Positions 1 to 64,000 of a stretch of DNA of 64,000 nucleotides are shown here, piece after piece; position 1 is the first letter of the stretch, and each line of letters opens with the position of its first letter. Under the pieces are notes generated by a model. That model was not told where the DNA came from, searched no databases, and was given only the letters and a program-made list of their open reading frames with translations. This DNA is from Desulforhabdus amnigena. Its GTDB lineage: Bacteria > Desulfobacterota > Syntrophobacteria > Syntrophobacterales > Syntrophobacteraceae. The position numbers and the translations under genes were made by a program. Location: positions 3,738,501-3,802,500 of the forward strand of contig NZ_BSDR01000001.1 of the NCBI RefSeq assembly GCF_027925305.1. Direction: 5' to 3'.

Positions 1-358
1 CGAAATGGTATCCCTGGGGCGTTCCGGTGGAGAGGAAGATGGAAGATTCTGGGAGGCGTTCGTGAAGAGCGCAAAGGGTGGGAACGGCACCGGTTACTTC
101 GCCCACGGATACGGTATGGAACCAGATTCGTGGCCTTCCCTGTTGCTGGTCCGCGTGGATTTCATACCGCCCCAGTCTGCCCTTGAAGAAGGTGGGATCG
201 AGCTCGGACTTTTTCCATACAAATGGGATGATCCCATATCCCACCGTGTTCAAGACGATATTGTAAATGTACTCGACTGTTTGCAATAGCAGGTCTTTCG
301 TGAATTTGAAAAAAAATGAGCTTCCAGGAACCGTTCTCGTGATCGAATACAAGAACAT
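1..358 (-). CDS. kdtA: 3-deoxy-D-manno-octulosonic acid (Kdo) transferase, partial (runs off left edge)
   Basis: KdtA/WaaA transfers Kdo from CMP-Kdo to lipid A precursor at the cytoplasmic face of the inner membrane. Reading the minus strand gives an open frame to the window edge with no stop. It has the family's N-terminal pattern: a hydrophobic stretch (VEYIYNIVLN), then RIWFHTVSVGEV, the conserved His-Ser-Val-Gly-Glu box holding the catalytic Glu, and later FLSTGTPQGYHF, equivalent to the family's STxTxTG segment. Only about 119 residues are inside the window. The ATG at 358 has a weak GAAGAG upstream, but family members usually begin nearer to VEYIYN, so the true start may be a downstream TTG. 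The gene diverges from asnS. The family call is strong; the start is uncertain. Confidence 0.85.
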   Translation of the reverse strand, partial: MFLYSITRTVPGSSFFFKFTKDLLLQTVEYIYNIVLNTVGYGIIPFVWKKSELDPTFFKGRLGRYEIHADQQQGRPRIWFHTVSVGEVTGAVPTLCALHERLPESSIFLSTGTPQGYHF

Positions 359-615
359 CGGATTCTCTTCAGTGCAAGGTTTATAAAGCATATCTTCAAA
401 TTGGCAATCAAATTCACTCCATTTTGAGTTATTTTTTGGCGGGGGAAGGAGGTTCCTTTGAGACCATTTTGCATCCTTGTGGTATGACCGTGAAGCTGAT
501 AAAACTCTTGTTCCAAAAGGGAGAAGGGAGGATTATCGAGATATCGCTGCTTGTCATCCAACGGATTGGATTGTAATGATGTTTGTATGCAGCCACGAAG
601 AAAGGGCATGGACTC

Positions 616-2016
616 ATGAAAAAGGCCATACGCATCGCCGACCTTTTCAGGCGCGAACAGGAGCTGCTGGGCCGGACCGCAAGGGTTCGGGGCTGGGTGC
701 GCACCCGCAGGGATTCCAAGGCGGGAATCAGTTTCATTGAACTCAATGACGGATCCTGTCTCAAAAACCTCCAGATCATTGTAGACCTCAACCTGCCTCA
801 ATTGACTGAAACCGTTCAGAAAGTGAGCACCGGTTCCAGCATGCAGGTGGAGGGTGTCGTGAATGCTTCCCCCGGAAAGGGGCAGTCCATCGAGCTGCAC
901 GCCTCGGGGATTGAGCTCTACGGGGGGGCGGATCCCGCCACCTATCCCCTGCAAAAAAAGAGGCATTCCTTCGAGTTCCTGCGCCAGATCGCTCACCTGC
1001 GGCCTCGCACCAACACTATTGGGGCCGTGGCGAGGGTACGCAATCGATTGAGTTATGCGATCCATCAGTTTTTTCAGGATCGGGGATTTTATTATGTCCA
1101 CACTCCCATCATCACTTCCAGCGACTGTGAAGGCGCCGGCGAGGTTTTTCGAGTCACCACGCTGAAGCCCGAAAACATGGTGGGAAACGAAGCCGGTGAA
1201 GCTGCTGCGGGAGATTTTTTCGGAAAGCCGGCTTACCTCACGGTGAGCGGACAGTTGCAGGCAGAAATATACGCTCTGGCTCTTGGGAACGTTTACACCT
1301 TCGGGCCGACTTTCCGGGCTGAAAATTCCAATACGAGCCGGCACTTGGCGGAATTCTGGATGGTGGAGCCGGAAATGGCCTTTTGCGATCTGGAAGAGGA
1401 TCTCGAGATAGCTCAGGCTCTGATCCAAAGGCTCGTGGAGGTGGTTCTGACGGATTGCAGGGAGGACCTGGACTTTTTTGTACGGTTCATCGAACCCACT
1501 TTGCGTGATACCCTTGAAAAGGTCGTGGAGAGCCCCTTTGAAACGGTTTCCTACACGGACGCCCTGGAACTCTTGAAAAAATCCAGGGAGTCTTTTTCTT
1601 TTCCTGTGGATTGGGGAAGCGACCTGCAGGCGGAACATGAACGCTACCTCACGGAAAAAGTCTTCAAGAAACCGGTGGCTGTCGTCCATTTCCCGCGGTC
1701 ATTGAAGCCGTTTTATATGAGGGTGAACGACGACGAGAAAACCGTGGCCGCAATGGATATTCTGGTTCCCGGCATTGGAGAAATCGTCGGCGGTTCCCAG
1801 AGGGAAGAGCGTTTGGACGTACTTTTGGAACAGATGAAGCTCAAGGGGGTTTCGCCCGATGACTACCGCTGGTACGTGGAACTGAGGGAATATGGCTCTG
1901 TTCCCCATGCAGGCTTTGGGTTGGGATTGGAACGCCTCCTCCAGTTTACTACGGGGCTTCCGAACATACGTGAGGTCATTCCTTTCCCAAGGACCCCGGG
2001 GCATGCGGATTTTTGA
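616..2016 (+). CDS. asnS: Asparaginyl-tRNA synthetase
   Basis: Charges tRNA-Asn with asparagine in the cytoplasm. The 466-aa protein has the class II layout: an N-terminal OB-fold anticodon domain starting [17 protein letters not shown], then motif 2 in [21 protein letters not shown] and motif 3 in [12 protein letters not shown] near the C-terminus. The Asn-specific [15 protein letters not shown] form separates it from AspRS. I chose the ATG at 616 because AAGAAAGGG lies about 9 nt upstream and the length then equals that of the E. coli enzyme; an ATG 33 nt earlier is open but has no support. A 479-aa open frame on the opposite strand is a coding shadow. Confidence 0.96.
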
Positions 2017-2041
2017 TTCGTGAGCCTGGACCCACAGGGTA

Positions 2042-2150
2042 AGTACCGAAAATTGTAAATACGCAGCCATTTTTTGTGGGAACGGCTTCCAGCCGTGACA
2101 GGAACCGGCAAACGCACGCTTTGTCGCGGCAGGATGCCGCTATAAAAACG
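2042..2150. repeat. REP-like dispersed repeat, family R2 copy a
   Basis: Two GC-rich imperfect palindromes (GGCTTCCAGCCGTGACAGG and TTGTCGCGGCAGGATGCCGC) face each other, followed by the R1 element. The block recurs in reverse orientation at 60249-60360 with most bases identical, including the flanking AATTGTAAAT segment. This is the style of repetitive extragenic palindromes. No coding potential. Confidence 0.8.
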
Positions 2151-2159
2151 TACGGCTAA

Positions 2160-2270
2160 GAGCCTATCCAAAAACCTACCTCGGCAGCGGACACCCCCCT
2201 TTAATTCCCCCCTCAAGGGGGGACCAAGGGGGGTGTCGCAAAGTCCACAGGTGGTTTCTGGATAGGTTCT
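2160..2270. repeat. Small inverted-repeat element, family R1 copy a
   Basis: About 110 bp with near-matching ends (AGCCTATCCAAAAACC at the left; GGTTTCTGGATAGGTTCT at the right) around a C-run/G-run palindrome that can form a long hairpin. Copies lie at 22346-22452 and 60100-60208. The size and terminal inverted repeats suggest a MITE-like non-autonomous element. Together with R2 it fills the stretch between asnS and the next gene. Confidence 0.75.
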
Positions 2271-2370
2271 AAATGGGTGAAACGGGTGTGTAATTGCGAT
2301 GATTGGTACCGAGCAGAGGGAATGGAAAATGAATAGAAACTGCAGATTTTGAGGGGAAAGAAGGTAAATC

Positions 2371-2571
2371 ATGGCCTTACCGGAACTTGACTTCAAGTGC
2401 TGGAGGTGTTGGGGAGAGGGAGTGATTTCTCTGGGGGATCATGGTGACATGGTTGAATGTCCCGAATGTGGCGGTATCGGATGGATTCCCACGGAAGACG
2501 GCAAGCAATTGCTCGAGTTTCTCCACAGACATCTTGCAATCGAAGTCGGAGAAGATGAATCCGAAGAATAA
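2371..2571 (+). CDS. Small protein with two CxxC zinc-binding motifs
   Basis: A 66-aa protein with CWRC at residues 10-13 and CPEC at 30-33, each followed by a Gly-rich turn (GEG, GGIG). The pattern resembles one half of a DnaJ-type zinc ribbon, so a single zinc site with four Cys ligands is likely. The C-terminus is acidic (GEDESEE). The ATG follows GGGGAAAGAAGGTAAATC, a good ribosome-binding site. It is 24 nt upstream of the lipoprotein gene on the same strand, so the two may be co-transcribed. I do not recognise a named family and cannot assign a function; a nucleic-acid or protein-binding adaptor would fit. Confidence 0.75.
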   Translation: MALPELDFKCWRCWGEGVISLGDHGDMVECPECGGIGWIPTEDGKQLLEFLHRHLAIEVGEDESEE

Positions 2572-2595
2572 GGATTGCTTGAGGAAGGAAAATAC

Positions 2596-3099
2596 ATGCC
2601 GGCTTTTCAGAAAGAGTGGATTGCATCTCGCGTTGCCCTGGTGCTGGCAGCGATCGTATTGATCATGATGCTTTTCGCCTGCACCTCTTCGAGCGAAAGC
2701 AGGACCGAAGGATTCAGGGGGATGAAATGGGGAAGCGCTTTGAAAGACCCGTCACAATTTGAACCCCTGGCGGAAGAGGGAGACCTGAAATTTTACAGGA
2801 AAAAAGGCGAAGACCTGAAGGTGGAAGATGTAAAGGTGGAAAATATTGTCTACGGTTTTTACAAGAACCGGTTTTACAATGTCATGGTCTATTACGCTTC
2901 TCCAGAGAACTTCCAAAGGCTCAAGGAAATTTTATCCCGGTGGTATGGAAATCCCGTCGAACCGGAGCAGGGGGTGAAGAAGTATTTTTGGAATGTGGAC
3001 CTGCTGAACGTGCTCCTCGATTATAACGATGCGGCCGGTTCCGGAAGGATATCGTACTTTTTCAGGCCCATACAGACAGAGATAGAAGTGAGCCGGTAG
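2596..3099 (+). CDS. Putative lipoprotein of unknown function
   Basis: A 167-aa protein with an N-terminal hydrophobic segment (ALVLAAIVLIMMLFAC) ending in a lipobox-like LFAC, so Cys near residue 29 is probably lipidated and the protein sits in the inner or outer membrane facing the periplasm. The mature part starts with FRGMKWG, a motif common in small periplasmic proteins of Desulfobacterota, and is rich in charged and aromatic residues with no enzyme motif I can see. The ATG at 2596 has GAGGAAGGA 6 nt upstream; a TTG 21 nt earlier is less likely. Function unknown. Confidence 0.75.
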   Translation: MPAFQKEWIASRVALVLAAIVLIMMLFACTSSSESRTEGFRGMKWGSALKDPSQFEPLAEEGDLKFYRKKGEDLKVEDVKVENIVYGFYKNRFYNVMVYYASPENFQRLKEILSRWYGNPVEPEQGVKKYFWNVDLLNVLLDYNDAAGSGRISYFFRPIQTEIEVSR

Positions 3100-3164
3100 G
3101 GGCAATGGTATTGAGTCAGCGAACCACAAAATGCAAATCCCCTTTGGGGAGCCTTGCATCGGGG

Positions 3165-3935
3165 CTAACGAGATCGAGTTCCGTAGAGCGCTGCCCCCAG
3201 CGCTCCCACCATGTCCGGATTTTCCGGAACGATGAGCGGTTCACCGAGCAGTTCTTCCAGAAGCATTCGAATGCATGGGTTATGGGCGACTCCTCCTGCG
3301 AAGAGGAGGGGAGATTCCATGCCGATACGCCGCAGCATGGCCATGGTGCGCTGTACAATGGCAAGATGCAGCCCCATGGCAATGTTTTCCGGACCCTCCC
3401 CGCGCGCCATGAGAGAAGTCGCCTCGCTCTCGGCAAACACCGTGCACATGCTGTTGATTTGAATGCGCCGGTCCGAAGCCAGAGCAAATTCTCCAAAGGA
3501 TTCCAGGGGAATCTGTAATGCTGTGGCCATGAATTCCAGGAATTTTCCGGTGCCGGCGGCACATCGGTCATTCATTTCAAACTTGGCAACCCTGCCGGCA
3601 GGGGTGAGAAGGATGACCTTGGTGTCCTGCCCACCGATATCCAGGATGGTTTGGGCTTCTGGAAAGAGATGCCGTGCACCCAGGGCATAGGCCTGAATTT
3701 CAGTGATGGTTTCCACCTGGACCTCCCCGGAGGAATCAGCGAAAAGTTTGCGTCCATATCCCGTGGCGACCATCCTGGAGGGCTTTGCATTCTCCATGAG
3801 TTTCTTACACTGGCCCAGAGGATCGAAAGTGGTGGGAACTTTGGCCTGATGAACGATTTTCTGGTCCAGCAATACAACCAATTCTATGGAGCGGGAACCA
3901 ATGTCGATTCCCGCTACCGTCTCAGAACCGCGCAT
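3165..3935 (-). CDS. Activator ATPase of the 2-hydroxyacyl-CoA dehydratase / double-cubane reductase family (BadF/BadG/BcrA/BcrD/HgdC type)
   Basis: The 256-aa protein has the ASKHA ATPase fold: phosphate-1 motif GIDIGSRSIELVVL at the N-terminus, GYGRKLF, phosphate-2 motif ILDIGGQDTKVI, and FAGGVAHNP near the end. Two Cys, in NDRCAAGTGKF and NSMCTVFAESE, are those that bind the [4Fe-4S] cluster shared across the homodimer. Members use ATP hydrolysis to push one electron at very low potential into a partner iron-sulfur protein. The gene starts 10 nt after the double-cubane gene's stop, so they form a pair. I chose ATG 3935; an upstream GTG would overlap the neighbour. Partner assignment rests on adjacency. 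Confidence 0.9.
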   Translation of the reverse strand: MRGSETVAGIDIGSRSIELVVLLDQKIVHQAKVPTTFDPLGQCKKLMENAKPSRMVATGYGRKLFADSSGEVQVETITEIQAYALGARHLFPEAQTILDIGGQDTKVILLTPAGRVAKFEMNDRCAAGTGKFLEFMATALQIPLESFGEFALASDRRIQINSMCTVFAESEATSLMARGEGPENIAMGLHLAIVQRTMAMLRRIGMESPLLFAGGVAHNPCIRMLLEELLGEPLIVPENPDMVGALGAALYGTRSR

Positions 3936-3945
3936 ACGGAATCTC

Positions 3946-5223
3946 TCACTTCCTGACCATTTCCACAAAGGCTTCGACCCGCGTTTTCAACTGTTCCACA
4001 TCCTCCATGCTGTAGTCGGTTTCGATGCTGAGCATGGGGACTCCTGCTTCCTTCAGGATCTTTTCCACCTTGAATGCTTCCATGGTGTAAGGCTGACAGA
4101 AAGAAAGGGCAAAATGGATGACTCCATCGACGTTCAGTTCCTTTGCCATTTCAGAGATATGATCCAACCGTTCCGTGTTGGGGGTAAAGCAGGCACAGTC
4201 AATGCGAAGATAGCGGTCTGCTATGGCATCCAGCATCTCTTCGAGAGTCTCGGCCCTTTCACTCACGAGGTCGCGAATATTTCTCGTTCCGATGCAGGAT
4301 TCCTCTCCCACGATGACCGCTCCCGAAGATTCGATGACGTATGGCAGCTTCCAGTTGGGAACCGCCATGGGGCACCCGGACAGCATCAGGCGTGGCGTCT
4401 GTTTGGGAACAATCCCTTCGCCCGCTTTGATGCGGGATTCCAATTCGTCGCAAAGTTCTCCGATTTTTGCCGTGAATCTGTCAGGATCGTCATAAAAACT
4501 GATCTGATTGATCAGCAAGACGTCCCGACCGGAGATGGGAGTCGGAACATTCGCCCGCAGGCGGTTGAGCCGCTGGAGTACTCTTCGCCGGTCGTTCACT
4601 TTGCGTATGGCTTCACGTAGCTTGGGGGCCGTGATTGCGTTTCCCGTGATCTCTTCTATCTTTTCCTTGAAACGAAGCAATTCTGCCTTCCATAGATCAC
4701 GGTCGCATGCATTTTTCATTTGCGGAATTTCCATGACATAAACGGGAGCGTAATCAGAAAAGATTTCATACGCCTTCTTCTTGCCGTCGCAAGTGGTTTC
4801 TCCCACGATGAGATCGGAAGATTCAATGTAGGGGCAAAGCCTGGAAAGTTTGAATCCCACAAAGGACTTGATGAGTGCGCAGGTGTTTCTGGGCAGAATC
4901 TTCTCCGCCTCACCTTTTCCTGCTTCAGCTCCCGCGCAGAGTCCTACCTGGATGCCATCCGCGGCCAGCACCAGTTCTTCGGGAACGAACACACAAAAGG
5001 TTCCAATAACTTTCTTTCCTTGCGCCTTCGCTTCCTGGAGTTCCTGGATGCGCAGACCATGGACTTCAGACAGGACGAAGTCGAGATATTCCATCCCTTT
5101 GAGGCGTCCCTGCTGTGTAAGATAGATATCTCCGTAGAACTTGCCCAGAACGGAGAGGAGCCCGGCATGGGCGTCCAGGTCCAGATTGAGTTTTTCCCAC
5201 ATGGCATCGTAAGGCGTTGGCAT
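3946..5223 (-). CDS. Double-cubane-cluster type anaerobic reductase / 2-hydroxyacyl-CoA dehydratase-like protein
   Basis: The 425-aa protein belongs to the 2-hydroxyacyl-CoA dehydratase D-component superfamily (relatives: HgdB, BcrB/C, E. coli YjiM). Cys-bearing segments that could ligate FeS clusters are GTFCVFVPEE, GLCAGAEAG, RNTCALIKS, SRLCPY, ETTCDGKKK, LSGCPMA, EESCIGTR, DCACFTPN and FALSFCQPY. It is one polypeptide with one activator gene next to it, unlike two-subunit dehydratases, and this arrangement matches the double-cubane-cluster proteins, whose characterised member reduces small molecules with ATP-driven electrons. No CoA enzymes lie nearby. The ATG at 5223 has AGGGGGATT upstream. 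Superfamily sure; substrate unknown. Confidence 0.85.
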   Translation of the reverse strand: MPTPYDAMWEKLNLDLDAHAGLLSVLGKFYGDIYLTQQGRLKGMEYLDFVLSEVHGLRIQELQEAKAQGKKVIGTFCVFVPEELVLAADGIQVGLCAGAEAGKGEAEKILPRNTCALIKSFVGFKLSRLCPYIESSDLIVGETTCDGKKKAYEIFSDYAPVYVMEIPQMKNACDRDLWKAELLRFKEKIEEITGNAITAPKLREAIRKVNDRRRVLQRLNRLRANVPTPISGRDVLLINQISFYDDPDRFTAKIGELCDELESRIKAGEGIVPKQTPRLMLSGCPMAVPNWKLPYVIESSGAVIVGEESCIGTRNIRDLVSERAETLEEMLDAIADRYLRIDCACFTPNTERLDHISEMAKELNVDGVIHFALSFCQPYTMEAFKVEKILKEAGVPMLSIETDYSMEDVEQLKTRVEAFVEMVRK

Positions 5224-5309
5224 AGGATGAATCCCCCTGGAAAGTGGATAAGATAAAAAAATCGAATGAATTTCGGTCACTTTTCAACCGCATGACAATG
5301 CAAATTAAC

Positions 5310-5331
5310 TTTGATATTTAGATTTATCAAA
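5310..5331. promoter_or_regulatory. Inverted repeat, possible operator upstream of the double-cubane gene
   Basis: TTTGATA and TATCAAA flank an 8-nt AT-rich spacer, with partial outer symmetry (AACT / ATAGTT). It lies about 90 nt before the double-cubane gene start in an AT-rich gap. The half-sites recall FNR/CRP TTGAT but the spacing is too wide for a standard FNR box. Regulator unknown. Confidence 0.3.
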
Positions 5332-5422
5332 TAGTTAGTTTCCATGCAAAAATACAGAAGCATCGATTTTCTTAATGGAACGAGGAAGGGAACGGGAGAA
5401 TTTCCAAAGATCAGTCGGTATC

Positions 5423-5650
5423 CTATTCATCCGCCGTGGATGCGAGTTCTCTCAGGAGGCGCAGGGACTCTTTCGCTTCTTCGGGGTCGATCTTATGGAG
5501 GGCAAAGCCGGCATGCACGATGACATAGTCCCCGAGCCGGACCTGTTCCGGCAACAGCATGAGGGATGCTTTCCGCAGTGCTTCTCCCACACGCACCGTT
5601 GCCATTTCGTCTTCAATATGGATCACTTCGGCAGGAATGGCCAGACACAT
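5423..5650 (-). CDS. hypC: Hydrogenase assembly chaperone HypC
   Basis: A 75-aa protein beginning MCLAIPAEV. Cys2, exposed after Met removal, is the essential residue of HypC/HybG, which with HypD carries the Fe(CN)2CO moiety and delivers it to the hydrogenase large-subunit precursor in the cytoplasm. The GDYVIVHAGFALHKID segment is also typical. The start at 5650 is fixed by the MCLAIP motif, although the frame is open upstream. It follows the maturation protease gene by 16 nt and ends the hyn operon. HypA, B, D, E and F are not in the window. Confidence 0.95.
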   Translation of the reverse strand: MCLAIPAEVIHIEDEMATVRVGEALRKASLMLLPEQVRLGDYVIVHAGFALHKIDPEEAKESLRLLRELASTADE

Positions 5651-5666
5651 CGAGGCATACCTTTCT

Positions 5667-6212
5667 TTATTGAGCTGCTTCCACTCTATTTTTAGCGGCG
5701 TATTTTCCACCCGCCGCTTCTATTTCGTTCAAGACCCGGGAGGAGATCTCCGGCACCTGTGCCTGGATCGTTTCCGTCAATTCCATCCCCCAGGGAGAGA
5801 TGTCCGCGGGTTCGATTCCTATGATGACGACATAGGGGCGGTTACCAAGGATTTCGGAATATGCCAGGCTCTCTACCAGGTCCAACTGGTGCAGGGAGTT
5901 CTTGAAGGTCACTCTCTTTTCCAGTTCTTCAGGGGGAAGGCGATAGTGTGTTCCGGGGGGCTGCCCATTTTGCACGGCGTCGACGACGATGAGATAGTCG
6001 CTCTGAGAAATGGGATCCAGGAGCCTCAACCCCAGGGTGCCCCCATCCATCAGTTCGACATTGGAAGAAAATTCGTATTCGGCTTTGAGCTTTTCGACGA
6101 TCTTGACTCCAATGCCTTCATCGCGGAGCAGGATATTGCCCACGCCCAAAACCAGTATCCTCTTTTGCTGATCCTGGTTTTCCCTCTCGTTTGGCGCCAT
6201 ATGCCGTTGCAT
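5667..6212 (-). CDS. Hydrogenase maturation protease (HyaD/HybD family)
   Basis: The 181-aa protein removes the C-terminal extension of the [NiFe] large subunit after nickel insertion. Visible family features are GVGNILLRDEGIG (metal-binding Glu at about residue 32), MDGGT (Asp at about 56) and SLHQLDL (His at about 108), the three residues that bind the cleavage-site Ni. The ATG at 6212 has GAGAAGGA 5 nt upstream; the open frame before it lies in a repeat. It sits between hynA and hypC, so its substrate is almost surely the HynA precursor, which here carries a 15-residue tail. Confidence 0.93.
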   Translation of the reverse strand: MQRHMAPNERENQDQQKRILVLGVGNILLRDEGIGVKIVEKLKAEYEFSSNVELMDGGTLGLRLLDPISQSDYLIVVDAVQNGQPPGTHYRLPPEELEKRVTFKNSLHQLDLVESLAYSEILGNRPYVVIIGIEPADISPWGMELTETIQAQVPEISSRVLNEIEAAGGKYAAKNRVEAAQ

Positions 6213-6277
6213 CGTTTCCTTCTCTCCCCGAAGTATACTGTGAACGCAGCAATTCTCATTTCTAAAAGTGAATACCC

Positions 6278-6345
6278 CCCATGCCCCCCTCAAGGGGAGG
6301 GGCAGGGATAAAGTCCCCCTTTGAAGGGGGATCGAGGGGGGATGT
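6278..6345. repeat. G/C-run palindromic repeat, distant relative of family R1
   Basis: Runs of C and G (CCCCCCTCAAGGGGAGGGG, then CCCCCTTTGAAGGGGGA) form nested hairpins in the gap between hynA and the protease gene. It resembles the core of the R1 elements but lacks their terminal repeats. It could act as an RNA stability or attenuation structure inside the operon. Confidence 0.5.
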
Positions 6346-6384
6346 CGGAAGTGACAACATCATGAGGACCATCCAAAAAACCGC

Positions 6385-8025
<1,641 letters not shown>

Positions 8026-8104
8026 GGTCGTTTTCTCCTCGGGTCGATAGACGGTGCGGTTTGATCCTGGCGGTTGAAGGACTCTTCTATGAAAATCTTT
8101 TCAT

Positions 8105-9043
8105 CTACAGTGACTTATAGAAAGGAGACAACTTGTCCCAGAAATCGGGTTCACTGCAGCCGATGCAGGGATGTCCCGCCTGTACCGGCCAGCTGGTGCC
8201 TTCATTGAATTTGACCGCAGGACAGTTGTTATAGGTTTCCGGTCCTTTGCATCCAACCTGATAGAGGCAATAGCCCAGCCTGGCTTCTTCGGAATCGAAT
8301 GAGGTCACGAATTCACCGTTTTCGAAATGGGATCGGCGGGGGCATTGATCGTGAATGGTCTTGCCGTAGGCGAAAAGGGGGCGCCCCTTATCGTCCAGGT
8401 CGGGGAGTTTCCCGAAGAGAAGATAGTTCACGATGGTCCCTACAAAATTGATGGGATTGGGGGGGCAGCCGGGAATATTGAGGGTACTGACTCCTATGGC
8501 GTCCTTGACGGATTTGGCGCCGGTGGGATTGGGTGCGGCCGCAGGGATTCCGCCGTAAGAGGCGCAGGTCCCGATACAAATGGTTGCCAACGCCTTGGGA
8601 CAGACCTCTTTGGCAATTTCAAGAAAAGTCTTTCCCCCGATCATTCCATATACACCATTTTCCGCTGTGGGGATGGAGCCGTCCACAACGCAAATGAATT
8701 TGCCCTCATTTTTGGCGATGGTATCGTGAAGGGACTTTTCTGCAGCTTCACCGGATGGAGCCATGAGGGTTTCCTGGTAGTCCAGGGAAATGATATCCAG
8801 CAGCAGTTCATCGATCCAGGGATATGTCGTCCTGAGAGTGGCTTCGGCGCAACCGGTGCATTCGGCGAACGAGAGCCAGACCACGGGGGGGCGTTTGGCT
8901 GAAGTGAACGCCTCGGCAATCCTGGGGACGAAGGAAGAAGATAAACCCATTGTAGCCGACAAGAGGGTACAATACTTCATAAAATCCCTTCGGGATACCC
9001 CTCTCTTTTCCAACCGTTCCTCAAAGCCTTTTTCCCGTTTCAT
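8105..9043 (-). CDS. hynB: Periplasmic [NiFe] hydrogenase, small subunit with Tat signal
   Basis: The 312-aa subunit carries the iron-sulfur relay. A twin-arginine signal (SRRDFMK at residues 17-23 plus a hydrophobic stretch) directs the folded dimer to the periplasm. Cluster ligands are visible in FAECTGCAEATL, GTCASYGGIPAA, NIPGCPPNP, GYCLYQVGCKGP, NNCPAVKF and GHPCIGCSEPDFWD. The protein ends shortly after the last motif with no transmembrane anchor, so the enzyme is probably soluble and likely passes electrons to a periplasmic cytochrome c. The ATG at 9043 has a strong AGGAGG. An ATG/GTG-type frame 108 nt earlier starts inside a dispersed repeat and should not be used. First gene of hynB-hynA-protease-hypC. 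Confidence 0.96.
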   Translation of the reverse strand: MKREKGFEERLEKRGVSRRDFMKYCTLLSATMGLSSSFVPRIAEAFTSAKRPPVVWLSFAECTGCAEATLRTTYPWIDELLLDIISLDYQETLMAPSGEAAEKSLHDTIAKNEGKFICVVDGSIPTAENGVYGMIGGKTFLEIAKEVCPKALATICIGTCASYGGIPAAAPNPTGAKSVKDAIGVSTLNIPGCPPNPINFVGTIVNYLLFGKLPDLDDKGRPLFAYGKTIHDQCPRRSHFENGEFVTSFDSEEARLGYCLYQVGCKGPETYNNCPAVKFNEGTSWPVQAGHPCIGCSEPDFWDKLSPFYKSL

Positions 9044-9116
9044 AAAAACCTCCTCAAGCCGTTTGAAAAACGCCGTTTGCGCCCCCATGATCTCGGAACG
9101 CGCCGAACGCCCTGGG

Positions 9117-9236
9117 GAGTTGGCGGATTCCAATATCCCCTTATTCACCACGGAGACACGGAGGGCACGGAGAAGATTTTGGAATTCTTATGGAATTCCT
9201 TTTTGATCTCTGTGCCTCCGTGGTAAATGGGGATTT
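9117..9236. repeat. Dispersed repeat, family R3 copy a
   Basis: Contains the phrase CACGGAGACACGGAGGGCACGGAGA and, downstream, its approximate reverse complement (ATCTCTGTGCCTCCGTGG), joined by an EcoRI-like GGAATTC pair. The whole block, including the outer GAGTTGGCGGATTCCAATAT, recurs inverted at 22456-22572. It sits directly upstream of hynB and supplies a false N-terminal extension to it. Confidence 0.8.
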
Positions 9237-9466
9237 CAAGAGCGACCACTCCCTGAGATGCAACATGGGGCTCCAAGAATCTCCAAAAAGGACTGTACAG
9301 CCCGCTCTGTACCAAGAAAAACGTATCCGTTCACCGCGGAGGAACAAGTTTCTGCCTTTGGGATGTTATCGTTATCACTAAGTTTCTTGAGTGTCAAGTT
9401 GTGAAAATTATTACTGAATTCGTATTTGGATTGTGCATTTTCGGAAATGCGGGAGGATAAAAAAAA

Positions 9467-9497
9467 GCTGATGTCGTTGCATCTTTTCGACATCAGC
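9467..9497 (-). terminator. Rho-independent terminator of the 58-aa HTH gene
   Basis: On the minus strand GCTGATGTCG pairs perfectly with CGACATCAGC (10 bp, 11-nt loop) and is followed by eight T. It stands 49 nt after the stop of the small gene at 9546-9722, which supports that gene being real. Confidence 0.85.
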
Positions 9498-9545
9498 CAA
9501 AGGGAAAACCTGAAATAGATTGGGCGTTTTGAAGTTTCCTGGGAC

Positions 9546-9722
9546 TCAGTTTTTAACAATTTCGGCGAGTTTTTCCAGTATTCGCTTGGGGACAGGATAG
9601 GCATCCCGGGCAAAATAGAGGTTCAGCAGTTCTGCGTCGAATTCCATGGCTTCCGCCGCCTGGGTTATGCTCATTCCCTTCTCTTCCAACTTTTGAATCA
9701 GCTCAAGCTTTTGTGATTCCAT
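9546..9722 (-). CDS. 58-aa helix-turn-helix-like small protein
   Basis: A short gene that length filters miss. The product begins MESQKLELIQKLEEKGMSI and continues TQAAEAMEFDAELLNLYF, then ends KRILEKLAEIVKN. The pattern of an amphipathic helix, GMSITQAAEAMEFDAEL and a second helix is like the helix-turn-helix of small DNA-binding proteins or anti-terminator modules. AGGAG lies 7 nt before the ATG, and a strong terminator follows the stop, so it appears to be a free-standing transcription unit. It could regulate the neighbouring pseudo-receiver or hydrogenase genes, but that is only proximity. No named family recognised. Confidence 0.65.
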   Translation of the reverse strand: MESQKLELIQKLEEKGMSITQAAEAMEFDAELLNLYFARDAYPVPKRILEKLAEIVKN

Positions 9723-9858
9723 GTTTTTTCTCCTGTAGCGGCTCTATGGTTTGGCTCCATCGTTACAAATGCATCTAACTCATTTGCGAGGAGTTGTGCA
9801 AGGCTTTTTGAACCATTTTGAGAAAACCTGAGCGAGATTGCTGTTGGCTGCAAAATTC

Positions 9859-9891
9859 AAAAGGCCGCAAGGAAAATCCTTACGGCCTTTT
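9859..9891. terminator. Bidirectional terminator-like hairpin
   Basis: AAAAGGCCG...CGGCCTTTT with an inner AAGGA/TCCTT pairing gives a long hairpin with A-run and T-run on the two sides, so it could end transcripts from either direction. It separates the small HTH gene from the pseudo-receiver gene. Confidence 0.7.
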
Positions 9892-10205
9892 GATATGGAC
9901 AAGGGTCTCTCAGTTTTCTGTAAACTCAGAACTTGGATCAGATTCAACCACCAGCGTGAAATTTAGCATCCTGTTTGTGTAAACGGAAGAGTACCAAAAT
10001 CATCAGAATTCGCTTGGAATTTCCACTCAACTTTTCTCGTTCGCATGAATTCAACGCAACACCAGATCGAACATTCGCTTCAACTAGAGGAGCAGGACAG
10101 CAGTCACATCGATCAGCACCTCAGAATTCGCTTCCACCCGAACCGAACAGTATCCACAATCACTTGAACGCAACAACAACTCGAATTCGAACCACTGAGA
10201 GTTCC
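9892..10205. other. Non-coding, atypical-composition stretch between terminator and pseudo-receiver gene
   Basis: About 310 nt rich in CAA/AAC/TTC words and poorer in G+C than the flanks. Short repeats of TCAGAATTCGCTT occur at about 9999 and 10120, with a partial one near 10070. An 86-codon open frame on the plus strand has no ribosome-binding site and low-complexity content, so I do not call it a gene. It may be the 3' untranslated region of the pseudo-receiver mRNA or a decayed segment. Confidence 0.4.
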
Positions 10206-10646
10206 CTACTTCAAAATGGGGGCAGGCATACTTAAATTCAACTCCAACTTCAGATCTGCATCACAGTTTGATGCACTCGCTTTAGAACACGCAGAAGACA
10301 AAGCAGTTTCAAAATCAACGAGGTCAAAGGGCTTCTTCAGGAACGATACAATTTCAACTTGAGCCAGCTCAGCAGCAATCACTTGAAAGTCATATTCAGA
10401 AATCATTATCGTGGCCGCACCGGGCACGATCTGCATCAACTTTTTCAGCAAGGCGACGCCATTAGCATCAGGAAGAAGATATTCAACGATCACTATGTCA
10501 TGGTGAAAATCAGCAATCAGCATCAACGCTTCACGAGCATTCGAACAACAATCATAAGCATACCCAGCCCGTTCCAAAAAATTTTCCAAAGAGCGTTTTA
10601 ACGGAGCATCAGCTTCAACAAGTAGCACACGATGCGCACAATCCAC
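10206..10646 (-). CDS. Stand-alone receiver-domain protein with Glu at the phospho-acceptor position (pseudo-receiver)
   Basis: The 146-aa protein follows the CheY fold from RVLLVEADAPLKRSL to VSFLKKPFDLVDFE. The acidic pocket is E11/D13 (VEAD instead of VDD), Ser83 sits at the Thr/Ser position (TIMISEY) and Lys105 in KKPF is kept. The residue that should be the phosphorylated Asp is Glu55 (IVIVEYLLPDANG), so it cannot be phosphorylated normally and may be locked in an active-like state. A 25-residue polar tail follows. The GTG start has AGGAGG 6 nt before it, directly behind a sigma-54-like promoter. Codons end in A/T more than in neighbours. No output domain. Confidence 0.85.
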   Translation of the reverse strand: MDCAHRVLLVEADAPLKRSLENFLERAGYAYDCCSNAREALMLIADFHHDIVIVEYLLPDANGVALLKKLMQIVPGAATIMISEYDFQVIAAELAQVEIVSFLKKPFDLVDFETALSSACSKASASNCDADLKLELNLSMPAPILK

Positions 10647-10672
10647 ATTCAGCCTCCTGACCTAGTATAAAT

Positions 10673-10688
10673 GCATTGTGTGTGCCAA
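10673..10688 (-). promoter_or_regulatory. Sigma-54 type (-24/-12) promoter for the pseudo-receiver gene
   Basis: Minus strand reads TTGGCACACACAATGCAT: GG and GC dinucleotides exactly 10 nt apart inside a TTGGCAC...TGCA context, close to the consensus TGGCAC-N5-TTGCA (one mismatch in the -12 box). The predicted start near 10661 is just before the AGGAGG at 10653-10658. The NtrC-family activator encoded upstream is the obvious candidate enhancer-binding protein. Confidence 0.6.
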
Positions 10689-10897
10689 GTGAGTGAAGGG
10701 CATGAAGGCCTTTGCTTCGGCCCGTTTTCCATGGAAATACGATTTGATCGTGGAAAAATGATTGGAGAATATTGACCGGAATCTTAGTGAAAACCTGATT
10801 CATTGGAAGACGTCCAAATTGAAAATGCATTAAATACAAGATGTTGAATCTTTTATGGAGAATATTGTTTAAAATGAGATCGGTTGGAGAATTTTAT

Positions 10898-12280
10898 TCA
10901 AATTTCTATGCCGTGTTTTTTCATGCGATAAATGAGAATATGCCTGGGGATTTTCAAAAAACGCGCCGCTTTCGATTTGTTGCGTTGGCATTTTTCATAA
11001 GCGTTAAGGATGATTTGTTTTTCTATTTCTTCAAGGCCGATTCCCTCCTCGGGCAGCTCGATATGGAACTGTTCGGAAGAGGAGGGAACCTGGTCTTTTT
11101 CGGGCTCTACGAGAAAATGGAGATGCCTGCCGAGAATGGTCTCTTCGTTTTCCAGCAGAATCACCCGCTCGATGGTATTTCTGAGTTCCCGGACGTTCCC
11201 GGGCCATGGATGTTGCAGAAGAATCCGTTCCGCATTGGGGCTCAGTCCCCTGAAATGCTTGCCGTACTTGTCATTGAACTCTTCCATGAAGAAAAGCGAG
11301 AGAGGAATGATGTCTTCCTGGCGTTGGCGCAGGGAGGGCAGTTCAATGAGGATGGTGGCCAGGCGGAAAAAGAGATCCTTGCGGAATCTTCCCTGATCCG
11401 ACGCTTCCCAAAGGTCCTGATTGCAGGCGGAAACGATGCGGATATCCACCTGCCGTTTGCGTGTTCCCCCTACCGGATAGAATTCTCCGTCTTCCAGGAC
11501 TCTCAAGAGCTTTGCCTGGATTTCAGGGTGGAGATCCACCACTTCATCCAGGAAAAGGGTCCCGCCGTCCGCCACTTGCAGGAGCCCTTCCTTGCCCTCG
11601 GTTTTTGCTCCTGTAAAAGCCCCTTTTTCGTAGCCGAAGAGTTCGCTTTCGATGATTTCCCTGCTGAATGCGGCGCAATTCAGTGCCACGAAAGGATAAG
11701 TGGCCCTGGGACTCTTGTTGTGAATGAGCCGTGCAAAAAGTTCTTTGCCCACGCCGCTTTCTCCCTGAATGAGAACACCGGCATCCCGGCTCTGTGCACT
11801 CTTGATGGCCAGCATTTGCGCTTCGAGAAAGAGGGAGTCTTTACCGATGAGCCGGTCCACGCCCCGCAATCTCTGCACTTCCTGTCGAAGCCGGTCCACC
11901 TCGTTTCGCAAGCCGGAATGTTCCAGGGCTTTCTGGATGGTGAGTTCAAATTCATCCAGATCGACAGGCTTGACCAGGTAGTCGAATGCCCCCCGCTTGA
12001 TGGACATGACAACGTCTCTTACTTGCTCATAAGCCGTTATCATGACCACGGTGGGAGATGGCCGCAGTTCTTTGAAGCGGAGGAGGAGTTCCAGTCCGCT
12101 GGTGTCGGGGAGTCCGATATCCAGAAGTATGAGGTCCGGTTCCTCCTTCTGGGCGAGTTCCAAGGCCTTTGCCCCCGTGTCGGCTTCGATGACCATATGG
12201 TTTTTTTCCAGCAAACGACGCAGGGCCGAGCGAAAAGGCACTTCGTCGTCCACAAGGAGAATCTTGTGTTTTTCGCGCAT
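10898..12280 (-). CDS. NtrC-family sigma-54-dependent response regulator
   Basis: The 460-aa protein has three parts: a receiver domain (D11, D12, phospho-acceptor D54 in LILLDIGLPD, K104), an AAA+ domain with Walker A GESGVGKE at 173-180, the sigma-54 contact loop GAFTGA at 220-225 and GGTLFLDEV as Walker B, and a Fis-type C-terminal helix-turn-helix (NKSKAARFLKIPRHILIYRMKK). It should activate sigma-54 promoters when phosphorylated. No histidine kinase gene is adjacent, so the partner is unknown. The start at 12280 is set by the receiver motif; the open frame runs further upstream without support. A sigma-54-like promoter lies about 215 nt downstream, before the pseudo-receiver gene. Confidence 0.93.
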   Translation of the reverse strand: MREKHKILLVDDEVPFRSALRRLLEKNHMVIEADTGAKALELAQKEEPDLILLDIGLPDTSGLELLLRFKELRPSPTVVMITAYEQVRDVVMSIKRGAFDYLVKPVDLDEFELTIQKALEHSGLRNEVDRLRQEVQRLRGVDRLIGKDSLFLEAQMLAIKSAQSRDAGVLIQGESGVGKELFARLIHNKSPRATYPFVALNCAAFSREIIESELFGYEKGAFTGAKTEGKEGLLQVADGGTLFLDEVVDLHPEIQAKLLRVLEDGEFYPVGGTRKRQVDIRIVSACNQDLWEASDQGRFRKDLFFRLATILIELPSLRQRQEDIIPLSLFFMEEFNDKYGKHFRGLSPNAERILLQHPWPGNVRELRNTIERVILLENEETILGRHLHFLVEPEKDQVPSSSEQFHIELPEEGIGLEEIEKQIILNAYEKCQRNKSKAARFLKIPRHILIYRMKKHGIEI

Positions 12281-12538
12281 GTGGTGTTTCCAATACCCGT
12301 ATTTCGGAAAATCACAGGGTTCGATGCGGGAACATGAGATGATAGAGAAGGGATGTTGCACGGACCCGATCAAGTGCTCAGAATGGGTCTTTTAAAGACC
12401 CACAAATAAAATAATATCTCTAACATAAAGCAAAAGGCAAATGAAGCCGGATTCTCGAGCTGCGGAAGGCAACATTCAACCGATGCAGCCGTTCAAGGGG
12501 GGGCATACCTTGCCTGCGTCACCCCGCGTTGCCCTCCA

Positions 12539-13942
12539 TTATCCATGGATTGGAAGGCACGTTTCTTTTTTCACCCTGAACGCAATCCTGCCCACTTCTT
12601 TCATGACTTGGGCCTCGTTCACGTCTTTTACCCGTCCGTCGGAGACGACATGTCGTCCACCGACCCATACATGTCGAACGTCGCTGCCCCTCACGGTATA
12701 GACCAACTGGGAAACGGGGTTGTATAGCGGTGTGAGATGGGGTTGGTTCAGATCGATGGCGATGAAGTCCGCTTTCTTCTCTGGTTCAAGGCTTCCGATT
12801 TTCCGCTCCCATCCCAGGACCGAAGCCCCCTCGCAAGTGGCAAGCCGCAAAACTTTCCAGGCCGGAAAGACTGTCGGATCTTTCGCAAAAACCTTTTGAA
12901 GCTTCGAGGCCTTGTCCATTTCAGAAAAGAGGTCCAGATCGTTGTTGCTGGCGCATCCGTCCGTACCCAAGCCAACGGCGACTCCGGATGTGAGAAGTTG
13001 TGGAACCTGGGCGACCCCGGAGGCCAATTTCATGTTGCTTTCAACATTGTGGGAAATTCCCACCCGGCGTAGCGCAAGGAGTTCCATTTCCGCGGGAGTC
13101 AACCAAACGGCGTGTGCGCAAAGGGTCAGGTCATCTAAAATGCCCAGCGTGTCCAGGTAAAAGACCGGCCTCATGCCTTTTTTTTCAGTCAGTTCCAAAA
13201 CTTCACCCGCGGTTTCCGAAAGGTGGATCTGGAAAAGAATATTTCTTTCGCGGCAAAGAGACTTGACCCATTGCAAGGTCCCGGCGCCGCAGGTGTAGGG
13301 TGCATGGCAAAAGAGGGAAGGCCTCAGGCGGTCTGTGTCACCCGGAAACGCTGCGAGAAAAGCTTCCGCCCGTTCCCTAGCCCGGCCCGGATCGGGCAGG
13401 TCCGGCGAGGGAAAGTCCACGATGCCCTGCCCCAAAACCGCTCGAATTCCGCTCTCCATGGCAGCCCGGGCGACCGATTCCTCATAAAAATACCCGTCGC
13501 AAAAGGTGGTGATGCCGTTTTTCAGCATTTCCACGGCGGAGAGGAGGCTCCCCCAGTAGACCGTCTCCGGGTTTATGTGAGTCGCCTCCACAGGGAAGAT
13601 GACTTCATGCAGCCACTGCATGAGGGGCAGATCGCTTCCCAATCCTCGAAAACAGCTCATGGCTGCATGGGTGTGGGCATTCACGAGGCCGGGCATCAGG
13701 AGATGACCTCGCAGGTCCATCTCCCGGCGTCCCCTGAAATTTGCCTGAATCTCCGTCGTCGGGCCGACGGCTGCCAACGTATCGCCGTCGATGGCTACAG
13801 CGCCCGATGGAATACATAGCATTTCCTCATTACAGGTCACGACCCAATCCGCATGGAGCAGGACGCAGTCGACCTCCCGGCGGCCACGAGGTCCGGATGT
13901 GCTTCCCTCAGGAGCGGAGTGTTTTGGCGAAGATGCGCACAT
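12539..13942 (-). CDS. 5-methylthioadenosine/S-adenosylhomocysteine deaminase-like amidohydrolase (copy 2)
   Basis: A 467-aa metallo-dependent hydrolase of the MtaD/TrzA group, which deaminate MTA or SAH to the inosine forms. Metal and substrate residues are visible in NAHTHAAM, FQIHLSETAGEV, HAVWLTPAE, and GTDGCASNNDLDLFSEMD. It is clearly a paralogue of the gene just upstream and overlaps it by 35 nt, a sign of translational coupling after tandem duplication. The first about 22 residues are Gly/Ser/Arg-rich and not family-like, but no better start codon lies between there and the conserved VDCVLLHADWVV. Other cyclic amidine substrates are possible. Confidence 0.85.
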   Translation of the reverse strand: MCASSPKHSAPEGSTSGPRGRREVDCVLLHADWVVTCNEEMLCIPSGAVAIDGDTLAAVGPTTEIQANFRGRREMDLRGHLLMPGLVNAHTHAAMSCFRGLGSDLPLMQWLHEVIFPVEATHINPETVYWGSLLSAVEMLKNGITTFCDGYFYEESVARAAMESGIRAVLGQGIVDFPSPDLPDPGRARERAEAFLAAFPGDTDRLRPSLFCHAPYTCGAGTLQWVKSLCRERNILFQIHLSETAGEVLELTEKKGMRPVFYLDTLGILDDLTLCAHAVWLTPAEMELLALRRVGISHNVESNMKLASGVAQVPQLLTSGVAVGLGTDGCASNNDLDLFSEMDKASKLQKVFAKDPTVFPAWKVLRLATCEGASVLGWERKIGSLEPEKKADFIAIDLNQPHLTPLYNPVSQLVYTVRGSDVRHVWVGGRHVVSDGRVKDVNEAQVMKEVGRIAFRVKKETCLPIHG

Positions 13943-15233
13943 GGTCCATGACCTCGTTGATGTCTATGGTGAGGAGGTTGCGGTCTTCCATCACCAGGCG
14001 GCCGTGAATGATACTGTGTCTCACATCGGCTCCCCGCGCCGCATAGACCAGATGGCTCACGGGTTCATAGAGTGGGGTCAGGTGCGGTTTTCTGAAATCC
14101 ACGACAATCACATCCGCCCAGCTTCCAGGGGTGAGTGTCCCGAGTTTTTCTTCCAGTCCGATGGCTTTGGCTCCGTTGCGCGTCGCCATTTTGAGGGCCA
14201 GGCGAGCCGGAAGAGCCGTTGGGTCCAGGTTGGCCACTTTATGGAGTTTGGCGCAGGAATCCATCTCTCCGAAAAGATCCAGATCGTTGTTGCTGGCGCA
14301 GCCGTCGGTGCCGAGGGCGACGTTGATTCCCATCTCCACGAGGCGGGGGACGGGAGCGATGCCCGAAGCCAGCTTCATGTTGCTTTCCGGGTTGTGGATC
14401 ACTTGTACCTGCCGCTTTGCCAGCCATTCCATGTCTTCGGGACTCAGAGCCACACAATGGTCTGCTATGAGTCGGGAATTCAACAGTCCCAGATGTTCCA
14501 GATGGGCGACGGGACTCAGACCGTATTGGTCGAGAGACTGCCGGACTTCGGTTTCCGTCTCCGAAAGATGCATGATGAGGGGAACCCCATGCCTTTCTGC
14601 CAGGTTTGAACATCGTTTCAGCAAGTCCGGCGAACAGGTGTAGATGGCGTGGGGTTCCACGGCAATGCGGATGAGGGGGTCGTCTTTCCACTCCTGGATG
14701 AGGGACTCGGTAAAGCTCAGTCCGTTTTCGATGAGGCCGTAGTGGGGGGACGGGAAATCATAGAGGACTTCGCCTACGAGTGCGCGCATTCCGGCTGCCT
14801 TGGCCGCTTCGGCCACCTTGTGTTCGAACAGGTACATGTCGCAGAAGGTCGTGGTTCCAGATTGGATCATCTCGGCGCAGGCAAGGAGGGTGCCCCAGTA
14901 GACCCAGTCGGCCGTGAGTTTCTGCTCGGCGGGGAAAATATGGTCCTGCAGCCATTCCATGAGGGGGAGGTCATCGGCGAGGCCTCGAAAGAGAGTCATG
15001 GCTGCATGGGTGTGGCCGTTGATGAGTCCTGGAAGGACGACGCATCCCTCCACATTCAGGGACTTGGCGGCTCGATATTTGGCGGCCAGGTCGGAGGAGG
15101 GGCCGACTTCAATAATTTCTCCGCCTCCAATGGCGACGGCTCCGGGATTGAAGCGTTGATCCGCATCGTCGAGAGTGAGGACCAATCCGTTGATGAGGAG
15201 AAGGTCTGCGTTCTGATGATGTGATTCCTGCAA
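13908..15233 (-). CDS. mtaD: 5-methylthioadenosine/S-adenosylhomocysteine deaminase
   Basis: A 441-aa amidohydrolase of the MtaD family that converts MTA or SAH plus water to methylthioinosine or S-inosylhomocysteine plus ammonia. The family residues are NGHTHAAM (metal His pair), LIMHLSETETEV, DHCVALSPEDMEW and GTDGCASNNDLDLFGEMD. Length fits the family. A second MtaD-like gene follows with a 35-nt overlap, and a purine nucleoside phosphorylase gene lies upstream on the same strand, which together could take MTA to hypoxanthine and methylthioribose-1-phosphate. A REP-like palindrome separates it from the phosphorylase. Confidence 0.9.
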   Translation of the reverse strand: MQESHHQNADLLLINGLVLTLDDADQRFNPGAVAIGGGEIIEVGPSSDLAAKYRAAKSLNVEGCVVLPGLINGHTHAAMTLFRGLADDLPLMEWLQDHIFPAEQKLTADWVYWGTLLACAEMIQSGTTTFCDMYLFEHKVAEAAKAAGMRALVGEVLYDFPSPHYGLIENGLSFTESLIQEWKDDPLIRIAVEPHAIYTCSPDLLKRCSNLAERHGVPLIMHLSETETEVRQSLDQYGLSPVAHLEHLGLLNSRLIADHCVALSPEDMEWLAKRQVQVIHNPESNMKLASGIAPVPRLVEMGINVALGTDGCASNNDLDLFGEMDSCAKLHKVANLDPTALPARLALKMATRNGAKAIGLEEKLGTLTPGSWADVIVVDFRKPHLTPLYEPVSHLVYAARGADVRHSIIHGRLVMEDRNLLTIDINEVMDHVRIFAKTLRS

Positions 15234-15330
15234 GGGTTCCGGTCCTCCCGTGGGATTGCTGAAGTCATGTTATTTATTTTATCAGATGCGCGAACAAAAG
15301 TTTCTCAACATTCTTGATGGTTACAGATTA

Positions 15331-15407
15331 CGTCATTCCGGCATGCTTTTAGCCGGAATCTAGCCACATGGCACATCCTCTGGATACCGGCTTTCACCGG
15401 TATGACG
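15331..15407. repeat. Palindromic intergenic repeat (R5)
   Basis: CGTCATTCCGG...GCCGGAATC and GGATACCGG...CCGGTATGACG form two facing hairpins inside a larger inverted repeat (CGTCAT/ATGACG ends). This CGTCATTCC...ATGACG type is widespread in proteobacterial intergenic DNA. A degraded relative may exist near 30460-30515 (TGTCAT...ATGACA). It may end transcription between the phosphorylase and deaminase genes. Confidence 0.65.
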
Positions 15408-15469
15408 GTTTGAAAATGTTAAGAAATTTCTGTCCAGGTACTTAAATCGATATTGTCGGAAAGTGCCGC

Positions 15470-16291
15470 CTATAATTGTTCCAAGACCTTTGCCAGCAGC
15501 TGCACGAGCTTCGATCCCGCCCGTTCCGCCGTGGCGATGATTTTGTCGAGGGGAGCGGGTTGGTAGGCATCGGGAAGATTGACGTTGGTGATGACGGAAA
15601 TCCCCAGGACTTTAAGCCCTGCATGAACGGCGGTGATCACCTCCATGATGGTGGACATTCCTACGGCATCGGCTCCCATGGCCCGCAGAAATCGCGTTTC
15701 CGCGGCCGTTTCGAGGCTGGGGCCCAGAACCCCCACGTAAACGCCACGGTGTAAGAGGATCCTTTCCGCAAGAGCCGTTCTGAGGGCCAATGCCTGGAGT
15801 CTTCGGCAGTAGGGTTCCGTCATGTCTGGGAACCGGTCGCCCCATCGGTCCACATTGGGGCCTGCCAGGGGATTGTGCCCCGTCAGGTTGATGTGATCCG
15901 TGATGAGCATGAGGTCGCCGGCGCTGAACTGAGGGTTGAGCCCTCCGGCGGCATTGGAGAGAATCAGGGTATCCATGCCCAGGGTTTGCATGACTCGAAT
16001 GGGGAAAGAGATTTGTCTTGCGGTGTAGCCTTCATAGAGGTGGAATCTTCCTTGCATGACAAGGATCGGTTTTCCCGCCCAGGAACCGCAGATGAGCCTC
16101 CCTTCATGGCTGGTGACCGTGCTCACGGGATAATGGGGAATTTCTCCGTAAGGAAAAACGGCGGACTTGTCCATGGCGTCAACGATACCGCCCAGGCCGG
16201 TGCCCAATATAAGCCCGATTTTGGGCCGAATATCGAGATGAGCACCGATGAAAGCGGCAGCTTCCTCCACCTGCTTGCAAAAAAGTTCCAT
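15470..16291 (-). CDS. Purine nucleoside phosphorylase (inosine/guanosine or methylthioinosine type)
   Basis: The 273-aa protein is in the trimeric PNP/MTAP family. It has LILGTGLGG (phosphate loop), MQGRFHLYEGY, SNAAGGLNPQF and GADAVGMSTIMEV. The base-contact segment ISVITNVN has Asn where MTA phosphorylases carry Asp, which suits 6-oxopurines such as hypoxanthine and guanine. Given the two deaminases downstream on the same strand, methylthioinosine is a reasonable substrate in addition to inosine. The ATG at 16291 has AGGAGAG 6 nt upstream; an open frame begins 48 nt earlier without one. Family sure; physiological substrate inferred. Confidence 0.9.
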   Translation of the reverse strand: MELFCKQVEEAAAFIGAHLDIRPKIGLILGTGLGGIVDAMDKSAVFPYGEIPHYPVSTVTSHEGRLICGSWAGKPILVMQGRFHLYEGYTARQISFPIRVMQTLGMDTLILSNAAGGLNPQFSAGDLMLITDHINLTGHNPLAGPNVDRWGDRFPDMTEPYCRRLQALALRTALAERILLHRGVYVGVLGPSLETAAETRFLRAMGADAVGMSTIMEVITAVHAGLKVLGISVITNVNLPDAYQPAPLDKIIATAERAGSKLVQLLAKVLEQL

Positions 16292-16626
16292 TTTCTCTCC
16301 TGATCTCCGGTCCGAATAAATGTTAATCGCCTCAGACAATTGACATAAGGTGCCAGATTTGTAAAGATCCTTCTGTTGGAAAGGATTCCGCTCGCAAAGT
16401 GATGCCGGTCGGTTATAATATTTATATTTTTCATGAATTTTTTTAACCGTTCACCCCCGTTTGCATATCCGCAGATGCTGCAGAAATGGAAAAAATAACC
16501 GGTTTTCGGATTTTCCTTATTCTCTGTGCTCTCCGTGTTCTCTGCGGTGAATGGTTACAACTTTTCTAAAGTCTCATTACGTGGAGATCAGTGGCAGGCC
16601 CCGGCCTGATCACTAAATAAGGATTT
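16292..16626. other. Intergenic region between phosphorylase and hrpA, with an R3 fragment
   Basis: Divergent promoters should lie here. The only recognisable element is at about 16520-16554 (TTCTCTGTGCTCTCCGTGTTCTCTGCGGTGAATGG), a shortened relative of repeat family R3. An AT-rich stretch near 16410-16440 could hold promoter elements but no clear pair stands out. Confidence 0.5.
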
Positions 16627-19600
16627 ATGCACTCTTTGGAATCTCAGAAATTGCGCAGGGCTGCCCCTTCCCCTGCTGAAGCCCCGTTCATTCCGGACTA
16701 TCCACCGGGACTCCCCATTCTTGACAAAAAGGAGGCTATTCTCCGCGCCATAGCGGAACACCAGGTACTGGTCATTACCGGGGAGACGGGTTCGGGAAAG
16801 AGCACTCAAATTCCCAAATTTTGCCTCGAGGCCGGTTTCGGCCGCCGCGGAATGATCGGCTGCACGCAGCCCCGCCGTATTGCGGCCATCACTCTTGCCA
16901 ATCGGGTCGCTGAAGAGCTCAAAGAGATGGGTCCCCTGTGGGTGGGGCACAAGATCCGTTTCCAGGATCGGACGGCCCGAACCACCCGCATCAAGTTTAT
17001 GACCGACGGGATTCTCCTGGCGGAAGCGCAGCGGGACCGCCTTTTTCGGGCCTACGATACGATCATTGTCGATGAAGCTCATGAGCGGACTCTAAACATC
17101 GATTTTCTCCTGGGGCTCATCAAGAAGATTCTGCCCCGGCGTCCCGATCTCAAGGTGATCATCACCTCCGCAACGATCGACCCCGAAAGGTTCTCTCGAT
17201 CCTTTGGAAATGCCCCCATCATTGAAGTCTCAGGCAGGACCTACCCCGTTGAGGTGCGCTACCGTCCTCTGGAAGTGCGCGATGACGAAGAGGAAGAGAT
17301 CTCGTATATCGATCAGGCCGTTGCGGCTGTGGACGAACTCAAGTCCCGCCGGGAGGGAGGGCGCAGGGGGGACATTCTCATCTTCATGCCCACGGAGAGC
17401 GATATCCGGGAGACGGTCCAGAGGCTCGAGGAAAAACGCTATTTCAACACACGGGTCTTTCCGCTTTTCGGCAGAATGGCGGCGGGAGATCAGCAGAGTG
17501 TTTTCAGACCCGCTTCGGAAGAAAAAATCGTGGTGGCCACCAACGTGGCTGAAACGTCTCTCACCATCCCGGGGATTCGGTACGTGATCGATACGGGCCT
17601 TGCCCGTATTTCCCAATACAATGCGCGGTCGAGAACGCAGAGCCTTCCCGTGTCCCCCATTTCACAGGCGAGTGCCGATCAGAGGCAGGGACGGTGCGGC
17701 CGCGTGGCCGAGGGCATTTGCATTCGCCTTTATTCCAGGGAGGATTATCTCAATCGACCGCTTTATACTCCCCCCGAGATACAGCGGTCGAATCTTGCGG
17801 AAGTCATCCTGAGAATGCTGTTTCTGCGCCTCGGGAACATCCAGGAATTTCCCTTCCTGGACCCGCCGTCTCCTGCGGCCGTCAAGGATGGATTTGCCCT
17901 GCTCAAAGAACTCGGCGCCGTTGACGATCATCGAAGGCTCACCCCCCTCGGGCGCATGATGGCGAGGCTCCCTCTGGACCCGCGCCTCTCCCGCATGCTC
18001 ATGGAAGCTCAAAAGGAAGGCGCCCTTCAAGAATTGACGATTCTGACGGCGGCCCTGAGCATTCAAGACCCAAGAGAGCGTCCCCTCGACAAGGAAACCC
18101 AGGCGGACCAGGCTCATGCCCGTTTTCGCGATCCGCGTTCGGATTTTGTGACTCTTCTCAAAATCTGGGGAACCTTCTGGCAGATGGGTTCCGAAGATCG
18201 CGGGGCCGCACTGATCAGCCGGAGTCAGATGCGCAAATTCTGCCGCGATCATTTTCTCTCTTATCGAAGGATGCGTGAGTGGAGGGACATTTTTGAGGAA
18301 ATCCGGGATATTCTTCAAGAGCTGGGGGGATTTGAATTCAACCCGGATCCGGCGAGCTACGAAGCCATTCACAGGTCCATTCTGAGCGGGTACTTGAGCC
18401 ATATCGGCGTGCGTAAGGATAAAAACATCTATCTTGCGACCAAAAACCGCCAGGTGATGCTTTTCCCGGGCTCGGGACTCTTCAACAAAGGAGGAGCCTG
18501 GATCACCGCCTCAGAATTGATACAGACTTCCCGCCTGTATGCCAGAACCGTTGCCGTCATCGAGCCTGAATGGCTGGAGGATCTGGGCGGGCATCTCTGC
18601 CGTTCCACCTTTTTTGAACCCCACTGGGAAAAGAAAAGGGGCCAGGTCGTCGCCTTCGAGCGAGTGACTCTCTATGGCCTCACGGTTGTGGATCGCCGTA
18701 AGGTCGATTACAGCCGTGTGCGTCCGGCTGAAGCCCGGGAAATATTTATCCGTTCGGCCCTGGTCGAGGGCGATCTTCCGAACGGCTACGCCTTCATGGA
18801 ACACAATCGAAATCTGATCCGTCAGGTCGAAGAGCTGGAAAGCAAGACGCGCCGCAGGGATCTTTTGGTGGACGAAGAAACGCTCTTTCAGTTTTACGAT
18901 CAGCGCCTGCCCCAGCTCTCGGACATACGTTCCTTCAATAAGTTCCTGAAAGATCAAGGGGGAGACGATTGTTTGCGCATGAGGGAAGCGGATCTTCTAC
19001 GCGCGGAGCCGGATTTTGAAGCGCTGGAGCAGTTTCCCGACACCTTGTCGGTGGGGGACATGGAACTGCCTCTTCGCTATGCGTTCCATCCCGGAGAAAA
19101 GGATGATGGAGTGACTGCAAGCATACCGGTTCACCTGCTTGCGCGATTGAGCGAAGAGCCGTTTCAGTGGCTCGTTCCGGGAATGCTCCTGGAAAAGGTG
19201 ACGCTATTGATAAAATCTCTTCCCAAAGGAATACGCCGGCAACTGGTCCCTGCGGGAGAAACGGCGCAGCGCCTTGTGGTGGGGCTTCCTTTTCGCGAGG
19301 GATCTTTGAGTTTTCAGATGAGCCGGTGTATCAAGGAGATGATGGGCGTTCGTGTTCCTCCTGAAATGTGGGATTTTGAACAGTTGCCCCCTCACCTGAA
19401 AATGAAGTTTGAAGTGGTGGGACCCGGGGGCGATCTTCTGGGAGCCGGGGAAGATCTGGAAGATCTGAAGTCCCTGGCGGTGGAGCGCCGTGAAGACGAT
19501 TTATTGGAAACGTCAAAGAAAAAGTGGGAGCGAACCGGATTGGTCTCATGGAATTTCGGGGAGTTGCCTTCTAAGGTGGAATTGGGGAAAGACTCCCTGG

Positions 19601-20439
19601 GGTTGATGCGGTATGCTTATCCGGCCCTGGTAGCGGAAGGCGAGACGGTTGCCCTCCGACTTTTCGAAGATCCCGGAGAGGCTCAGAAAGAAAGCCTCAA
19701 AGGTCTGATGCTTCTCTATCAGTTGGCTTTTGCTCCTGAACTCAAGCATCTGAAGAGGTCCTGGATTTTTCCCGAGAACATGGCTCCCATGACGTTTTTT
19801 ATGGGGAGCCGTTCCGAAGCCACGCGCAGCCTTCAAAACTACATGCTGCGGGAACTACTCGATCTGGGCGCCCCGCAGTGGCCGAGCCGGGATAAGTTTA
19901 TTGAAACATTGGAAAATCTGAAGGGAAGGTTGGCCGACGCCGGCCGGGAAATGCTGGAAGAAGTCCTTCAGGCTGTTCTGGAACGCCACATGGCGCGTTC
20001 TTCCCTGGATCGTTTTCGCAAAATGGCTGGAAACAATCCCATGGTGCTGCGTCGCATCGATCTTCTTTTCGAGGAGCTGAATAAACTTGTGCCGAAAGAT
20101 TTTCTGGATCATTATTGCCGGAAGCATATTCGGGAATTGCCCCGTTATCTCAAAGCGCTTCAGGTGCGCGGAGAACGTGTGTATGTCTCTCCCGGCAAAG
20201 ATCTTCTGAAAGGGGAACCGCTTGCCCTCCATCAGAAGCGCTATGAAGAGATGGTGCGGGAGATCTTGCGTCAACCGGCCGAGGAAGGGTTTCGACTGGT
20301 GGATGATTTCCGCTGGATGCTGGAGGAATTCAAAATCAGTCTTTTTGCTCCGGAGATAAAGACTCGATATCGTGTATCCCAAAAACGTCTGGAAGAAAAA
20401 TGGCAGGAATGGCTGACCTGGAAGGGAAGGATCGGGTAA
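16627..20439 (+). CDS. hrpA: ATP-dependent RNA helicase HrpA (DEAH box)
   Basis: A 1270-aa DEAH-box helicase close to the usual HrpA length of about 1300. Walker A GETGSGKST is at residues 52-60, DEAH at 149-152, followed by TSATI (motif III) and the C-terminal helicase core with QRQGRCGR (motif VI), then the HA2 and OB-fold regions and the long HrpA-specific C-terminal domain. HrpA resolves mRNA structures and stalled ribosomes in the cytoplasm. AAGGA precedes the ATG by 4-5 nt. Its 3' end overlaps the following Nudix gene by 40 nt, so the two are co-translated. Confidence 0.95.
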   Translation: MHSLESQKLRRAAPSPAEAPFIPDYPPGLPILDKKEAILRAIAEHQVLVITGETGSGKSTQIPKFCLEAGFGRRGMIGCTQPRRIAAITLANRVAEELKEMGPLWVGHKIRFQDRTARTTRIKFMTDGILLAEAQRDRLFRAYDTIIVDEAHERTLNIDFLLGLIKKILPRRPDLKVIITSATIDPERFSRSFGNAPIIEVSGRTYPVEVRYRPLEVRDDEEEEISYIDQAVAAVDELKSRREGGRRGDILIFMPTESDIRETVQRLEEKRYFNTRVFPLFGRMAAGDQQSVFRPASEEKIVVATNVAETSLTIPGIRYVIDTGLARISQYNARSRTQSLPVSPISQASADQRQGRCGRVAEGICIRLYSREDYLNRPLYTPPEIQRSNLAEVILRMLFLRLGNIQEFPFLDPPSPAAVKDGFALLKELGAVDDHRRLTPLGRMMARLPLDPRLSRMLMEAQKEGALQELTILTAALSIQDPRERPLDKETQADQAHARFRDPRSDFVTLLKIWGTFWQMGSEDRGAALISRSQMRKFCRDHFLSYRRMREWRDIFEEIRDILQELGGFEFNPDPASYEAIHRSILSGYLSHIGVRKDKNIYLATKNRQVMLFPGSGLFNKGGAWITASELIQTSRLYARTVAVIEPEWLEDLGGHLCRSTFFEPHWEKKRGQVVAFERVTLYGLTVVDRRKVDYSRVRPAEAREIFIRSALVEGDLPNGYAFMEHNRNLIRQVEELESKTRRRDLLVDEETLFQFYDQRLPQLSDIRSFNKFLKDQGGDDCLRMREADLLRAEPDFEALEQFPDTLSVGDMELPLRYAFHPGEKDDGVTASIPVHLLARLSEEPFQWLVPGMLLEKVTLLIKSLPKGIRRQLVPAGETAQRLVVGLPFREGSLSFQMSRCIKEMMGVRVPPEMWDFEQLPPHLKMKFEVVGPGGDLLGAGEDLEDLKSLAVERREDDLLETSKKKWERTGLVSWNFGELPSKVELGKDSLGLMRYAYPALVAEGETVALRLFEDPGEAQKESLKGLMLLYQLAFAPELKHLKRSWIFPENMAPMTFFMGSRSEATRSLQNYMLRELLDLGAPQWPSRDKFIETLENLKGRLADAGREMLEEVLQAVLERHMARSSLDRFRKMAGNNPMVLRRIDLLFEELNKLVPKDFLDHYCRKHIRELPRYLKALQVRGERVYVSPGKDLLKGEPLALHQKRYEEMVREILRQPAEEGFRLVDDFRWMLEEFKISLFAPEIKTRYRVSQKRLEEKWQEWLTWKGRIG

Positions 20440-21323
20440 TTCCCTCTGTGATTGAAAATCCGTCGCTTCTTCAATCACACATACTCAGTGTGCTCCAAAA
20501 AAACTGCAACGGCAAATCCCTGTTTCAGGTCGAGGGGTGTAAAGGGGTTGCGTCTTCGAGTGTGATGCTGTTGCTCGGAGAGCAGGTCGTGCGGGAGGGA
20601 GACCCCCCCGAGGTTTGCGTCATACTCAACAAACGTTCTTCCATGGTGCCGCAGCCTGGAGATCTGTGCTGTCCGGGAGGAACTGTGGAAAAAAGCCTGG
20701 ACCCTTATCTGGCGAAGCTTTTGTGGCTTCCGGGGTCACCTCTTTTTCGCTGGCCCTACTGGGAACAATTTCGATCGGAACAGCCGCAGCGTGCGCGCCT
20801 CATGTCCCTGCTGCTCGCGGCCGGCCTGAGAGAGAGCTGGGAGGAAATGCGCCTCAACCCTTTATTCACCCGATTCATGGGGCCCCTTCCCGCGCAATGC
20901 CTGCTTTTGTTTCATCGGATCATCCACCCCATGGTGGGCTGGGTTTCATGGCAGAAAAAGTTCGTTCCCAGCTGGGAAGTGGAAAAGGTGGTCTCCATCC
21001 CTCTGCGATCCTTGTTCAACCGGTTTCAATACGCCCGCTACCGGCTTTATGTTCCCAAGTCCCTCGAAAAGGAGTTTCACGGCGGCACAAAGGATTTCGC
21101 CTGTTTTCTCTACCCCCATCAAGGGGAGACGGAAATTCTCTGGGGCGTAACCTACAAGATCGTGACCTACTTTATGGATCTGCTCTTCGGTTTCAAACCG
21201 CCTTCAATGGACCGCCTGCCCCTCGTGCCGGGGGTGTTGGACGAGAACTATATGAATGGAAGGCAGTCGGCCTCCATTTTTTCCGCCAGGGAAAGGAATG
21301 ACGGCAATGGCTCAGGTAGGTGA
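20400..21323 (+). CDS. Nudix-hydrolase-like protein with interrupted Nudix box
   Basis: A 307-aa protein overlapping the end of hrpA. It has VCVILNKRSSMVPQPGDLCCPGG, typical of the strand entering a Nudix box in CoA-pyrophosphatase-like members, and GLRESWEEM, which fits the REUXEE half. In a normal 23-residue box these halves are a few residues apart; here about 45 residues, including Trp/Pro-rich LLWLPGSPLFRW, come between. The metal-binding REXXEE is intact, so hydrolase activity is possible. The C-terminal part (PHQGETEILWGVTYKIVTYFMDLL) also resembles CoA-pyrophosphatase relatives. Substrate unknown. Confidence 0.7.
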   Translation: MAGMADLEGKDRVIPSVIENPSLLQSHILSVLQKNCNGKSLFQVEGCKGVASSSVMLLLGEQVVREGDPPEVCVILNKRSSMVPQPGDLCCPGGTVEKSLDPYLAKLLWLPGSPLFRWPYWEQFRSEQPQRARLMSLLLAAGLRESWEEMRLNPLFTRFMGPLPAQCLLLFHRIIHPMVGWVSWQKKFVPSWEVEKVVSIPLRSLFNRFQYARYRLYVPKSLEKEFHGGTKDFACFLYPHQGETEILWGVTYKIVTYFMDLLFGFKPPSMDRLPLVPGVLDENYMNGRQSASIFSARERNDGNGSGR

Positions 21324-21702
21324 TCTGGTGCTGGCCTATATGGAAGGCTCCCCCGCTTTTTTCGCTCGAATCGAAGGTATTGCGCCCGATGTGAAACCTG
21401 AATGGTTTCAGTTGAAATTGCTGGTCCTTCAGGTTCCTCTTCTGGTCATTACCTGGATTTTGCGGGAGGAATATATCAATGGGCAGGAATTCACCATGGG
21501 AGGCCGGCCCGTGAGGTTGGAGAAGGTGGTTTCCCCTGAAAGGGCGGGGGAGGAAGCTCCCGCCGGGATTTCTCCCGGTCCCGAAGAGCCGTCTCCGGCT
21601 GAAGATGCGCAAAAGGATTCCGGACCTGCACATCAACGCCCGCCCGGGAAAGGCAAGGTGGTATCTTTGATGGATCGAAAGAAAAAGGATCAACCTTCCT
21701 GA
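21307..21702 (+). CDS. Conserved-looking protein of unknown function
   Basis: A 131-aa protein with an N-terminal domain of about 75 residues (VGDLVLAYMEGSPAFFARIEGI, PEWFQLKLLVLQVPLLVITWIL, REEYINGQEFTMGG) and a Pro/Glu/Ala-rich linker ending in the basic KGKVVSLMDRKKKD. The first part reads like a small beta-barrel that binds a ligand or nucleic acid; I do not recognise the family. It overlaps the Nudix gene by 17 nt. I chose ATG 21307 because GAAAGGA lies 9 nt upstream; ATG 21298 abuts that site. Third gene of the hrpA operon. Confidence 0.65.
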   Translation: MAQVGDLVLAYMEGSPAFFARIEGIAPDVKPEWFQLKLLVLQVPLLVITWILREEYINGQEFTMGGRPVRLEKVVSPERAGEEAPAGISPGPEEPSPAEDAQKDSGPAHQRPPGKGKVVSLMDRKKKDQPS

Positions 21703-22280
21703 TGGGGATGCCACCAATGGTCGTGGCCTTCAAACCACCAGGAGGTTGAATCCGTTTGAAGGATCTGGTCGGCCAGTTCCTTGGCGATGTTCGTTCTCAG
21801 GCGCTTCAGTGCGAAATGGATCCACTTGGGGGCATAAGCGTTTCCCAGGTCGCTTTGCTCCTTGAGTTCCAGGATGAGGTCCAGCTGATCGGCGTCGTGC
21901 ACGAGTTTGGCCTCTTGTGTCTCGTTTTCTCTGTATTCTTCCATCAAAGCTTTGAAATCGTCGCCGAAAGGGAGCGTTTCCGCCAGGTGGTGGATGGCCT
22001 TTTTTTCATCCACGTCCACATAACGTTTATTGACGTAGTTCATATCTCCCGTGCGCGCCTCAGGAACGTCGTGGAAGAGACAGAGGGATACGATCTTGAA
22101 GGGATCCACATTTTCTGACATTCGTGCCAGAGTATAGCCGATAAGAGCGACGCGGAAGGAATGGTCCGCAACGGATTCGCGCCCCGATCCGAGGAATTGG
22201 AACCCGGACCGGGGCGTTTTTTTGAGCATTCCCAGTTCGAAAAAGAAGTTGACGATATTCCTGCCGACCGATGAATTCAA
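21690..22280 (-). CDS. HD-domain phosphohydrolase (YfbR/HDDC2-like)
   Basis: A 196-aa HD protein. Metal-binding residues are seen in VADHSFRVALIGYTLA, CLFHDVPEARTGD and VHDADQLDLILEL, the arrangement of YfbR-like 5'-deoxynucleotidases, which act on deoxynucleoside monophosphates. The start is inferred as a TTG at 22280 with GGAGG upstream, where the conserved NSSVGRNIVNFFFELG begins. The frame stays open for another 63 codons, but these come from the R1 repeat and are not protein-like. It converges with the preceding operon and overlaps its end by 13 nt. Confidence 0.82.
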   Translation of the reverse strand: MNSSVGRNIVNFFFELGMLKKTPRSGFQFLGSGRESVADHSFRVALIGYTLARMSENVDPFKIVSLCLFHDVPEARTGDMNYVNKRYVDVDEKKAIHHLAETLPFGDDFKALMEEYRENETQEAKLVHDADQLDLILELKEQSDLGNAYAPKWIHFALKRLRTNIAKELADQILQTDSTSWWFEGHDHWWHPHQEG

Positions 22281-22345
22281 CCTTGTGCCGCCTCCATTTT
22301 TCAGTTTTGCCTTAGGGAGTGAATCGTTCTTTAAGTACCTAAAGT

Positions 22346-22452
22346 ACCTATCCGGAAATACCTTCTGGATTCTTTGACACCCCCCTTGGTCCCCCCTCGA
22401 GGGGGGACCAAGGGGGGTGTCCGCTGCCGAGGAAGGTTTTCGGATAGGCTCT
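22346..22452. repeat. Small inverted-repeat element, family R1 copy b
   Basis: Ends ACCTATCCGG... and ...CGGATAGGCTCT flank an almost perfect palindrome (C-run TTGGTC C-run TCGA G-run GACCAA G-run). Same family as 2160-2270 and 60100-60208. It lies just upstream of the HD gene start and beside R3 copy b. Confidence 0.75.
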
Positions 22453-22455
22453 AAA

Positions 22456-22572
22456 TCCCCATTCACCACGGAGGCACAGAGATCACAGAGAGATTCCCTA
22501 AGAATTCCAAAATCCTCTCCGTGCCCTCCGTGTCTCCGTAGTGAATAACGGAATATTGGAATCGGCCAACTC
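22456..22572. repeat. Dispersed repeat, family R3 copy b (inverted relative to copy a)
   Basis: Reverse-complement match to 9117-9236, including both CACGGAG arms and the outer GGAATATTGGAATCGGCCAACTC segment. It fills the gap between the HD gene and the end of ilvB copy 1. Confidence 0.8.
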
Positions 22573-22597
22573 CCTTACCTGTCGTCACGTATTTGTG

Positions 22598-24265
22598 CTA
22601 GCATTCAATGGCTTCATGAATTCCTTTACCCGCCAGCACCATCGGGGTCACATTCTCTTCCGGTGGAATCAAACAGTTGATGATGGCCGGTCCCGGAGCG
22701 GACAGGACTTCGGGCAGGGTCTTCAAAACGTCTTCGTCCGTTTTGAATGTATATCCGGGAATGCTGTATGCCTTGGCCAGCTGGGCAAAATCCGGATGAA
22801 ACTTGAAGTTCGTCGCCATGTAACGCCCTTCGCAATAAAATTCCTGGAGCTGCCTCACCATCCCGAGGGCAAAGTTGTTCAGGATGATGATTTTTATGGG
22901 CAAGCCCTGCTCGACCATGGTTCCCAGCTCCTGGATGGTCATCTGAATGCTCCCATCGCCGGTCACCAGGATGGTCTGCTGGTTGGGGCGGCCTATCTGA
23001 GCGCCGACGGATGCGGGCAGGCCAAATCCCATGCATCCGAGGCCTCCGGAGGATACCAGTGTTCCCGGACTGCGGAAATGGTAGTATTGAGCCACCCACA
23101 TCTGATGCTGCCCTACGTCCGTGACGACCAGAGCTTCACCTCTGGTGAGAGCGCAAAGCTGTTCAATGATGAACTGGGGTTTGAGGCCGTTGGTTCTGCT
23201 GTAAGTGAGTGGGTACTGCTCTTTGAGTTCCCTGATGCGCGCATCCCATTCGGACCGGTCGATTTTTTCAAGAAGGGGAAGGAGAGCGGTCAGAATGTTT
23301 TTGACATCCCCGACGAGGGGGACATGAGTCTCAACGATCTTTCCGATTTCAGCAGGATCGATATCGATGTGGATCACCGTGGCATTGGGCGCGAAGGCTT
23401 TGATGTTCATGGTGACGCGGTCGTCGAATCGTGCTCCTATGCCGATCAAAAGGTCACATTCCGTGACGGCGAGGTTGGCGTATCGCGTGCCGTGCAGCCC
23501 CAGCATTCCAAGAAAAAGAGGGTGATCCCCCGGAAAACTGGCCAGTCCCATGAACGTGTTGGTCACGGGCGCCGAGATGGTTTCGGCAAGTTGCAGCAAT
23601 TCCTGCTCTGCGTTCGAACTGATGACTCCGCCGCCGGCATAAATCAGGGGCCTCCTGCTTTCCTTGATGAGCTTTGCGATGGTCTGAATCTTGTAAGGGT
23701 GGCCCCGGTAAGTCGGTTTGTATCCGCGCAGATGAACCGTTTTCGGGTATTTGAAATCGATCTTGGCTTGGGCCACATCCTTGGGGATATCGATCAATAC
23801 GGGCCCCGGCCTTCCTGTGGCGGCGATGTGAAAGGCGTTTTTCACCACAGTGGCGAGCTTTGTCGGATCCTTGAGCAGATAATTGTGCTTGGTGATGGGC
23901 ATGGTAATGCCGGTAATGTCCACTTCCTGAAAAGCGTCCGTTCCGATCTGTACCGTGGGAACCTGGCCGGTGAAAATCACCAGTGGAATCGAATCCATAT
24001 AAGCATTGGCAATCCCGGTAACCAGGTTGGTGGCTCCGGGACCCGATGTGGCCATGCATACCCCCACCTTTCGGGTGACCCGCGCATACCCGTCAGCGGC
24101 ATGCACCGCCCCCTGCTCATGGCGCACCAGCACATGTTTGATGGACGAGAAACGGTAAAGTGAGTCGTAAATGGGAAGCATGGCTCCGCCGGGATAGCCG
24201 AAGATCACTTCCACATTTTCTTTCTCGAGACAACGGACTAAAGCTTCCGCCACTGTCATTTCCAA
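22598..24265 (-). CDS. ilvB: Acetolactate synthase, large (catalytic) subunit, copy 1
   Basis: A 555-aa ThDP-dependent enzyme that condenses two pyruvate to acetolactate, or pyruvate with 2-oxobutyrate, the first step of branched-chain amino acid synthesis. It has GYPGGAMLP, RHEQGAVHAADGYAR (catalytic Glu), TSGPGATN, the FAD-binding middle domain and the ThDP motif GDGSIQMTIQELGT...NN. TTG 24265 has GGAGGG 7 nt upstream; ATG 24259 is the alternative. It follows its small-subunit gene, the reverse of the usual order, and diverges from a second complete set. Confidence 0.94.
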   Translation of the reverse strand: MEMTVAEALVRCLEKENVEVIFGYPGGAMLPIYDSLYRFSSIKHVLVRHEQGAVHAADGYARVTRKVGVCMATSGPGATNLVTGIANAYMDSIPLVIFTGQVPTVQIGTDAFQEVDITGITMPITKHNYLLKDPTKLATVVKNAFHIAATGRPGPVLIDIPKDVAQAKIDFKYPKTVHLRGYKPTYRGHPYKIQTIAKLIKESRRPLIYAGGGVISSNAEQELLQLAETISAPVTNTFMGLASFPGDHPLFLGMLGLHGTRYANLAVTECDLLIGIGARFDDRVTMNIKAFAPNATVIHIDIDPAEIGKIVETHVPLVGDVKNILTALLPLLEKIDRSEWDARIRELKEQYPLTYSRTNGLKPQFIIEQLCALTRGEALVVTDVGQHQMWVAQYYHFRSPGTLVSSGGLGCMGFGLPASVGAQIGRPNQQTILVTGDGSIQMTIQELGTMVEQGLPIKIIILNNFALGMVRQLQEFYCEGRYMATNFKFHPDFAQLAKAYSIPGYTFKTDEDVLKTLPEVLSAPGPAIINCLIPPEENVTPMVLAGKGIHEAIEC

Positions 24266-24461
24266 GGCAATTCCCTCCGATTTCTGGAGTTAGGGACCGA
24301 TGAGAGGATTCCTGAATGCAGGAAATATGGACCCCTATCTCCTTCACTCGCAATCCGGTCTGCAGCCCCTTTACAGTCATTCTATCGATGTGGGTGAGTG
24401 TCCCACTCCAAGGGTGACATTCACCGATTCCTTATGGCGTAAGGAAGCAGCTTTTGTGATA

Positions 24462-24983
24462 TCAGTCGTCTTTTGAGTCGGCGTGCGTGCCGTTGGTGCT
24501 GCCGAACTTGGAACCGCGCAGCATGGCTACCTTACCCGTACGCACCAATTCTTTGATGCCGTAGGGACGCAGGGATTCCTCAAAGGCATTGATTTTCCCC
24601 TCGTTTCCCGTGCATTCGAGCGTCATCGTCTTACGTCCCAGATCGACAACGCGCGCTCTGAAGACGTTGGCCATCTGCATGATTTCGACTCTCTGACCCG
24701 GGTCCGCCGCCACTTTGATCATGACCAGGTCCCGATCTACATATTCTTCTTCGGTGATGTCACTGATCTTGATGACATCGATCAGTTTATGCAACTGCTT
24801 GCTGACCTGTTCGAGGAGCCTGTCATCGCCCTCTACGACGATGGTCATGCGTGAGACGTCGTCGGATTCGGTTCTACCGACTGTCAGGCTTTCGATGTTG
24901 AAGCCTCGCCGGCTGAAGAGCCCTGCTACACGGGCGAGAACACCTGGGCTGTTTTCCACCAATACCGCAAGGGTGTGTTTCAT
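24462..24983 (-). CDS. ilvH: Acetolactate synthase, small (regulatory) subunit, copy 1
   Basis: A 173-aa ACT-domain protein (MKHTLAVLVENSPGVLARVAGLF, then RGFNIESLTVGRTES) that binds valine and both stimulates and feedback-inhibits the catalytic subunit. The C-terminal domain (NVFRARVVDLGRKTMTLECTG) is also typical. I chose the ATG 24983, where homologues start, with AGGAGG upstream. It precedes the large-subunit gene by 196 nt, and that gap may hold regulatory RNA. A promoter fits at 25054-25082. Confidence 0.93.
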   Translation of the reverse strand: MKHTLAVLVENSPGVLARVAGLFSRRGFNIESLTVGRTESDDVSRMTIVVEGDDRLLEQVSKQLHKLIDVIKISDITEEEYVDRDLVMIKVAADPGQRVEIMQMANVFRARVVDLGRKTMTLECTGNEGKINAFEESLRPYGIKELVRTGKVAMLRGSKFGSTNGTHADSKDD

Positions 24984-25053
24984 TTCTTTCACAACCTCCT
25001 CACCCAGCATTTACGCTAGATAGACTGATAAGATTATTTTTATAAGAACGAAT

Positions 25054-25082
25054 AATATACAGCATGCCGTTTAAATTTTCAA
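25054..25082 (-). promoter_or_regulatory. Sigma-70 type promoter for ilvH-ilvB copy 1
   Basis: Minus strand: TTGAAA, 17-nt spacer, TATATT, about 64 nt upstream of the ilvH start from the predicted transcription start. Inferred from sequence only. Confidence 0.55.
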
Positions 25083-25203
25083 TTATAGCCTGAATTGCAG
25101 AAAAAATGGGTAAATTTGAGCATTGTAAAAGATTAGGGTATCGAAATGAATCAAAATGAGATATGAGAAACGCCGTTATAAGGTGCGACTTGGGTTCAAT
25201 GCG

Positions 25204-25232
25204 TTGACAGTTTTCCTTTAATTTTCTAAAAT
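25204..25232 (+). promoter_or_regulatory. Sigma-70 type promoter for ilvB-ilvN copy 2
   Basis: TTGACA, 17-nt spacer, TAAAAT, a near-consensus pair in the divergent region between the two acetolactate synthase operons. The predicted transcript has a leader of about 140 nt before the ilvB start. No T-box or leader-peptide attenuator is visible in it. Confidence 0.7.
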
Positions 25233-25376
25233 TATTTTTTTGCTCCACTATCTAATGAAAATTCCTGGCATTACATAGTGCCGGTCTCCGGTAGATGGAG
25301 TGTGGATTGGTGGTTGAAAGGAAAATAGAATCTATGAAATGCCGGCGAAGAAATGAGCCGGTCACTAAGGGCCGTT

Positions 25377-27095
25377 ATGAAGCTGACAGGAGCACAGATC
25401 TTATTTGAATGCCTCAAACGGGAAGGCGTGGACGTTATCTTCGGTTTTCCGGGGGGATCGGTTCTGGACCTTTACCATGAGATGCCAAATTCCGGTATTC
25501 GCCATATCCTGGTCCGCCACGAACAGGGGGCGGCTCATATGGCCGATGGATACGCCCGGGCCACGGGGCGGGTAGGCGTGTGTCTGGTTACCTCCGGTCC
25601 GGGTGCGACCAACACGGTGACAGGAGTGGCGACAGCGTATATGGACTCCGTCCCGATGGTGGTCATCACGGGACAGGTGCCTACTGCCATGATCGGTGAT
25701 GACGCCTTTCAGGAGGTGGATATCATCGGGATCACGAGACCCTGTACCAAGCACAGCTATCTCGTAAGGGATGTCAACGATCTTGCGCGGGTGATCAAAG
25801 AGGCTTTTTATCTGGCTCGAACGGGGCGTCCCGGTCCGGTGGTCGTGGACTTGCCCAAAGACGTTCAGCAGGCGCAGACGGATTTTCGTTATCCCAAACG
25901 CATCGACCTGCCCGGCTATCACCCGACGATGGAAGCTCACATGGGGCAGATCAAGCGGGCTTACCAGGTCATGAAGAAGGCCAGGCATCCCGTGCTTTAT
26001 ATGGGTGGAGGTGTAGTGCATTCGGGCGCCTACGAGGAGCTTCTTCGTTTTGCAGAAATGACGCAGATCCCCGTGACGGGCACACTCATGGGCCTTGGCA
26101 GTTTCCCCGCGACGATCACGGACTCTTCCGGTCACAAGGAGCTTCACCCTCTCTGGCTGGGCATGTTGGGGATGCATGGAACTTACAGGGCCAATATGGC
26201 CGTTTCCCACTCGGACGTCTTGATTGCCGTGGGAGCCCGGTTCGATGACCGTGTGACGGGAAAAATCAGCGGGTTTGCTCCCAAGGCAAAGATCATCCAT
26301 ATCGATATCGATCCCACGAGCATCAGCAAGAATGTCGAAGTGGACATTCCCATCGTGGGGGATTGCAGGAATGCCCTTCAGAAGCTGATCCAGATGGCTG
26401 AAGCCGAACCCATCGAAGGGTTGACGGAACTGCGCGCCGGCTGGTTGAATCAGATACGGGAATGGCAGAAGACTTACCCGCTGACCTATCAGCAGGAAGG
26501 GGATGTGATCAAGCCTCAATACGTTGTGGAATCCATTTACAAGGTCTCCAACGGCGAGGCGATCATCACGACGGAGGTGGGCCAGAACCAGATGTGGACC
26601 GCCCAATATTATCATTTCGAACATCCCCGTTGCTTTTTGACATCGGGTGGCCTGGGCACCATGGGCTATGGACTTCCGGCAGCTATCGGGGCGCAGGTGG
26701 GATTTCCGGACCGGCTGGTCGTTGACATTGCTGGAGACGGAAGCATTCAGATGAATATCCAAGAAGTCATCACGGCTGTCTGCAACGGGTTGCCCGTGAA
26801 AGTCGCCATCTTGAACAACCGGTTCCTGGGTATGGTGCGCCAGTGGCAGGAACTTTTTTACGACAAGAGGTATTGCGGTACCTGCCTGGATGCTTCCCCG
26901 GATTTTGTAAAACTCGCCGAAGCCTATGGAGCCGTAGGGATCAGGGCCACGAAGCCCGAAGAGGTGGAGCCGGTCCTTCGGGAAGCCTTTTCCATCAACA
27001 AGCCGGTTCTCATGGATTTCATCGTGGCGCCCGAAGAAGGGGTTTATCCCATGGTGCCTGCAGGAAAGAGCATCTCGGAAATGTTGCTGGTATGA
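25377..27095 (+). CDS. ilvB: Acetolactate synthase, large (catalytic) subunit, copy 2
   Basis: A 572-aa paralogue of the copy on the other strand, with the same ThDP and FAD motifs ([46 protein letters not shown]). It differs in having an insert around [11 protein letters not shown] and a longer C-terminus. ATG 25377 has AAGGG 6 nt upstream and matches the usual N-terminus [11 protein letters not shown] 25353 is also possible. Its stop overlaps ATGA with an upstream in-frame start of the ilvN gene. First gene of a long biosynthetic run to coaD. Confidence 0.94.
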
Positions 27096-27109
27096 GCCCT
27101 GGAGAACAA

Positions 27110-27607
27110 ATGGAAAACAACAAGCAAAGGCATACGATAGGTATATTGGTGCAAAACCGCCCCGGAGTTCTTGCACGGGTGGTCGGACTCTTGAGCGGCA
27201 GAGGGTTCAATATAGAAAATATCACTGCGGCTGAAACCAATGAACCCGGTATAACACGCATCACTTTGGTGACCAGCGGAGACCGGCGCGTTTTGTCGCA
27301 AATCGTAAAACAGATCAATAAGCTGGTAGATACTCTCAAGGTCTTTGATTTCTCTGAAACCGAGTTCGTTGACCGTGAAATGGCCCTCATCAAGGTGCGC
27401 GCCGAAGAACAGACGCGGGCTGAAGTCCTGCGCATCGTGGACATCTTTCGAGCCAAGGTCGTGGATGTCAGCCCTCAATTTTATACGCTTGAAGTCACGG
27501 GAAACGATAGCAAGATTTCCGCGATCATTGAACTTCTGAGCCAGATTGGCATTGTGGAAATAGCGCGGACCGGGAAGGCCGCGCTGGCTCGAAGCAAAAA
27601 ACACTGA
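27110..27607 (+). CDS. ilvN: Acetolactate synthase, small (regulatory) subunit, copy 2
   Basis: A 165-aa ACT-domain regulatory subunit (HTIGILVQNRPGVLARVVGLL, RGFNIENITAAET) with the conserved C-terminal half (DIFRAKVVDVSPQFYTLEVTG). ATG 27110 has GGAG 6 nt upstream; ATG 27092, overlapping the ilvB stop, would add MSPGEQ. Forms the holoenzyme with the gene before it, though exchange with copy 1 subunits cannot be excluded. Confidence 0.92.
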   Translation: MENNKQRHTIGILVQNRPGVLARVVGLLSGRGFNIENITAAETNEPGITRITLVTSGDRRVLSQIVKQINKLVDTLKVFDFSETEFVDREMALIKVRAEEQTRAEVLRIVDIFRAKVVDVSPQFYTLEVTGNDSKISAIIELLSQIGIVEIARTGKAALARSKKH

Positions 27608-27624
27608 TCCCGCTCGAACGGGGT

Positions 27625-27790
27625 GACTCATGGCTGATGGCTCATGACTCGGAGTCCGCGTTTGGTGTTATCCTGCAAGGATTTGAAGGGTTAAAAACGC
27701 GGGCCTGCCGGTTATGAGCTATACTCTTATGAACCAATGGCAATCGCTCAGGATCGAACTCTTCAAGAGATGTGAGCTATAAGCCATGAG
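27625..27790. repeat. Degenerate ATGAGC-type repeats (R4-related)
   Basis: The gap before ilvC holds several copies of ATGGCTCATGAC and GTGAGCTATAAGCCATGAG-like words, the variable tandem part of repeat family R4 (see 35951). The rest of the R4 unit is not recognisable, so this is a remnant. Confidence 0.45.
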
Positions 27791-27817
27791 AGGATGAGAC
27801 AGAGAAGGAGAATTTTC

Positions 27818-28819
27818 ATGCAGATTTTTTATGAGGCAGATGCAGATTTGAATGTACTTCGTGGGAAGAAAGTGGCGGTGATCGGCTATGGGAGCCAGGG
27901 GCACGCCCAGGCGCAGAACCTTCGCGACAGCGGTGTGGAAGTGATCGTGGGGCAGCGTCCCGGTTCAGCCAACTACGACAAGGCGGTGGAGGACGGTTTT
28001 GAGCCCGTTTCCGCCCGCGAGGCTGCCGAAGAGGGCGATGTCATTCAAATCCTCACTCCCGATCATGCCCAGGCTGCTCTTTATCATCAGGATGTGGCCC
28101 CCTGTATGAAAGCGGGTAAGACGCTTCTTTTTTCCCACGGCTTCAATATCCATTACGGCCAGATCCTTCCGCCTGCAAATGTGGATGTAGTCATGGTGGC
28201 GCCCAAGGGGCCCGGACATCTCGTGCGCAGCGAATATGTACGTGGCGCGGGTGTGCCGGCTCTCTACGCCGTGCATCAGGATGCCACCGGGCATGCGGTT
28301 CAGACGGCTCTGGCCTATGCCAAGGGAATCGGGGCCACTCGAGCCGGCGTGCTGGAAACGACCTTCAAAGAGGAAACCGAAACGGATCTTTTCGGCGAGC
28401 AGAGCGTACTTTGCGGTGGAGTGTCCGAACTGATCAAAGCGGGCTTCGACACTCTGGTTGAGGCGGGCTATCAGCCTGAGATCGCATTTTTTGAATGCAT
28501 GCACGAACTGAAACTGATCGTGGACCTCATCTATCGGGGGGGGCTGGCCTATATGCGCTACTCCATCAGTGATACCGCTGAATATGGCGACCTGACTCGC
28601 GGGAAGAGAGTCATCACGGAAGAGACGCGCAAAGAGATGAAGAAAATATTGGGAGAAATTCAGTCGGGTGCATTCGCAAGAGATTGGATTCTCGAGAATC
28701 AGGCAGGTCGTCCCATGTTCCGGGCTACACGGGAAAGTGAAAAGAGACTTCTTCTCGAAGAAGTGGGGAGCCGCCTTCGGGCCATGATGCCTTTCCTGGA
28801 TGCGGTAAAAATGATTTAA
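27818..28819 (+). CDS. ilvC: Ketol-acid reductoisomerase
   Basis: The 333-aa class I enzyme carries out the second step of valine, isoleucine and leucine synthesis: Mg-dependent alkyl migration and NAD(P)H reduction of acetolactate. Visible features are the Rossmann [17 protein letters not shown], the cofactor loop [22 protein letters not shown], and the Mg-binding [10 protein letters not shown] and [16 protein letters not shown]. The ATG at 27818 has AGAAGGAG 6-7 nt upstream. It continues the ilvB-ilvN operon after a 210-nt gap. Confidence 0.96.
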
Positions 28820-28915
28820 TCGGCGCGGCGCAGTTCAAAGATTCACCGAAGCAAAAAGCGAGGTACTCTGTTGGATTCGAAGTCTGAAAGGTCCGATGAT
28901 TTTAGAAGAAAGGCA

Positions 28916-29551
28916 ATGCACATCCCGATTGCCAGGGAAGGGGTGCCTTATTTGCTCGCGGCGGTGTTCACCACGCTCGTCACCGCCGTTTTGGGCTGTG
29001 CCCTGTTGACCTGGCCCCTCCTCGTCCTGACTCTGTTGATGGGGCATTTTTTCCGCGATCCCGAAAGGATTCTCATTGCAGAGCCTCAGGATGTCATTTC
29101 CCCTGCCGAAGGCAGGATCGTCTGCATCGAACGAGTGGAATCGACTCGTTTCATCGATAAGCCCTGCTTGAAGATCGGTATTTTCATGACCGTTTTCGAT
29201 GTGCACGTGAACCGGATTCCCTGTTCCGGGACCCTTCAGGGAATGTTCTACCAGAAAGGGCGTTTTTTGTCGGCAAGTTTGGAACGTGCGAGCATTGAAA
29301 ATGAGCAGAACTGGCTGTGGATTCGCACGGAGACAGGTGCGGATGTGATCGTGACCCAGGTGGCCGGGCTGATTGCGCGACGCATTGTCTGTTGGCCGAC
29401 CGTGGGAGATCGAGTCATCCGCGGAGAGCGTTTCGGTATGATTCGTTTCGGTTCCCGATTGGATGTCTATGTGCCTGAGAACAGCGAAGTTTTAGTGCGA
29501 AAGGGTGAGCATGTCTACGGGGGTGAAACCGCATTATGTCGGCTGAAATAA
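28916..29551 (+). CDS. psd: Phosphatidylserine decarboxylase proenzyme (short form)
   Basis: A 211-aa membrane enzyme that decarboxylates phosphatidylserine to phosphatidylethanolamine. It is made as a proenzyme: RFGSRLDVY holds the Gly-Ser self-cleavage site that yields the pyruvoyl group. A hydrophobic helix (YLLAAVFTTLVTAVLGCALLT) lies near the N-terminus. The length and HFFRDPER fit the short PSD type. ATG 28916 gives the family-like MHIPIAREG start; a TTG 45 nt earlier is possible. Its end overlaps pssA by 16 nt, and the two catalyse consecutive steps. Confidence 0.92.
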   Translation: MHIPIAREGVPYLLAAVFTTLVTAVLGCALLTWPLLVLTLLMGHFFRDPERILIAEPQDVISPAEGRIVCIERVESTRFIDKPCLKIGIFMTVFDVHVNRIPCSGTLQGMFYQKGRFLSASLERASIENEQNWLWIRTETGADVIVTQVAGLIARRIVCWPTVGDRVIRGERFGMIRFGSRLDVYVPENSEVLVRKGEHVYGGETALCRLK

Positions 29552-30396
29552 AAAAACGACGCCCGAGGAAGAAGAGATGGCGGCAGTTCAACGAAGAGAG
29601 TGAAATCCATCTTGGGGCGTACATCATTCCCAATCTGTTCACCACGGCGAATCTCTTCAGTGGTTTTTTCGGCATCATCAATTCCATCAACGGAAGATTC
29701 GAAGTTGCCGCTGTGGCAATCATCGTTTCGTGTATTTTTGACATCCTGGATGGAAAGGTGGCGCGCCTGACGCGTGCGACCAGCCGGTTCGGCGTGGAAT
29801 ACGATTCCTTGGCAGACCTGGTGGCCTTCGGTGTGGGACCGGGGCTTCTCATGTATCTGTGGGCTTTGAAGCCCTTCGGTCGTCTGGGCTGGCTGGCCGC
29901 TTTTCTTTTTATGGCGTGCGGCGCCTTGCGTCTCGCTCGTTTCAATGTCCAGGCGGAGACTGCAAGCAAGAAGTACTTTACCGGCCTTCCCATACCGGGC
30001 GCTGCAAGCATGGTGGCCACTACGGTACTCTTTTGCCACGAATGGGCCGTATCCTCCGATTTCTATGCGGTAAATCTCTCCTTCCTGCTGATGACCTATC
30101 TGCTCGGATTCCTGATGGTCAGTAATGTTCCCTTCAACAGTTTCAAAGAGGTAGAAATGATCAAGGCAAAACCTTTGCCGGTCCTCTTTGGAGCTGTGAT
30201 GCTCCTGACCATCATAGCGGTGAATCCCTCTTCCATGCTGTTTGTGCTCGCCGTGATTTATGTCTGCTCCGGACCCGTTGGTTATCTTTTTTTGCACCGC
30301 AGAATCACTCGAACGGCTCAAGCTCCCGATCTGGCAGATAAGGCGCCGCAGGGGCAGGAAAGTCCGGATCAATCCCAACCGGAGCAACACCAATAG
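29536..30396 (+). CDS. pssA: CDP-diacylglycerol-serine O-phosphatidyltransferase
   Basis: A 286-aa multi-pass membrane protein making phosphatidylserine from CDP-diacylglycerol and serine. The CDP-alcohol phosphatidyltransferase signature DGKVARLTRATSRFGVEYD continuing with SLAD contains the metal-binding Asp residues. Around eight hydrophobic helices follow; the C-terminal 25 residues are polar and Gln/Pro-rich. Start overlaps psd. In related genomes this psd-pssA pair sits between ilvC and leu genes, as here. Confidence 0.93.
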   Translation: MSAEIKKRRPRKKRWRQFNEESEIHLGAYIIPNLFTTANLFSGFFGIINSINGRFEVAAVAIIVSCIFDILDGKVARLTRATSRFGVEYDSLADLVAFGVGPGLLMYLWALKPFGRLGWLAAFLFMACGALRLARFNVQAETASKKYFTGLPIPGAASMVATTVLFCHEWAVSSDFYAVNLSFLLMTYLLGFLMVSNVPFNSFKEVEMIKAKPLPVLFGAVMLLTIIAVNPSSMLFVLAVIYVCSGPVGYLFLHRRITRTAQAPDLADKAPQGQESPDQSQPEQHQ

Positions 30397-30602
30397 GAAT
30401 GGGCCTGGAGGGATACCCTCATATTGACCATTATATATACTGCGCACGGTTTGAATTTGGAGCTTTGTCATCCCGTTAAGATTTTTTCCTTTCGGCTGAA
30501 ATGACAGAAGGTCCGGTTTATAGCCGTTTACCGCATATAGAAGGACGGTGTTTTTGACACTTCATGATTCATCGTTGACAGCCTTTAAGGGAAGGTGAAA
30601 GC

Positions 30603-31862
30603 ATGGCAATGACCATCAGTGAAAAAATCCTGGCGAAACACGCTGACAAATCTCAAGTGCAGCCTGACGAACTTGTGGAGGTCAAGGTAGATTTCGCTCT
30701 GGGCAATGATATTACCGCTCCTCTGGCGATCGATGCATTTCGCCGTGCTGGAGCGAAGAAGGTTTTTGACCGGGAACGCATAGCTCTGGTTCCCGATCAT
30801 TTCACGCCGAACAAAGACATTGCATCGGCAATGCAGGTTCAGATTCTGAGAGAGTTTGCAAAAGAACAGAACCTCAAGCACTTTTTTGAAGTCGGTCGTA
30901 TGGGGGTGGAGCACGCTCTTCTTCCCGAGTTGGGATTGGTGCTGCCCGGGGATGTGGTCATCGGGGCCGACAGCCACACCTGTACCTACGGGGCTTTGGG
31001 TGCCTTTGCGACGGGTGTCGGCAGCACGGACCTGGCTGCAGCCATGATGACGGGCAAAATATGGTTCAGAGTCCCCCATTCCATAAAGTTCATCTATCGA
31101 GGCAAACGAAGACCCTGGGTGGGGGGCAAAGACCTGATCCTCTACACCATCGGGCGGATTGGCGTCGATGGCGCGCGCTACCGGGCGATGGAGTTCACGG
31201 GTGAGGTGATTGACAATCTTCCCATGGCGGATCGGTTGACCATGTCCAATATGGCCATCGAAGCCGGCGCGAAGGTGGGCATCATAGCTCCTGATAAAAC
31301 GACCGAAGAATATGTAAAGGGCAGGGCTCAGCGTTCTTATGAATTTTATCGAAGTGATGCGGACGCAGCTTATGAGACGGTCTACGATTGGGATGTATCC
31401 GGATTTGAACCCATGGTAGCTTTGCCTCATTCTCCCGGGAATGTGCGCCCCGTGACGGATCTGCCGGAGATTGCAATCGATCAGGTCGTCATCGGTTCCT
31501 GCACGAACGGGCGTCTCGAGGACCTGAGGGAAGCGGCCAAAGTCCTCAAAGGAAAGAAGGTCGCTCCCAATGTCCGATGCCTGGTCATTCCCGCGACCCA
31601 GAATATTTATCGGAAGGCCATGGAGGAAGGGCTCATCGAAATCTTCCTCGATGCCGAAGCGGCCGTCAGTACTCCCACCTGCGGCCCTTGTCTGGGGGGA
31701 CACATGGGGATTCTCGCGGCGGGAGAAAGGGCCGTGGCAACGACCAACAGAAATTTTGTCGGCCGCATGGGGCATCCCGAAAGCGAAGTCTATTTGAGCA
31801 ATCCTGCAGTGGCTGCAGCTTCCGCCATCGCCGGGAAAATCATTCACCCCAAGGATGTTTGA
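30603..31862 (+). CDS. leuC: 3-isopropylmalate dehydratase, large subunit (LeuC2/HacA type)
   Basis: A 419-aa aconitase-family subunit carrying the [4Fe-4S] cluster through Cys in SCTNGR and TCGPCLGGH, with GADSHTCTYGALG as substrate-binding segment. The length places it in the shorter LeuC2 group rather than the 465-aa E. coli type. It isomerises 2- and 3-isopropylmalate with LeuD. AAGGGAAGG lies before the ATG. No leuA precedes it, although that gene usually does in relatives with this order. It could also take citramalate-derived substrates. Confidence 0.93.
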   Translation: MAMTISEKILAKHADKSQVQPDELVEVKVDFALGNDITAPLAIDAFRRAGAKKVFDRERIALVPDHFTPNKDIASAMQVQILREFAKEQNLKHFFEVGRMGVEHALLPELGLVLPGDVVIGADSHTCTYGALGAFATGVGSTDLAAAMMTGKIWFRVPHSIKFIYRGKRRPWVGGKDLILYTIGRIGVDGARYRAMEFTGEVIDNLPMADRLTMSNMAIEAGAKVGIIAPDKTTEEYVKGRAQRSYEFYRSDADAAYETVYDWDVSGFEPMVALPHSPGNVRPVTDLPEIAIDQVVIGSCTNGRLEDLREAAKVLKGKKVAPNVRCLVIPATQNIYRKAMEEGLIEIFLDAEAAVSTPTCGPCLGGHMGILAAGERAVATTNRNFVGRMGHPESEVYLSNPAVAAASAIAGKIIHPKDV

Positions 31863-31957
31863 CGGGATTTCAGGCTTGCGGGTCCAACGGATTCAAATCG
31901 ATAAGGGTTGGGCTCTCACGCCTGATGCCTTCACCCTAGAAACAATGAGGTCGAGAC

Positions 31958-32461
31958 ATGCAAATCAGAGGAAAGGCGTGGAAATTTGGGGATGATGTCG
32001 ACACGGATGCCATCATTCCTGCGCGTTATCTCAATACTTCGGATACAAAAGTTCTGGCTGCCCATTGTATGGAAGATGCCGATCCCGAATTCTCCGGCAA
32101 AGTCCGAGCGGGGGATATCATTGTGGCAGGAAAGAATTTTGGCTGCGGGTCGTCCCGTGAACACGCCCCTATCGCCATCAAGGGTGCCGGGGTGAGCTGT
32201 GTGATTGCCCACAGCTTCGCACGCATATTCTACCGGAACGCATTCAATATGGGGCTCCCCATCCTGGAATGCCCCGAGGCTGCCTCAGCCATTGCCACGG
32301 GCGATGAAGTGGAAGTGAATCTGGAGGATGGACGTATTGTCAACCATACTCGAAAGCAGACGTACCGGGCTCAGGCTGTGCCCCCCTTCATGCAGAAACT
32401 TCTGCAGGCCGGAGGACTCATGGCATACGTTCGTGAACAGATGCTCCAGGAAGAAGATTAA
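31958..32461 (+). CDS. leuD: 3-isopropylmalate dehydratase, small subunit
   Basis: A 167-aa swivel-domain subunit of the LeuD2 type: [28 protein letters not shown] and [18 protein letters not shown] are the family segments that meet the LeuC active site. Length matches the short LeuC partner just upstream (95-nt gap). Confidence 0.94.
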
Positions 32462-32613
32462 CTTCGGCGGCTTTTTATGTGAAGGCATCTGCAGGAACGC
32501 ACCTTGGGCTGCAACAATCGGGCTGAGGCACGATCCTGCAAGATAAGAATTTCATTTTTTATTATGCCCCCCGGTGCTGGGGGAATCGAGATGGAAAGAC
32601 GAGAGAGACGAAT

Positions 32614-33690
32614 ATGGCCCAGAATAAGAATTACCGCATTGCTGTACTTCCTGGAGACGGAACCGGTCCCGAGGTGATCCGGGAAGCCCTCAAGGCCCTG
32701 AACGCGGTGGCTGAAAAAGAAGCTTTCAAGGTGGAAGAGGTTCATTACGATCTGGGTGGGGAGCGTTACCTGCGCACTGGAGAAATCCTTCCCGAAAGCG
32801 TGCTGGAGGAACTGAGGACTTTCGACGCCATTCTTTTGGGCGCTATTGGGCATCCCGATGTAAAGCCCGGGATTCTGGAAAAGGGACTCCTTCTGGAGCT
32901 TCGCTTTCAGCTGGATCAATACATCAACCTGCGCCCCGTGATCCTCTATCCCGGTGTGGATACTCCCTTGAAAGACAAAGGCCCGGAAGATATCAACTTC
33001 GTAGTGGTCCGCGAGAATACCGAGGGGCTCTACGCCGGTTCGGGAGGCATTTTGAGGAAGGGGACCCTTCACGAAGTGGCGGTCCAGGAATCCATCAATA
33101 CCCGAATGGGAGTGGAGCGCTGCCTGAGATTTGCTTTCGATTACTGTCGCCGTCGAAACCAGCGCAAAAAGCTTACCTTGTGCGGTAAGACGAACGTTTT
33201 GACCTATGCGTTCGATCTCTGGCAACGGGTTTTCAATCTGATCGCTGAGGAATATACCGATATCACGACGGACTACGCTCACGTCGATGCCACGTGCATG
33301 TGGATGGTAAAGAATCCGGAATGGTTTGACGTGATTGTAACGGACAATATGTTCGGTGATATCATAACGGATCTGGGCGCCATGATTCAGGGCGGAATGG
33401 GTATCGCGGCGGGAGGAAATATCAATCCCGAAGGGGTCTCCATGTTTGAACCCATTGGTGGTTCCGCTCCCAAGTATACCGGCAAGAATATCATCAACCC
33501 CATGGCTGCCATTGGTGCGGCGCAGATGATGCTGGAGCATCTGGGCGAAGGTTCGGCGGCCGGGAGAATGGAGGCCGCGATCCGCAAGGTCGTGGTAGAG
33601 GATCTGAAGAGTCTTTCTGCGGGGCACATGGGCTATTCGACGAGCGAAGTCGGAGATCTTGTGGCTGACTATATCAGCAAAAGCGCCTGA
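32614..33690 (+). CDS. leuB: 3-isopropylmalate dehydrogenase
   Basis: A 358-aa beta-decarboxylating dehydrogenase that makes 2-oxoisocaproate using NAD+. It has [28 protein letters not shown], the metal-site [17 protein letters not shown] and HGSAP-like [15 protein letters not shown]. The NAD-binding loop rather than an isocitrate dehydrogenase form is suggested by its length and operon position. Fourth leucine-pathway relevant gene in the run. Confidence 0.92.
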
Positions 33691-33783
33691 TGGGTTTTGA
33701 GTGTTGAAAGGGCCGCGCGCCCAAAATGGGAACGTGGTCCTTGATGCTCGTTTAAGATAGGGAAACAAGAGGCAAAAGAGAAA

Positions 33784-34803
33784 ATGGGAGAAAAATCTTA
33801 TCAAGTTGCAGTAGTGGGGGCAACCGGGGCGGTTGGGAATCTGATGGTCCGGGTTTTGGAAGAACGGGGATTCCCGGTCAAGGATCTGAGGCTCCTGGCG
33901 TCCTTCAGGTCGGTCGGAAAGACCCTCTCTTACAAGGGGGGGTGCATTCCCGTCGAAGAACTCAAGGAGGATTCCTTCAAGGGGGTCGAGATCGCGCTTT
34001 TTTCTGCGGGGGGAAGCGTCAGCAAGAAGTTTGCTCCCATTGCGGCTGCAGCCGGATGCGTGGTCATCGATAATTCCAGTGCGTTCCGCATGGACCCCAA
34101 TGTCCCCCTGGTGGTTCCCGAAGTGAATCCCGATGCTCTGGTGAAGGGGCCTGGAATCATCGCCAATCCAAACTGCTCGACCATTCAGATGGTCGTAGCG
34201 CTCAAGCCCATTTACGATGCGGTGGGGATCAAACGGATCGTGGTGACAACTTTTCAGGCGGTTTCCGGAACCGGGAAGCGGGCCATAGAAGAATTACGAA
34301 ACCAGGTGGAAGCCCTGGTGCAGGGGAAAGAGCCGAAAATGGAAATCTATCCCCGCCAGATCGCCTTCAACTGCTTTCCGCACATTGGAGCGTTCCTGGA
34401 GAACGGATATACCGAAGAAGAGATGAAGATGGTCAACGAAACCCGCAAGATTTTCAACGACCCGAATATCGGAGTCTGTGCGACCACCGTGCGGGTTCCG
34501 GTGTATTATGGCCATTCTGAAGCGGTGAATATTGAAACAAAGGCTCCCATTTCGGTGGAAAGGGTGCGCGAGTTGCTCTCCCAGGCTCCGGGAGTGCGTG
34601 TTGTGGATGATCCCGCCAACTTGTGCTATCCTGTGCCCCTTGATGCAGCGGGGAAAGATGAGACCCTGGTCGGGCGCATCCGCCTGGATCCCTCTGTCGA
34701 AAACGGCCTGGCCATGTGGGTTGTAGCGGACAATATTCGAAAAGGCGCAGCCAGCAATGCTGTGCAGATAGCCGAAACCATGATGGCTCGCAACTTACTT
34801 TAG
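33784..34803 (+). CDS. asd: Aspartate-semialdehyde dehydrogenase
   Basis: A 339-aa enzyme reducing aspartyl phosphate to aspartate semialdehyde for lysine, threonine, methionine and diaminopimelate. The Rossmann VVGATGAVGNLM is at the N-terminus, the catalytic Cys131 is in ANPNCSTIQM and the His region is in TTVRVPVYYGHSE. Homologues often follow leuB in Desulfobacterota. AAAAGAGAAA precedes the ATG. Confidence 0.95.
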   Translation: MGEKSYQVAVVGATGAVGNLMVRVLEERGFPVKDLRLLASFRSVGKTLSYKGGCIPVEELKEDSFKGVEIALFSAGGSVSKKFAPIAAAAGCVVIDNSSAFRMDPNVPLVVPEVNPDALVKGPGIIANPNCSTIQMVVALKPIYDAVGIKRIVVTTFQAVSGTGKRAIEELRNQVEALVQGKEPKMEIYPRQIAFNCFPHIGAFLENGYTEEEMKMVNETRKIFNDPNIGVCATTVRVPVYYGHSEAVNIETKAPISVERVRELLSQAPGVRVVDDPANLCYPVPLDAAGKDETLVGRIRLDPSVENGLAMWVVADNIRKGAASNAVQIAETMMARNLL

Positions 34804-34809
34804 GAGACC

Positions 34810-35364
34810 ATGAGGATTGTAGCTGGCGCCTTCCGCGGAAGGCGTTTGCATTCCCCCAGGAGCGATAAGATTCGTCCCACCACCGATCGGGTGCGCGAGG
34901 CTGTCTTCAGCATCATTGCGGCCTACCTTCCCGAAGCCGGTGTGCTGGATCTTTTCGCGGGAACGGGAGCGTTGGGTCTGGAGGCCCTCAGCCGCGGTGC
35001 TTGCCGGGCTGTTTTCGTGGATCAGAGTCCGGAAGCCATTCGGCTCATTCGGGCCAACGTTGCATTGTGCGGTGTTCAAGAAAAGGTGAAAGTCCTCCAT
35101 GGGTCCATCGATCAGGTCATTCGACGGCTTGCCGGGGAAGGGGAATTGTTTGACGTCATTTTTTTGGATCCTCCCTATGGGAAGGGTTATGTGGAAAAGA
35201 CCCTCGGACGATTGGGAGAAATCGCCCGTTGTGGAGCTTTGGTGATTGCGGAACATTCGGTCAAGGATGATCTGCCCCGGCACTGGGCAGGATGGGTGAG
35301 GACCGGGGAACGCAGGTATGGCGATACGATGATTTCTTTTTACGAGAGAGAGCTTCCTTGTTGA
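34810..35364 (+). CDS. rsmD: 16S rRNA (guanine966-N2)-methyltransferase
   Basis: A 184-aa SAM-dependent methyltransferase. N-terminal RIVAGAFRGRRLHSP and RPTTDRVREAVFS are typical; LDLFAGTGALGLEALSRGA is the SAM site and DPPYGKGY is the catalytic motif IV. AGGAG lies 3-4 nt before the ATG, 6 nt after the asd stop. Paired with coaD as in many bacteria. Confidence 0.94.
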   Translation: MRIVAGAFRGRRLHSPRSDKIRPTTDRVREAVFSIIAAYLPEAGVLDLFAGTGALGLEALSRGACRAVFVDQSPEAIRLIRANVALCGVQEKVKVLHGSIDQVIRRLAGEGELFDVIFLDPPYGKGYVEKTLGRLGEIARCGALVIAEHSVKDDLPRHWAGWVRTGERRYGDTMISFYERELPC

Positions 35365-35406
35365 AACTGTGAAAAAATGCGCCGGAGAGCGGAAAAGGAG
35401 AAGGTT

Positions 35407-35931
35407 ATGGACAAGTTGGCGGTCTATCCAGGGTCGTTTGATCCCATCACGAATGGTCATTTGGATCTGCTCGAGCGTGCCCTCAAAATTTTTGACCGTA
35501 TCGTCATCGCCATTGCGGTTCATCCTGGAAAAAAAGCGCTTTTCAGCCTGGAAGAGCGGTTGCAGTTGATCAAGGATTCCCTGTCGGGACATCCGCTGGA
35601 ACACCGTATTCGCGTAGATTTTTTTCAAGGCCTTCTTGTCGATTATGTCAAAGATGTCCGGGCGGATGCTATCGTGAGGGGATTGAGGGCGGTGAGTGAT
35701 TTCGAGTATGAATTTCAGATGGCCCTCATGAACAGGAAGCTCAGCACCGAAATCGAAACGCTCTTTCTCATGACGGGGATGCGGTGGATTTATATCAGTT
35801 CCAGGCTTATCAAAGAGGTGGTCATGTCGGGGGGGTGTGTCAACGGCCTGGTTCCTGAACCCGTGGAAAAAGCTCTTATAGAACGGTTGGGAAGAACGGC
35901 AGCTAAAGAATCCCAGGTGGTGGTCAGCTGA
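35407..35931 (+). CDS. coaD: Phosphopantetheine adenylyltransferase
   Basis: A 174-aa nucleotidyltransferase of coenzyme A synthesis, joining ATP and 4'-phosphopantetheine. It has YPGSFDPITNGHLDLLERA (nucleotide-binding TxGH), RADAIVRGLRAVSDFEYE and the C-terminal ISSRLIKE (ISSxxxR-type). ATG 35407 has AGGAGAAGG upstream; a start 30 nt earlier would add a charged, non-conserved tail. End of the ilv-leu-asd run. Confidence 0.95.
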   Translation: MDKLAVYPGSFDPITNGHLDLLERALKIFDRIVIAIAVHPGKKALFSLEERLQLIKDSLSGHPLEHRIRVDFFQGLLVDYVKDVRADAIVRGLRAVSDFEYEFQMALMNRKLSTEIETLFLMTGMRWIYISSRLIKEVVMSGGCVNGLVPEPVEKALIERLGRTAAKESQVVVS

Positions 35932-35950
35932 ACCGAATGACGGCGCATCC

Positions 35951-36082
35951 ATTAACTCCCGTGACCGGAACGGCCACAACGAAAAATGAAAAAAAGCAAA
36001 GATATGCAAGGCAATAGGGAAAGCGGGAAACGCTCTTGAAAAGCGGTGTTATCATGAGCCATGAGCCTTTTTTCATATAAAG
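35951..36082. repeat. Dispersed about 140-bp intergenic repeat, family R4 copy 1
   Basis: Begins TTAACTCCCGTGACCGGAACG, continues through AACGAAAAATGAAAAAA, GGGAAAGCGGGAAACGCTCTTG and TATCATGAGCCATGAGCC, and ends CTTTTTTCATATAAAG. Copies at 37246-37388, 41971-42116 (inverted) and 63587-63718. The ATGAGCY part varies in number. The end lies 15 nt from the mltB-like gene's stop. Confidence 0.8.
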
Positions 36083-36097
36083 CTGTCGGGCCTTCAT

Positions 36098-36988
36098 CTA
36101 TTGAATGCGGGATGCGATTTCCAGAACCGTCTGAACATAGGGTTGGCTCTTGTTGTAGCCGTAGATGACCGCTTCCTTTGCGGCCTGGTCTTTGGCCTGG
36201 GGCCAGCCGTGGCCCCGCAGGTAATTGGCAACGCTGAAGATGGCGTCCTGAGGGGTGTAAAGATCGATACGTCCGTCATGATTGCCATCCATGGCATAGT
36301 GAACCATGCTGGAGGGCAGGAACTGAGGCCAGCCTACGGCGCCCATAACGGACCCCCGGCAGGACTCGGCACTGAATCCCTGGGCTTCAGACCATTGAAG
36401 CAAAGCGCAAAGTTCTGCATAAGCCCACTTCGATCTTTGAAGCATTTTTCGGTCAAATGCATCCCGCCCCCAATGTGTGCGATCCTGCTCGGTGAGCAGT
36501 GCCCACACGGCATCTCGGGAACTTTCCCGGTCCATGAGGGCAAAAGTCGAAAGGATCGCGAGGGTCGGGGTTTTACCCGTGTACTGGCCCAACTGTGTCT
36601 CGACCAGCAAAATGGCCACAATGACCGTTCGGTCGACTCCAAGTCCCTTTTCCGCTCTGACGAGTGTAGACCAGTGGGTTTGAAGAAACTGCTCCGCTTT
36701 GTTCAAACGGGAGGGATCCAGAAATTGTTCGTAATTCAATTTGCTTTCTCGTATGTGGAGTGTGTTTGAAACCGTCTGAAAGAGGGGGGCCCCGGCGGAT
36801 CTGCGGATAATGGCGATTTGGTCCTCACTGAACCCATCTTGACGCAGTTGGCTGAATAATGATTCAAAAGGGTCCGCCTGTGCGAAGACATTGCAGCAGG
36901 TGACAAGCAGGAAGCCGACGATCAAAAGGGGAAGGCATCTGCTTGGGAAATCAAAGCCGGCTCGAAAGTTACAGGATGGCTTATTCAA
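36098..36988 (-). CDS. Lytic murein transglycosylase (MltB/SLT_2 family)
   Basis: A 296-aa exported enzyme that cleaves peptidoglycan between MurNAc and GlcNAc. The signal segment (LPLLIVGFLLVTCCNVFAQA) may be a lipoprotein or Sec signal. The catalytic Glu is in ILLVETQLGQYTG, and GAVGWPQFLPSSMVHYAMDGNHDGRIDLY is the family signature, with DAIFSVANYLRGHGW following. The TTG start has GAGGAGA about 5-8 nt upstream. Shorter than MltB of E. coli but complete for this family. Monocistronic, reading away from the possible small RNA. Confidence 0.92.
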   Translation of the reverse strand: MNKPSCNFRAGFDFPSRCLPLLIVGFLLVTCCNVFAQADPFESLFSQLRQDGFSEDQIAIIRRSAGAPLFQTVSNTLHIRESKLNYEQFLDPSRLNKAEQFLQTHWSTLVRAEKGLGVDRTVIVAILLVETQLGQYTGKTPTLAILSTFALMDRESSRDAVWALLTEQDRTHWGRDAFDRKMLQRSKWAYAELCALLQWSEAQGFSAESCRGSVMGAVGWPQFLPSSMVHYAMDGNHDGRIDLYTPQDAIFSVANYLRGHGWPQAKDQAAKEAVIYGYNKSQPYVQTVLEIASRIQ

Positions 36989-37041
36989 CCTATCTCCTCT
37001 CTATCTCACAGGTTTCCCACAACGAGTTTGTTCGTTTTTGC

Positions 37042-37070
37042 TTGCAGTCCCGATAAGGATTTTATTATAT
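37042..37070 (+). promoter_or_regulatory. Sigma-70 type promoter of an orphan transcript
   Basis: TTGCAG, 17-nt spacer, TTATAT, predicting a start near 37077. No gene begins directly behind it; a terminator stands at 37209-37246. Confidence 0.5.
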
Positions 37071-37076
37071 GCTCGC

Positions 37077-37246
37077 AATGGTTGATGATTGCGCTCCCAT
37101 GATGATCAAAAGTCTTAATTTTATCCGCGCAAAGTATACAACAATTCAGATTGAATTCAATAAATGATGGACAAACCTTTTTGGGATTGATGACACAGGC
37201 GAAGGTCCACTCCTGCTAAAGACTCTTTTGGCGGGAGTTTTTTTTT
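37077..37246 (+). ncRNA. Candidate small RNA of about 170 nt
   Basis: Bounded by a promoter-like pair at 37042-37070 and a strong Rho-independent terminator at 37209-37246. Inside, TGGAC (about 37168) can pair with GTCCA (about 37205) around AACCTTTTTGGGATTGATGACACAGGCG. A 29-codon open frame (MVDDCAPMMIK...) starts at about 37079 but has no ribosome-binding site in the short leader. I recognise no known riboswitch or small RNA family. It could also be the leader of the GTPase gene with an attenuator. Confidence 0.35.
37209..37246 (+). terminator. Rho-independent terminator
   Basis: ACTCCTGC and GCGGGAGT pair over 8 bp (one G-T) with a 14-nt loop, followed by nine T. It is upstream of the GTPase gene and directly abuts repeat R4 copy 2. 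Confidence 0.8.
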
Positions 37247-37388
37247 AACTCCCTTGACCGGAACGGTCACAACGAAAAATGAAAAAGGCAAAGAAATGCA
37301 AGCCAATATGGAAAGCGGGAAACGCTCTTGAAAAGTGATGTTATCATGAGCCATGAGCTATGAACCATGAGCCTTTTTTCATATAAAG
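37246..37388. repeat. Dispersed intergenic repeat, family R4 copy 2
   Basis: Same unit as 35951-36082, from TAACTCCCTTGACCGGAACG to CTTTTTTCATATAAAGG, with three ATGAGCY-like words. Its right end supplies part of the ribosome-binding site (AAAGGAGAAGAC) of the GTPase gene. Confidence 0.8.
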
Positions 37389-37396
37389 GAGAAGAC

Positions 37397-39241
37397 ATGG
37401 ATCAAGAATATTTTCAGGCAGAGGCGGCGGCGAGCAAAGCATCATCCATGAAAAGCTATGTTCAGCTGAAAACGCGTTTGCTGGACTGCATCGACGACTT
37501 CATAGCCATAATTCCAGAAAATACGGCTATTTGTTCTGAATTGCGTGAAAAATTGGATGCAAACGTCTTCAATCTGGTGGTGGTGGGGCAGTTCAAAAGG
37601 GGGAAGACCTACCTCATCAATGCCCTGATGGGGGAAGAAATCTTGCCGGTAGCGGTGGTGCCTCTGACCTCGATCGTGACTGTCCTCAAGTATGGCGAAT
37701 CCGTAAATGTTCAGGTGGTGTTCAACGACGGGAATACTTCGGAGATCCAGGTGGATCAGATCCAAAATTTTGCCACTGAAACGGGAAATCCAAAGAATGT
37801 AAAAGGGGTGCGGGAAGTCCTTATCACTTATCCCTCGTCTTACTTGAAAGACGGGGTCCGACTGATCGATACTCCGGGAGTGGGCTCGATCTATCTGCAC
37901 AATACAGATGTCGCCTACCAATATTTGCCGAAGTCCGATGCCGCTCTCTTTTTGTTGTCGGTGGATCAGCCGGTGGGTAAGGCGGAAATGGATTTTCTGA
38001 GCGATGTGCGGCAGTATTCCAACAAGATTTTCTTCCTCCTCAATAAAATCGATTACCTCTCCGAAGAGGAAGTCTCCGAGTCCATCGATTTTTCCCGGAA
38101 GGCCATTCGGGAAGTCATGGGAGAGGATGTAAGGATATTTCCTGTTTCTGCAAAACTGGCTTTGAAAGGAAAATTGGAGTCGTCCAATGAACTGCTCCTG
38201 AAGAGCAATCTGCCTGCGTTTTCTGAAGTGCTGACCCGGTTCCTCCTTCTGGACAAGGGGAAAGTGCTGCTTTCTTCGGTGATTCATAATCTGCTGAGGA
38301 TTCTTTCCCAGTCACGGTTGCAGCTGGAGCTGGAACAGAAATCCCTTGAAACACCTCTCCACGAACTGGAGGAAAAACTGCGGGCGTTTGAGGAAAAGAA
38401 GGGAGAGATCCTGAATGAAAAAAAGAACTTCGACATCATGCTGGACGGAGAGGTGAATCGGTTTGTAAAGACGGTGCTCGATGAGGATCTGACTGCTCTG
38501 AAGAAAGAAATCCTCCCCAAAATGGAGCAGGGCTTGGACGATTTTTATGCTGCCCATAGCGACCTTTCCCTCAAAGAGTTGAACGATATTCTGGAAAGTT
38601 ACGTCGTTCAGGAGGTGCAGCGGGCCTATAATGCGTGGCACGGTATGGAGGAGGAGAAGGTCGCGAAGGCTTTCGATGAGATCTGTGAAGGGTTCCTCAA
38701 GAGAATAAACGATATTCTGGATGATCTTCTCATGTTTTCATCAGAACTTTTCTCCATTCCCTTCGAAGTGATCAAAGTGAAATCCGTCTGGAGCTCGGAG
38801 TCCAATTTTTATTATAAGCTTCAGCACGAACCGGTGGGTCTGGATCTGCTGACGGACTCGCTGACTCAGGTTCTGCCCGGTTATATCAGCAAGCGTTTTG
38901 AAAAATTCAGGGCCTACGTCTTCCGATTGGCCAATCGGATGATCTTTAACAAGCGCAAACGCCACATGCTGGAAACGATTGAAATGCAGGCGGGACGCAT
39001 GCGATCCGATTTTCTCACCAGATTGAACAGGGGAAAGCATGGTTTTCGAAAAGAAGTGCTTCAACGCATAGATGCCATGGTGGACGGAATATCTGGAGCC
39101 ATCGAAAAGGGAATGGATGCAAAAACAAGGGGGGAAAAGCAGTCGGAAGAGATTAAAAAAGTTCTGATGGAGAAACTGCAGGCCGTGGAAGAAGGAAAGA
39201 AAAAGCTCATCGAAATTGCAGAAAATGTTCAGAGTGTATGA
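37397..39241 (+). CDS. Bacterial dynamin-like GTPase
   Basis: A 614-aa dynamin-superfamily protein. The P-loop GQFKRGKT is at residues 64-71 (Arg-Gly-Lys-Thr in place of the common SAGKS), switch II is DTPGVGS, and NKID is the base-recognition motif. Long helical regions follow (EEKLRAFEEKKGEILNEKK; the C-terminal 60 residues), as in the dynamin stalk. A paired hydrophobic paddle is not obvious. Such proteins remodel or protect membranes. ATG 37397 has AAGGAGAAG upstream; a start 30 nt earlier lies in the R4 repeat. It stands alone, not in a tandem pair. Confidence 0.85.
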   Translation: MDQEYFQAEAAASKASSMKSYVQLKTRLLDCIDDFIAIIPENTAICSELREKLDANVFNLVVVGQFKRGKTYLINALMGEEILPVAVVPLTSIVTVLKYGESVNVQVVFNDGNTSEIQVDQIQNFATETGNPKNVKGVREVLITYPSSYLKDGVRLIDTPGVGSIYLHNTDVAYQYLPKSDAALFLLSVDQPVGKAEMDFLSDVRQYSNKIFFLLNKIDYLSEEEVSESIDFSRKAIREVMGEDVRIFPVSAKLALKGKLESSNELLLKSNLPAFSEVLTRFLLLDKGKVLLSSVIHNLLRILSQSRLQLELEQKSLETPLHELEEKLRAFEEKKGEILNEKKNFDIMLDGEVNRFVKTVLDEDLTALKKEILPKMEQGLDDFYAAHSDLSLKELNDILESYVVQEVQRAYNAWHGMEEEKVAKAFDEICEGFLKRINDILDDLLMFSSELFSIPFEVIKVKSVWSSESNFYYKLQHEPVGLDLLTDSLTQVLPGYISKRFEKFRAYVFRLANRMIFNKRKRHMLETIEMQAGRMRSDFLTRLNRGKHGFRKEVLQRIDAMVDGISGAIEKGMDAKTRGEKQSEEIKKVLMEKLQAVEEGKKKLIEIAENVQSV

Positions 39242-39288
39242 GGTCATGCAGATCGCTTTTGATGGAACTCTTTCCAAAGCTTTTCTTC

Positions 39289-39317
39289 TTGACAAAATAG
39301 GTGCGCTAAAGTAGCTT
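39289..39317 (+). promoter_or_regulatory. Sigma-70 type promoter, probably for hppA
   Basis: TTGACA, 17-nt spacer, TAGCTT. If used, the hppA transcript has a leader of about 425 nt. Confidence 0.45.
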
Positions 39318-39748
39318 TGTCGCGCATGTGAAAAAAATATCTATTGTTAGTCTTTCTTGTGACATAACTATGCGGCGGAGCAGAATAAAAAGTGCCGGGT
39401 CCGGTCCGCTCGTGTTTTTGTTTGCAACGTTTCGTCCGCTTTATATCTCAGTTCCCCTCTCTCGATCGTAAGGAAGAATGGAGTGGGTTCAGCCTTTGAT
39501 GGTTTGAAGGGGATCGCTTTTGTTTATAGGGAAGGCCTCTTTGGGAGTTTGCCGGGAGCTGTCATGGGTCTTTGCTTGGTCTTGCTTCCAGAAAAAATGA
39601 TTTTGATTTTTGAAAATCAGTTGAACAAGGAGGAGGAGAGGGGAAGAGATTCGGAGATGCATTTGTTTTGTGTTTTGAGGTAGGGGGGGTCGGACCCCGG
39701 GATTGGCTTTTTGGGTGTAAAATGGAAAAATTTTAACAGGAGGATTGA
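39318..39748. other. Long non-coding leader upstream of hppA
   Basis: About 430 nt without a supported gene. It contains a GGGGTCGGACCCC palindrome near 39685-39700, several purine-rich stretches (AAGGAGGAGGAGAGGGGAAG at about 39628) and a final AACAGGAGGATTGA before the hppA ATG. A 66-codon frame at 39483-39683 starts with GTG and shows no domain, so I leave it out. No known riboswitch recognised. Confidence 0.4.
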
Positions 39749-41794
39749 ATGAACGCGAGTACAATCATGCTTTTCGCCCTTGGGTGTGGTGCATTGGGAG
39801 TGGTTTACGCACTCATCACCGCAGCATGGGTATCGAAACAGAGTGCAGGCTCTGAGAAGATGCAGCAGATCTCGGACGCGATCAAGGAAGGCGCAGAGGC
39901 TTTCCTGGCACGTGAATACAAGACCGTTGCCGTTGTTGCCATTATTCTTGCCGCTTTGTTGACCTATCTTGGCAAGTGGACTGCCATCGGCTTCGTTATT
40001 GGTACTTTTGGTTCCGCTCTTGCCGGTTACATTGGAATGGTCGTTACCGTCAAGGCAAATGTGAGAACTACTGAAGCCGCCAAAAAAGGTATTCAGGCTG
40101 CCCTGACCGTAGCCTTCAAGGGTGGTTCCGTAACGGGAATCATGGTTGTGGGCCTCGGTCTGCTCGGTATCACGGGATATTATCTGGTTGCCAAATCCAC
40201 GGCGCCGGTCGAAGAAGCTTTCCATGCGCTGGTTGGTTTGGGATTCGGTTGTTCCCTCATGAGTGTGTTTGCTCGTATCGCCGGTGGTATCTATACCAAG
40301 GCCGCCGACGTTGGTGCCGACCTCGTGGGTAAGGTCGAAGCGGGTATCCCCGAAGACGACCCGCGCAATGCCGCTGTTATCGCCGACAATGTGGGCGACA
40401 ACGTGGGTGACTGTGCAGGTATGGCTGCCGACCTTTATGAAACCTACACGGTGACCCTGGTTGCAGCCATGCTGCTTGCCAAGACCGTCTTCGGTGCAGA
40501 CAGCCTTTGGGTGGAATTTCCCCTCCTGATCGGCGGTATCTCCATCGTTGCTTCCATCATCGGTACCTACTTCGTACGCCTCGGCAAGAGCGAATACATT
40601 ATGGGCGCCCTGTACAAGGGGTTGGCCGTTGCCGGTATCCTTGCCGCTGTAGCTTTCTATTTCGCCTCCCAGTGGTTCCTGGCGCTTCCCGGCGTTCAGC
40701 CCGCATTCACCGCAATGGGTGTTTTCATGACCGCCGTGATAGGTCTTCTTCTGACCGGTACCATCGTGGTCATTACCGAATACTTCACATCCAAGAGCTT
40801 TGCTCCTGTTATGCACATTGCTGAAGCCAGCCAGACCGGTCACGGGACCAACGTGATCGCCGGCCTCGCCGTCAGCATGAAGTCAACGGCCGCTCCTGCC
40901 CTGGTGATCTGCGGCGCCATCGTGTGGGCTTTCTCCCTGGGTGGTGGATTTGAAGGAAACGCCGGTGGCGGTCTGTTCGCTATCGCTCTTTCTGCAGTGG
41001 CCATGCTCTCTATGACCGGTATCGTTGTGGCCATCGACTCTTACGGTCCCATCACCGACAACGCGGGTGGTATCGCCGAAATGGCTGAGCTGCCCGAGTC
41101 CGTTCGCGCCATCACCGATCCCCTGGATGCGGTGGGCAACACCACAAAGGCTGTAACCAAGGGTTATGCAATCGGTTCCGCCGGCCTTGCAGCTCTGGTT
41201 CTCTTTGCCGAGTATTCACGGTCCTTCGAATCGACCGTTCTGTTCGACCTTTCCAATCCCAAGGTCATCGTAGGTCTCTTCATCGGTGGTCTGCTGCCCT
41301 ACTTCTTCGGCTCCCTCCTGATGGAAGCTGTAGGTAAGGCTGCCGGTGGCGTTGTGGAAGAAGTTCGCCGCCAGTTCAGAGAAATCCCCGGCATCATGGA
41401 AGGCACCGCCAAGCCTGAATACGGCAAATGCGTTGATATCGTTACCAAGAGCGCTATCAAACAAATGATGGTTCCTGCCCTGATTCCCGTTGTCGCTCCT
41501 GTAATCGTTGGTTTCCTAATTGGTAAAGAAGCCCTCGGTGGCGTGCTCATCGGTAGTATCGTGACCGGTCTTTTCCAGGCCATTGCGATGACCAGCGGTG
41601 GTGGTGCATGGGACAACGCCAAGAAGTTCATCGAAGACGGCATGTACGGTGGCAAGGGTTCTGAAGCTCACAAGGCGGCAGTAACCGGTGATACCGTAGG
41701 CGACCCGTACAAAGATACGGCCGGCCCCGCAATCAACCCGATGATCAAGGTTATCAATATCGTGGCTCTGCTCATCGTTCCCTTGATCAAGTAA
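39749..41794 (+). CDS. hppA: Membrane-bound H+-translocating pyrophosphatase, K+-independent type
   Basis: A 681-aa integral membrane pump with about 16 helices that couples PPi hydrolysis to ion export, recovering energy from biosynthetic PPi. The substrate-binding loops [20 protein letters not shown]-like ([20 protein letters not shown] region), [20 protein letters not shown] and [16 protein letters not shown] are complete, as is [15 protein letters not shown]. Lys in [10 protein letters not shown] marks the K+-independent group, which pumps protons. Codon use is strongly biased (GGT, GTT, CGT), suggesting high expression. Single gene with its own terminator. Confidence 0.96.
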
Positions 41795-41806
41795 TTTGAT
41801 TCAATG

Positions 41807-41841
41807 ACAGCCGGTGGACTTTTGTCTGCCGGCTGTTCTTT
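41807..41841 (+). terminator. Rho-independent terminator of hppA
   Basis: ACAGCCGG pairs with CCGGCTGT over a 14-nt loop, followed by TCTTT, 13 nt after the hppA stop. Confidence 0.85.
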
Positions 41842-41970
41842 AGAAATACTCCGATTCCCCACTTTCCCTTTCGGCGCATCTTTTTCCCAATGCCCTCTGC
41901 GACACGCGAATCATTTGGAGTTCCCCTGGCAGTAGCACTGCATGAATTCATTCGAGGTCTCCGCCTTTAA

Positions 41971-42116
41971 CCTTTATATGAAAAAAGGCTCATGGTTCAT
42001 AGCTCATAGCTCATGATAATATCGCATTTTAAGAGCGCTTCCCGCCTTCCCTGTCGCCTTGCATCGCATTGCCTTTTTTCATGCTTCGTTGAGACCGCCC
42101 CGGTCATGGGGGTTAA
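41971..42116. repeat. Dispersed intergenic repeat, family R4 copy 3 (inverted)
   Basis: Reads CTTTATATGAAAAAAGGCTC, then ATGGTTCATAGCTCATAGCTCATG, AGAGCGCTTCCCGCCTTCCC, and ends GACCGCCCCGGTCATGGGGGTTA, the reverse complement of copies 1 and 2 with some changes. It occupies the gap between hppA and ffh. Confidence 0.75.
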
Positions 42117-42346
42117 AAGAAACAAAATCCCGATTTCTGGAATGCAGATTTTGTTTTTCCTCTTTGTATGGATGTTCCCTCCGGAACGATTTTTCGTGGC
42201 TGGAAGTCCGAAATTCGACGTCTGAATCGATTTTTGCCGATTATGGTTCGTGCCGCTCCTTGACTTGAATCGCCGTTGTCTATACGATACAAAGCCTGTG
42301 GATAGCGAAGGCAATTATTTGAAAACACTTCATTGTGGTGATTACT
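42117..42346. other. Region upstream of ffh
   Basis: About 230 nt of ordinary intergenic DNA presumably carrying the ffh promoter. TTGACTTGAATCGCCGTTGTCTATACGAT near 42259 gives TTGACT, 17-nt spacer, TACGAT, a fair promoter. No 4.5S RNA gene is visible. Confidence 0.4.
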
Positions 42347-43702
42347 ATGTTCGACAATCTTTCGGACCGGCTCCAGAAAATTTTTAAGAATCTTCGCGGG
42401 CAGGGCAAGTTGACCGAGGAAAACATCCAGAGTGCCCTTCGGGAAGTGCGCATGGCCCTCCTCGAAGCTGATGTCCATTACAAGGTTGCCAAAGACTTCG
42501 TGGCCAGCATTGCCGAACGAGCCATCGGGCAGGAAGTGATGCAGAGCCTCACTCCCGGGCAGCAGGTCATCAAGATCGTCAATGAAGCCTTGACGGAACT
42601 TATGGGAGGGAGGGCGGAACCTCTGAGGCTCATAGGGAAACCCCCTGTCTGCCTGATGATGGTGGGGCTTCAGGGGTCCGGTAAGACCACTACGACGGCG
42701 AAGCTGGCTCGCAAGCTGGTTCAGGAAAAGCGACGGCCGTGCCTGGTTCCTGCAGACGTATACAGGCCTGCAGCTATCGACCAGCTGGTGACTCTGGCGG
42801 GGCAGCTGAAGTTGCCCGTTTACGCTTCCTCGGTGCAGCAGCGTCCGGAAGAGATCGCTCGGGAAGCGCTGGCCTATGCGAAACAGCAGAATTGTGACAC
42901 GCTGCTCGTGGATACGGCAGGACGTCTTCACGTGGATACCGAGTTGATGGCGGAACTGGGACGGTTGAAGGAGATTCTGGAACCGAATGAAATCCTTTTG
43001 GTCGCGGACGCCATGACGGGGCAGGATGCCGTACAGGTGGCGGGCAAATTCCACGATATGCTGGGAGTGACCGGTGTCATTCTTACGAAACTGGATGGCG
43101 ACGCACGAGGGGGTGCTGCGCTTTCTATTCGATCCGTTACAAACTGTCCCATCAAATTCATAGGCACCGGCGAGAAGCTCGATGCGCTGGAAGTGTTTCA
43201 CCCGGATCGGATGAGTTCTCGCATCCTGGGCATGGGAGATGTTTTGTCCATGATAGAGAAGGCGCAGGAGGCCTTCGATGAAAAACAGGCTCAGGAGTTG
43301 GCTCAGAAATTTCGAGAAGATACGTTCTCTCTGGAAGATTTTAGGAACCAGCTCAAACAAATCAAGAAGCTGGGCTCCTTGGAACAGATTCTCGGCATGC
43401 TCCCGGGCATGGGGATGCTCAAGGAGCTGAAAAAGATGCAGGTGGACGAAAAAGAATTCGTGCGCATGGAGGCCATCATCAATTCCATGACCAAGGGCGA
43501 ACGCAAAAATGCCGACATCATCAACGCCAGCCGCAGGCGGCGGATTGCCGATGGCAGTGGGACATCCGTGCAGGAGGTCAATCGGCTTCTGAAAAGCTAC
43601 AATGAGTCGCGAAAAATGATGCGTCAGATGATGGGGGGAGGGAGCGCAGGCAAAAAGAAGAAAGGTAAAGTGCGGCGCAAGAGAGCATTTTTCCCTTTTT
43701 AA
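42347..43702 (+). CDS. ffh: Signal recognition particle protein Ffh (SRP54)
   Basis: A 451-aa GTPase that with 4.5S RNA delivers nascent membrane proteins to FtsY. N domain MFDNLSDRLQKIFKNLRG; G domain with GLQGSGKTTTTAKLA, DTAGR and TKLDGDARGGAALS; then the methionine-rich M domain (GMLPGMGMLKELKKMQ and MMRQMMGGG) binding RNA and signal peptides. ATG 42347 matches the family start. It heads a translation-associated cluster. Confidence 0.96.
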   Translation: MFDNLSDRLQKIFKNLRGQGKLTEENIQSALREVRMALLEADVHYKVAKDFVASIAERAIGQEVMQSLTPGQQVIKIVNEALTELMGGRAEPLRLIGKPPVCLMMVGLQGSGKTTTTAKLARKLVQEKRRPCLVPADVYRPAAIDQLVTLAGQLKLPVYASSVQQRPEEIAREALAYAKQQNCDTLLVDTAGRLHVDTELMAELGRLKEILEPNEILLVADAMTGQDAVQVAGKFHDMLGVTGVILTKLDGDARGGAALSIRSVTNCPIKFIGTGEKLDALEVFHPDRMSSRILGMGDVLSMIEKAQEAFDEKQAQELAQKFREDTFSLEDFRNQLKQIKKLGSLEQILGMLPGMGMLKELKKMQVDEKEFVRMEAIINSMTKGERKNADIINASRRRRIADGSGTSVQEVNRLLKSYNESRKMMRQMMGGGSAGKKKKGKVRRKRAFFPF

Positions 43703-43942
43703 TTTCCTGAGAATACGCTATATAAGGCAATTCGCGCTCATGGCTTCTTTTTGAGTGCCTGCCGGAAGAGGGAGATGTAGCGCGTTGGTGCTAAAATGGT
43801 GATGAATGCTGGATGCGCGTGAGAGAATTCTGCCCTTGGCTGTAGAGGAATTCTCGGTGAGTGATGTGACACAGTATTGGAAAGCAATTGAGAAGAGGTT
43901 TCATATAGAAGCCTGTTTCTATGGGGAGGTAAGACACAAATC

Positions 43943-44203
43943 ATGGCAGTACGTATTCGATTGGCCCGTGGTGGAAGAAAAAAGAGACCTTTTTACCGCA
44001 TTGTGGTGAGCTGTTCCGATTCGCCACGTGATGGACGCTTCATTGAGAAGATCGGCACATACAATCCTTTGCCTGATGCTGCCGAGGTCAATATTAATGT
44101 CGAGAGACTGCAACATTGGATCCAACGGGGTGCTAAGCCCACAGATACAGTGGCAAGTTTGATTCGGAAGATGGATGTTCAGGCAGTGAATACGGCTTCC
44201 TAG
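43943..44203 (+). CDS. rpsP: 30S ribosomal protein S16
   Basis: An 86-aa protein with the S16 signature [20 protein letters not shown] and the downstream [19 protein letters not shown] lies about 12 nt before the ATG. Second gene of the ffh-rpsP-khpA-rimM-trmD-rplS cluster. Confidence 0.97.
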
Positions 44204-44242
44204 GAAGGGGAGCTCAGCGGCGCGGAAGATCCGGAGGTCACC

Positions 44243-44476
44243 ATGTTGAAGGAATTGGTCGATTTTATGGCGCGTGCTTTGGTGGATAATCCTGAAAAGG
44301 TAAGGGTCACGGAAATAGAAGGTGAGCAGACTTCCGTGATTGAACTGCGGGTAGCCAAGGAAGACCTCGGCAAAGTGATAGGCAAACAAGGGCGCACAGC
44401 GCGAGCCATGCGTACCATATTGAGCGCCGCATCAACGAAGATACGTAAACGGGCTGTACTGGAAATCATTGAATAA
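44243..44476 (+). CDS. khpA: KH-domain RNA-binding protein KhpA
   Basis: A 77-aa single KH domain ([21 protein letters not shown], with the GxxG loop as GKQG). KhpA pairs with KhpB to bind many transcripts. GGAGG lies 4-6 nt before the ATG. Placed, as usual, between rpsP and rimM; its end overlaps the rimM start. Confidence 0.94.
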
Positions 44477-45005
44477 GATAGAAAGAGACCTCGACTTCGT
44501 CTCCATTGGCAGGATCTCGCGCACTCATGGTGTTCGGGGAGCCCTGAAGGTTGTTCCATATGGGGAGACTTTGGGAGAACAATCGGCCGGCGAGAAGCTT
44601 TTTTTGAACCCTGACGCGAAGGGAGTGCGACCGGAGCTGACTCTGGCGGCTCTGAGACCCCAGGGCAAATTCTGGGTGGTGCAGTTTCATGAGCTTTCGG
44701 ATATGGATGCTGCACAACGGGTCGTCGGTGAAGAGCTTTTTGTGCCGGAGGATCGCCTCTCTCCCACGGAAGAGGGGGAATATTACCACTTCCAATTGCT
44801 GGGGCTTTCTGTCGTGACTGTCGGGGGGAGATATCTCGGCATCCTCGAGCGTATCATGGAAACGGGCGCTAATGACGTTTACGTTGTGAACTGCGAAGGC
44901 AAAGAACTACTTGTTCCTGCGGTGGAAGGGATCATCTGTGAGGTGGACCTGGCGCTGGGGAAGATGGTGATCGATCCACCGGAAGGTCTGATGGATGATC
45001 TTTGA
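44469..45005 (+). CDS. rimM: 16S rRNA processing/30S maturation factor RimM
   Basis: A 178-aa two-domain factor that binds S19 and the 3' domain of 16S rRNA. N-terminal [17 protein letters not shown] and C-terminal PRC-barrel segment [21 protein letters not shown] are the signatures. The TTG start overlaps khpA; the end overlaps trmD by 11 nt. Confidence 0.94.
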
Positions 45006-45816
45006 CATACTGACGATCTTTCCCGGCATGTTTGAGGCCCCCTTGGGGGAGAGCATTCTGGGCAAGGCTCAGGCGAGGGGGATCATCCAGGTTCGGGTGC
45101 ATAATATACGGGATTATGCGACGGACAAGCATCAAATGACCGATGACCGCCCTTTCGGGGGGGGCGAGGGGATGGTCATGAAGCCTGAGCCGATCGTGAG
45201 CGCGTTGGAGGGTTTGTGCCGCGAAGGTCCTCGTCCTTGGGTCATTCTGCTCAGTCCGCAGGGGCGGTTGTTCAATCAGAAAATCGCCTGGGAATTGAGC
45301 CGGCGGCCTCGAGTGATGCTGATTTGCGGACGGTATGAAGGGGTCGATGAACGGGTTTCCGAGTATTACACGGATGAACAGATTTCCATCGGCGATTATG
45401 TGCTGACGGGTGGGGAGCTTGCCGCAATGGTTGTGACGGATTCCGTGACGCGGTTGATCCCCGGAGTTCTTGGAAACGCAGGTTCAGCCCTTGTAGAATC
45501 ATTCAGCGAACCGATCCTGGAGTATCCGCAATATACGCGTCCACAAGAGTTCAACGGATACCGGGTTCCGGAAATATTGCTGTCCGGGCATCACGAGGTC
45601 ATTCATCGCTGGCGTCGTGGGCAGGCTCTGCTCAGAACGAAGCTTCGCAGACCGGACCTTTTTCTGAGGCTGGATCTGTCCGAAGAGGATCGGGAACTCT
45701 TGAGACTGGCGGAAGAAGAGTTCGAGGAAGTTTCAAGAAAGACGGAAACAACGGATGTTCAAGAAAAGGGTTCCACTCTATGTGGCTCTGGTTCATTATC
45801 CGGTTTTGAATCGTAG
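44995..45816 (+). CDS. trmD: tRNA (guanine37-N1)-methyltransferase
   Basis: A 273-aa SPOUT methyltransferase. [50 protein letters not shown] and [14 protein letters not shown] form the knotted SAM site. About 25 residues longer than the E. coli enzyme at the C-terminus, because the tail runs through the start of the following gene (62-nt overlap). Confidence 0.95.
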
Positions 45817-46330
45817 GGGCGAGATCATTGCATCTGCCGTCACGAATTTGGATTTGCACGATCTGGCAAGGGCCAGTTGCACCTATGATATACCCATATG
45901 TTATATCGTGACCCCGCTGAAAGATCAGCAGATACTCACAAAACGACTGACAGATCACTGGTGCAAAAGAATCGGGAAAGATCTGCACCCGGACCGGGAA
46001 TTGGCGTTGAGGCGATTGCGCGTTGTGGACGATATCCCGTCGGTGCTGAAAGATATTGAGGGCGAATGGGGGCAGAGGCCCCGGATTTGGGCGACTACGG
46101 CTAGAACGGATGTCGAAAGCCTCAGCCATGGGGATGCTCGTCGTTATTTAGAGAAAGATTCAGGGCCGGTGCTTCTCTTGCTGGGTACCGGATGGGGATT
46201 GGCGCCATCGGTAATGCGGGAAGTTGACGACATTCTCGAGGCCATCCAGGGCAAGGCGGCCTACAATCACCTTTCGGTAAGGTGTGCCGCGGCCATACTG
46301 ATGGATCGCCTACTCTCTCTGGATAGATGA
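45755..46330 (+). CDS. SAM-dependent RNA methyltransferase (TM1570-like, SPOUT-related family)
   Basis: A 191-aa protein starting [31 protein letters not shown] and ending [15 protein letters not shown], with [18 protein letters not shown] as the likely cofactor loop. It matches in my judgment the small RNA methyltransferase family represented by Thermotoga TM1570, which is often found next to trmD. It overlaps trmD by 62 nt. The RNA target is not established. Confidence 0.82.
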
Positions 46331-46389
46331 TAGGATAGCGGGAGGCCAGGACGCCTCTCTTATTTATTTAGATGAATGGAGGACGAAAA

Positions 46390-46737
46390 ATGGGGATGAG
46401 GCTGGTTGAGACTGTGCAAAGAGAGCAGATGCGTGGAGACATTCCTCCATTTCGGATCGGTGACACGGTCAAAGTGCATGTGAAGATTCGAGAAGGAGAC
46501 AAGGAGCGCATCCAGGTGTTTGAAGGCTTAGTGATCCGCCATCACAAGGGGCTGATGGGCGCCACTTTTACTGTGCGAAAGGTATCGTACGGGGTTGGGG
46601 TGGAGCGGATCTTCCCTTTACATTCCCCCAGCATCGATCGGATAGAAGTGCTCCGCCGTGGGCGTGTGCGGCGTGCACGACTTTACTATCTCCGTGATCG
46701 CGTGGGTAAGGCTGCCCGTATTCGCGAGAAGCGCTAA
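46390..46737 (+). CDS. rplS: 50S ribosomal protein L19
   Basis: A 115-aa protein with [51 protein letters not shown] and [16 protein letters not shown], all classic L19 segments. ATG 46390 has GGAGG 8 nt upstream. Confidence 0.97.
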
Positions 46738-47412
46738 GTGGTGCGAAAAACTCTGGAAGCCCTGGCGGAGGGAATGCTCTTTTTTGAAGGGCAGCTTCGA
46801 GACCGGGGCTTCAAAAGAGTTGCTGGAATCGATGAAGTGGGCCGTGGGCCCCTGGCGGGGCCAGTTGTTGCTGCTGCCGTGGTGCTTCCCCCGGATGTGG
46901 ACTTGCCGGCAGTTCGGGATTCCAAGGAACTCAAACCCTCTCAGCGCGAAGCCTGCTGCCGGGAAATTCTTTCGTGTGCCAGCGATGTGGGGTTGGGGTG
47001 CATCGGTCCATCAGAAATCGATCGAATCAACATCCTCCAGGCCACCTTCCAGGCTATGCTTCTGGCTGTCCAAGCCCTCAAAAGCCCGCCCGATTTTCTG
47101 CTGATCGACGGACCTTACAAACTCCGGATGGAAATCCACCAGGAAGGAATTCCCAAAGGAGACAAACGAAGTCTCTCCATTGCGGCTGCGTCCATAGTGG
47201 CCAAAGTTCACCGGGACCGGTTGTTGAGTGACTATCACCAACGCTATCCCATGTACGGATTTGACCGCAACAAGGGTTACGGAACGGCCCAGCATCTCCA
47301 GGCTTTGAGGGAATATGGCCCGTGCCCCATACACCGTTTGAGTTTTCGAGGAGTTCTTGCCGTGAGTGGAGACGGGGTAAAAGAGGATGGAGACCCGTCA
47401 ACAAAAAGGTAG
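46738..47412 (+). CDS. rnhB: Ribonuclease HII
   Basis: A 224-aa enzyme removing ribonucleotides from DNA-RNA hybrids. GIDEVGRGPLAGPVV carries the first two catalytic acids (DE), RDSKEL-like VRDSKELKPSQRE and LIDGP the others, and KVHRDRLLSDYHQRYPMYGF the C-terminal signature. GTG 46738 abuts the rplS stop; an ATG 36 nt later is the alternative. Overlaps yraN by 26 nt. Confidence 0.94.
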   Translation: MVRKTLEALAEGMLFFEGQLRDRGFKRVAGIDEVGRGPLAGPVVAAAVVLPPDVDLPAVRDSKELKPSQREACCREILSCASDVGLGCIGPSEIDRINILQATFQAMLLAVQALKSPPDFLLIDGPYKLRMEIHQEGIPKGDKRSLSIAAASIVAKVHRDRLLSDYHQRYPMYGFDRNKGYGTAQHLQALREYGPCPIHRLSFRGVLAVSGDGVKEDGDPSTKR

Positions 47413-47752
47413 AAGAAGCGAAGAGGTGGCTGCGGAGTTCTTGAGCAAAAAAGGAATGGAAATCGTAGCCAGAAACGTCCGCTGCCTTTTCGGAGAGATC
47501 GATCTGATTTGCCGAACCGGGAAGACCACCGTTTTTGTAGAAGTGAAGTCCCGCTATGCGCATCGGTTTGGCCTGCCCCAGGAATCCGTGTCCCGAACCA
47601 AGCAGAAAAAGCTTACCCGCCTGGCGCAGTGGTATTTGAAAAGCAAGGGGCTGGAGCGGCAGCCTGCGCGCTTTGATGTGGTTGCGATACTCTGGAAAGG
47701 CGGCGAAGCCGAATTGACCTGGATTGTCAATGCCTTTGAAGCCAGTGAGTAA
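47387..47752 (+). CDS. yraN: YraN/UPF0102 family endonuclease-like protein
   Basis: A 121-aa protein with GRRSEEVAAEFLSKKGMEI, GEIDLICR and VFVEVKSR, the D-ExK arrangement of the restriction-endonuclease-like fold, and the family tail FDVVAI. Role in vivo unclear. Located between rnhB and rsmI, a common order, with overlaps on both sides. Confidence 0.93.
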   Translation: METRQQKGRRSEEVAAEFLSKKGMEIVARNVRCLFGEIDLICRTGKTTVFVEVKSRYAHRFGLPQESVSRTKQKKLTRLAQWYLKSKGLERQPARFDVVAILWKGGEAELTWIVNAFEASE

Positions 47753-48605
47753 AACCGATGAATCCCCGAGTTCCGGAATCCTCTACGTGGTGGCGACTCC
47801 CATAGGGAATCTCGCGGATATCACTCTGCGCGCCCTCGACACATTGCGTTCCGTCCATTTTATCGCCGCCGAAGACACCCGCCACACTCGAAAACTCCTG
47901 AGTCACTACGACATACACAAACCGCTGGTGAGTTACCACGCGCATAATGCGGAAGAACGTGGTCCTGAACTCATTGACCGGCTGCGCCAGGGGGAAAAGA
48001 TCGCCCTCGTGACGGATGCCGGAACGCCGGCGATTTCGGATCCCGGAGGCTTGCTTGTGACTCAGGCCCTCGAAGCCGAAGTCGAAGTCACCGTGATCCC
48101 CGGCCCTGCCGCCCTCATCGCCGCTTTGGTGGTTTCTGGCCTTTCCACTCACCCCTTTGCCTTTCTAGGGTTTCCTCCGAGCCGTGGCAAAGGACGCCGT
48201 CGCTTCTTCACGTCCTATGCCGCCGTGCCCATGACTCTTATTCTGTACGAATCCCCTCAGCGCCTACAACGCACTTTGGAGGATATTCTGGACAGTTGGG
48301 GGGACAGACGTATTTCCGTCGCCCGGGAACTGACCAAAAAGCACGAAGAGATTTTCCGCGGGACCGTTGCTGAAGCTTTGGAATATTTTTCCGAGAATGT
48401 GAGGGGGGAGTTGGTGCTGGTGGTCCAGGGCGCTCAGGAAAAAAATGAACCGGAGGTGTTGGAGGAAGACTGGAAGGAGGAATTGGGTCGACTCATTTCG
48501 GTCACAAATTTATCCGTCAAAGAGGCCACGGAAAAAATCTATAGCCAATACCATTTATCTCGAAGAGTGGTTTATCAGGAGGCTCTGAAAATAAAGAAGA
48601 CGTGA
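47730..48605 (+). CDS. rsmI: 16S rRNA (cytidine1402-2'-O)-methyltransferase
   Basis: A 291-aa tetrapyrrole-methylase-fold enzyme: LYVVATPIGNLADITLRALD, AEDTRHTRKLLSHY, VTDAGTPAISDPG and VIPGPAALIAALVVSGL. The start is ATG 47730 inside the yraN end; a TTG 6 nt earlier is also open. Last gene of the translation cluster. Confidence 0.95.
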   Translation: MPLKPVSKTDESPSSGILYVVATPIGNLADITLRALDTLRSVHFIAAEDTRHTRKLLSHYDIHKPLVSYHAHNAEERGPELIDRLRQGEKIALVTDAGTPAISDPGGLLVTQALEAEVEVTVIPGPAALIAALVVSGLSTHPFAFLGFPPSRGKGRRRFFTSYAAVPMTLILYESPQRLQRTLEDILDSWGDRRISVARELTKKHEEIFRGTVAEALEYFSENVRGELVLVVQGAQEKNEPEVLEEDWKEELGRLISVTNLSVKEATEKIYSQYHLSRRVVYQEALKIKKT

Positions 48606-48712
48606 TTTTCGATGCGTGGATCATTAAAATACCATAAGTTCCATCGATCTGTTTTTGCGTTCTTTCAAGTTGATATTCCATAAAATTTCGGGACTTACTT
48701 CGGGATATTTCA

Positions 48713-49087
48713 ATGTTTGGTTTGCATCCTGCCGGAAAATTTATCTTCGGACTTTTGTTTATCATACTTCTCCCCGTTTTCCTTTGCCATTGCGCGCAGC
48801 AGTGGAACAGAACCGCACCAATGGATGCACAAGTTCCGGTAAAGTTTCAATATTTTGATCCCACCGCAAAAGAGGTGTGTGTTGCGGGCAGCTTCAATCA
48901 GTGGTCTCAACGGTCGCACTGCATGAGTGAGAAGGAAGGATTGTGGTCTTTGAGCGTTCCCCTCACTCCTGGGAGATATCAATATGTTCTGGTGATCGAT
49001 GGCAAATCCTGGCGCCCAGACCCCGGAGCGATTCTCTCCGAGGACAACGGGTTTGATGGAAAAAATTCAGTACTGATCGTGGAATGA
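48713..49087 (+). CDS. Lipoprotein with CBM48/AMPK-type glycogen-binding-like domain
   Basis: A 124-aa protein: hydrophobic N-terminus ending in LCHC (lipobox-like), then a single early-set beta-sandwich with EVCVAGSFNQWSQ, LWSLSVPLTPGRYQYVLVIDG, RPDPG and DNGFDGKNSVLIV. These are the landmarks of the isoamylase-N/CBM48 domain that binds alpha-glucans in AMPK-beta and glycogen enzymes. It is homologous to the C-terminal domain of the anti-sigma-like protein at 49821. No catalytic domain and no glycogen enzymes nearby, so ligand unknown. Confidence 0.8.
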   Translation: MFGLHPAGKFIFGLLFIILLPVFLCHCAQQWNRTAPMDAQVPVKFQYFDPTAKEVCVAGSFNQWSQRSHCMSEKEGLWSLSVPLTPGRYQYVLVIDGKSWRPDPGAILSEDNGFDGKNSVLIVE

Positions 49088-49162
49088 TTGTGACTCCAGG
49101 CCGCTCACGTTTGTATAAATCGAAGAAAGGTGCTTCTCACATTCGAGGACTAGAGTGGTTTG

Positions 49163-49768
49163 ATGAATTCTTCAGACGATCAGGAAGCAATATCCGCTGT
49201 TTTGGCCGGTGATGCCAATGCTTATGCCGTCCTGGTGGAACGCTATCAAAAGCCGATTTTCAATCTCATGTACCGCATGACCGGTTCGCATGCGGATGCC
49301 TTGGATCTGGCTCAGGACACGTTCATCAAGGCTTATGAGCAGCTATACCGTTTTGAGGAAGGGAAGAAATTCTTTCCGTGGCTCTACACGATAGGGTTGA
49401 ACAGATCCAAGAATTTTCTGCGGCAGCGGAAGGTAAAGCAGACGTATTCCATTGAAGACTTTGATCCCGGCTCGGGTTTGGATCATCCATCGCAGCAAGA
49501 AGATAATCTGTGTGACAGTCTCGACTCCCGACTGGTCCAGGAAGCCGTCCAGCAGCTCCCCGTCGATTACCGGGAAGCTATCATCCTGCGCTATCAGGAG
49601 GATTTTTCAATGGAAGATATAGCTGAAGCTTTAGAGCTTTCGGTGAGCGGCGCTAAAATGAGAGTCCATCGCGGGATTGCAAAGCTCCGGGAAATGCTGA
49701 GCGATAAGCGCTGCGGAGAGAGAAATGAGTCCCAATCGGCTTTTTCTGAGAAGAGATCTATTGCATAA
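49163..49768 (+). CDS. ECF-type RNA polymerase sigma factor
   Basis: A 201-aa sigma-70-family factor with region 2 (YQKPIFNLMYRMTGSHADALDLAQDTFIKAYEQL, in pieces YQKPIFNLMYRMTG and DLAQDTFIKAYEQL) and region 4 (LPVDYREAIILRYQEDFSMEDIAEAL in part, ELSVSGAKMRVHRGIAKLRE). It lacks region 3, so it is ECF. Immediately followed by a membrane protein likely to be its anti-sigma factor. A TTG directly before the ATG is open. The upstream CBM48 lipoprotein gene ends 75 nt before it. Confidence 0.92.
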   Translation: MNSSDDQEAISAVLAGDANAYAVLVERYQKPIFNLMYRMTGSHADALDLAQDTFIKAYEQLYRFEEGKKFFPWLYTIGLNRSKNFLRQRKVKQTYSIEDFDPGSGLDHPSQQEDNLCDSLDSRLVQEAVQQLPVDYREAIILRYQEDFSMEDIAEALELSVSGAKMRVHRGIAKLREMLSDKRCGERNESQSAFSEKRSIA

Positions 49769-49820
49769 AAAATGTTCAGGGGCAAATTTTCCCGTCAGGG
49801 GAGATCATGAGAAAGAAGCC

Positions 49821-50402
49821 ATGGGTGACGAACAGATAAGAGATGATCTATTGCTCCGAATCGAGTGCGGTGTCCGTGAAATGCCGTCTTTGGATCCGCC
49901 GCCATCACTTCTGCCCTTTGTCATGAATGCCGTGCGCACAAAAAAGATGCCATGGTGGTACCGGTTTTATAGATGGGCCAGAGCGCCTCGGTCCATTACC
50001 TTTACTCCTCTCCGGATTGCGCCGATTGTCGGCGTATTGATGGGCGTTTTTGTCCTCTCGATATACACCCTTTTTGATGGAAACGGAGGACGGTCGACTC
50101 AAGTTCCACCGCTCGATGGAATCCCCGTAACCCTTTCCCTGACCCTGGCCGGTGCTCAACGTGTGCAGGTGGTGGGTTCTTTCAATGACTGGAACGCACA
50201 GGGTTATGAGATGCGTAAGGAAGAAGGCAAGGAGTTGTGGACACTGAGTATAAACCTTCCAAGAGGTCGATATGAATATGCTTTTAAGGTCGATGACGAC
50301 AAAATCGTTCCGGATCCTCGAGCCGGTTTTTACCAGGACGATGGTTTTGGGAATCGAAATGCGGTGTTGATAGTAGGAAACCACCATGAAGAGAACATTT
50401 AG
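49821..50402 (+). CDS. Putative membrane anti-sigma factor with periplasmic CBM48-like domain
   Basis: A 193-aa protein: cytoplasmic N-terminus of about 75 residues (GDEQIRDDLLLRIECGVREM and on), one transmembrane helix (IAPIVGVLMGVFVLSIYTLF), then a CBM48-like sandwich (QRVQVVGSFNDWNAQ, LWTLSINLPRGRYEYAFKVD, PDPR, DDGFGNRNAVLIV). Position and topology fit an anti-sigma factor that senses something through its outer domain. No zinc-binding HxxxCxxC is visible, so it is not a classic ZAS. The frame is open from ATG 49725, overlapping the sigma gene; I prefer 49821, which has GAGAAAG upstream. Confidence 0.72.
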   Translation: MGDEQIRDDLLLRIECGVREMPSLDPPPSLLPFVMNAVRTKKMPWWYRFYRWARAPRSITFTPLRIAPIVGVLMGVFVLSIYTLFDGNGGRSTQVPPLDGIPVTLSLTLAGAQRVQVVGSFNDWNAQGYEMRKEEGKELWTLSINLPRGRYEYAFKVDDDKIVPDPRAGFYQDDGFGNRNAVLIVGNHHEENI

Positions 50403-51423
50403 GAGATTGCTTTTTGCGTTGCCGGTGATCCTGGCTCTTCTCCCGGGGATATGCAATGTCTTTGCCGCTGATAACGCTCAAGGACTTGCAACGGCCGTGG
50501 CCGAAGCTCAGGATGCAGGCATTCCTCCGGCAACCCTGAACCGTTTGTTGACCATTGGTTATGAAAATCAGGTGGAATCCGAGGCGATGGCAAACCTTGT
50601 GAGCATCTTGACACAGGCAGGAAAGGAAGACCTTCCACTGCAGCCTCTTTTGAGCAAGATAGATGAAGGGATAGCCAAACGCATACCTGCAGATGTGGTT
50701 TCGCAAGTGGTTGCGAAAAAATTGAATGATTATAGGGAAATGGTGTCGCTGATCAATGAACACAACAAAAGGCGAGGGCAAAACCTGCTTGTTTCCCATG
50801 AAATGCTCATCCGACTGACAGAAACTCTTTACTGTGGGCTTTCACAAGAAGAACTCCGTACCATGTTGGATCAGTACCCGGGCGTTTCGTTATCTACCCT
50901 GACACAGGGCATGGAAATCTTTGCTTCCCTCAGGCAGATGGCGTTTGATGCAAAGCTTTCCAGGGAGATCGTTTCTGAGGGGCTGAAACAAAATTTCTTC
51001 ATTTCCAATGAACTGGATTTTATTCGGACCATCGACATCGCCAAAGCAAAAGGGGTTCCTGAAAAGGAAATTGCGGCCGCCGCCATAGCCGGTATGGAAA
51101 AGCATGGATCCTTGAGGGAATTTTCAACGCGGGTCGGAGTCACTGCCGAGGATTTTGGCCATCATGGTCCTCAGTTGGGCAAGGGTAGCTTTTCCGGATC
51201 AAGGGGTGGGGGGAAGGGTCCATCCGGTGGGACCGAGGGTGGGCCAGACGGAAAAGGTGGAAAAGGCGGGGACCACGGTGGAGGAACGGGCGGTGAATCT
51301 GGTCATGGTGATTCCGGCTGTGGCTCCGGTGGAGGAGGTGGTTCCGGCGGCTCTGGTGGCTGTGGGGGCGCTGGCGGAGGTGGTGGAGGTTCGGGAGGAG
51401 GCTCCGGTGGTGGACGCGGATGA
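50386..51423 (+). CDS. Secreted protein with Gly-rich C-terminus, unknown function
   Basis: A 345-aa protein overlapping the anti-sigma gene by 17 nt. The signal peptide (LLFALPVILALLPGICNVFA) is followed by a helical region of about 235 residues with no known motif, then from about residue 262 a low-complexity tail of Gly, Ser and a few Cys, Lys and His (for example GGTGGESGHGDSGCGSGGG). The tail resembles surface or adhesive Gly-rich repeats. As the last gene of the sigma cassette it may be its regulated output, but that is inferred from position. Confidence 0.7.
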   Translation: MKRTFRRLLFALPVILALLPGICNVFAADNAQGLATAVAEAQDAGIPPATLNRLLTIGYENQVESEAMANLVSILTQAGKEDLPLQPLLSKIDEGIAKRIPADVVSQVVAKKLNDYREMVSLINEHNKRRGQNLLVSHEMLIRLTETLYCGLSQEELRTMLDQYPGVSLSTLTQGMEIFASLRQMAFDAKLSREIVSEGLKQNFFISNELDFIRTIDIAKAKGVPEKEIAAAAIAGMEKHGSLREFSTRVGVTAEDFGHHGPQLGKGSFSGSRGGGKGPSGGTEGGPDGKGGKGGDHGGGTGGESGHGDSGCGSGGGGGSGGSGGCGGAGGGGGGSGGGSGGGRG

Positions 51424-51585
51424 TGTATGGTAGTCGTTTACTCTCGATTAGGTCGATTTTGGAAACCCGACGTCCACCGTCGGTAAAGGAATCTCAACCT
51501 GCAGATAGCGTATTTTCACGGTAACGAAAAAGCTGAATCCAGATATTCTGTAATATTCAGTGAGATTAATAGTGCCGACCGCCCA

Positions 51586-51612
51586 CGCCGAGTCCATGGA
51601 CTCGGCGTTTCT
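51586..51612 (+). terminator. Rho-independent terminator of the sigma cassette
   Basis: A perfect palindrome (CGCCGAGTCCATGGACTCGGCG), here given as its two arms CGCCGAGTCC and GGACTCGGCG, followed by TTTCTT, about 160 nt after the Gly-rich gene. The rest of 51424-51851 shows no gene. Confidence 0.75.
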
Positions 51613-51851
51613 TATGTGTCCCTCTCGGTGACAACCGTCGTATAATCCCCCCCGGCAAAACTTGCAAAATCGATTCTTTGTGTTTAGAGTCGCAACAGAG
51701 TGGACATCAGGGCGTGATTCAGATGTCGGCCAATGAGCATTCAGCAGTTTCCGTGAGAGAAAAGGGCCCCGTGGGGCCGGAGTGCCGATTCCAACGATTT
51801 TTTCTCGGCCGCAAGGGAGGTTCAAATCCCAAATGACAAGGAGGCAAAAGA

Positions 51852-52520
51852 ATGAGGCTTTGGCGTAAGGTTCAAATCTTTGCGGTTGTACTGCTTGCTG
51901 AGACATGCGTTTTCACTTTTACTCTACCTGCGAGCGAAATCAAAGACTCCAAGTCGGTTTCCCAGGAAGGGGCCGCAGCGGTTTCCTCCGGTGCAGCCGT
52001 TTCCAGGCCTGAGTTACGCCTTCCCGAGAGAATTTCTGCGTCCGATCTCAAGCGCCTCATCCTGGATCTGCCCGGCACCTTCGATCTGGTGGACATTCGC
52101 CCTCCGCAGCAGTTCGCGGATTACGCACTGCCGGGTTCCATCAATGTGGACATTGTGGAGCTCATGTCCAACCCGGTGTACCTCACGGGGGTGGGGCCCC
52201 TCATCATTGCGGATCGTGACGGTTCCCTTGCCATGGCGGTTGCCGGCATACTTTCCCAAAAAACCCAGCGGGTCATCAAGGCTCTGCATGGAGGAGTTGA
52301 AGCCTATTGGGCCGAATCGGAATTGAGAAACGCCGTGGGAGGGAGAGGCGCTCCGGGAGTGACAGGAGTACTTCCAGGAACGGGCCGCGCCGTTGAAACC
52401 CCTCAAACTCTGAAAGGGGGCGCTCCTTCGAGCGAGGGAGGAGCGATTAAACCCGCCGCACCCTCGCAGCCTGCGCCACCAGCGCCGCAAAGGCCGAAAT
52501 CCACAAGTGCGGGGTGCTGA
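51852..52520 (+). CDS. Exported rhodanese-like protein lacking the catalytic Cys
   Basis: A 222-aa protein with an N-terminal signal (VQIFAVVLLAETCVFTFTLPA), a rhodanese domain (about 60-160: FDLVDIRPPQQFADYALPGSINV, then IIADRDGSLAMAVAGIL, ALHGGVEAYWAE) and a Pro/Ala-rich tail ending in a C-terminal Cys. The loop that should read CxxGxxS reads DRDGSLA, so the sulfur-carrying Cys is Asp and ordinary sulfurtransferase activity is unlikely. AAGGAGG lies before the ATG. First gene of the YeeE-rhodanese set; it overlaps or touches the next start. Confidence 0.82.
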   Translation: MRLWRKVQIFAVVLLAETCVFTFTLPASEIKDSKSVSQEGAAAVSSGAAVSRPELRLPERISASDLKRLILDLPGTFDLVDIRPPQQFADYALPGSINVDIVELMSNPVYLTGVGPLIIADRDGSLAMAVAGILSQKTQRVIKALHGGVEAYWAESELRNAVGGRGAPGVTGVLPGTGRAVETPQTLKGGAPSSEGGAIKPAAPSQPAPPAPQRPKSTSAGC

Positions 52521-52528
52521 GGATGAAG

Positions 52529-53047
52529 ATGAAAAACAAGCAAATGCGAAAAGATTTTATGAATCCTTACCTGGCCGGGGTATTGCTTGGCTTTACGCTT
52601 CTGGCTTCTTTCATCGTTCTGGGGGCGGGGCTGGGAGCTTCGGGGGGCATCGCCCGGTTTGCTGCATCTCTCGAGGGGGCGCTGGCGGAGAGCCACACTC
52701 TTTCCAGTGAATACTTCGGGAGGTGGGGGAGTTCTCCCATGAGCTACTACCTGGTCTTCATGCTGCTGGGAACATTTTTGGGGGGGCTTTTTTCAGCAGT
52801 TCAGGCGGAGAGGCTTGCATTCAAACTGGAGAGGGGCAAGGCGTCCCCTCCTGGCTTGCGAGCCGGCCTTGCTCTTTGCGGAGGGATCATTGTCGGATTT
52901 GCCAGCCGGCTGGCCCAGGGCTGCACATCCGGCCAGGCACTCACGGGTGGGGCGATGCTCCTTACCGGAAGCCTCATTTTTCTCGTCTGCATTTTCGCGG
53001 GAGGCTACGCCGCCGCTTATTTTGTAAGGAGGCAGTGGGATGATTGA
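52529..53047 (+). CDS. YeeE/YedE-family sulfur transporter, half protein A
   Basis: A 172-aa membrane protein with four hydrophobic helices and the family motif GFASRLAQGCTSGQALTGGA, whose Cys is the sulfur-relay residue in thiosulfate-type YeeE (TsuA) transporters. It covers half of a full YeeE; the other half is the N-terminal part of the next gene, so the two probably assemble. ATG 52529 has TGAGG 6 nt upstream; GTG 52514 and ATG 52523 are open too. Its stop overlaps the next ATG by 8 nt. Confidence 0.87.
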   Translation: MKNKQMRKDFMNPYLAGVLLGFTLLASFIVLGAGLGASGGIARFAASLEGALAESHTLSSEYFGRWGSSPMSYYLVFMLLGTFLGGLFSAVQAERLAFKLERGKASPPGLRAGLALCGGIIVGFASRLAQGCTSGQALTGGAMLLTGSLIFLVCIFAGGYAAAYFVRRQWDD

Positions 53048-55085
53048 AACTTTCTTTGGGTCTGGAACCATTGGATCTCCCCAGGCTTTTGTTGCTGCTC
53101 TTGTTATCGGGCTGTTCTTTGGATTTGCCCTGGAGCGAGCAGGTTTCGGGAGTTCCAGGCGGCTTGCCGGAATATTTTATTTCAGGGACATGGCGGTTCT
53201 CAAAGTGATGTTCACGGCGCTCATCACGGCCATGCTGGGGTTGAGCTATCTTATCGCACTGGGCTGGATCGAGCCGAGTCAACTCTATTTCATGCCCACG
53301 GTTTATGGTGCCCAAGTCGTTGGGGGGCTTCTTTTCGGAGTCGGTTTCGTCATGAGCGGCTGGTGTCCCGGCACTGGAGCCGTGGGGCTGGCTTCCGGGA
53401 AACTGGACGCACTCCTGTTCCTCCTAGGGGCGGTTTTGGGGAGTGTTCTTTTCAATGAACTTTTTCCCCTGGTAAAATCGCTTTATTCCTGGGGGGAAAG
53501 CGGAGTTCGCTTCGTCTATAACGCTCTGGGAATGTCCCTTGCGGCCTTTGCTTTTCTCTTCACTCTAATGGCGGTAGGCTGTTTCTGGGGGGCTGAATAC
53601 ATCGAAAAGAAGAAATCCACCGGAGGCGCCTGCTTCAATACCCCTTTCCTCAAAGCCTTCAGCCTCGCCCTCCTGATCTTTGCAGGGGGGCTCTTCATCT
53701 TTCCCACTTCCCAGCTCGATCTGGCTTCGGAAGGAAGGCCTTCCCCTCGCTCAAGGGCAGCCGCAGTAGCGGAGATGGAAAAAGGCCTTCTTCAACTGGT
53801 GCAGGAAGCCGGGGATCATATGGAACCGGCAGAACTGGCCGACCGGCTCATGAACGGTGAACCGGGGCTGGTAGTAGTGGATATCAGAACGCCCGATGAA
53901 TATAACCGGTTTCACATTCGCGGTGCCGTCAACGTTCCTATCACGCAACTCGATGAATATCTTAGGTCCCTCCCCGATCGTGGGATTACGGTCCTCTATT
54001 CCAATGGCATGACTCACCCAGCCCAGGCCCGTGATGCTCTCTTCCGCATGGGCCACCAAAATCTTTATATCCTCACCGATGGATTGACGGGCTTCATGGA
54101 AACCTGCCTCAAACCTGCTTCTTTGCGAACGGAGCCTGTGCCGGAAGATTTCGCCCGGAAAATCCGTGCCTGGAGGAATTTCTTTTATGCTTCTGCCGCT
54201 CGGGAATCTACGGTCCCGGCGCAAGGGGGAGTGATTTCGCCTTTTGAGAGGACTCTTCCGTGGCTTGTGGAAACGGACTGGCTTTCTGGTCAACTCGGTC
54301 GGGAAGATTTGAAGATTCTTGATGTGCGGAGTCAGCCAGAATACAATTCGAGTCACATTCCGGGTGCGATTTATGTGTCGGTGGAGAGCTTTAGAGGGGT
54401 TGTGCGCGGGGTTCCCTCCATGCTCCTGCCGTCTGAAATGCTTGCGCTCCACCTGTCCCAGATGGGGATTCACCCCCAGGACAGGGTCATCATCGTACCG
54501 GGCGACAAAATTCAGGATGCCACTCTGGTGGGCATGGCTTTTCAACGTCTCGGTCACCAAAACTATGCAGTTTTGAACGGAGGCTTTGACAAATGGGCTT
54601 CGGAAAACCGGCCGGTAGATGCGGCGCTTCCGCCCATCGTGGAATCCCGGTATCCTGTCGGTAATGGAGTGGATGATTTCACAGTGGACTACCTGAAGGT
54701 CCATGATTTCGTAAAAAATGGGGGAGCGGTGATTCTGGATGTGAGGCCTGCAGATTACTATGCGGGTAAAAAGTCCGATGAAGCCAGAGCCGGCCACATC
54801 CCGGGAGCCATAAATCGCCCCTTTTCAGAAGATGTACTCAAGACGGACAAGTACTCACGCTTAAAATCCAGGGAGGAGCTGGCTACAGCGTATGCATCGC
54901 TGATTCCTTCCAGGGATTCCACGGTGATCGTCCATTGTCGTACGGGGCATCAGGCCAGTCAGACCTACTTCGTACTGAAGCATCTACTCGGGTATCCGAA
55001 CGTCTTATGGTATGACGCCGGCTGGACGGAATGGGCGGCACGTCCTGAATTGCCTGTCGATACCGGCGCGGGAGATGCGAAGTGA
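53040..55085 (+). CDS. YeeE/YedE half protein B fused to three rhodanese domains
   Basis: A 681-aa fusion. Residues 1-225 are the second YeeE half with helices and GVGFVMSGWCPGTGAVGLASG. Then come three exported-side rhodanese domains: R1 at about 260-360 (LVVVDIRTPDEYNRFHIRGA; active loop YSNGMTHPA, no Cys), R2 at about 405-530 (LKILDVRSQPEYNSSHIPGA; loop VPGDKIQDA, no Cys) and R3 at about 545-675 (VILDVRPADYYAG; loop HCRTGHQAS, catalytic Cys present). Only R3 can carry persulfide. GGAGGCAGTGGG precedes the ATG. It likely links uptake of reduced sulfur to a sulfur carrier. Confidence 0.88.
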   Translation: MIETFFGSGTIGSPQAFVAALVIGLFFGFALERAGFGSSRRLAGIFYFRDMAVLKVMFTALITAMLGLSYLIALGWIEPSQLYFMPTVYGAQVVGGLLFGVGFVMSGWCPGTGAVGLASGKLDALLFLLGAVLGSVLFNELFPLVKSLYSWGESGVRFVYNALGMSLAAFAFLFTLMAVGCFWGAEYIEKKKSTGGACFNTPFLKAFSLALLIFAGGLFIFPTSQLDLASEGRPSPRSRAAAVAEMEKGLLQLVQEAGDHMEPAELADRLMNGEPGLVVVDIRTPDEYNRFHIRGAVNVPITQLDEYLRSLPDRGITVLYSNGMTHPAQARDALFRMGHQNLYILTDGLTGFMETCLKPASLRTEPVPEDFARKIRAWRNFFYASAARESTVPAQGGVISPFERTLPWLVETDWLSGQLGREDLKILDVRSQPEYNSSHIPGAIYVSVESFRGVVRGVPSMLLPSEMLALHLSQMGIHPQDRVIIVPGDKIQDATLVGMAFQRLGHQNYAVLNGGFDKWASENRPVDAALPPIVESRYPVGNGVDDFTVDYLKVHDFVKNGGAVILDVRPADYYAGKKSDEARAGHIPGAINRPFSEDVLKTDKYSRLKSREELATAYASLIPSRDSTVIVHCRTGHQASQTYFVLKHLLGYPNVLWYDAGWTEWAARPELPVDTGAGDAK

Positions 55086-55161
55086 AACGGGATGCCCGGC
55101 AAAGGGAGGCTGGCAAGGCCCTTTAACTCTGATTCGATTCTAAAATCATTCTCGAGGTCTT

Positions 55162-55968
55162 ATGCAAACTCAGCTCAGCAATCCCATCGGAGTCTTCGAT
55201 TCAGGCGTTGGAGGGCTCACGGTGGTTCGAGCGCTCATGGAACGCCTTCCCTTCGAAAACATTATCTATTTTGGGGACACCGCGCGTGTGCCCTACGGGG
55301 TGAAATCCATTGAGACGATCGCTCTTTATGCCCGTGAGATCACACAGTTCCTTTTGCAGCAGCAGGTGAAGCTTCTCATTGTGGCCTGCAACACCATGGC
55401 GGCTGTGGCTTACCAGGTGATTCAGGACCTGTCGCCCGTGCCGGTTCTGGATGTCATCAGCGCGGGGGCTCGCACTGCAGCGGCCGTGACGCGGGTGAAA
55501 TATGTGGGGGTGATCGGGACCCCTGCAACCATCAACAGCAATGCTTATGCGCGCGCCATTCACCGGTATGATTCTGAAATCCGAATCTTTTCTCAGGCGT
55601 GCCCCCTTTTTGTGCCCCTGGTGGAAGAAGGTTGGTTGGATCACATGGTCACGCGTCTTACAGCTCAGGAATATCTCAAACCCGTCCTCTGCCACGAAAT
55701 CGACACGCTTGTCTTGGGCTGTACGCATTATCCCCTGTTGAAGCCCTTGCTTCAGGAAGTTGCCGGAGAGGGCATCCAGCTCGTGGATTCCGCCGAGGCC
55801 ATGGCGGAACAGACCGCAGCCGTTTTGAGCGAGAAGAATTTATGGAATCCTGAGCGTGTCTTGCCCGATTACCGTTTCTATGTCACAGATGTTCCCCTGA
55901 GGTTTCAATCCATCGGGGAACGCTTTCTGGGGCGGACGCTTTCCAACGTGCGTGTGATCAAGTGGTAG
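55162..55968 (+). CDS. murI: Glutamate racemase
   Basis: A 268-aa enzyme making D-glutamate for peptidoglycan. IGVFDSGVGGLTVVRAL, IYFGDTARVPYGVKS, VACNTMAAVA (first catalytic Cys) and LVLGCTHYPLLKPLL (second) are intact. Stands alone between the sulfur genes and the ClpX variant. Confidence 0.95.
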   Translation: MQTQLSNPIGVFDSGVGGLTVVRALMERLPFENIIYFGDTARVPYGVKSIETIALYAREITQFLLQQQVKLLIVACNTMAAVAYQVIQDLSPVPVLDVISAGARTAAAVTRVKYVGVIGTPATINSNAYARAIHRYDSEIRIFSQACPLFVPLVEEGWLDHMVTRLTAQEYLKPVLCHEIDTLVLGCTHYPLLKPLLQEVAGEGIQLVDSAEAMAEQTAAVLSEKNLWNPERVLPDYRFYVTDVPLRFQSIGERFLGRTLSNVRVIKW

Positions 55969-56094
55969 TTGGGGGCGTCTCTTCAGGAAGGGTAGAGTTG
56001 GTTGAAATGGCAGGGGCAAGGGTTTATATTTAATGCGTGTTACTTTGAATTCAATAAATTTTTATGAAGAATAAATACTTGGAAGGACGTGGTA

Positions 56095-57873
56095 ATGTCG
56101 GAAGATTTCCCGAAATTTCCAGATCAGGAAGAGCTGGAAAAAGAGCTGAGTGAATATCTTTCAAAGAAATACGGTTATCGTATCAAGGTGATCTCGCCCA
56201 TGATGATGCCCCAAGCGAAGGATTCACAGGATAAGACGGGTTCCCCAAGCGGTGTGGACAAGATCAAGTTTGACATGAAGCCTGAAGAGCTCGAAAGCTA
56301 TTTGAATCAGTATGTCATCGAGCAGAATGAAGCAAAATCCGTATTGGCCACCAAGATCTGTACGCACTACAATCGGATCAAGTTTCAGCGGCGCAAGGCC
56401 CGTTCAGGTACCGAACCCCTCGTGGGGCGGATAAAGAACAATATTCTTCTCATCGGGCCTACCGGAGTGGGGAAGACCTACCTGGTCAAATTGATCGCTC
56501 AAAAGCTGGGTGTGCCCTTTGTAAAGGGGGATGCCACCAAATTCAGCGAAACGGGCTATGTCGGTGGGGATGTGGAAGATCTCGTGAGGGAATTGTTCGT
56601 TGATGCGGGAGAGGACATCGAGCTGGCGGAACACGGCATCATCTACATAGATGAAATCGACAAGATCGCTTCTTCTCATAATATTCTTGGGCCGGATGTA
56701 TCCAGGACCGGTGTTCAGAGGGCGCTTCTCAAACCCATGGAAGAAACGGAAGTGGACCTCAAGGTGCCTCATGATCCCATCTCCCAGCTTCAGGCCATCG
56801 AACATTTCAGGAAAACGGGGAAACGGGAGCGGCAGACGGTCAATACCAGGAACATTCTTTTCATCATGAGTGGAGCCTTCAATGGTCTTGCCGAGATCGT
56901 GAGAAAAAGGCTGCAAAGGCAGGGCATCGGCTTCGGGGCAACCATACAGAGTAAAGAAGAGGATGCGAAGCTTTCAAGGTTTGTCAAAGCGGAAGATTTG
57001 ATTTCCTATGGATTTGAAAGTGAGTTCGTGGGCCGTTTACCGGTTGTGGCGACGTTGGACCCCCTGGAGGTGGAGCATCTTTACCAAATCCTCAAAAATC
57101 CCAACAACCCCATTATACTTGGGAAGAAGGAAGACTTCCGCTGTTATGGAATAGATATCAAGTTTGAAGACGAGGCTCTGCGCCTTCTGGCTGAAAAGGC
57201 GGGGGAAGAAAAAACGGGTGCGCGCGGTTTGGTGAGCGTCATTGAAAAGGTGCTGTTGCCTTTCGAGAAGAGTCTCCCCTCGTCCAAGGTGCGTTCTTTT
57301 GTGGTGACCCGACAGGTGGTTCTTGATCCTCAGGGCGAGTTGAAAAGTATCCTGACCCATCCGGATGATCCCGACAGGAACAGAATTTATGAGCTGATTC
57401 TCGAGGAGGAAAAACGCGGAATTCGCGAGATGATGCTGAAGAGAAAAAAGCACTACATAGAGAACTATCCTCTGGTTTTCAGTTCTGAACGGATCGACCT
57501 GGTCGTGGACCATCACTTGAGAACGGGGCTTTCCATCGAGACCGTTTTCGATGAAATTATACTGCAATACAATCAGATCAAAGTGTTCGAAACGGATTAT
57601 TTTGAGAAATACGGTTTCAAGATCCATTTCAACGAAGAAGCTGTAAACGAGATCATTGAAGAGGCGCTGATTCGAGACACTTCGGCTACCGCTGTATGTC
57701 TTGAAATTTCAACGGATTATAGCCACGGTTTCAAGCTGATCGCCGACCGGAGCGGGCAAATGGAATTCTTTTTGCCCAAAGGCGCGGTCATCCATCCCGA
57801 TGCTTTCATGGATGCACTGATCCGGGAAAACTTCCGCAGGTATCCTCAAAGCCCCTCCGAGACAGAAAAATAA
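56095..57873 (+). CDS. ClpX-like AAA+ unfoldase with atypical N- and C-termini
   Basis: A 592-aa AAA+ protein. Walker A GPTGVGKT, GYVGGDVEDLVRELF, Walker B IIYIDEIDKIAS, GAFNGLAEIVRKRLQ and IGFGA mirror ClpX; IGF is the loop that docks ClpP. The N-terminal four-Cys zinc domain of ClpX is missing, replaced by about 60 charged residues (EELEKELSEYLSKKYGYRI). After the AAA core there is an extra C-terminal domain of about 180 residues. It may select different substrates for ClpP. GGAAGGA precedes ATG 56095. A normal clpX is not in the window. Confidence 0.85.
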   Translation: MSEDFPKFPDQEELEKELSEYLSKKYGYRIKVISPMMMPQAKDSQDKTGSPSGVDKIKFDMKPEELESYLNQYVIEQNEAKSVLATKICTHYNRIKFQRRKARSGTEPLVGRIKNNILLIGPTGVGKTYLVKLIAQKLGVPFVKGDATKFSETGYVGGDVEDLVRELFVDAGEDIELAEHGIIYIDEIDKIASSHNILGPDVSRTGVQRALLKPMEETEVDLKVPHDPISQLQAIEHFRKTGKRERQTVNTRNILFIMSGAFNGLAEIVRKRLQRQGIGFGATIQSKEEDAKLSRFVKAEDLISYGFESEFVGRLPVVATLDPLEVEHLYQILKNPNNPIILGKKEDFRCYGIDIKFEDEALRLLAEKAGEEKTGARGLVSVIEKVLLPFEKSLPSSKVRSFVVTRQVVLDPQGELKSILTHPDDPDRNRIYELILEEEKRGIREMMLKRKKHYIENYPLVFSSERIDLVVDHHLRTGLSIETVFDEIILQYNQIKVFETDYFEKYGFKIHFNEEAVNEIIEEALIRDTSATAVCLEISTDYSHGFKLIADRSGQMEFFLPKGAVIHPDAFMDALIRENFRRYPQSPSETEK

Positions 57874-57895
57874 CCTCCAAAAGGAAACAAATAAC

Positions 57896-59083
57896 ATGAT
57901 CGGTATTTCAAAGTTGTATTGCGGCACAGTTGAGCCCTCCGATGCCTTGAGGTATGGACGGCACAGCGGGAGCCTGCCCTCTCATCTGCTCCAGTTTTCC
58001 GCGGACAAAAAACCGGTGGTGGTTTGGAATGTCACTCGACGGTGCAATTTGAAATGTGTGCATTGTTATGCGCATGCCGGGAACGAAAATTTTCCCGATG
58101 AATTGTCCACTGAGGAGGGTAAAGTCGTTCTGGACGATCTGGCGCGGTTCGGAGTTCCGGTCGTCCTCTTTTCAGGGGGGGAGCCCCTGATGCGTCCCGA
58201 TTTGGTGGAACTTGCCGAATATGCCGTGAAGAAAGGAATGCGCGCCGTTATTTCCACCAATGGCACTCTGATCACCCGGCCGGTGGCGCAGGAATTGAAA
58301 AAAGTCGGACTTTCCTATGTGGGCATCAGCCTCGACGGCCTCGAGGAAATCAATGACCGGTTTCGAGGAGTCAAGGGCGCATTTCGAAAAGCTCTGGAAG
58401 GTATTACAGCCTGTCAGGAAGCCGGTATAAAGGTCGGTCTTCGGTTCACCATGAATCGTTTGAATGTAAAGGAAATTCCTTCCATTTTCGATATCCTGGA
58501 AGAACGGGATATTCCGCGGGTCTGTTTCTATCACCTGGTCTATGCCGGGCGCGGAAGCAAGCTCATCGAGGAGGATCTCTCCCACGAAGAGACGAGAAAA
58601 GCGGTGGATCTCATTATCGATCGGACCGCCGACCTTCACCGGCGGGGAAAGCCGAAAGAAGTGCTCACGGTGGATAACCATGCCGATGGTCCTTATGTGT
58701 ACCTGCGCATGCTGAAGGAGAAATCCCCCAGGGCTGCAGATGTGCTCGAACTCCTGAAGATGAACGAAGGGAACAGTTCCGGACGCGGGATCGGATGCAT
58801 CAGTTGGGATGGTGTGGTGCATGCTGACCAGTTCTGGCGTCATGAGTCTTTTGGAAACGTTCGGGAGCGTCCTTTCAGTGAAATATGGAGCGACCTTTCC
58901 AACCCCCTCATGAAGCAGCTCAAAGACAAGAAGCAATATGTGACAGGGCGCTGTGCCAGCTGTCGCTGGCTGGATGTCTGCGGGGGGAACTTTCGTGTGC
59001 GAGCCGAAGCAGTAACGGGAGACCTGTGGGCGCCGGATCCCGCCTGTTACCTCACGGACGAAGAGATTTCCCAAACCATATAA
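57896..59083 (+). CDS. ahbC: 12,18-didecarboxysiroheme deacetylase AhbC (radical SAM)
   Basis: A 395-aa radical SAM enzyme with the start [20 protein letters not shown] typical of AhbC. Cys50, Cys54 and Cys57 in [13 protein letters not shown] bind the SAM cluster; GGEP follows; C-terminal Cys ([14 protein letters not shown], plus ACYL) bind an auxiliary cluster. AhbC removes two acetate side chains from didecarboxysiroheme, giving Fe-coproporphyrin III in the siroheme-dependent heme route of sulfate reducers and archaea. hemB and ahbD follow on the same strand. ahbA/ahbB are elsewhere. Confidence 0.92.
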
Positions 59084-59126
59084 AATCATTCCGGCGTATC
59101 GAGTTGGCGGGAAGGAAGAAAAGCGT

Positions 59127-60101
59127 ATGTATTTTCCTGAGTATCGGATGAGAAGGTTCCGGCGTACCGAAAATTTACGCCGCATGATTCGTGAAACGGT
59201 GCTGACGGTAGACCAACTGGTTTACCCTCTTTTTGTTATGCCCGGAAAAGGGGTGAAAAATCCTGTACGCTCCATGCCGGATGTTTATCAGTTCTCCCTG
59301 GATCAGCTTCTGGAAGAACTGAAATCCGTGGTCCAGTTGAGGATTCCGGGCATCATCCTCTTCGGTCTGCCCCATGAGAAAAACGAACGGGGCAGCGAAG
59401 CGCATTCCCAGAATGGAGTGGTCCAGGAAGCCATTCGGGCCATCAAGGACAAGTATCCCGACCTGGTGGTGATCACGGATGTCTGCCTGTGCGAGTACAC
59501 CAGCCATGGTCATTGCGGTATTCTACGCGGCCATGAGGTGGATAACGATGCCACCCTGGATGTGCTTGCGAAGGTTGCCGTTTCTCATGCCCGCGCGGGA
59601 GCCGACATCGTGGCCCCTTCGGATATGATGGACGGTCGTGTCGGGGTCATCCGTCATGCGTTGGACGAAAACGGTTTCGATCAGGTGGCCATCCTGGCTT
59701 ATTCCGCCAAATACTGCTCGGCCTTCTACGGCCCCTTCCGGGATGCGGCCGACTCCGCCCCCCAATTTGGCGACCGCCGTTCCTATCAGATGGATATGGC
59801 CAATACGGATGAAGCTTTGCGGGAAGTGGACCTGGACATTGAGGAAGGCGCCGATATGGTCATGGTAAAACCCGCTCTGGCCTATTTGGATGTGATTTAT
59901 AGAGTGAAGGCGGAATTTGAACGACCGGTGGCGGCGTACAATGTCAGCGGCGAGTACTCCATGATCAAGGCCGCTTCAGCCCAGGGATGGCTGGATGAGA
60001 AAAAAGTGATGATGGAGACGTTGATCGCCATCAAAAGAGCTGGAGCCGATCTCATTTTGACCTATTTTGCTAAAGATGCCGCCAAACTGCTCTCGTCATA
60101 G
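59127..60101 (+). CDS. hemB: Porphobilinogen synthase (delta-aminolevulinate dehydratase)
   Basis: A 324-aa enzyme condensing two aminolevulinate molecules. [14 protein letters not shown] gives the metal-site Cys, [15 protein letters not shown] and [10 protein letters not shown] hold the two Schiff-base Lys, and [12 protein letters not shown] is the C-terminal signature. The Cys-type metal site suggests a Zn enzyme. GGAAGGAAG precedes the ATG. It lies between ahbC and ahbD, so this operon serves heme formation. Confidence 0.95.
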
Positions 60102-60208
60102 AACCTGTCCGGCTCCCCTGTGGACTTTGCGACACCCCCCTTCAATTCCCCCCTCGAGGGGGGACTAAGGGGGGTGTCGCTGCCGAGGTAGGTTTTCGGA
60201 TAGCCTTT
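60100..60208. repeat. Small inverted-repeat element, family R1 copy c
   Basis: Starts AGAACCTGTCC at the hemB stop codon, has the C-run/G-run core and ends GGTAGGTTTTCGGATAGCC. Same family as 2160-2270 and 22346-22452. With the R2 copy next to it, it mirrors the block at 2042-2270. Confidence 0.75.
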
Positions 60209-60248
60209 TAGTACTGGTCTTCGCAATCATGCAGCCGTTTACCCATGT

Positions 60249-60360
60249 GTTTTCGTAGGAGCGGCATCCTGCCGCGACAAAGTGTACGATTGCCGGTTCC
60301 TGTCACGGCTGGAAGCCGCTCCTACAAAGAAATGGCTGTGAATTTACAATTTTTGGTACT
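60249..60360. repeat. REP-like dispersed repeat, family R2 copy b (inverted)
   Basis: Two facing palindromes (GGAGCGGCATCCTGCCGCGACA and TGTCACGGCTGGAAGCCGCTCC, here named by their 5' words GGAGCGGCATCC and TGTCACGGCTGG) matching 2042-2150 on the other strand. The frame of ahbD stays open through it, which would give a false N-terminal extension of 60 residues. Confidence 0.8.
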
Positions 60361-60424
60361 TTGCCTGTATGGTGTGCAGCTTCCCGATTCGTGGAAGCCG
60401 GCATTGAATGAAAGAAGGATTTTG

Positions 60425-61573
60425 ATGCATTCTCATTCGTCCTCACATCCTGCCCATCCTCATTCTCCGCGCTCCTCCTCTCCCGAGGGAAAGGGGCGCG
60501 GCGCTGCTGTTGGAACCTTGAGGCTGGTGGCATGGGAAGTCACCCGAAGCTGTAACCTTGCATGTATCCATTGCCGCGCCGCAGCCCAGGATCGTCCCTA
60601 TGAAAATGAACTGAAAACGGAAGAGTGCCTCCAGTTGCTGGATAACATCGCGGCTTTTGCTCAACCCATTGTCATCCTCACCGGAGGCGAGCCTCTCCTG
60701 CGGCCCGATATCTTCGAAATTGCGGCCTATGGCAATGAGAAGGGTTTCCGCATGACCATGGCCGTTAACGGTACCCTGGTCACGCCCGAAAAGGTCCAAA
60801 AGATGCTCGATTCGGGGATACAGAGGATCAGCATCAGCCTGGATGGAGCTACTGCCGAGTCCCATGATGCTTTCCGCCAGGTAAAGGGCGCCTTTGACGG
60901 GGCCCTCAGAGGTATGGCCCATGCCAGGGAGGCGGGGCTGGACTTTCAGGTCAATACCACGATCACCAAGCAGAACCTTCATGAATTGCCGGCCATCCAG
61001 GATATGGTGGTTTCTCTTGGGGCGGTGGCCCATCACATTTTTCTCCTGGTTCCTATGGGACGGGGCAAGGACCTGGCGGAACAGGGAATCAATGCGCGCG
61101 AGTATGAGGAAACGCTCCACTGGTTCTACGACCAGCGAGACAAGGTCCCTCTGCAGTTGAAGGCTACCTGTGCGCCGCATTATTATCGTATTTTGCGGCA
61201 AAGAGCCAAATCCGAGGGGAAGGATGTCAATTTTCAAACTTTCGGTCTGGATGCCGTTACGCGAGGGTGCTTGGGCGGAACCGGTTTTGTCTTCATCTCC
61301 CATGTCGGTCAGGTGCAGCCCTGTGGATATCTGGAGCTCAATTGCGGCAATGTCCGGGAAAAACCCTTTCGAGAAATCTGGGAGAAATCGCCCATTTTTC
61401 AAGATCTGAGGGATTTCGGAAAATACGAGGGCAAATGCGGCAGGTGCGAATACGTGCGTGTTTGTGGTGGGTGCCGTGCAAGGGCCTATGAAAGTACGGG
61501 CAACTATTTGGCTCCTGAACCTCTCTGCGTCTACCAGCCCAGAGGGAGGAAAGACTCTTCAGTTGTATCGTGA
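60425..61573 (+). CDS. ahbD: Heme synthase AhbD (radical SAM, Fe-coproporphyrin III decarboxylase)
   Basis: A 382-aa radical SAM enzyme: WEVTRSCNLACIHCRAAAQ carries Cys43, Cys47 and Cys50; GGEPLLRPD; C-terminal CGRCEYVRVCGGCRARAYE the auxiliary cluster. AhbD decarboxylates two propionates of Fe-coproporphyrin III to vinyls, the last heme b step in the siroheme route. The N-terminus is His/Ser/Pro-rich (MHSHSSSHPAHPHSP). ATG 60425 has AGAAGGA 5 nt upstream; the open frame before it is repeat DNA. Related AdoMet proteins of heme d1 synthesis are the alternative, less likely beside ahbC. Confidence 0.9.
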   Translation: MHSHSSSHPAHPHSPRSSSPEGKGRGAAVGTLRLVAWEVTRSCNLACIHCRAAAQDRPYENELKTEECLQLLDNIAAFAQPIVILTGGEPLLRPDIFEIAAYGNEKGFRMTMAVNGTLVTPEKVQKMLDSGIQRISISLDGATAESHDAFRQVKGAFDGALRGMAHAREAGLDFQVNTTITKQNLHELPAIQDMVVSLGAVAHHIFLLVPMGRGKDLAEQGINAREYEETLHWFYDQRDKVPLQLKATCAPHYYRILRQRAKSEGKDVNFQTFGLDAVTRGCLGGTGFVFISHVGQVQPCGYLELNCGNVREKPFREIWEKSPIFQDLRDFGKYEGKCGRCEYVRVCGGCRARAYESTGNYLAPEPLCVYQPRGRKDSSVVS

Positions 61574-62106
61574 TGATCGAAGACATGTCCGATACTCGAG
61601 CCGATAAACGGGGAAAACCCTGCAGAAATTGGCCTCACGCGATTTGGCAAAGTGGGGCCGTTTTCCTGCTCGCTGCAGCGGTGGGACTGCTTTTCAATCA
61701 ATTCCGCCCCGACGGATTGCCCCTCGTGGCAAACTGGTCCATGGAAGCCCAGCTCGCTTCCGCCAAACCCGATGAAAACCTCACCGTCTCCCTTGAAGAG
61801 GCGAAAGCGCTCTTTGTGATTCGGGGAGCCCTCTTTCTGGATTCCCGGTCCGAAGAATTCTACAGGCTCGGCCATATTGCAGGGGCCCGGAATCTCCCCT
61901 GGGAAGATTTCGAAAATCGTTTCCAGGATGTGATGGGGGACGTTCCCCTGGAAACATTGATCATTACCTATTGCGACGGTGAAAGTTGTTCCTTGAGCAA
62001 AGATCTGGCCCTTGCCCTCCTGGGAAAGGGCTATACGGAGGTGCGGGTCCTTCTCAATGGCTGGTCCCTCTGGAAGGAATCCCATCTGCCCACGGGTGAA
62101 GAATAG
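61573..62106 (+). CDS. Membrane-anchored rhodanese-like sulfurtransferase
   Basis: A 177-aa protein: a cytoplasmic N-terminus, one transmembrane helix (WQSGAVFLLAAAVGLLFNQF), then a rhodanese domain (FLDSRSEEFYRLGHIAGARNL, active loop TYCDGESCSLS, LLNGWSLWKE) outside the membrane. The catalytic Cys is present, with a second Cys in the loop (CDGESC), which could form a disulfide or act in sulfur exchange. Its ATG overlaps the ahbD stop (TGATG), so it is co-translated. A tie to heme synthesis is not obvious. Confidence 0.85.
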   Translation: MIEDMSDTRADKRGKPCRNWPHAIWQSGAVFLLAAAVGLLFNQFRPDGLPLVANWSMEAQLASAKPDENLTVSLEEAKALFVIRGALFLDSRSEEFYRLGHIAGARNLPWEDFENRFQDVMGDVPLETLIITYCDGESCSLSKDLALALLGKGYTEVRVLLNGWSLWKESHLPTGEE

Positions 62107-62195
62107 AGATAAGGCTCATCGCGGGCCAGTGAGGAAAGTTCCTTTTAAGAATCCAAGAAATCCGCCTCGATGTGCAGGAAAGAAGACGAAATAGT

Positions 62196-62247
62196 AGAGC
62201 CCCTGCCTTCTCCTTTTTGAGGGAGGAAGCAGGGGCTCTTTTTATTT
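62196..62247 (+). terminator. Rho-independent terminator after the ahb operon
   Basis: AGAGCCCCTGCCTT pairs with AAGCAGGGGCTCT over a loop of about 17 nt, followed by TTTTTATTTT. It ends the rightward operon and separates it from the convergent DUF1573 gene. Confidence 0.88.
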
Positions 62248-62297
62248 TGCACGAATTTCCATGACCAGGTGCAACATGCACAGATAGGGATTCCGTA

Positions 62298-63422
62298 CTA
62301 CTTGAGAACTCTCCCGGGATCGTCTGGGTTCGCCGGTTGGCTTGAGCCGGAAGCGTTTCCCTCGGCAGGAGGCGTCTGCGCCGCGTTGATCAGGTGGATC
62401 TGAACTTCCTGTGCATCGCCGGGAGCCGCGTCCGTTTCCACTGAAAGAGATGTCCTTTGCTGGGAACCCGATGGTACATTTTCCATTTTGGGATTGATTT
62501 CCAGGATGAATCCATTCTGTTTGTCGATCGGTTGTTGAGTAACCTCAATCATGCGTTGATCGTAGGTCAACTTTGAAATTTTGAAGGGTTTGTTACTGTT
62601 GCTCATCACGATGATCTTTCCCATGCGTGTGGGTTGCTGTGCTGCGAGGTTTCCCACCAAAACCGTCTTGGGTTTGACCGCAATCTCCCCTTCTATGTAC
62701 CCGCTCACCCGGATGAGAAAATCGGGCTTTTGCTCGAGGTCTGTAGAGCACTTAATGTATCCGGAATAACTTCCCTCTTTCAGCTTGTTGGAGACCTTGA
62801 GCTGGTAGTGCTTGCCATCTTCCACCGTTTCCAGTTTATAGCCGATCTGTTCTTCCAAATTGCTTTCCGTTTTCAGGATGTGAAAAGGCTGGACATCCGA
62901 TGCAATGTCGATAGTGCTCTCCGAAATCTGATCACTCATCCCCCGAAAGGAAATGTTGTCATTAGGACGAATGTCGATCAGAGTTTTGACCGTTCCCTGC
63001 AGAGCCAGTGTCAAACGGGGAGTCTGCGGGTCATTGCTGATAACGGTTGCATTTTTCTTTACTTTTCCTCGATAGCCTTTCAGGCTTACCTTCATTGTGA
63101 TTTTTCCCTCGCCGCCGGCAGGGATCGCCCTGTCAAACTGGGCAACAGCACAGCCTCACCCGGGGCGGACCTGCTCGATTTGCAGCACTGCCTTGCCAGT
63201 GTTTTTCACCACAAAATCGTGGACGATTTCGCTCCCCTCCATAACCTCGCCGAAGTCAAAAGTGGATTCAGGAACCTGTATGGAAGGAGTGTCCTGAACA
63301 TTGGCGGCAAGTGAAAGCCGGGGAGCCGTGGCTTTCACTGCCGGCAGGTTTCCGGCGCAAGCGATGCTCGTCCACAGGAAACAAAAGAGAATTACAAAAA
63401 AGGAATGAATGAATCGAAACAT
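62298..63422 (-). CDS. DUF1573-family exported protein, candidate selenoprotein (Sec89, in-frame UGA)
   Basis: Read with TGA (63156-63158) as selenocysteine, one frame codes for 374 residues. The Sec-type signal is FFVILFCFLWTSIACA. The first Ig-like domain has FDFGEVMEGSEIVHDFVVKNTG, then VRPG-U-GCAVAQFD: the family has V-x-x-x-C-G-C-x-V here, so U replaces the first Cys. Similar domains follow (RLTLALQGTV; VLVGNLAAQQ), ending in a Pro/Gly-rich tail. Sequence after the TGA (GGEGKITMKVSLKG) is normal DUF1573, so it is not a chance fusion. GGAGG precedes the ATG. A nonsense mutation or sequencing error is the alternative. Confidence 0.75.
63124..63146 (-). promoter_or_regulatory. Candidate bacterial SECIS hairpin
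   Basis: Starting 9 nt after the UGA, GTTGCCC pairs with GGGCGAT (7 bp, two G-U) around a 9-nt loop AGUUUGACA. The loop begins 16 nt after the UGA and has G in its first two bases, which meets the usual bacterial SECIS rules (loop 3-14 nt, stem at least 4 bp, distance 16-37 nt). Worked out by hand, no folding energy computed. Confidence 0.6.
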
Positions 63423-63586
63423 ACCGTCAGCGTTCCTCCATATTCAAGTATTTGAATTAATACAAAATAGTTCTTGATTGTCTTGTCTCACTCAAAAAGT
63501 TCGTGATGATGGATAGCTTTTCAGGTTGGAAAGGTCAAGATCAAAATCCGTGCCTCTGCAGAGTTATGTCATGATTTTTTTGAAGG

Positions 63587-63718
63587 AACCTTCGTGACCC
63601 GCTGGGCTACACAACGAAAAATGAAACGACGGCAAAGAGATGCAAAGAGCCGGGGAAAGCGGGAATCGCTATGGAAAATTGCCATGAGCTATGAGCCATG
63701 AGCTTTTTCATATAAAGG
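63587..63718. repeat. Dispersed intergenic repeat, family R4 copy 4 (diverged)
   Basis: ACAACGAAAAATGAAACG, GGGAAAGCGGGAATCGCT, GCCATGAGCTATGAGCCATGAGC and CTTTTTCATATAAAGG match copies 1-3 in order; the first about 30 nt are diverged. Ends 12 nt from the stop of the deacetylase gene, the same spacing type as copy 1. The remaining part of the 63423-63586 gap shows nothing clear. Confidence 0.7.
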
Positions 63719-63729
63719 AAATATCCCGC

Positions 63730-64000
63730 CTACTTTTCAGATGGCGAGGGGTGGTTCTTCATGAGTTCACCGGCGGGGACTACGGCAACAGCCTCCTTCT
63801 CAAACAGTTTCGAGGCCTCAAGAAGCACACGGAGAGTGGATTCATGGGGATGACCGATGGCGATGGCAGTGCCTTCGATTTTGGCTTTCCGAATGAGTTG
63901 GTTGATTTGGGAGCGCGTGAAATCCTCTGTCGTAACATGGTCCAGGAAAATGTCCCTCCGTGCGGTGGGAACACGGAAATCCCTGGCTATGGCCATTCCT
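63730..64000 (-). CDS. Divergent polysaccharide deacetylase family protein, partial (5' end outside window)
   Basis: The frame runs to the right edge without a start of its own. The visible 90 residues include RRDIFLDH, a run predicted helical, and IAIGHPHESTLRVLLEA, the conserved C-terminal motif of the divergent polysaccharide deacetylase (YibQ-like) family, followed by the final VAVVPAGELM. Members of this family are often exported and linked to murein or envelope upkeep; whether they deacetylate is not settled. Family call good, length unknown. Confidence 0.85.
   Translation of the reverse strand, partial: GMAIARDFRVPTARRDIFLDHVTTEDFTRSQINQLIRKAKIEGTAIAIGHPHESTLRVLLEASKLFEKEAVAVVPAGELMKNHPSPSEK

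Follow-up and report, generated by a model that had tools for sequence, protein, structure and literature searches.

Three described systems are close to the locus reported here. In systems of the SigW/RsiW and RpoE/RseA kind, a sigma2-sigma4 protein is accompanied by an adjacent one-helix membrane protein. Clostridial RsgI anti-sigma factors use CBMs, and SigI/RsgI is a biomass-sensing system. In the SCO4117-type ECF52 proteins, a periplasmic carbohydrate-binding domain is fused to the sigma factor itself (PMC8999054). Here, we describe a four-gene cassette at positions 48713–51423 of the window, the whole stretch of 64,000 nucleotides of Desulforhabdus amnigena DNA that was analysed. It encodes a CBM48 companion, an ECF sigma factor, a putative anti-sigma factor with one membrane helix and an exported helical protein with a Gly/Ser tail. 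Its gene set, gene order, domains, promoter element and candidate targets can be read from the sequence. The parts are:

48713..49087, + strand: exported CBM48/AMPK1_CBM companion, 124 aa (Pfam, alignment, PDB profile match to AMPK beta)
49090..49117, + strand: predicted autoregulatory promoter GTGAC-N17-TGTATA, 45 nt 5' of the sigma start
49163..49768, + strand: ECF sigma factor, 201 aa, SigW-like (Pfam/NCBIfam, PDB profile match)
49821..50402, + strand: anti-sigma factor, 193 aa, with short cytoplasmic helices, one membrane helix and an outer CBM48 domain (alignment, model, Foldseek, zf-HC2 in relatives)
50386..51423, + strand: exported protein with a signal peptide (by eye), an all-helical core to about 51173 and a Gly/Ser-rich tail ending GGGRG (alignment, model)
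51585..51608, + strand: terminator-like hairpin of 10 pairs with a weak T run, 3' of the cassette (pattern scan)

The anti-sigma frame is open from 49725, and its start, ATG 49821, was chosen by alignment with relatives; the gene overlaps that of the exported protein by 17 nt, and this overlap is retained. The hairpin is only suggestive as the terminator of the cassette, because the scan gave six sites against a shuffle mean of 3.8 (sd 1.8).

The first-pass annotation had placed four genes here and called one an ECF sigma factor, and both calls hold. The protein matches Sigma70_r2 (PF04542, E 2.2e-17), Sigma70_r4_2 (PF08281, E 3.9e-15) and TIGR02937 above cut-off, consists of sigma2 and sigma4 regions only over its 201 aa, which is the ECF architecture, and matches SigW in a PDB profile search (E 5.9e-40). 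A shared promoter-like element also lies upstream of 49163, the place proposed then for a search. A −35/−10 pair is conserved before the sigma gene in the cassette loci: in the 10 loci of the window's family, GTGAC-N17-YGTA stands at constant spacing 5' of sigma, with an exact match to the GTGAC-N17 element at 49090–49117 in the window. Among 65 cassette loci, 21 have this element (0.2 on average in shuffles, maximum 2) and 16 have a second promoter type, GTAAC-N16-CGTT (shuffle mean 0.04), counts that are not probabilities, because the shuffles were mononucleotide and the loci are related. N stretches cost promoter data in L068 and L074. One further locus, L210, has a related sigma factor and the promoter element but a different membrane part.

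The cassette is not confined to this strain. In a 395-genome sample of the phylum, the helical core of the exported protein is found in 42 genomes, accompanied in 38 of these by a sigma factor together with a CBM48 protein, so that the full set of these three is present in 38 of the 395. The co-occurrence that the first-pass annotation proposed to check is thus seen. The neighbourhood rule was failed by L252 (a lone core match, E 1.5e-4), L223 (no sigma factor found) and, at contig ends, L221 and L255. Within the order, 9 of 39 genomes have full-length matches to the anti-sigma factor, and exactly these 9 also have them to the exported protein. This conservation is far beyond chance, and the cassette is common to many relatives of sulfate-reducing bacteria. 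A scan of the genome collection with the anti-sigma factor as single query gave zero relatives, whereas whole-genome searches did find them. Eight flanking genes (rplS, rnhB, yraN, rsmI, rhodanese, two YeeE-like genes and murI) were rejected as members, because none was found in the fetched stretches of relatives. Among the listed titles and abstract openings of the open literature searched, none dealt with a CBM48 anti-sigma factor; the published ECF classification may list the group.

Like SigW/RsiW and RpoE/RseA, the cassette has a promoter-like element before sigma and zf-HC2 domains in cassette relatives. It differs from them in the outer CBM48 or TPR domain with a homologous envelope companion, in having few promoter sites elsewhere, in its exported low-complexity proteins, and in the N-terminal part of the window's anti-sigma factor, which is short and in which neither a zf-HC2 match (Pfam scan) nor a HxxxCxxC zinc motif was found. 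The zinc motif is present in 18 of 57 cassette relatives, and zf-HC2 scores above cut-off in three of the four zinc-motif CBM48 relatives scanned (L213, L218 and L231, not L251). These zf-HC2 matches support regarding the N-terminal part as anti-sigma-like by descent, and an N-terminal profile of the window type also matches some zinc-motif relatives. Several weak matches of the same profile (L211, L212, L214, L215, L216, L219 and L220) are other anti-sigma factors or ambiguous, and come without CBM48 or core.

What does the outer domain of the anti-sigma factor recognise? Both window domains that had been read as CBM48, on the membrane protein and on the upstream envelope protein, pass the Pfam cut-offs (for AMPK1_CBM, one at 1.9e-10 and the other at 1.5e-9), and a search of the whole genome gave no further AMPK1_CBM match at E <= 0.001. 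The predicted structure of the membrane protein (mean pLDDT 73, pTM 0.43) agrees: Foldseek matches its outer domain to the AMPK beta CBM, with most of the best matches at an rmsd of 1.4–1.9 over about 85 columns. The cassette domains thus share family profile and fold with the CBM48/AMPK-beta glycogen-binding domain. The anti-sigma copy differs from it in its place beyond the cell membrane, as part of an anti-sigma factor, and in the residue at its second Trp position. The two ligand-stacking aromatics of CBM48 are Trp residues that bind glucan in AMPK. The first aromatic is kept in all 57 anti-sigma CBM48 domains. The second position is Trp in 0 of the 25 anti-sigma factors from loci with a CBM48 companion and Ile in the window; 15 of the 32 from loci without such a companion have Trp at both positions, and so does the window's companion (FNQW, SWRPDP).

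It is on this evidence that we weigh the possibility that the anti-sigma CBM48 domain binds an extracellular alpha-glucan and thereby frees sigma, leading to synthesis of an adhesin or matrix protein. The fold itself, the companion's intact site and the 15 two-Trp domains would fit; nonetheless the second Trp is lost wherever a CBM48 companion is present, the outer domain is TPR in four loci, and the inspected genes behind promoter-like sites did not include a glucan enzyme, which makes the idea improbable. Glucan sensing by the anti-sigma factor is not supported by its sequence, because it has lost the second ligand-site Trp while the companion keeps both. What is supported of the sensing unit proposed in the first-pass annotation is a conserved pair of sigma and anti-sigma factor together with an exported protein; control of sigma by carbohydrate binding is not supported. 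SigI/RsgI is similar in that its anti-sigma factor carries a carbohydrate-type module outside and a second exported protein has a module of that kind as well; the cassette differs in its ECF rather than SigI-type sigma factor, in the lost ligand-site Trp, and in that no RsgI family was among the Pfam/NCBIfam matches of the window's anti-sigma factor, which places it outside RsgI. In SCO4117-type ECF52 (PMC8999054), as in the cassette, an ECF sigma factor is linked to a domain of carbohydrate-binding type beyond the membrane, but here the domain sits on a separate anti-sigma factor and on the companion.

The companion proteins offer a different view of the outer domain. In four loci (L082, L207, L209 and L217) this domain is TPR, and the neighbouring lipoprotein carries TPR too; in L082, a 4.5-kb contig labelled Bacteroidales, perhaps wrongly, the two are 44% identical over 266 aa. 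Anti-sigma factor and companion are of the same domain type in 29 of 38 companion-lipoprotein loci (25 CBM48, 4 TPR), and the remaining nine pair a CBM48 anti-sigma factor with a TPR lipoprotein (L043, L068–L073, L085 and L206); matching is therefore not obligatory. The TPR anti-sigma domains of L082, L207 and L209 score higher with lipoproteins of other loci than with their own. The CBM48-domain tree does not reject that all companions arose once (p-AU 0.59), or that the family's companions and anti-sigma factors form one clade together (0.24). A lipobox-like motif occurs in 15 of 25 CBM48 companions (L037 is counted although its motif lies 5' of the likely start). The window's companion, earlier taken for a lipoprotein made of this domain, is not among them: the domain is there, but its cysteine context is L-C-H-C without a canonical lipobox, and lipoprotein status is doubtful.

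A tentative reading of this exchange is that the anti-sigma factor senses its own exported product, or the docking site of that product, through the companion-like domain, with CBM48 and TPR exchanged while sigma, promoter and the Gly-tailed product class are kept. A general envelope-stress response, in which a defect of cell wall, outer membrane, metal or redox state is sensed, the exported proteins are protective and CBM48 is simply a structural ectodomain, seems to us unlikely. It would suit the SigW-like sigma factor, the OmpA-like end of TPR lipoproteins (above cut-off in L085, just under in L082) and a promoter-like site before an exported DUF2202 protein in one relative. However, it leaves the homologous companions unexplained, the sites are few and, in the second promoter group, almost all of them fall within the cassette or next to it, and no envelope-stress genes were among the candidate targets seen.

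The exported product had been described from its long Gly/Ser tail, which is present in the window; many relatives lack it, and the conserved part is instead the first ~260 residues, predicted to be all-helical (model pLDDT 87, pTM 0.74). One gene with an internal stop, in L042, was counted as tail-less. Foldseek found no PDB match to the core at E <= 0.001; a designed protein as best PDB profile match (E 0.0033) and a best VIA-align Z of 8.2, within the chance range of helical repeats, were both set aside, and no fold is assigned or excluded. Of 17 core members, 4 have Pfam CMD matches, the best at 5.3e-6; the window's member has none. We found no family names for the helical core, the GWGQIA Gly-tailed family or the RDGSC repeat proteins. 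The GWGQIA profile matches 16 genomes, of which 11 were inspected (excluding G088, G089, G238, G241 and G306): those of G101, G140 and G380 are cassette loci, the stretch of G390 has a TPR lipoprotein match only, and those of G104, G167, G067, G093, G340, G128 and G246 gave no sigma or companion match, so the family also occurs outside the cassette.

Could the exported proteins act outside the cell, secreted for matrix, adhesion or aggregation, with the cassette responding to contact or density and the companion serving as surface anchor? Their tails and repeats are rich in Gly/Ser, Lys/His/Asp or RD, several with Cys, and tail and companion co-occur (35 loci with both, 18 with neither, 3 and 1 discordant, among 57), although this association amounts to about four changes on the sigma tree, too few independent pairs for the sign test (p 0.5). 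No secretion machinery was seen, and tail-less core proteins are common, and we regard such a role as conceivable but rather doubtful.

Candidate targets beyond the cassette are few. In the window's genome, a distant exported RDGSC repeat protein was found by homology and then seen to have GTGAC-N17-TGTA 58 nt 5' of its start; the exact pattern misses it because the last two bases differ. That exact pattern gave nine sites against six in the control, one being the sigma promoter. None of the other eight is claimed as a target: seven lie inside open frames of at least 150 codons, and the eighth, not within such a frame, precedes a putative D-Ala carboxypeptidase-like gene. For the second promoter group, 15 of 18 sites in 12 genomes lie in or beside the cassette (reversed control, 6), three of them directly before the exported-protein gene; of nine further promoter-like sites flanking cassettes, three have no convincing exported protein downstream. 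Because the window's family has its companion gene 5' of the sigma promoter, that gene need not belong to the regulon.

Taken as a whole, the cassette would be an autoregulated ECF sigma/anti-sigma module for exported low-complexity proteins in which the anti-sigma factor gauges a shared partner, a proposal that we consider evenly poised. The co-occurrence of Gly tail and companion also favours this proposal, and the 18 loci with neither count against it. We infer sigma binding, signal, release and shared partner as follows. When the system is off, the one-helix anti-sigma factor would, to judge from its family, hold sigma at the inner membrane. Its outer domain, a homologue of the envelope companion (CBM48 here, TPR in four other cassettes), may bind the same partner as the companion, most likely the exported product or its envelope assembly site; the anti-sigma factor would therefore report the amount of free partner, as a feedback gauge on export or assembly of the product. 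Sigma, released by proteolysis or a shape change, would then transcribe its own operon from the observed GTGAC-N17-YGTA elements, raising sigma, anti-sigma factor and the helical, Gly-tailed protein, and probably also small exported Cys-containing repeat proteins elsewhere.

In conclusion, several families to which we could put no name, the helical core, GWGQIA and RDGSC, come together in a single predicted regulon whose promoter element is defined. The cassettes form a series in which the outer domain of the anti-sigma factor is swapped together with a partner protein, and this natural series makes a rule that the sensor resembles its partner directly testable. The Gly/Ser-rich proteins that are exported may serve anaerobes as material for the envelope or the surface.

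The cassette comprises four genes, whose export signals were judged by eye:

48713-51423, + strand: exported CBM48 protein; ECF sigma factor; protein with a single membrane helix and an outer CBM48 domain; exported protein, Gly/Ser-tailed

We refer to the first product as the companion, to the membrane protein as the anti-sigma factor, and to the fourth product, whose conserved part is predicted to be all-helical, as the core protein. The anti-sigma gene likely starts at 49821 rather than at 49725. The genome is a single contig of 4.54 Mb, and AMPK1_CBM has no matches in it beyond the cassette's two CBM48 domains. On the 3′ side, at 51852-55085, lie genes that look like sulfur transport genes, encoding a rhodanese protein, a membrane protein of YeeE type, and a large protein that fuses YeeE-like and rhodanese parts; Pfam Rhodanese matches the first protein only, and the other identities are our reading.

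The first-pass annotation regarded these genes as a likely sensing unit and proposed to look for the same gene order in other genomes, where the genes do recur together. In a phylum sample of 395 genomes the core profile matches at least 42, a lower bound because the initial pass scored few candidates per genome, and a profile of the anti-sigma N-terminus matches 19. All 42 neighbourhoods were inspected, and sigma factor, CBM48 protein, and core gene stand together, ~1 kb apart at most, in 38. Two exceptions (L221, L255) end at contig ends, one (L252) is a weak lone match, and one (L223) has CBM48 and core genes with no sigma factor found in the neighbourhood. Within the order, the anti-sigma query finds matches in 11 of 39 genomes, and the same nine genomes have full-length matches both to it and to the exported protein; class-wide, 22 of 55 genomes match it at E ≤ 1e-5, some through the CBM48 domain only. 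One relative, G010, belongs to the same genus as the window's genome. With start codons of our choice, the anti-sigma gene runs 17 or 20 nt into the exported-protein gene in 15 of 17 class loci.

What suggests that the membrane protein is an anti-sigma factor? Of 57 anti-sigma reading frames, 18 have an HxxxCxxC zinc motif N-terminal to the CBM48 domain, and three of the four such proteins scanned (L213, L218, L231) pass the zf-HC2 cut-off, the fourth (L251) having no zf-HC2 match. An Elusimicrobia record (L086) fuses a zinc-motif domain to CBM48, with zf-HC2 below cut-off. The window protein lacks the motif; its N-terminus looks like the retained last part of such a domain, and after it come a run of positive charge, a single membrane helix, and CBM48. 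This outer domain superposes on AMPK beta with an rmsd of 1.4-1.9 in most top rows and, judged by sequence, is of the same family as the companion. At L210:3070-4354, a related sigma factor with the promoter element has an anti-sigma-like partner with apparently extra membrane helices, in which we recognised no nameable outer domain.

A search for a sigma-dependent promoter upstream of 49163 had also been proposed, and a candidate element of the type GTGAC-N17-[TC]GTA precedes the sigma gene, with constant spacing in ten loci of the window's family. It occurs in 21 of 65 cassette loci, the window included (shuffle mean 0.2, maximum 2), and in 16 of the 65, a second group, the element is GTAAC-N16-CGTT (shuffle mean 0.04, maximum 1). 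Genome-wide, GTGAC-N17-YGTAWW occurs at 108 sites in nine family genomes and its reversed control at 56, so a single site is in most cases of little meaning. The predicted sigma promoters account for ten, and nine more lie beside cassettes, where ~0.2 would be expected by chance (a hand estimate from 108 sites in ~44 Mb and ten cassettes, each with ~8 kb of flanking DNA). Six of these nine stand before exported-looking proteins, among them a TPR lipoprotein with a Gly-tailed protein after it in L043 and, in L035 and L037, proteins containing DGSC units; the other three (L036, L038, L039) have no clear exported-looking protein behind them. Across 12 second-group genomes, the second element gives 18 sites against 6 in the control: ten predicted sigma promoters, three sites directly 5′ of a core gene, two 5′ of the gene for a small exported protein with the C-terminus RDGSCK, and three others. 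One of these three, at position 56 of L332 (G183:C4:169600-171700), is followed by an exported DUF2202 protein (E 6.8e-32); another lies 322 nt from the start of an exported RD-rich repeat protein; and the third stands before a gene that is not exported-looking. Elsewhere in the window's genome, the best-supported candidate target is a protein homologous to the L035 repeat protein, found by homology first (E 1.5e-7, 40% over 72 aa) and only then seen to have GTGAC-N17-TGTA upstream, 58 nt from its start. The exported repeat protein of this genome, at L336:1501-1911, alternates RDKKRDGSCQ with RDKDRSCLQ units. General envelope stress as the signal fits such a cassette less well than a signal from the exported product.

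The outer domain appears to have been exchanged in some loci. Four loci (L082, L207, L209, L217) have a related sigma factor and anti-sigma N-terminus, with an outer TPR domain and a weakly OmpA-like end; the gene 5′ of sigma encodes a lipoprotein with the same TPR domain (in L082 the two are 44% identical over 266 aa), and the fourth product is exported and has a Gly-rich tail and a motif resembling GWGQIAxELG. All four have the GTGAC element when its spacing is relaxed to 16-18. Mixed loci (L043, L068-L073, L085) combine a CBM48 anti-sigma factor and tail-less core with a TPR lipoprotein and a GWGQIA protein that has a Gly tail; in L206 the lipoprotein is present and the GWGQIA protein is missing. 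Companion and anti-sigma factor share a domain type in 29 of 38 companion-bearing loci and differ in 9. In a quick tree that includes two long rows, one branch (SH-aLRT 95) separates the four TPR anti-sigma domains from eleven lipoprotein domains, and three of the four match the lipoprotein of another locus with a higher score than their own; neither tree nor pairwise scores give a sign of recent copying within a locus. GWGQIA exported proteins with Gly/Lys/Asn tails also occur in fetched stretches without a sigma factor (L324, L325, L326, L327), in L324 adjoining a TPR lipoprotein.

We scored companion lipoprotein and Gly-tailed product in the 57 loci that encode an exported core or GWGQIA protein: 35 have both, 18 have neither, 3 have the companion only, and 1 has the tail only; our rule scores the shorter or poorer tails of L225, L226, and L242 as absent, and the cut-offs decide a few rows. 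On the sigma tree the companion state changes four times and the tail six, leaving too few independent pairs for significance, and we regard the association as a lead, not a proof. The protein at L036:9941-11791, an exported core with a Gly-rich tail and then, by eye, two similar copies of another domain, is a distinct architecture.

Would the CBM48 domains bind a glycan? In the alignment to AMPK beta-2, the first ligand-site Trp is kept in 57 of 57 anti-sigma domains. Where the locus has a CBM48 companion, none of the 25 anti-sigma domains has Trp at the second position; where it has none, 15 of 32 do. Among the 25 companions, all have an aromatic residue at the first position and 21 at the second. 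The window's own companion has both aromatics, its anti-sigma factor one. These counts argue that glycan binding, if any, belongs to the companion rather than the anti-sigma factor, and glucan sensing by the latter fits less well than the proposed sensing of the product.

In conclusion, sequence comparison establishes a conserved unit with a promoter element before sigma and exported candidate targets. The cassette belongs to a known kind, the ECF sigma/anti-sigma pairs; CBM48 anti-sigma factors were the subject of no paper that we found in an open-access library. The anti-sigma factor would hold sigma and, through a domain resembling the companion's, may read the state of the exported product or of its docking site; sigma would then be set free, as other systems do it, through proteolysis or a change of conformation.
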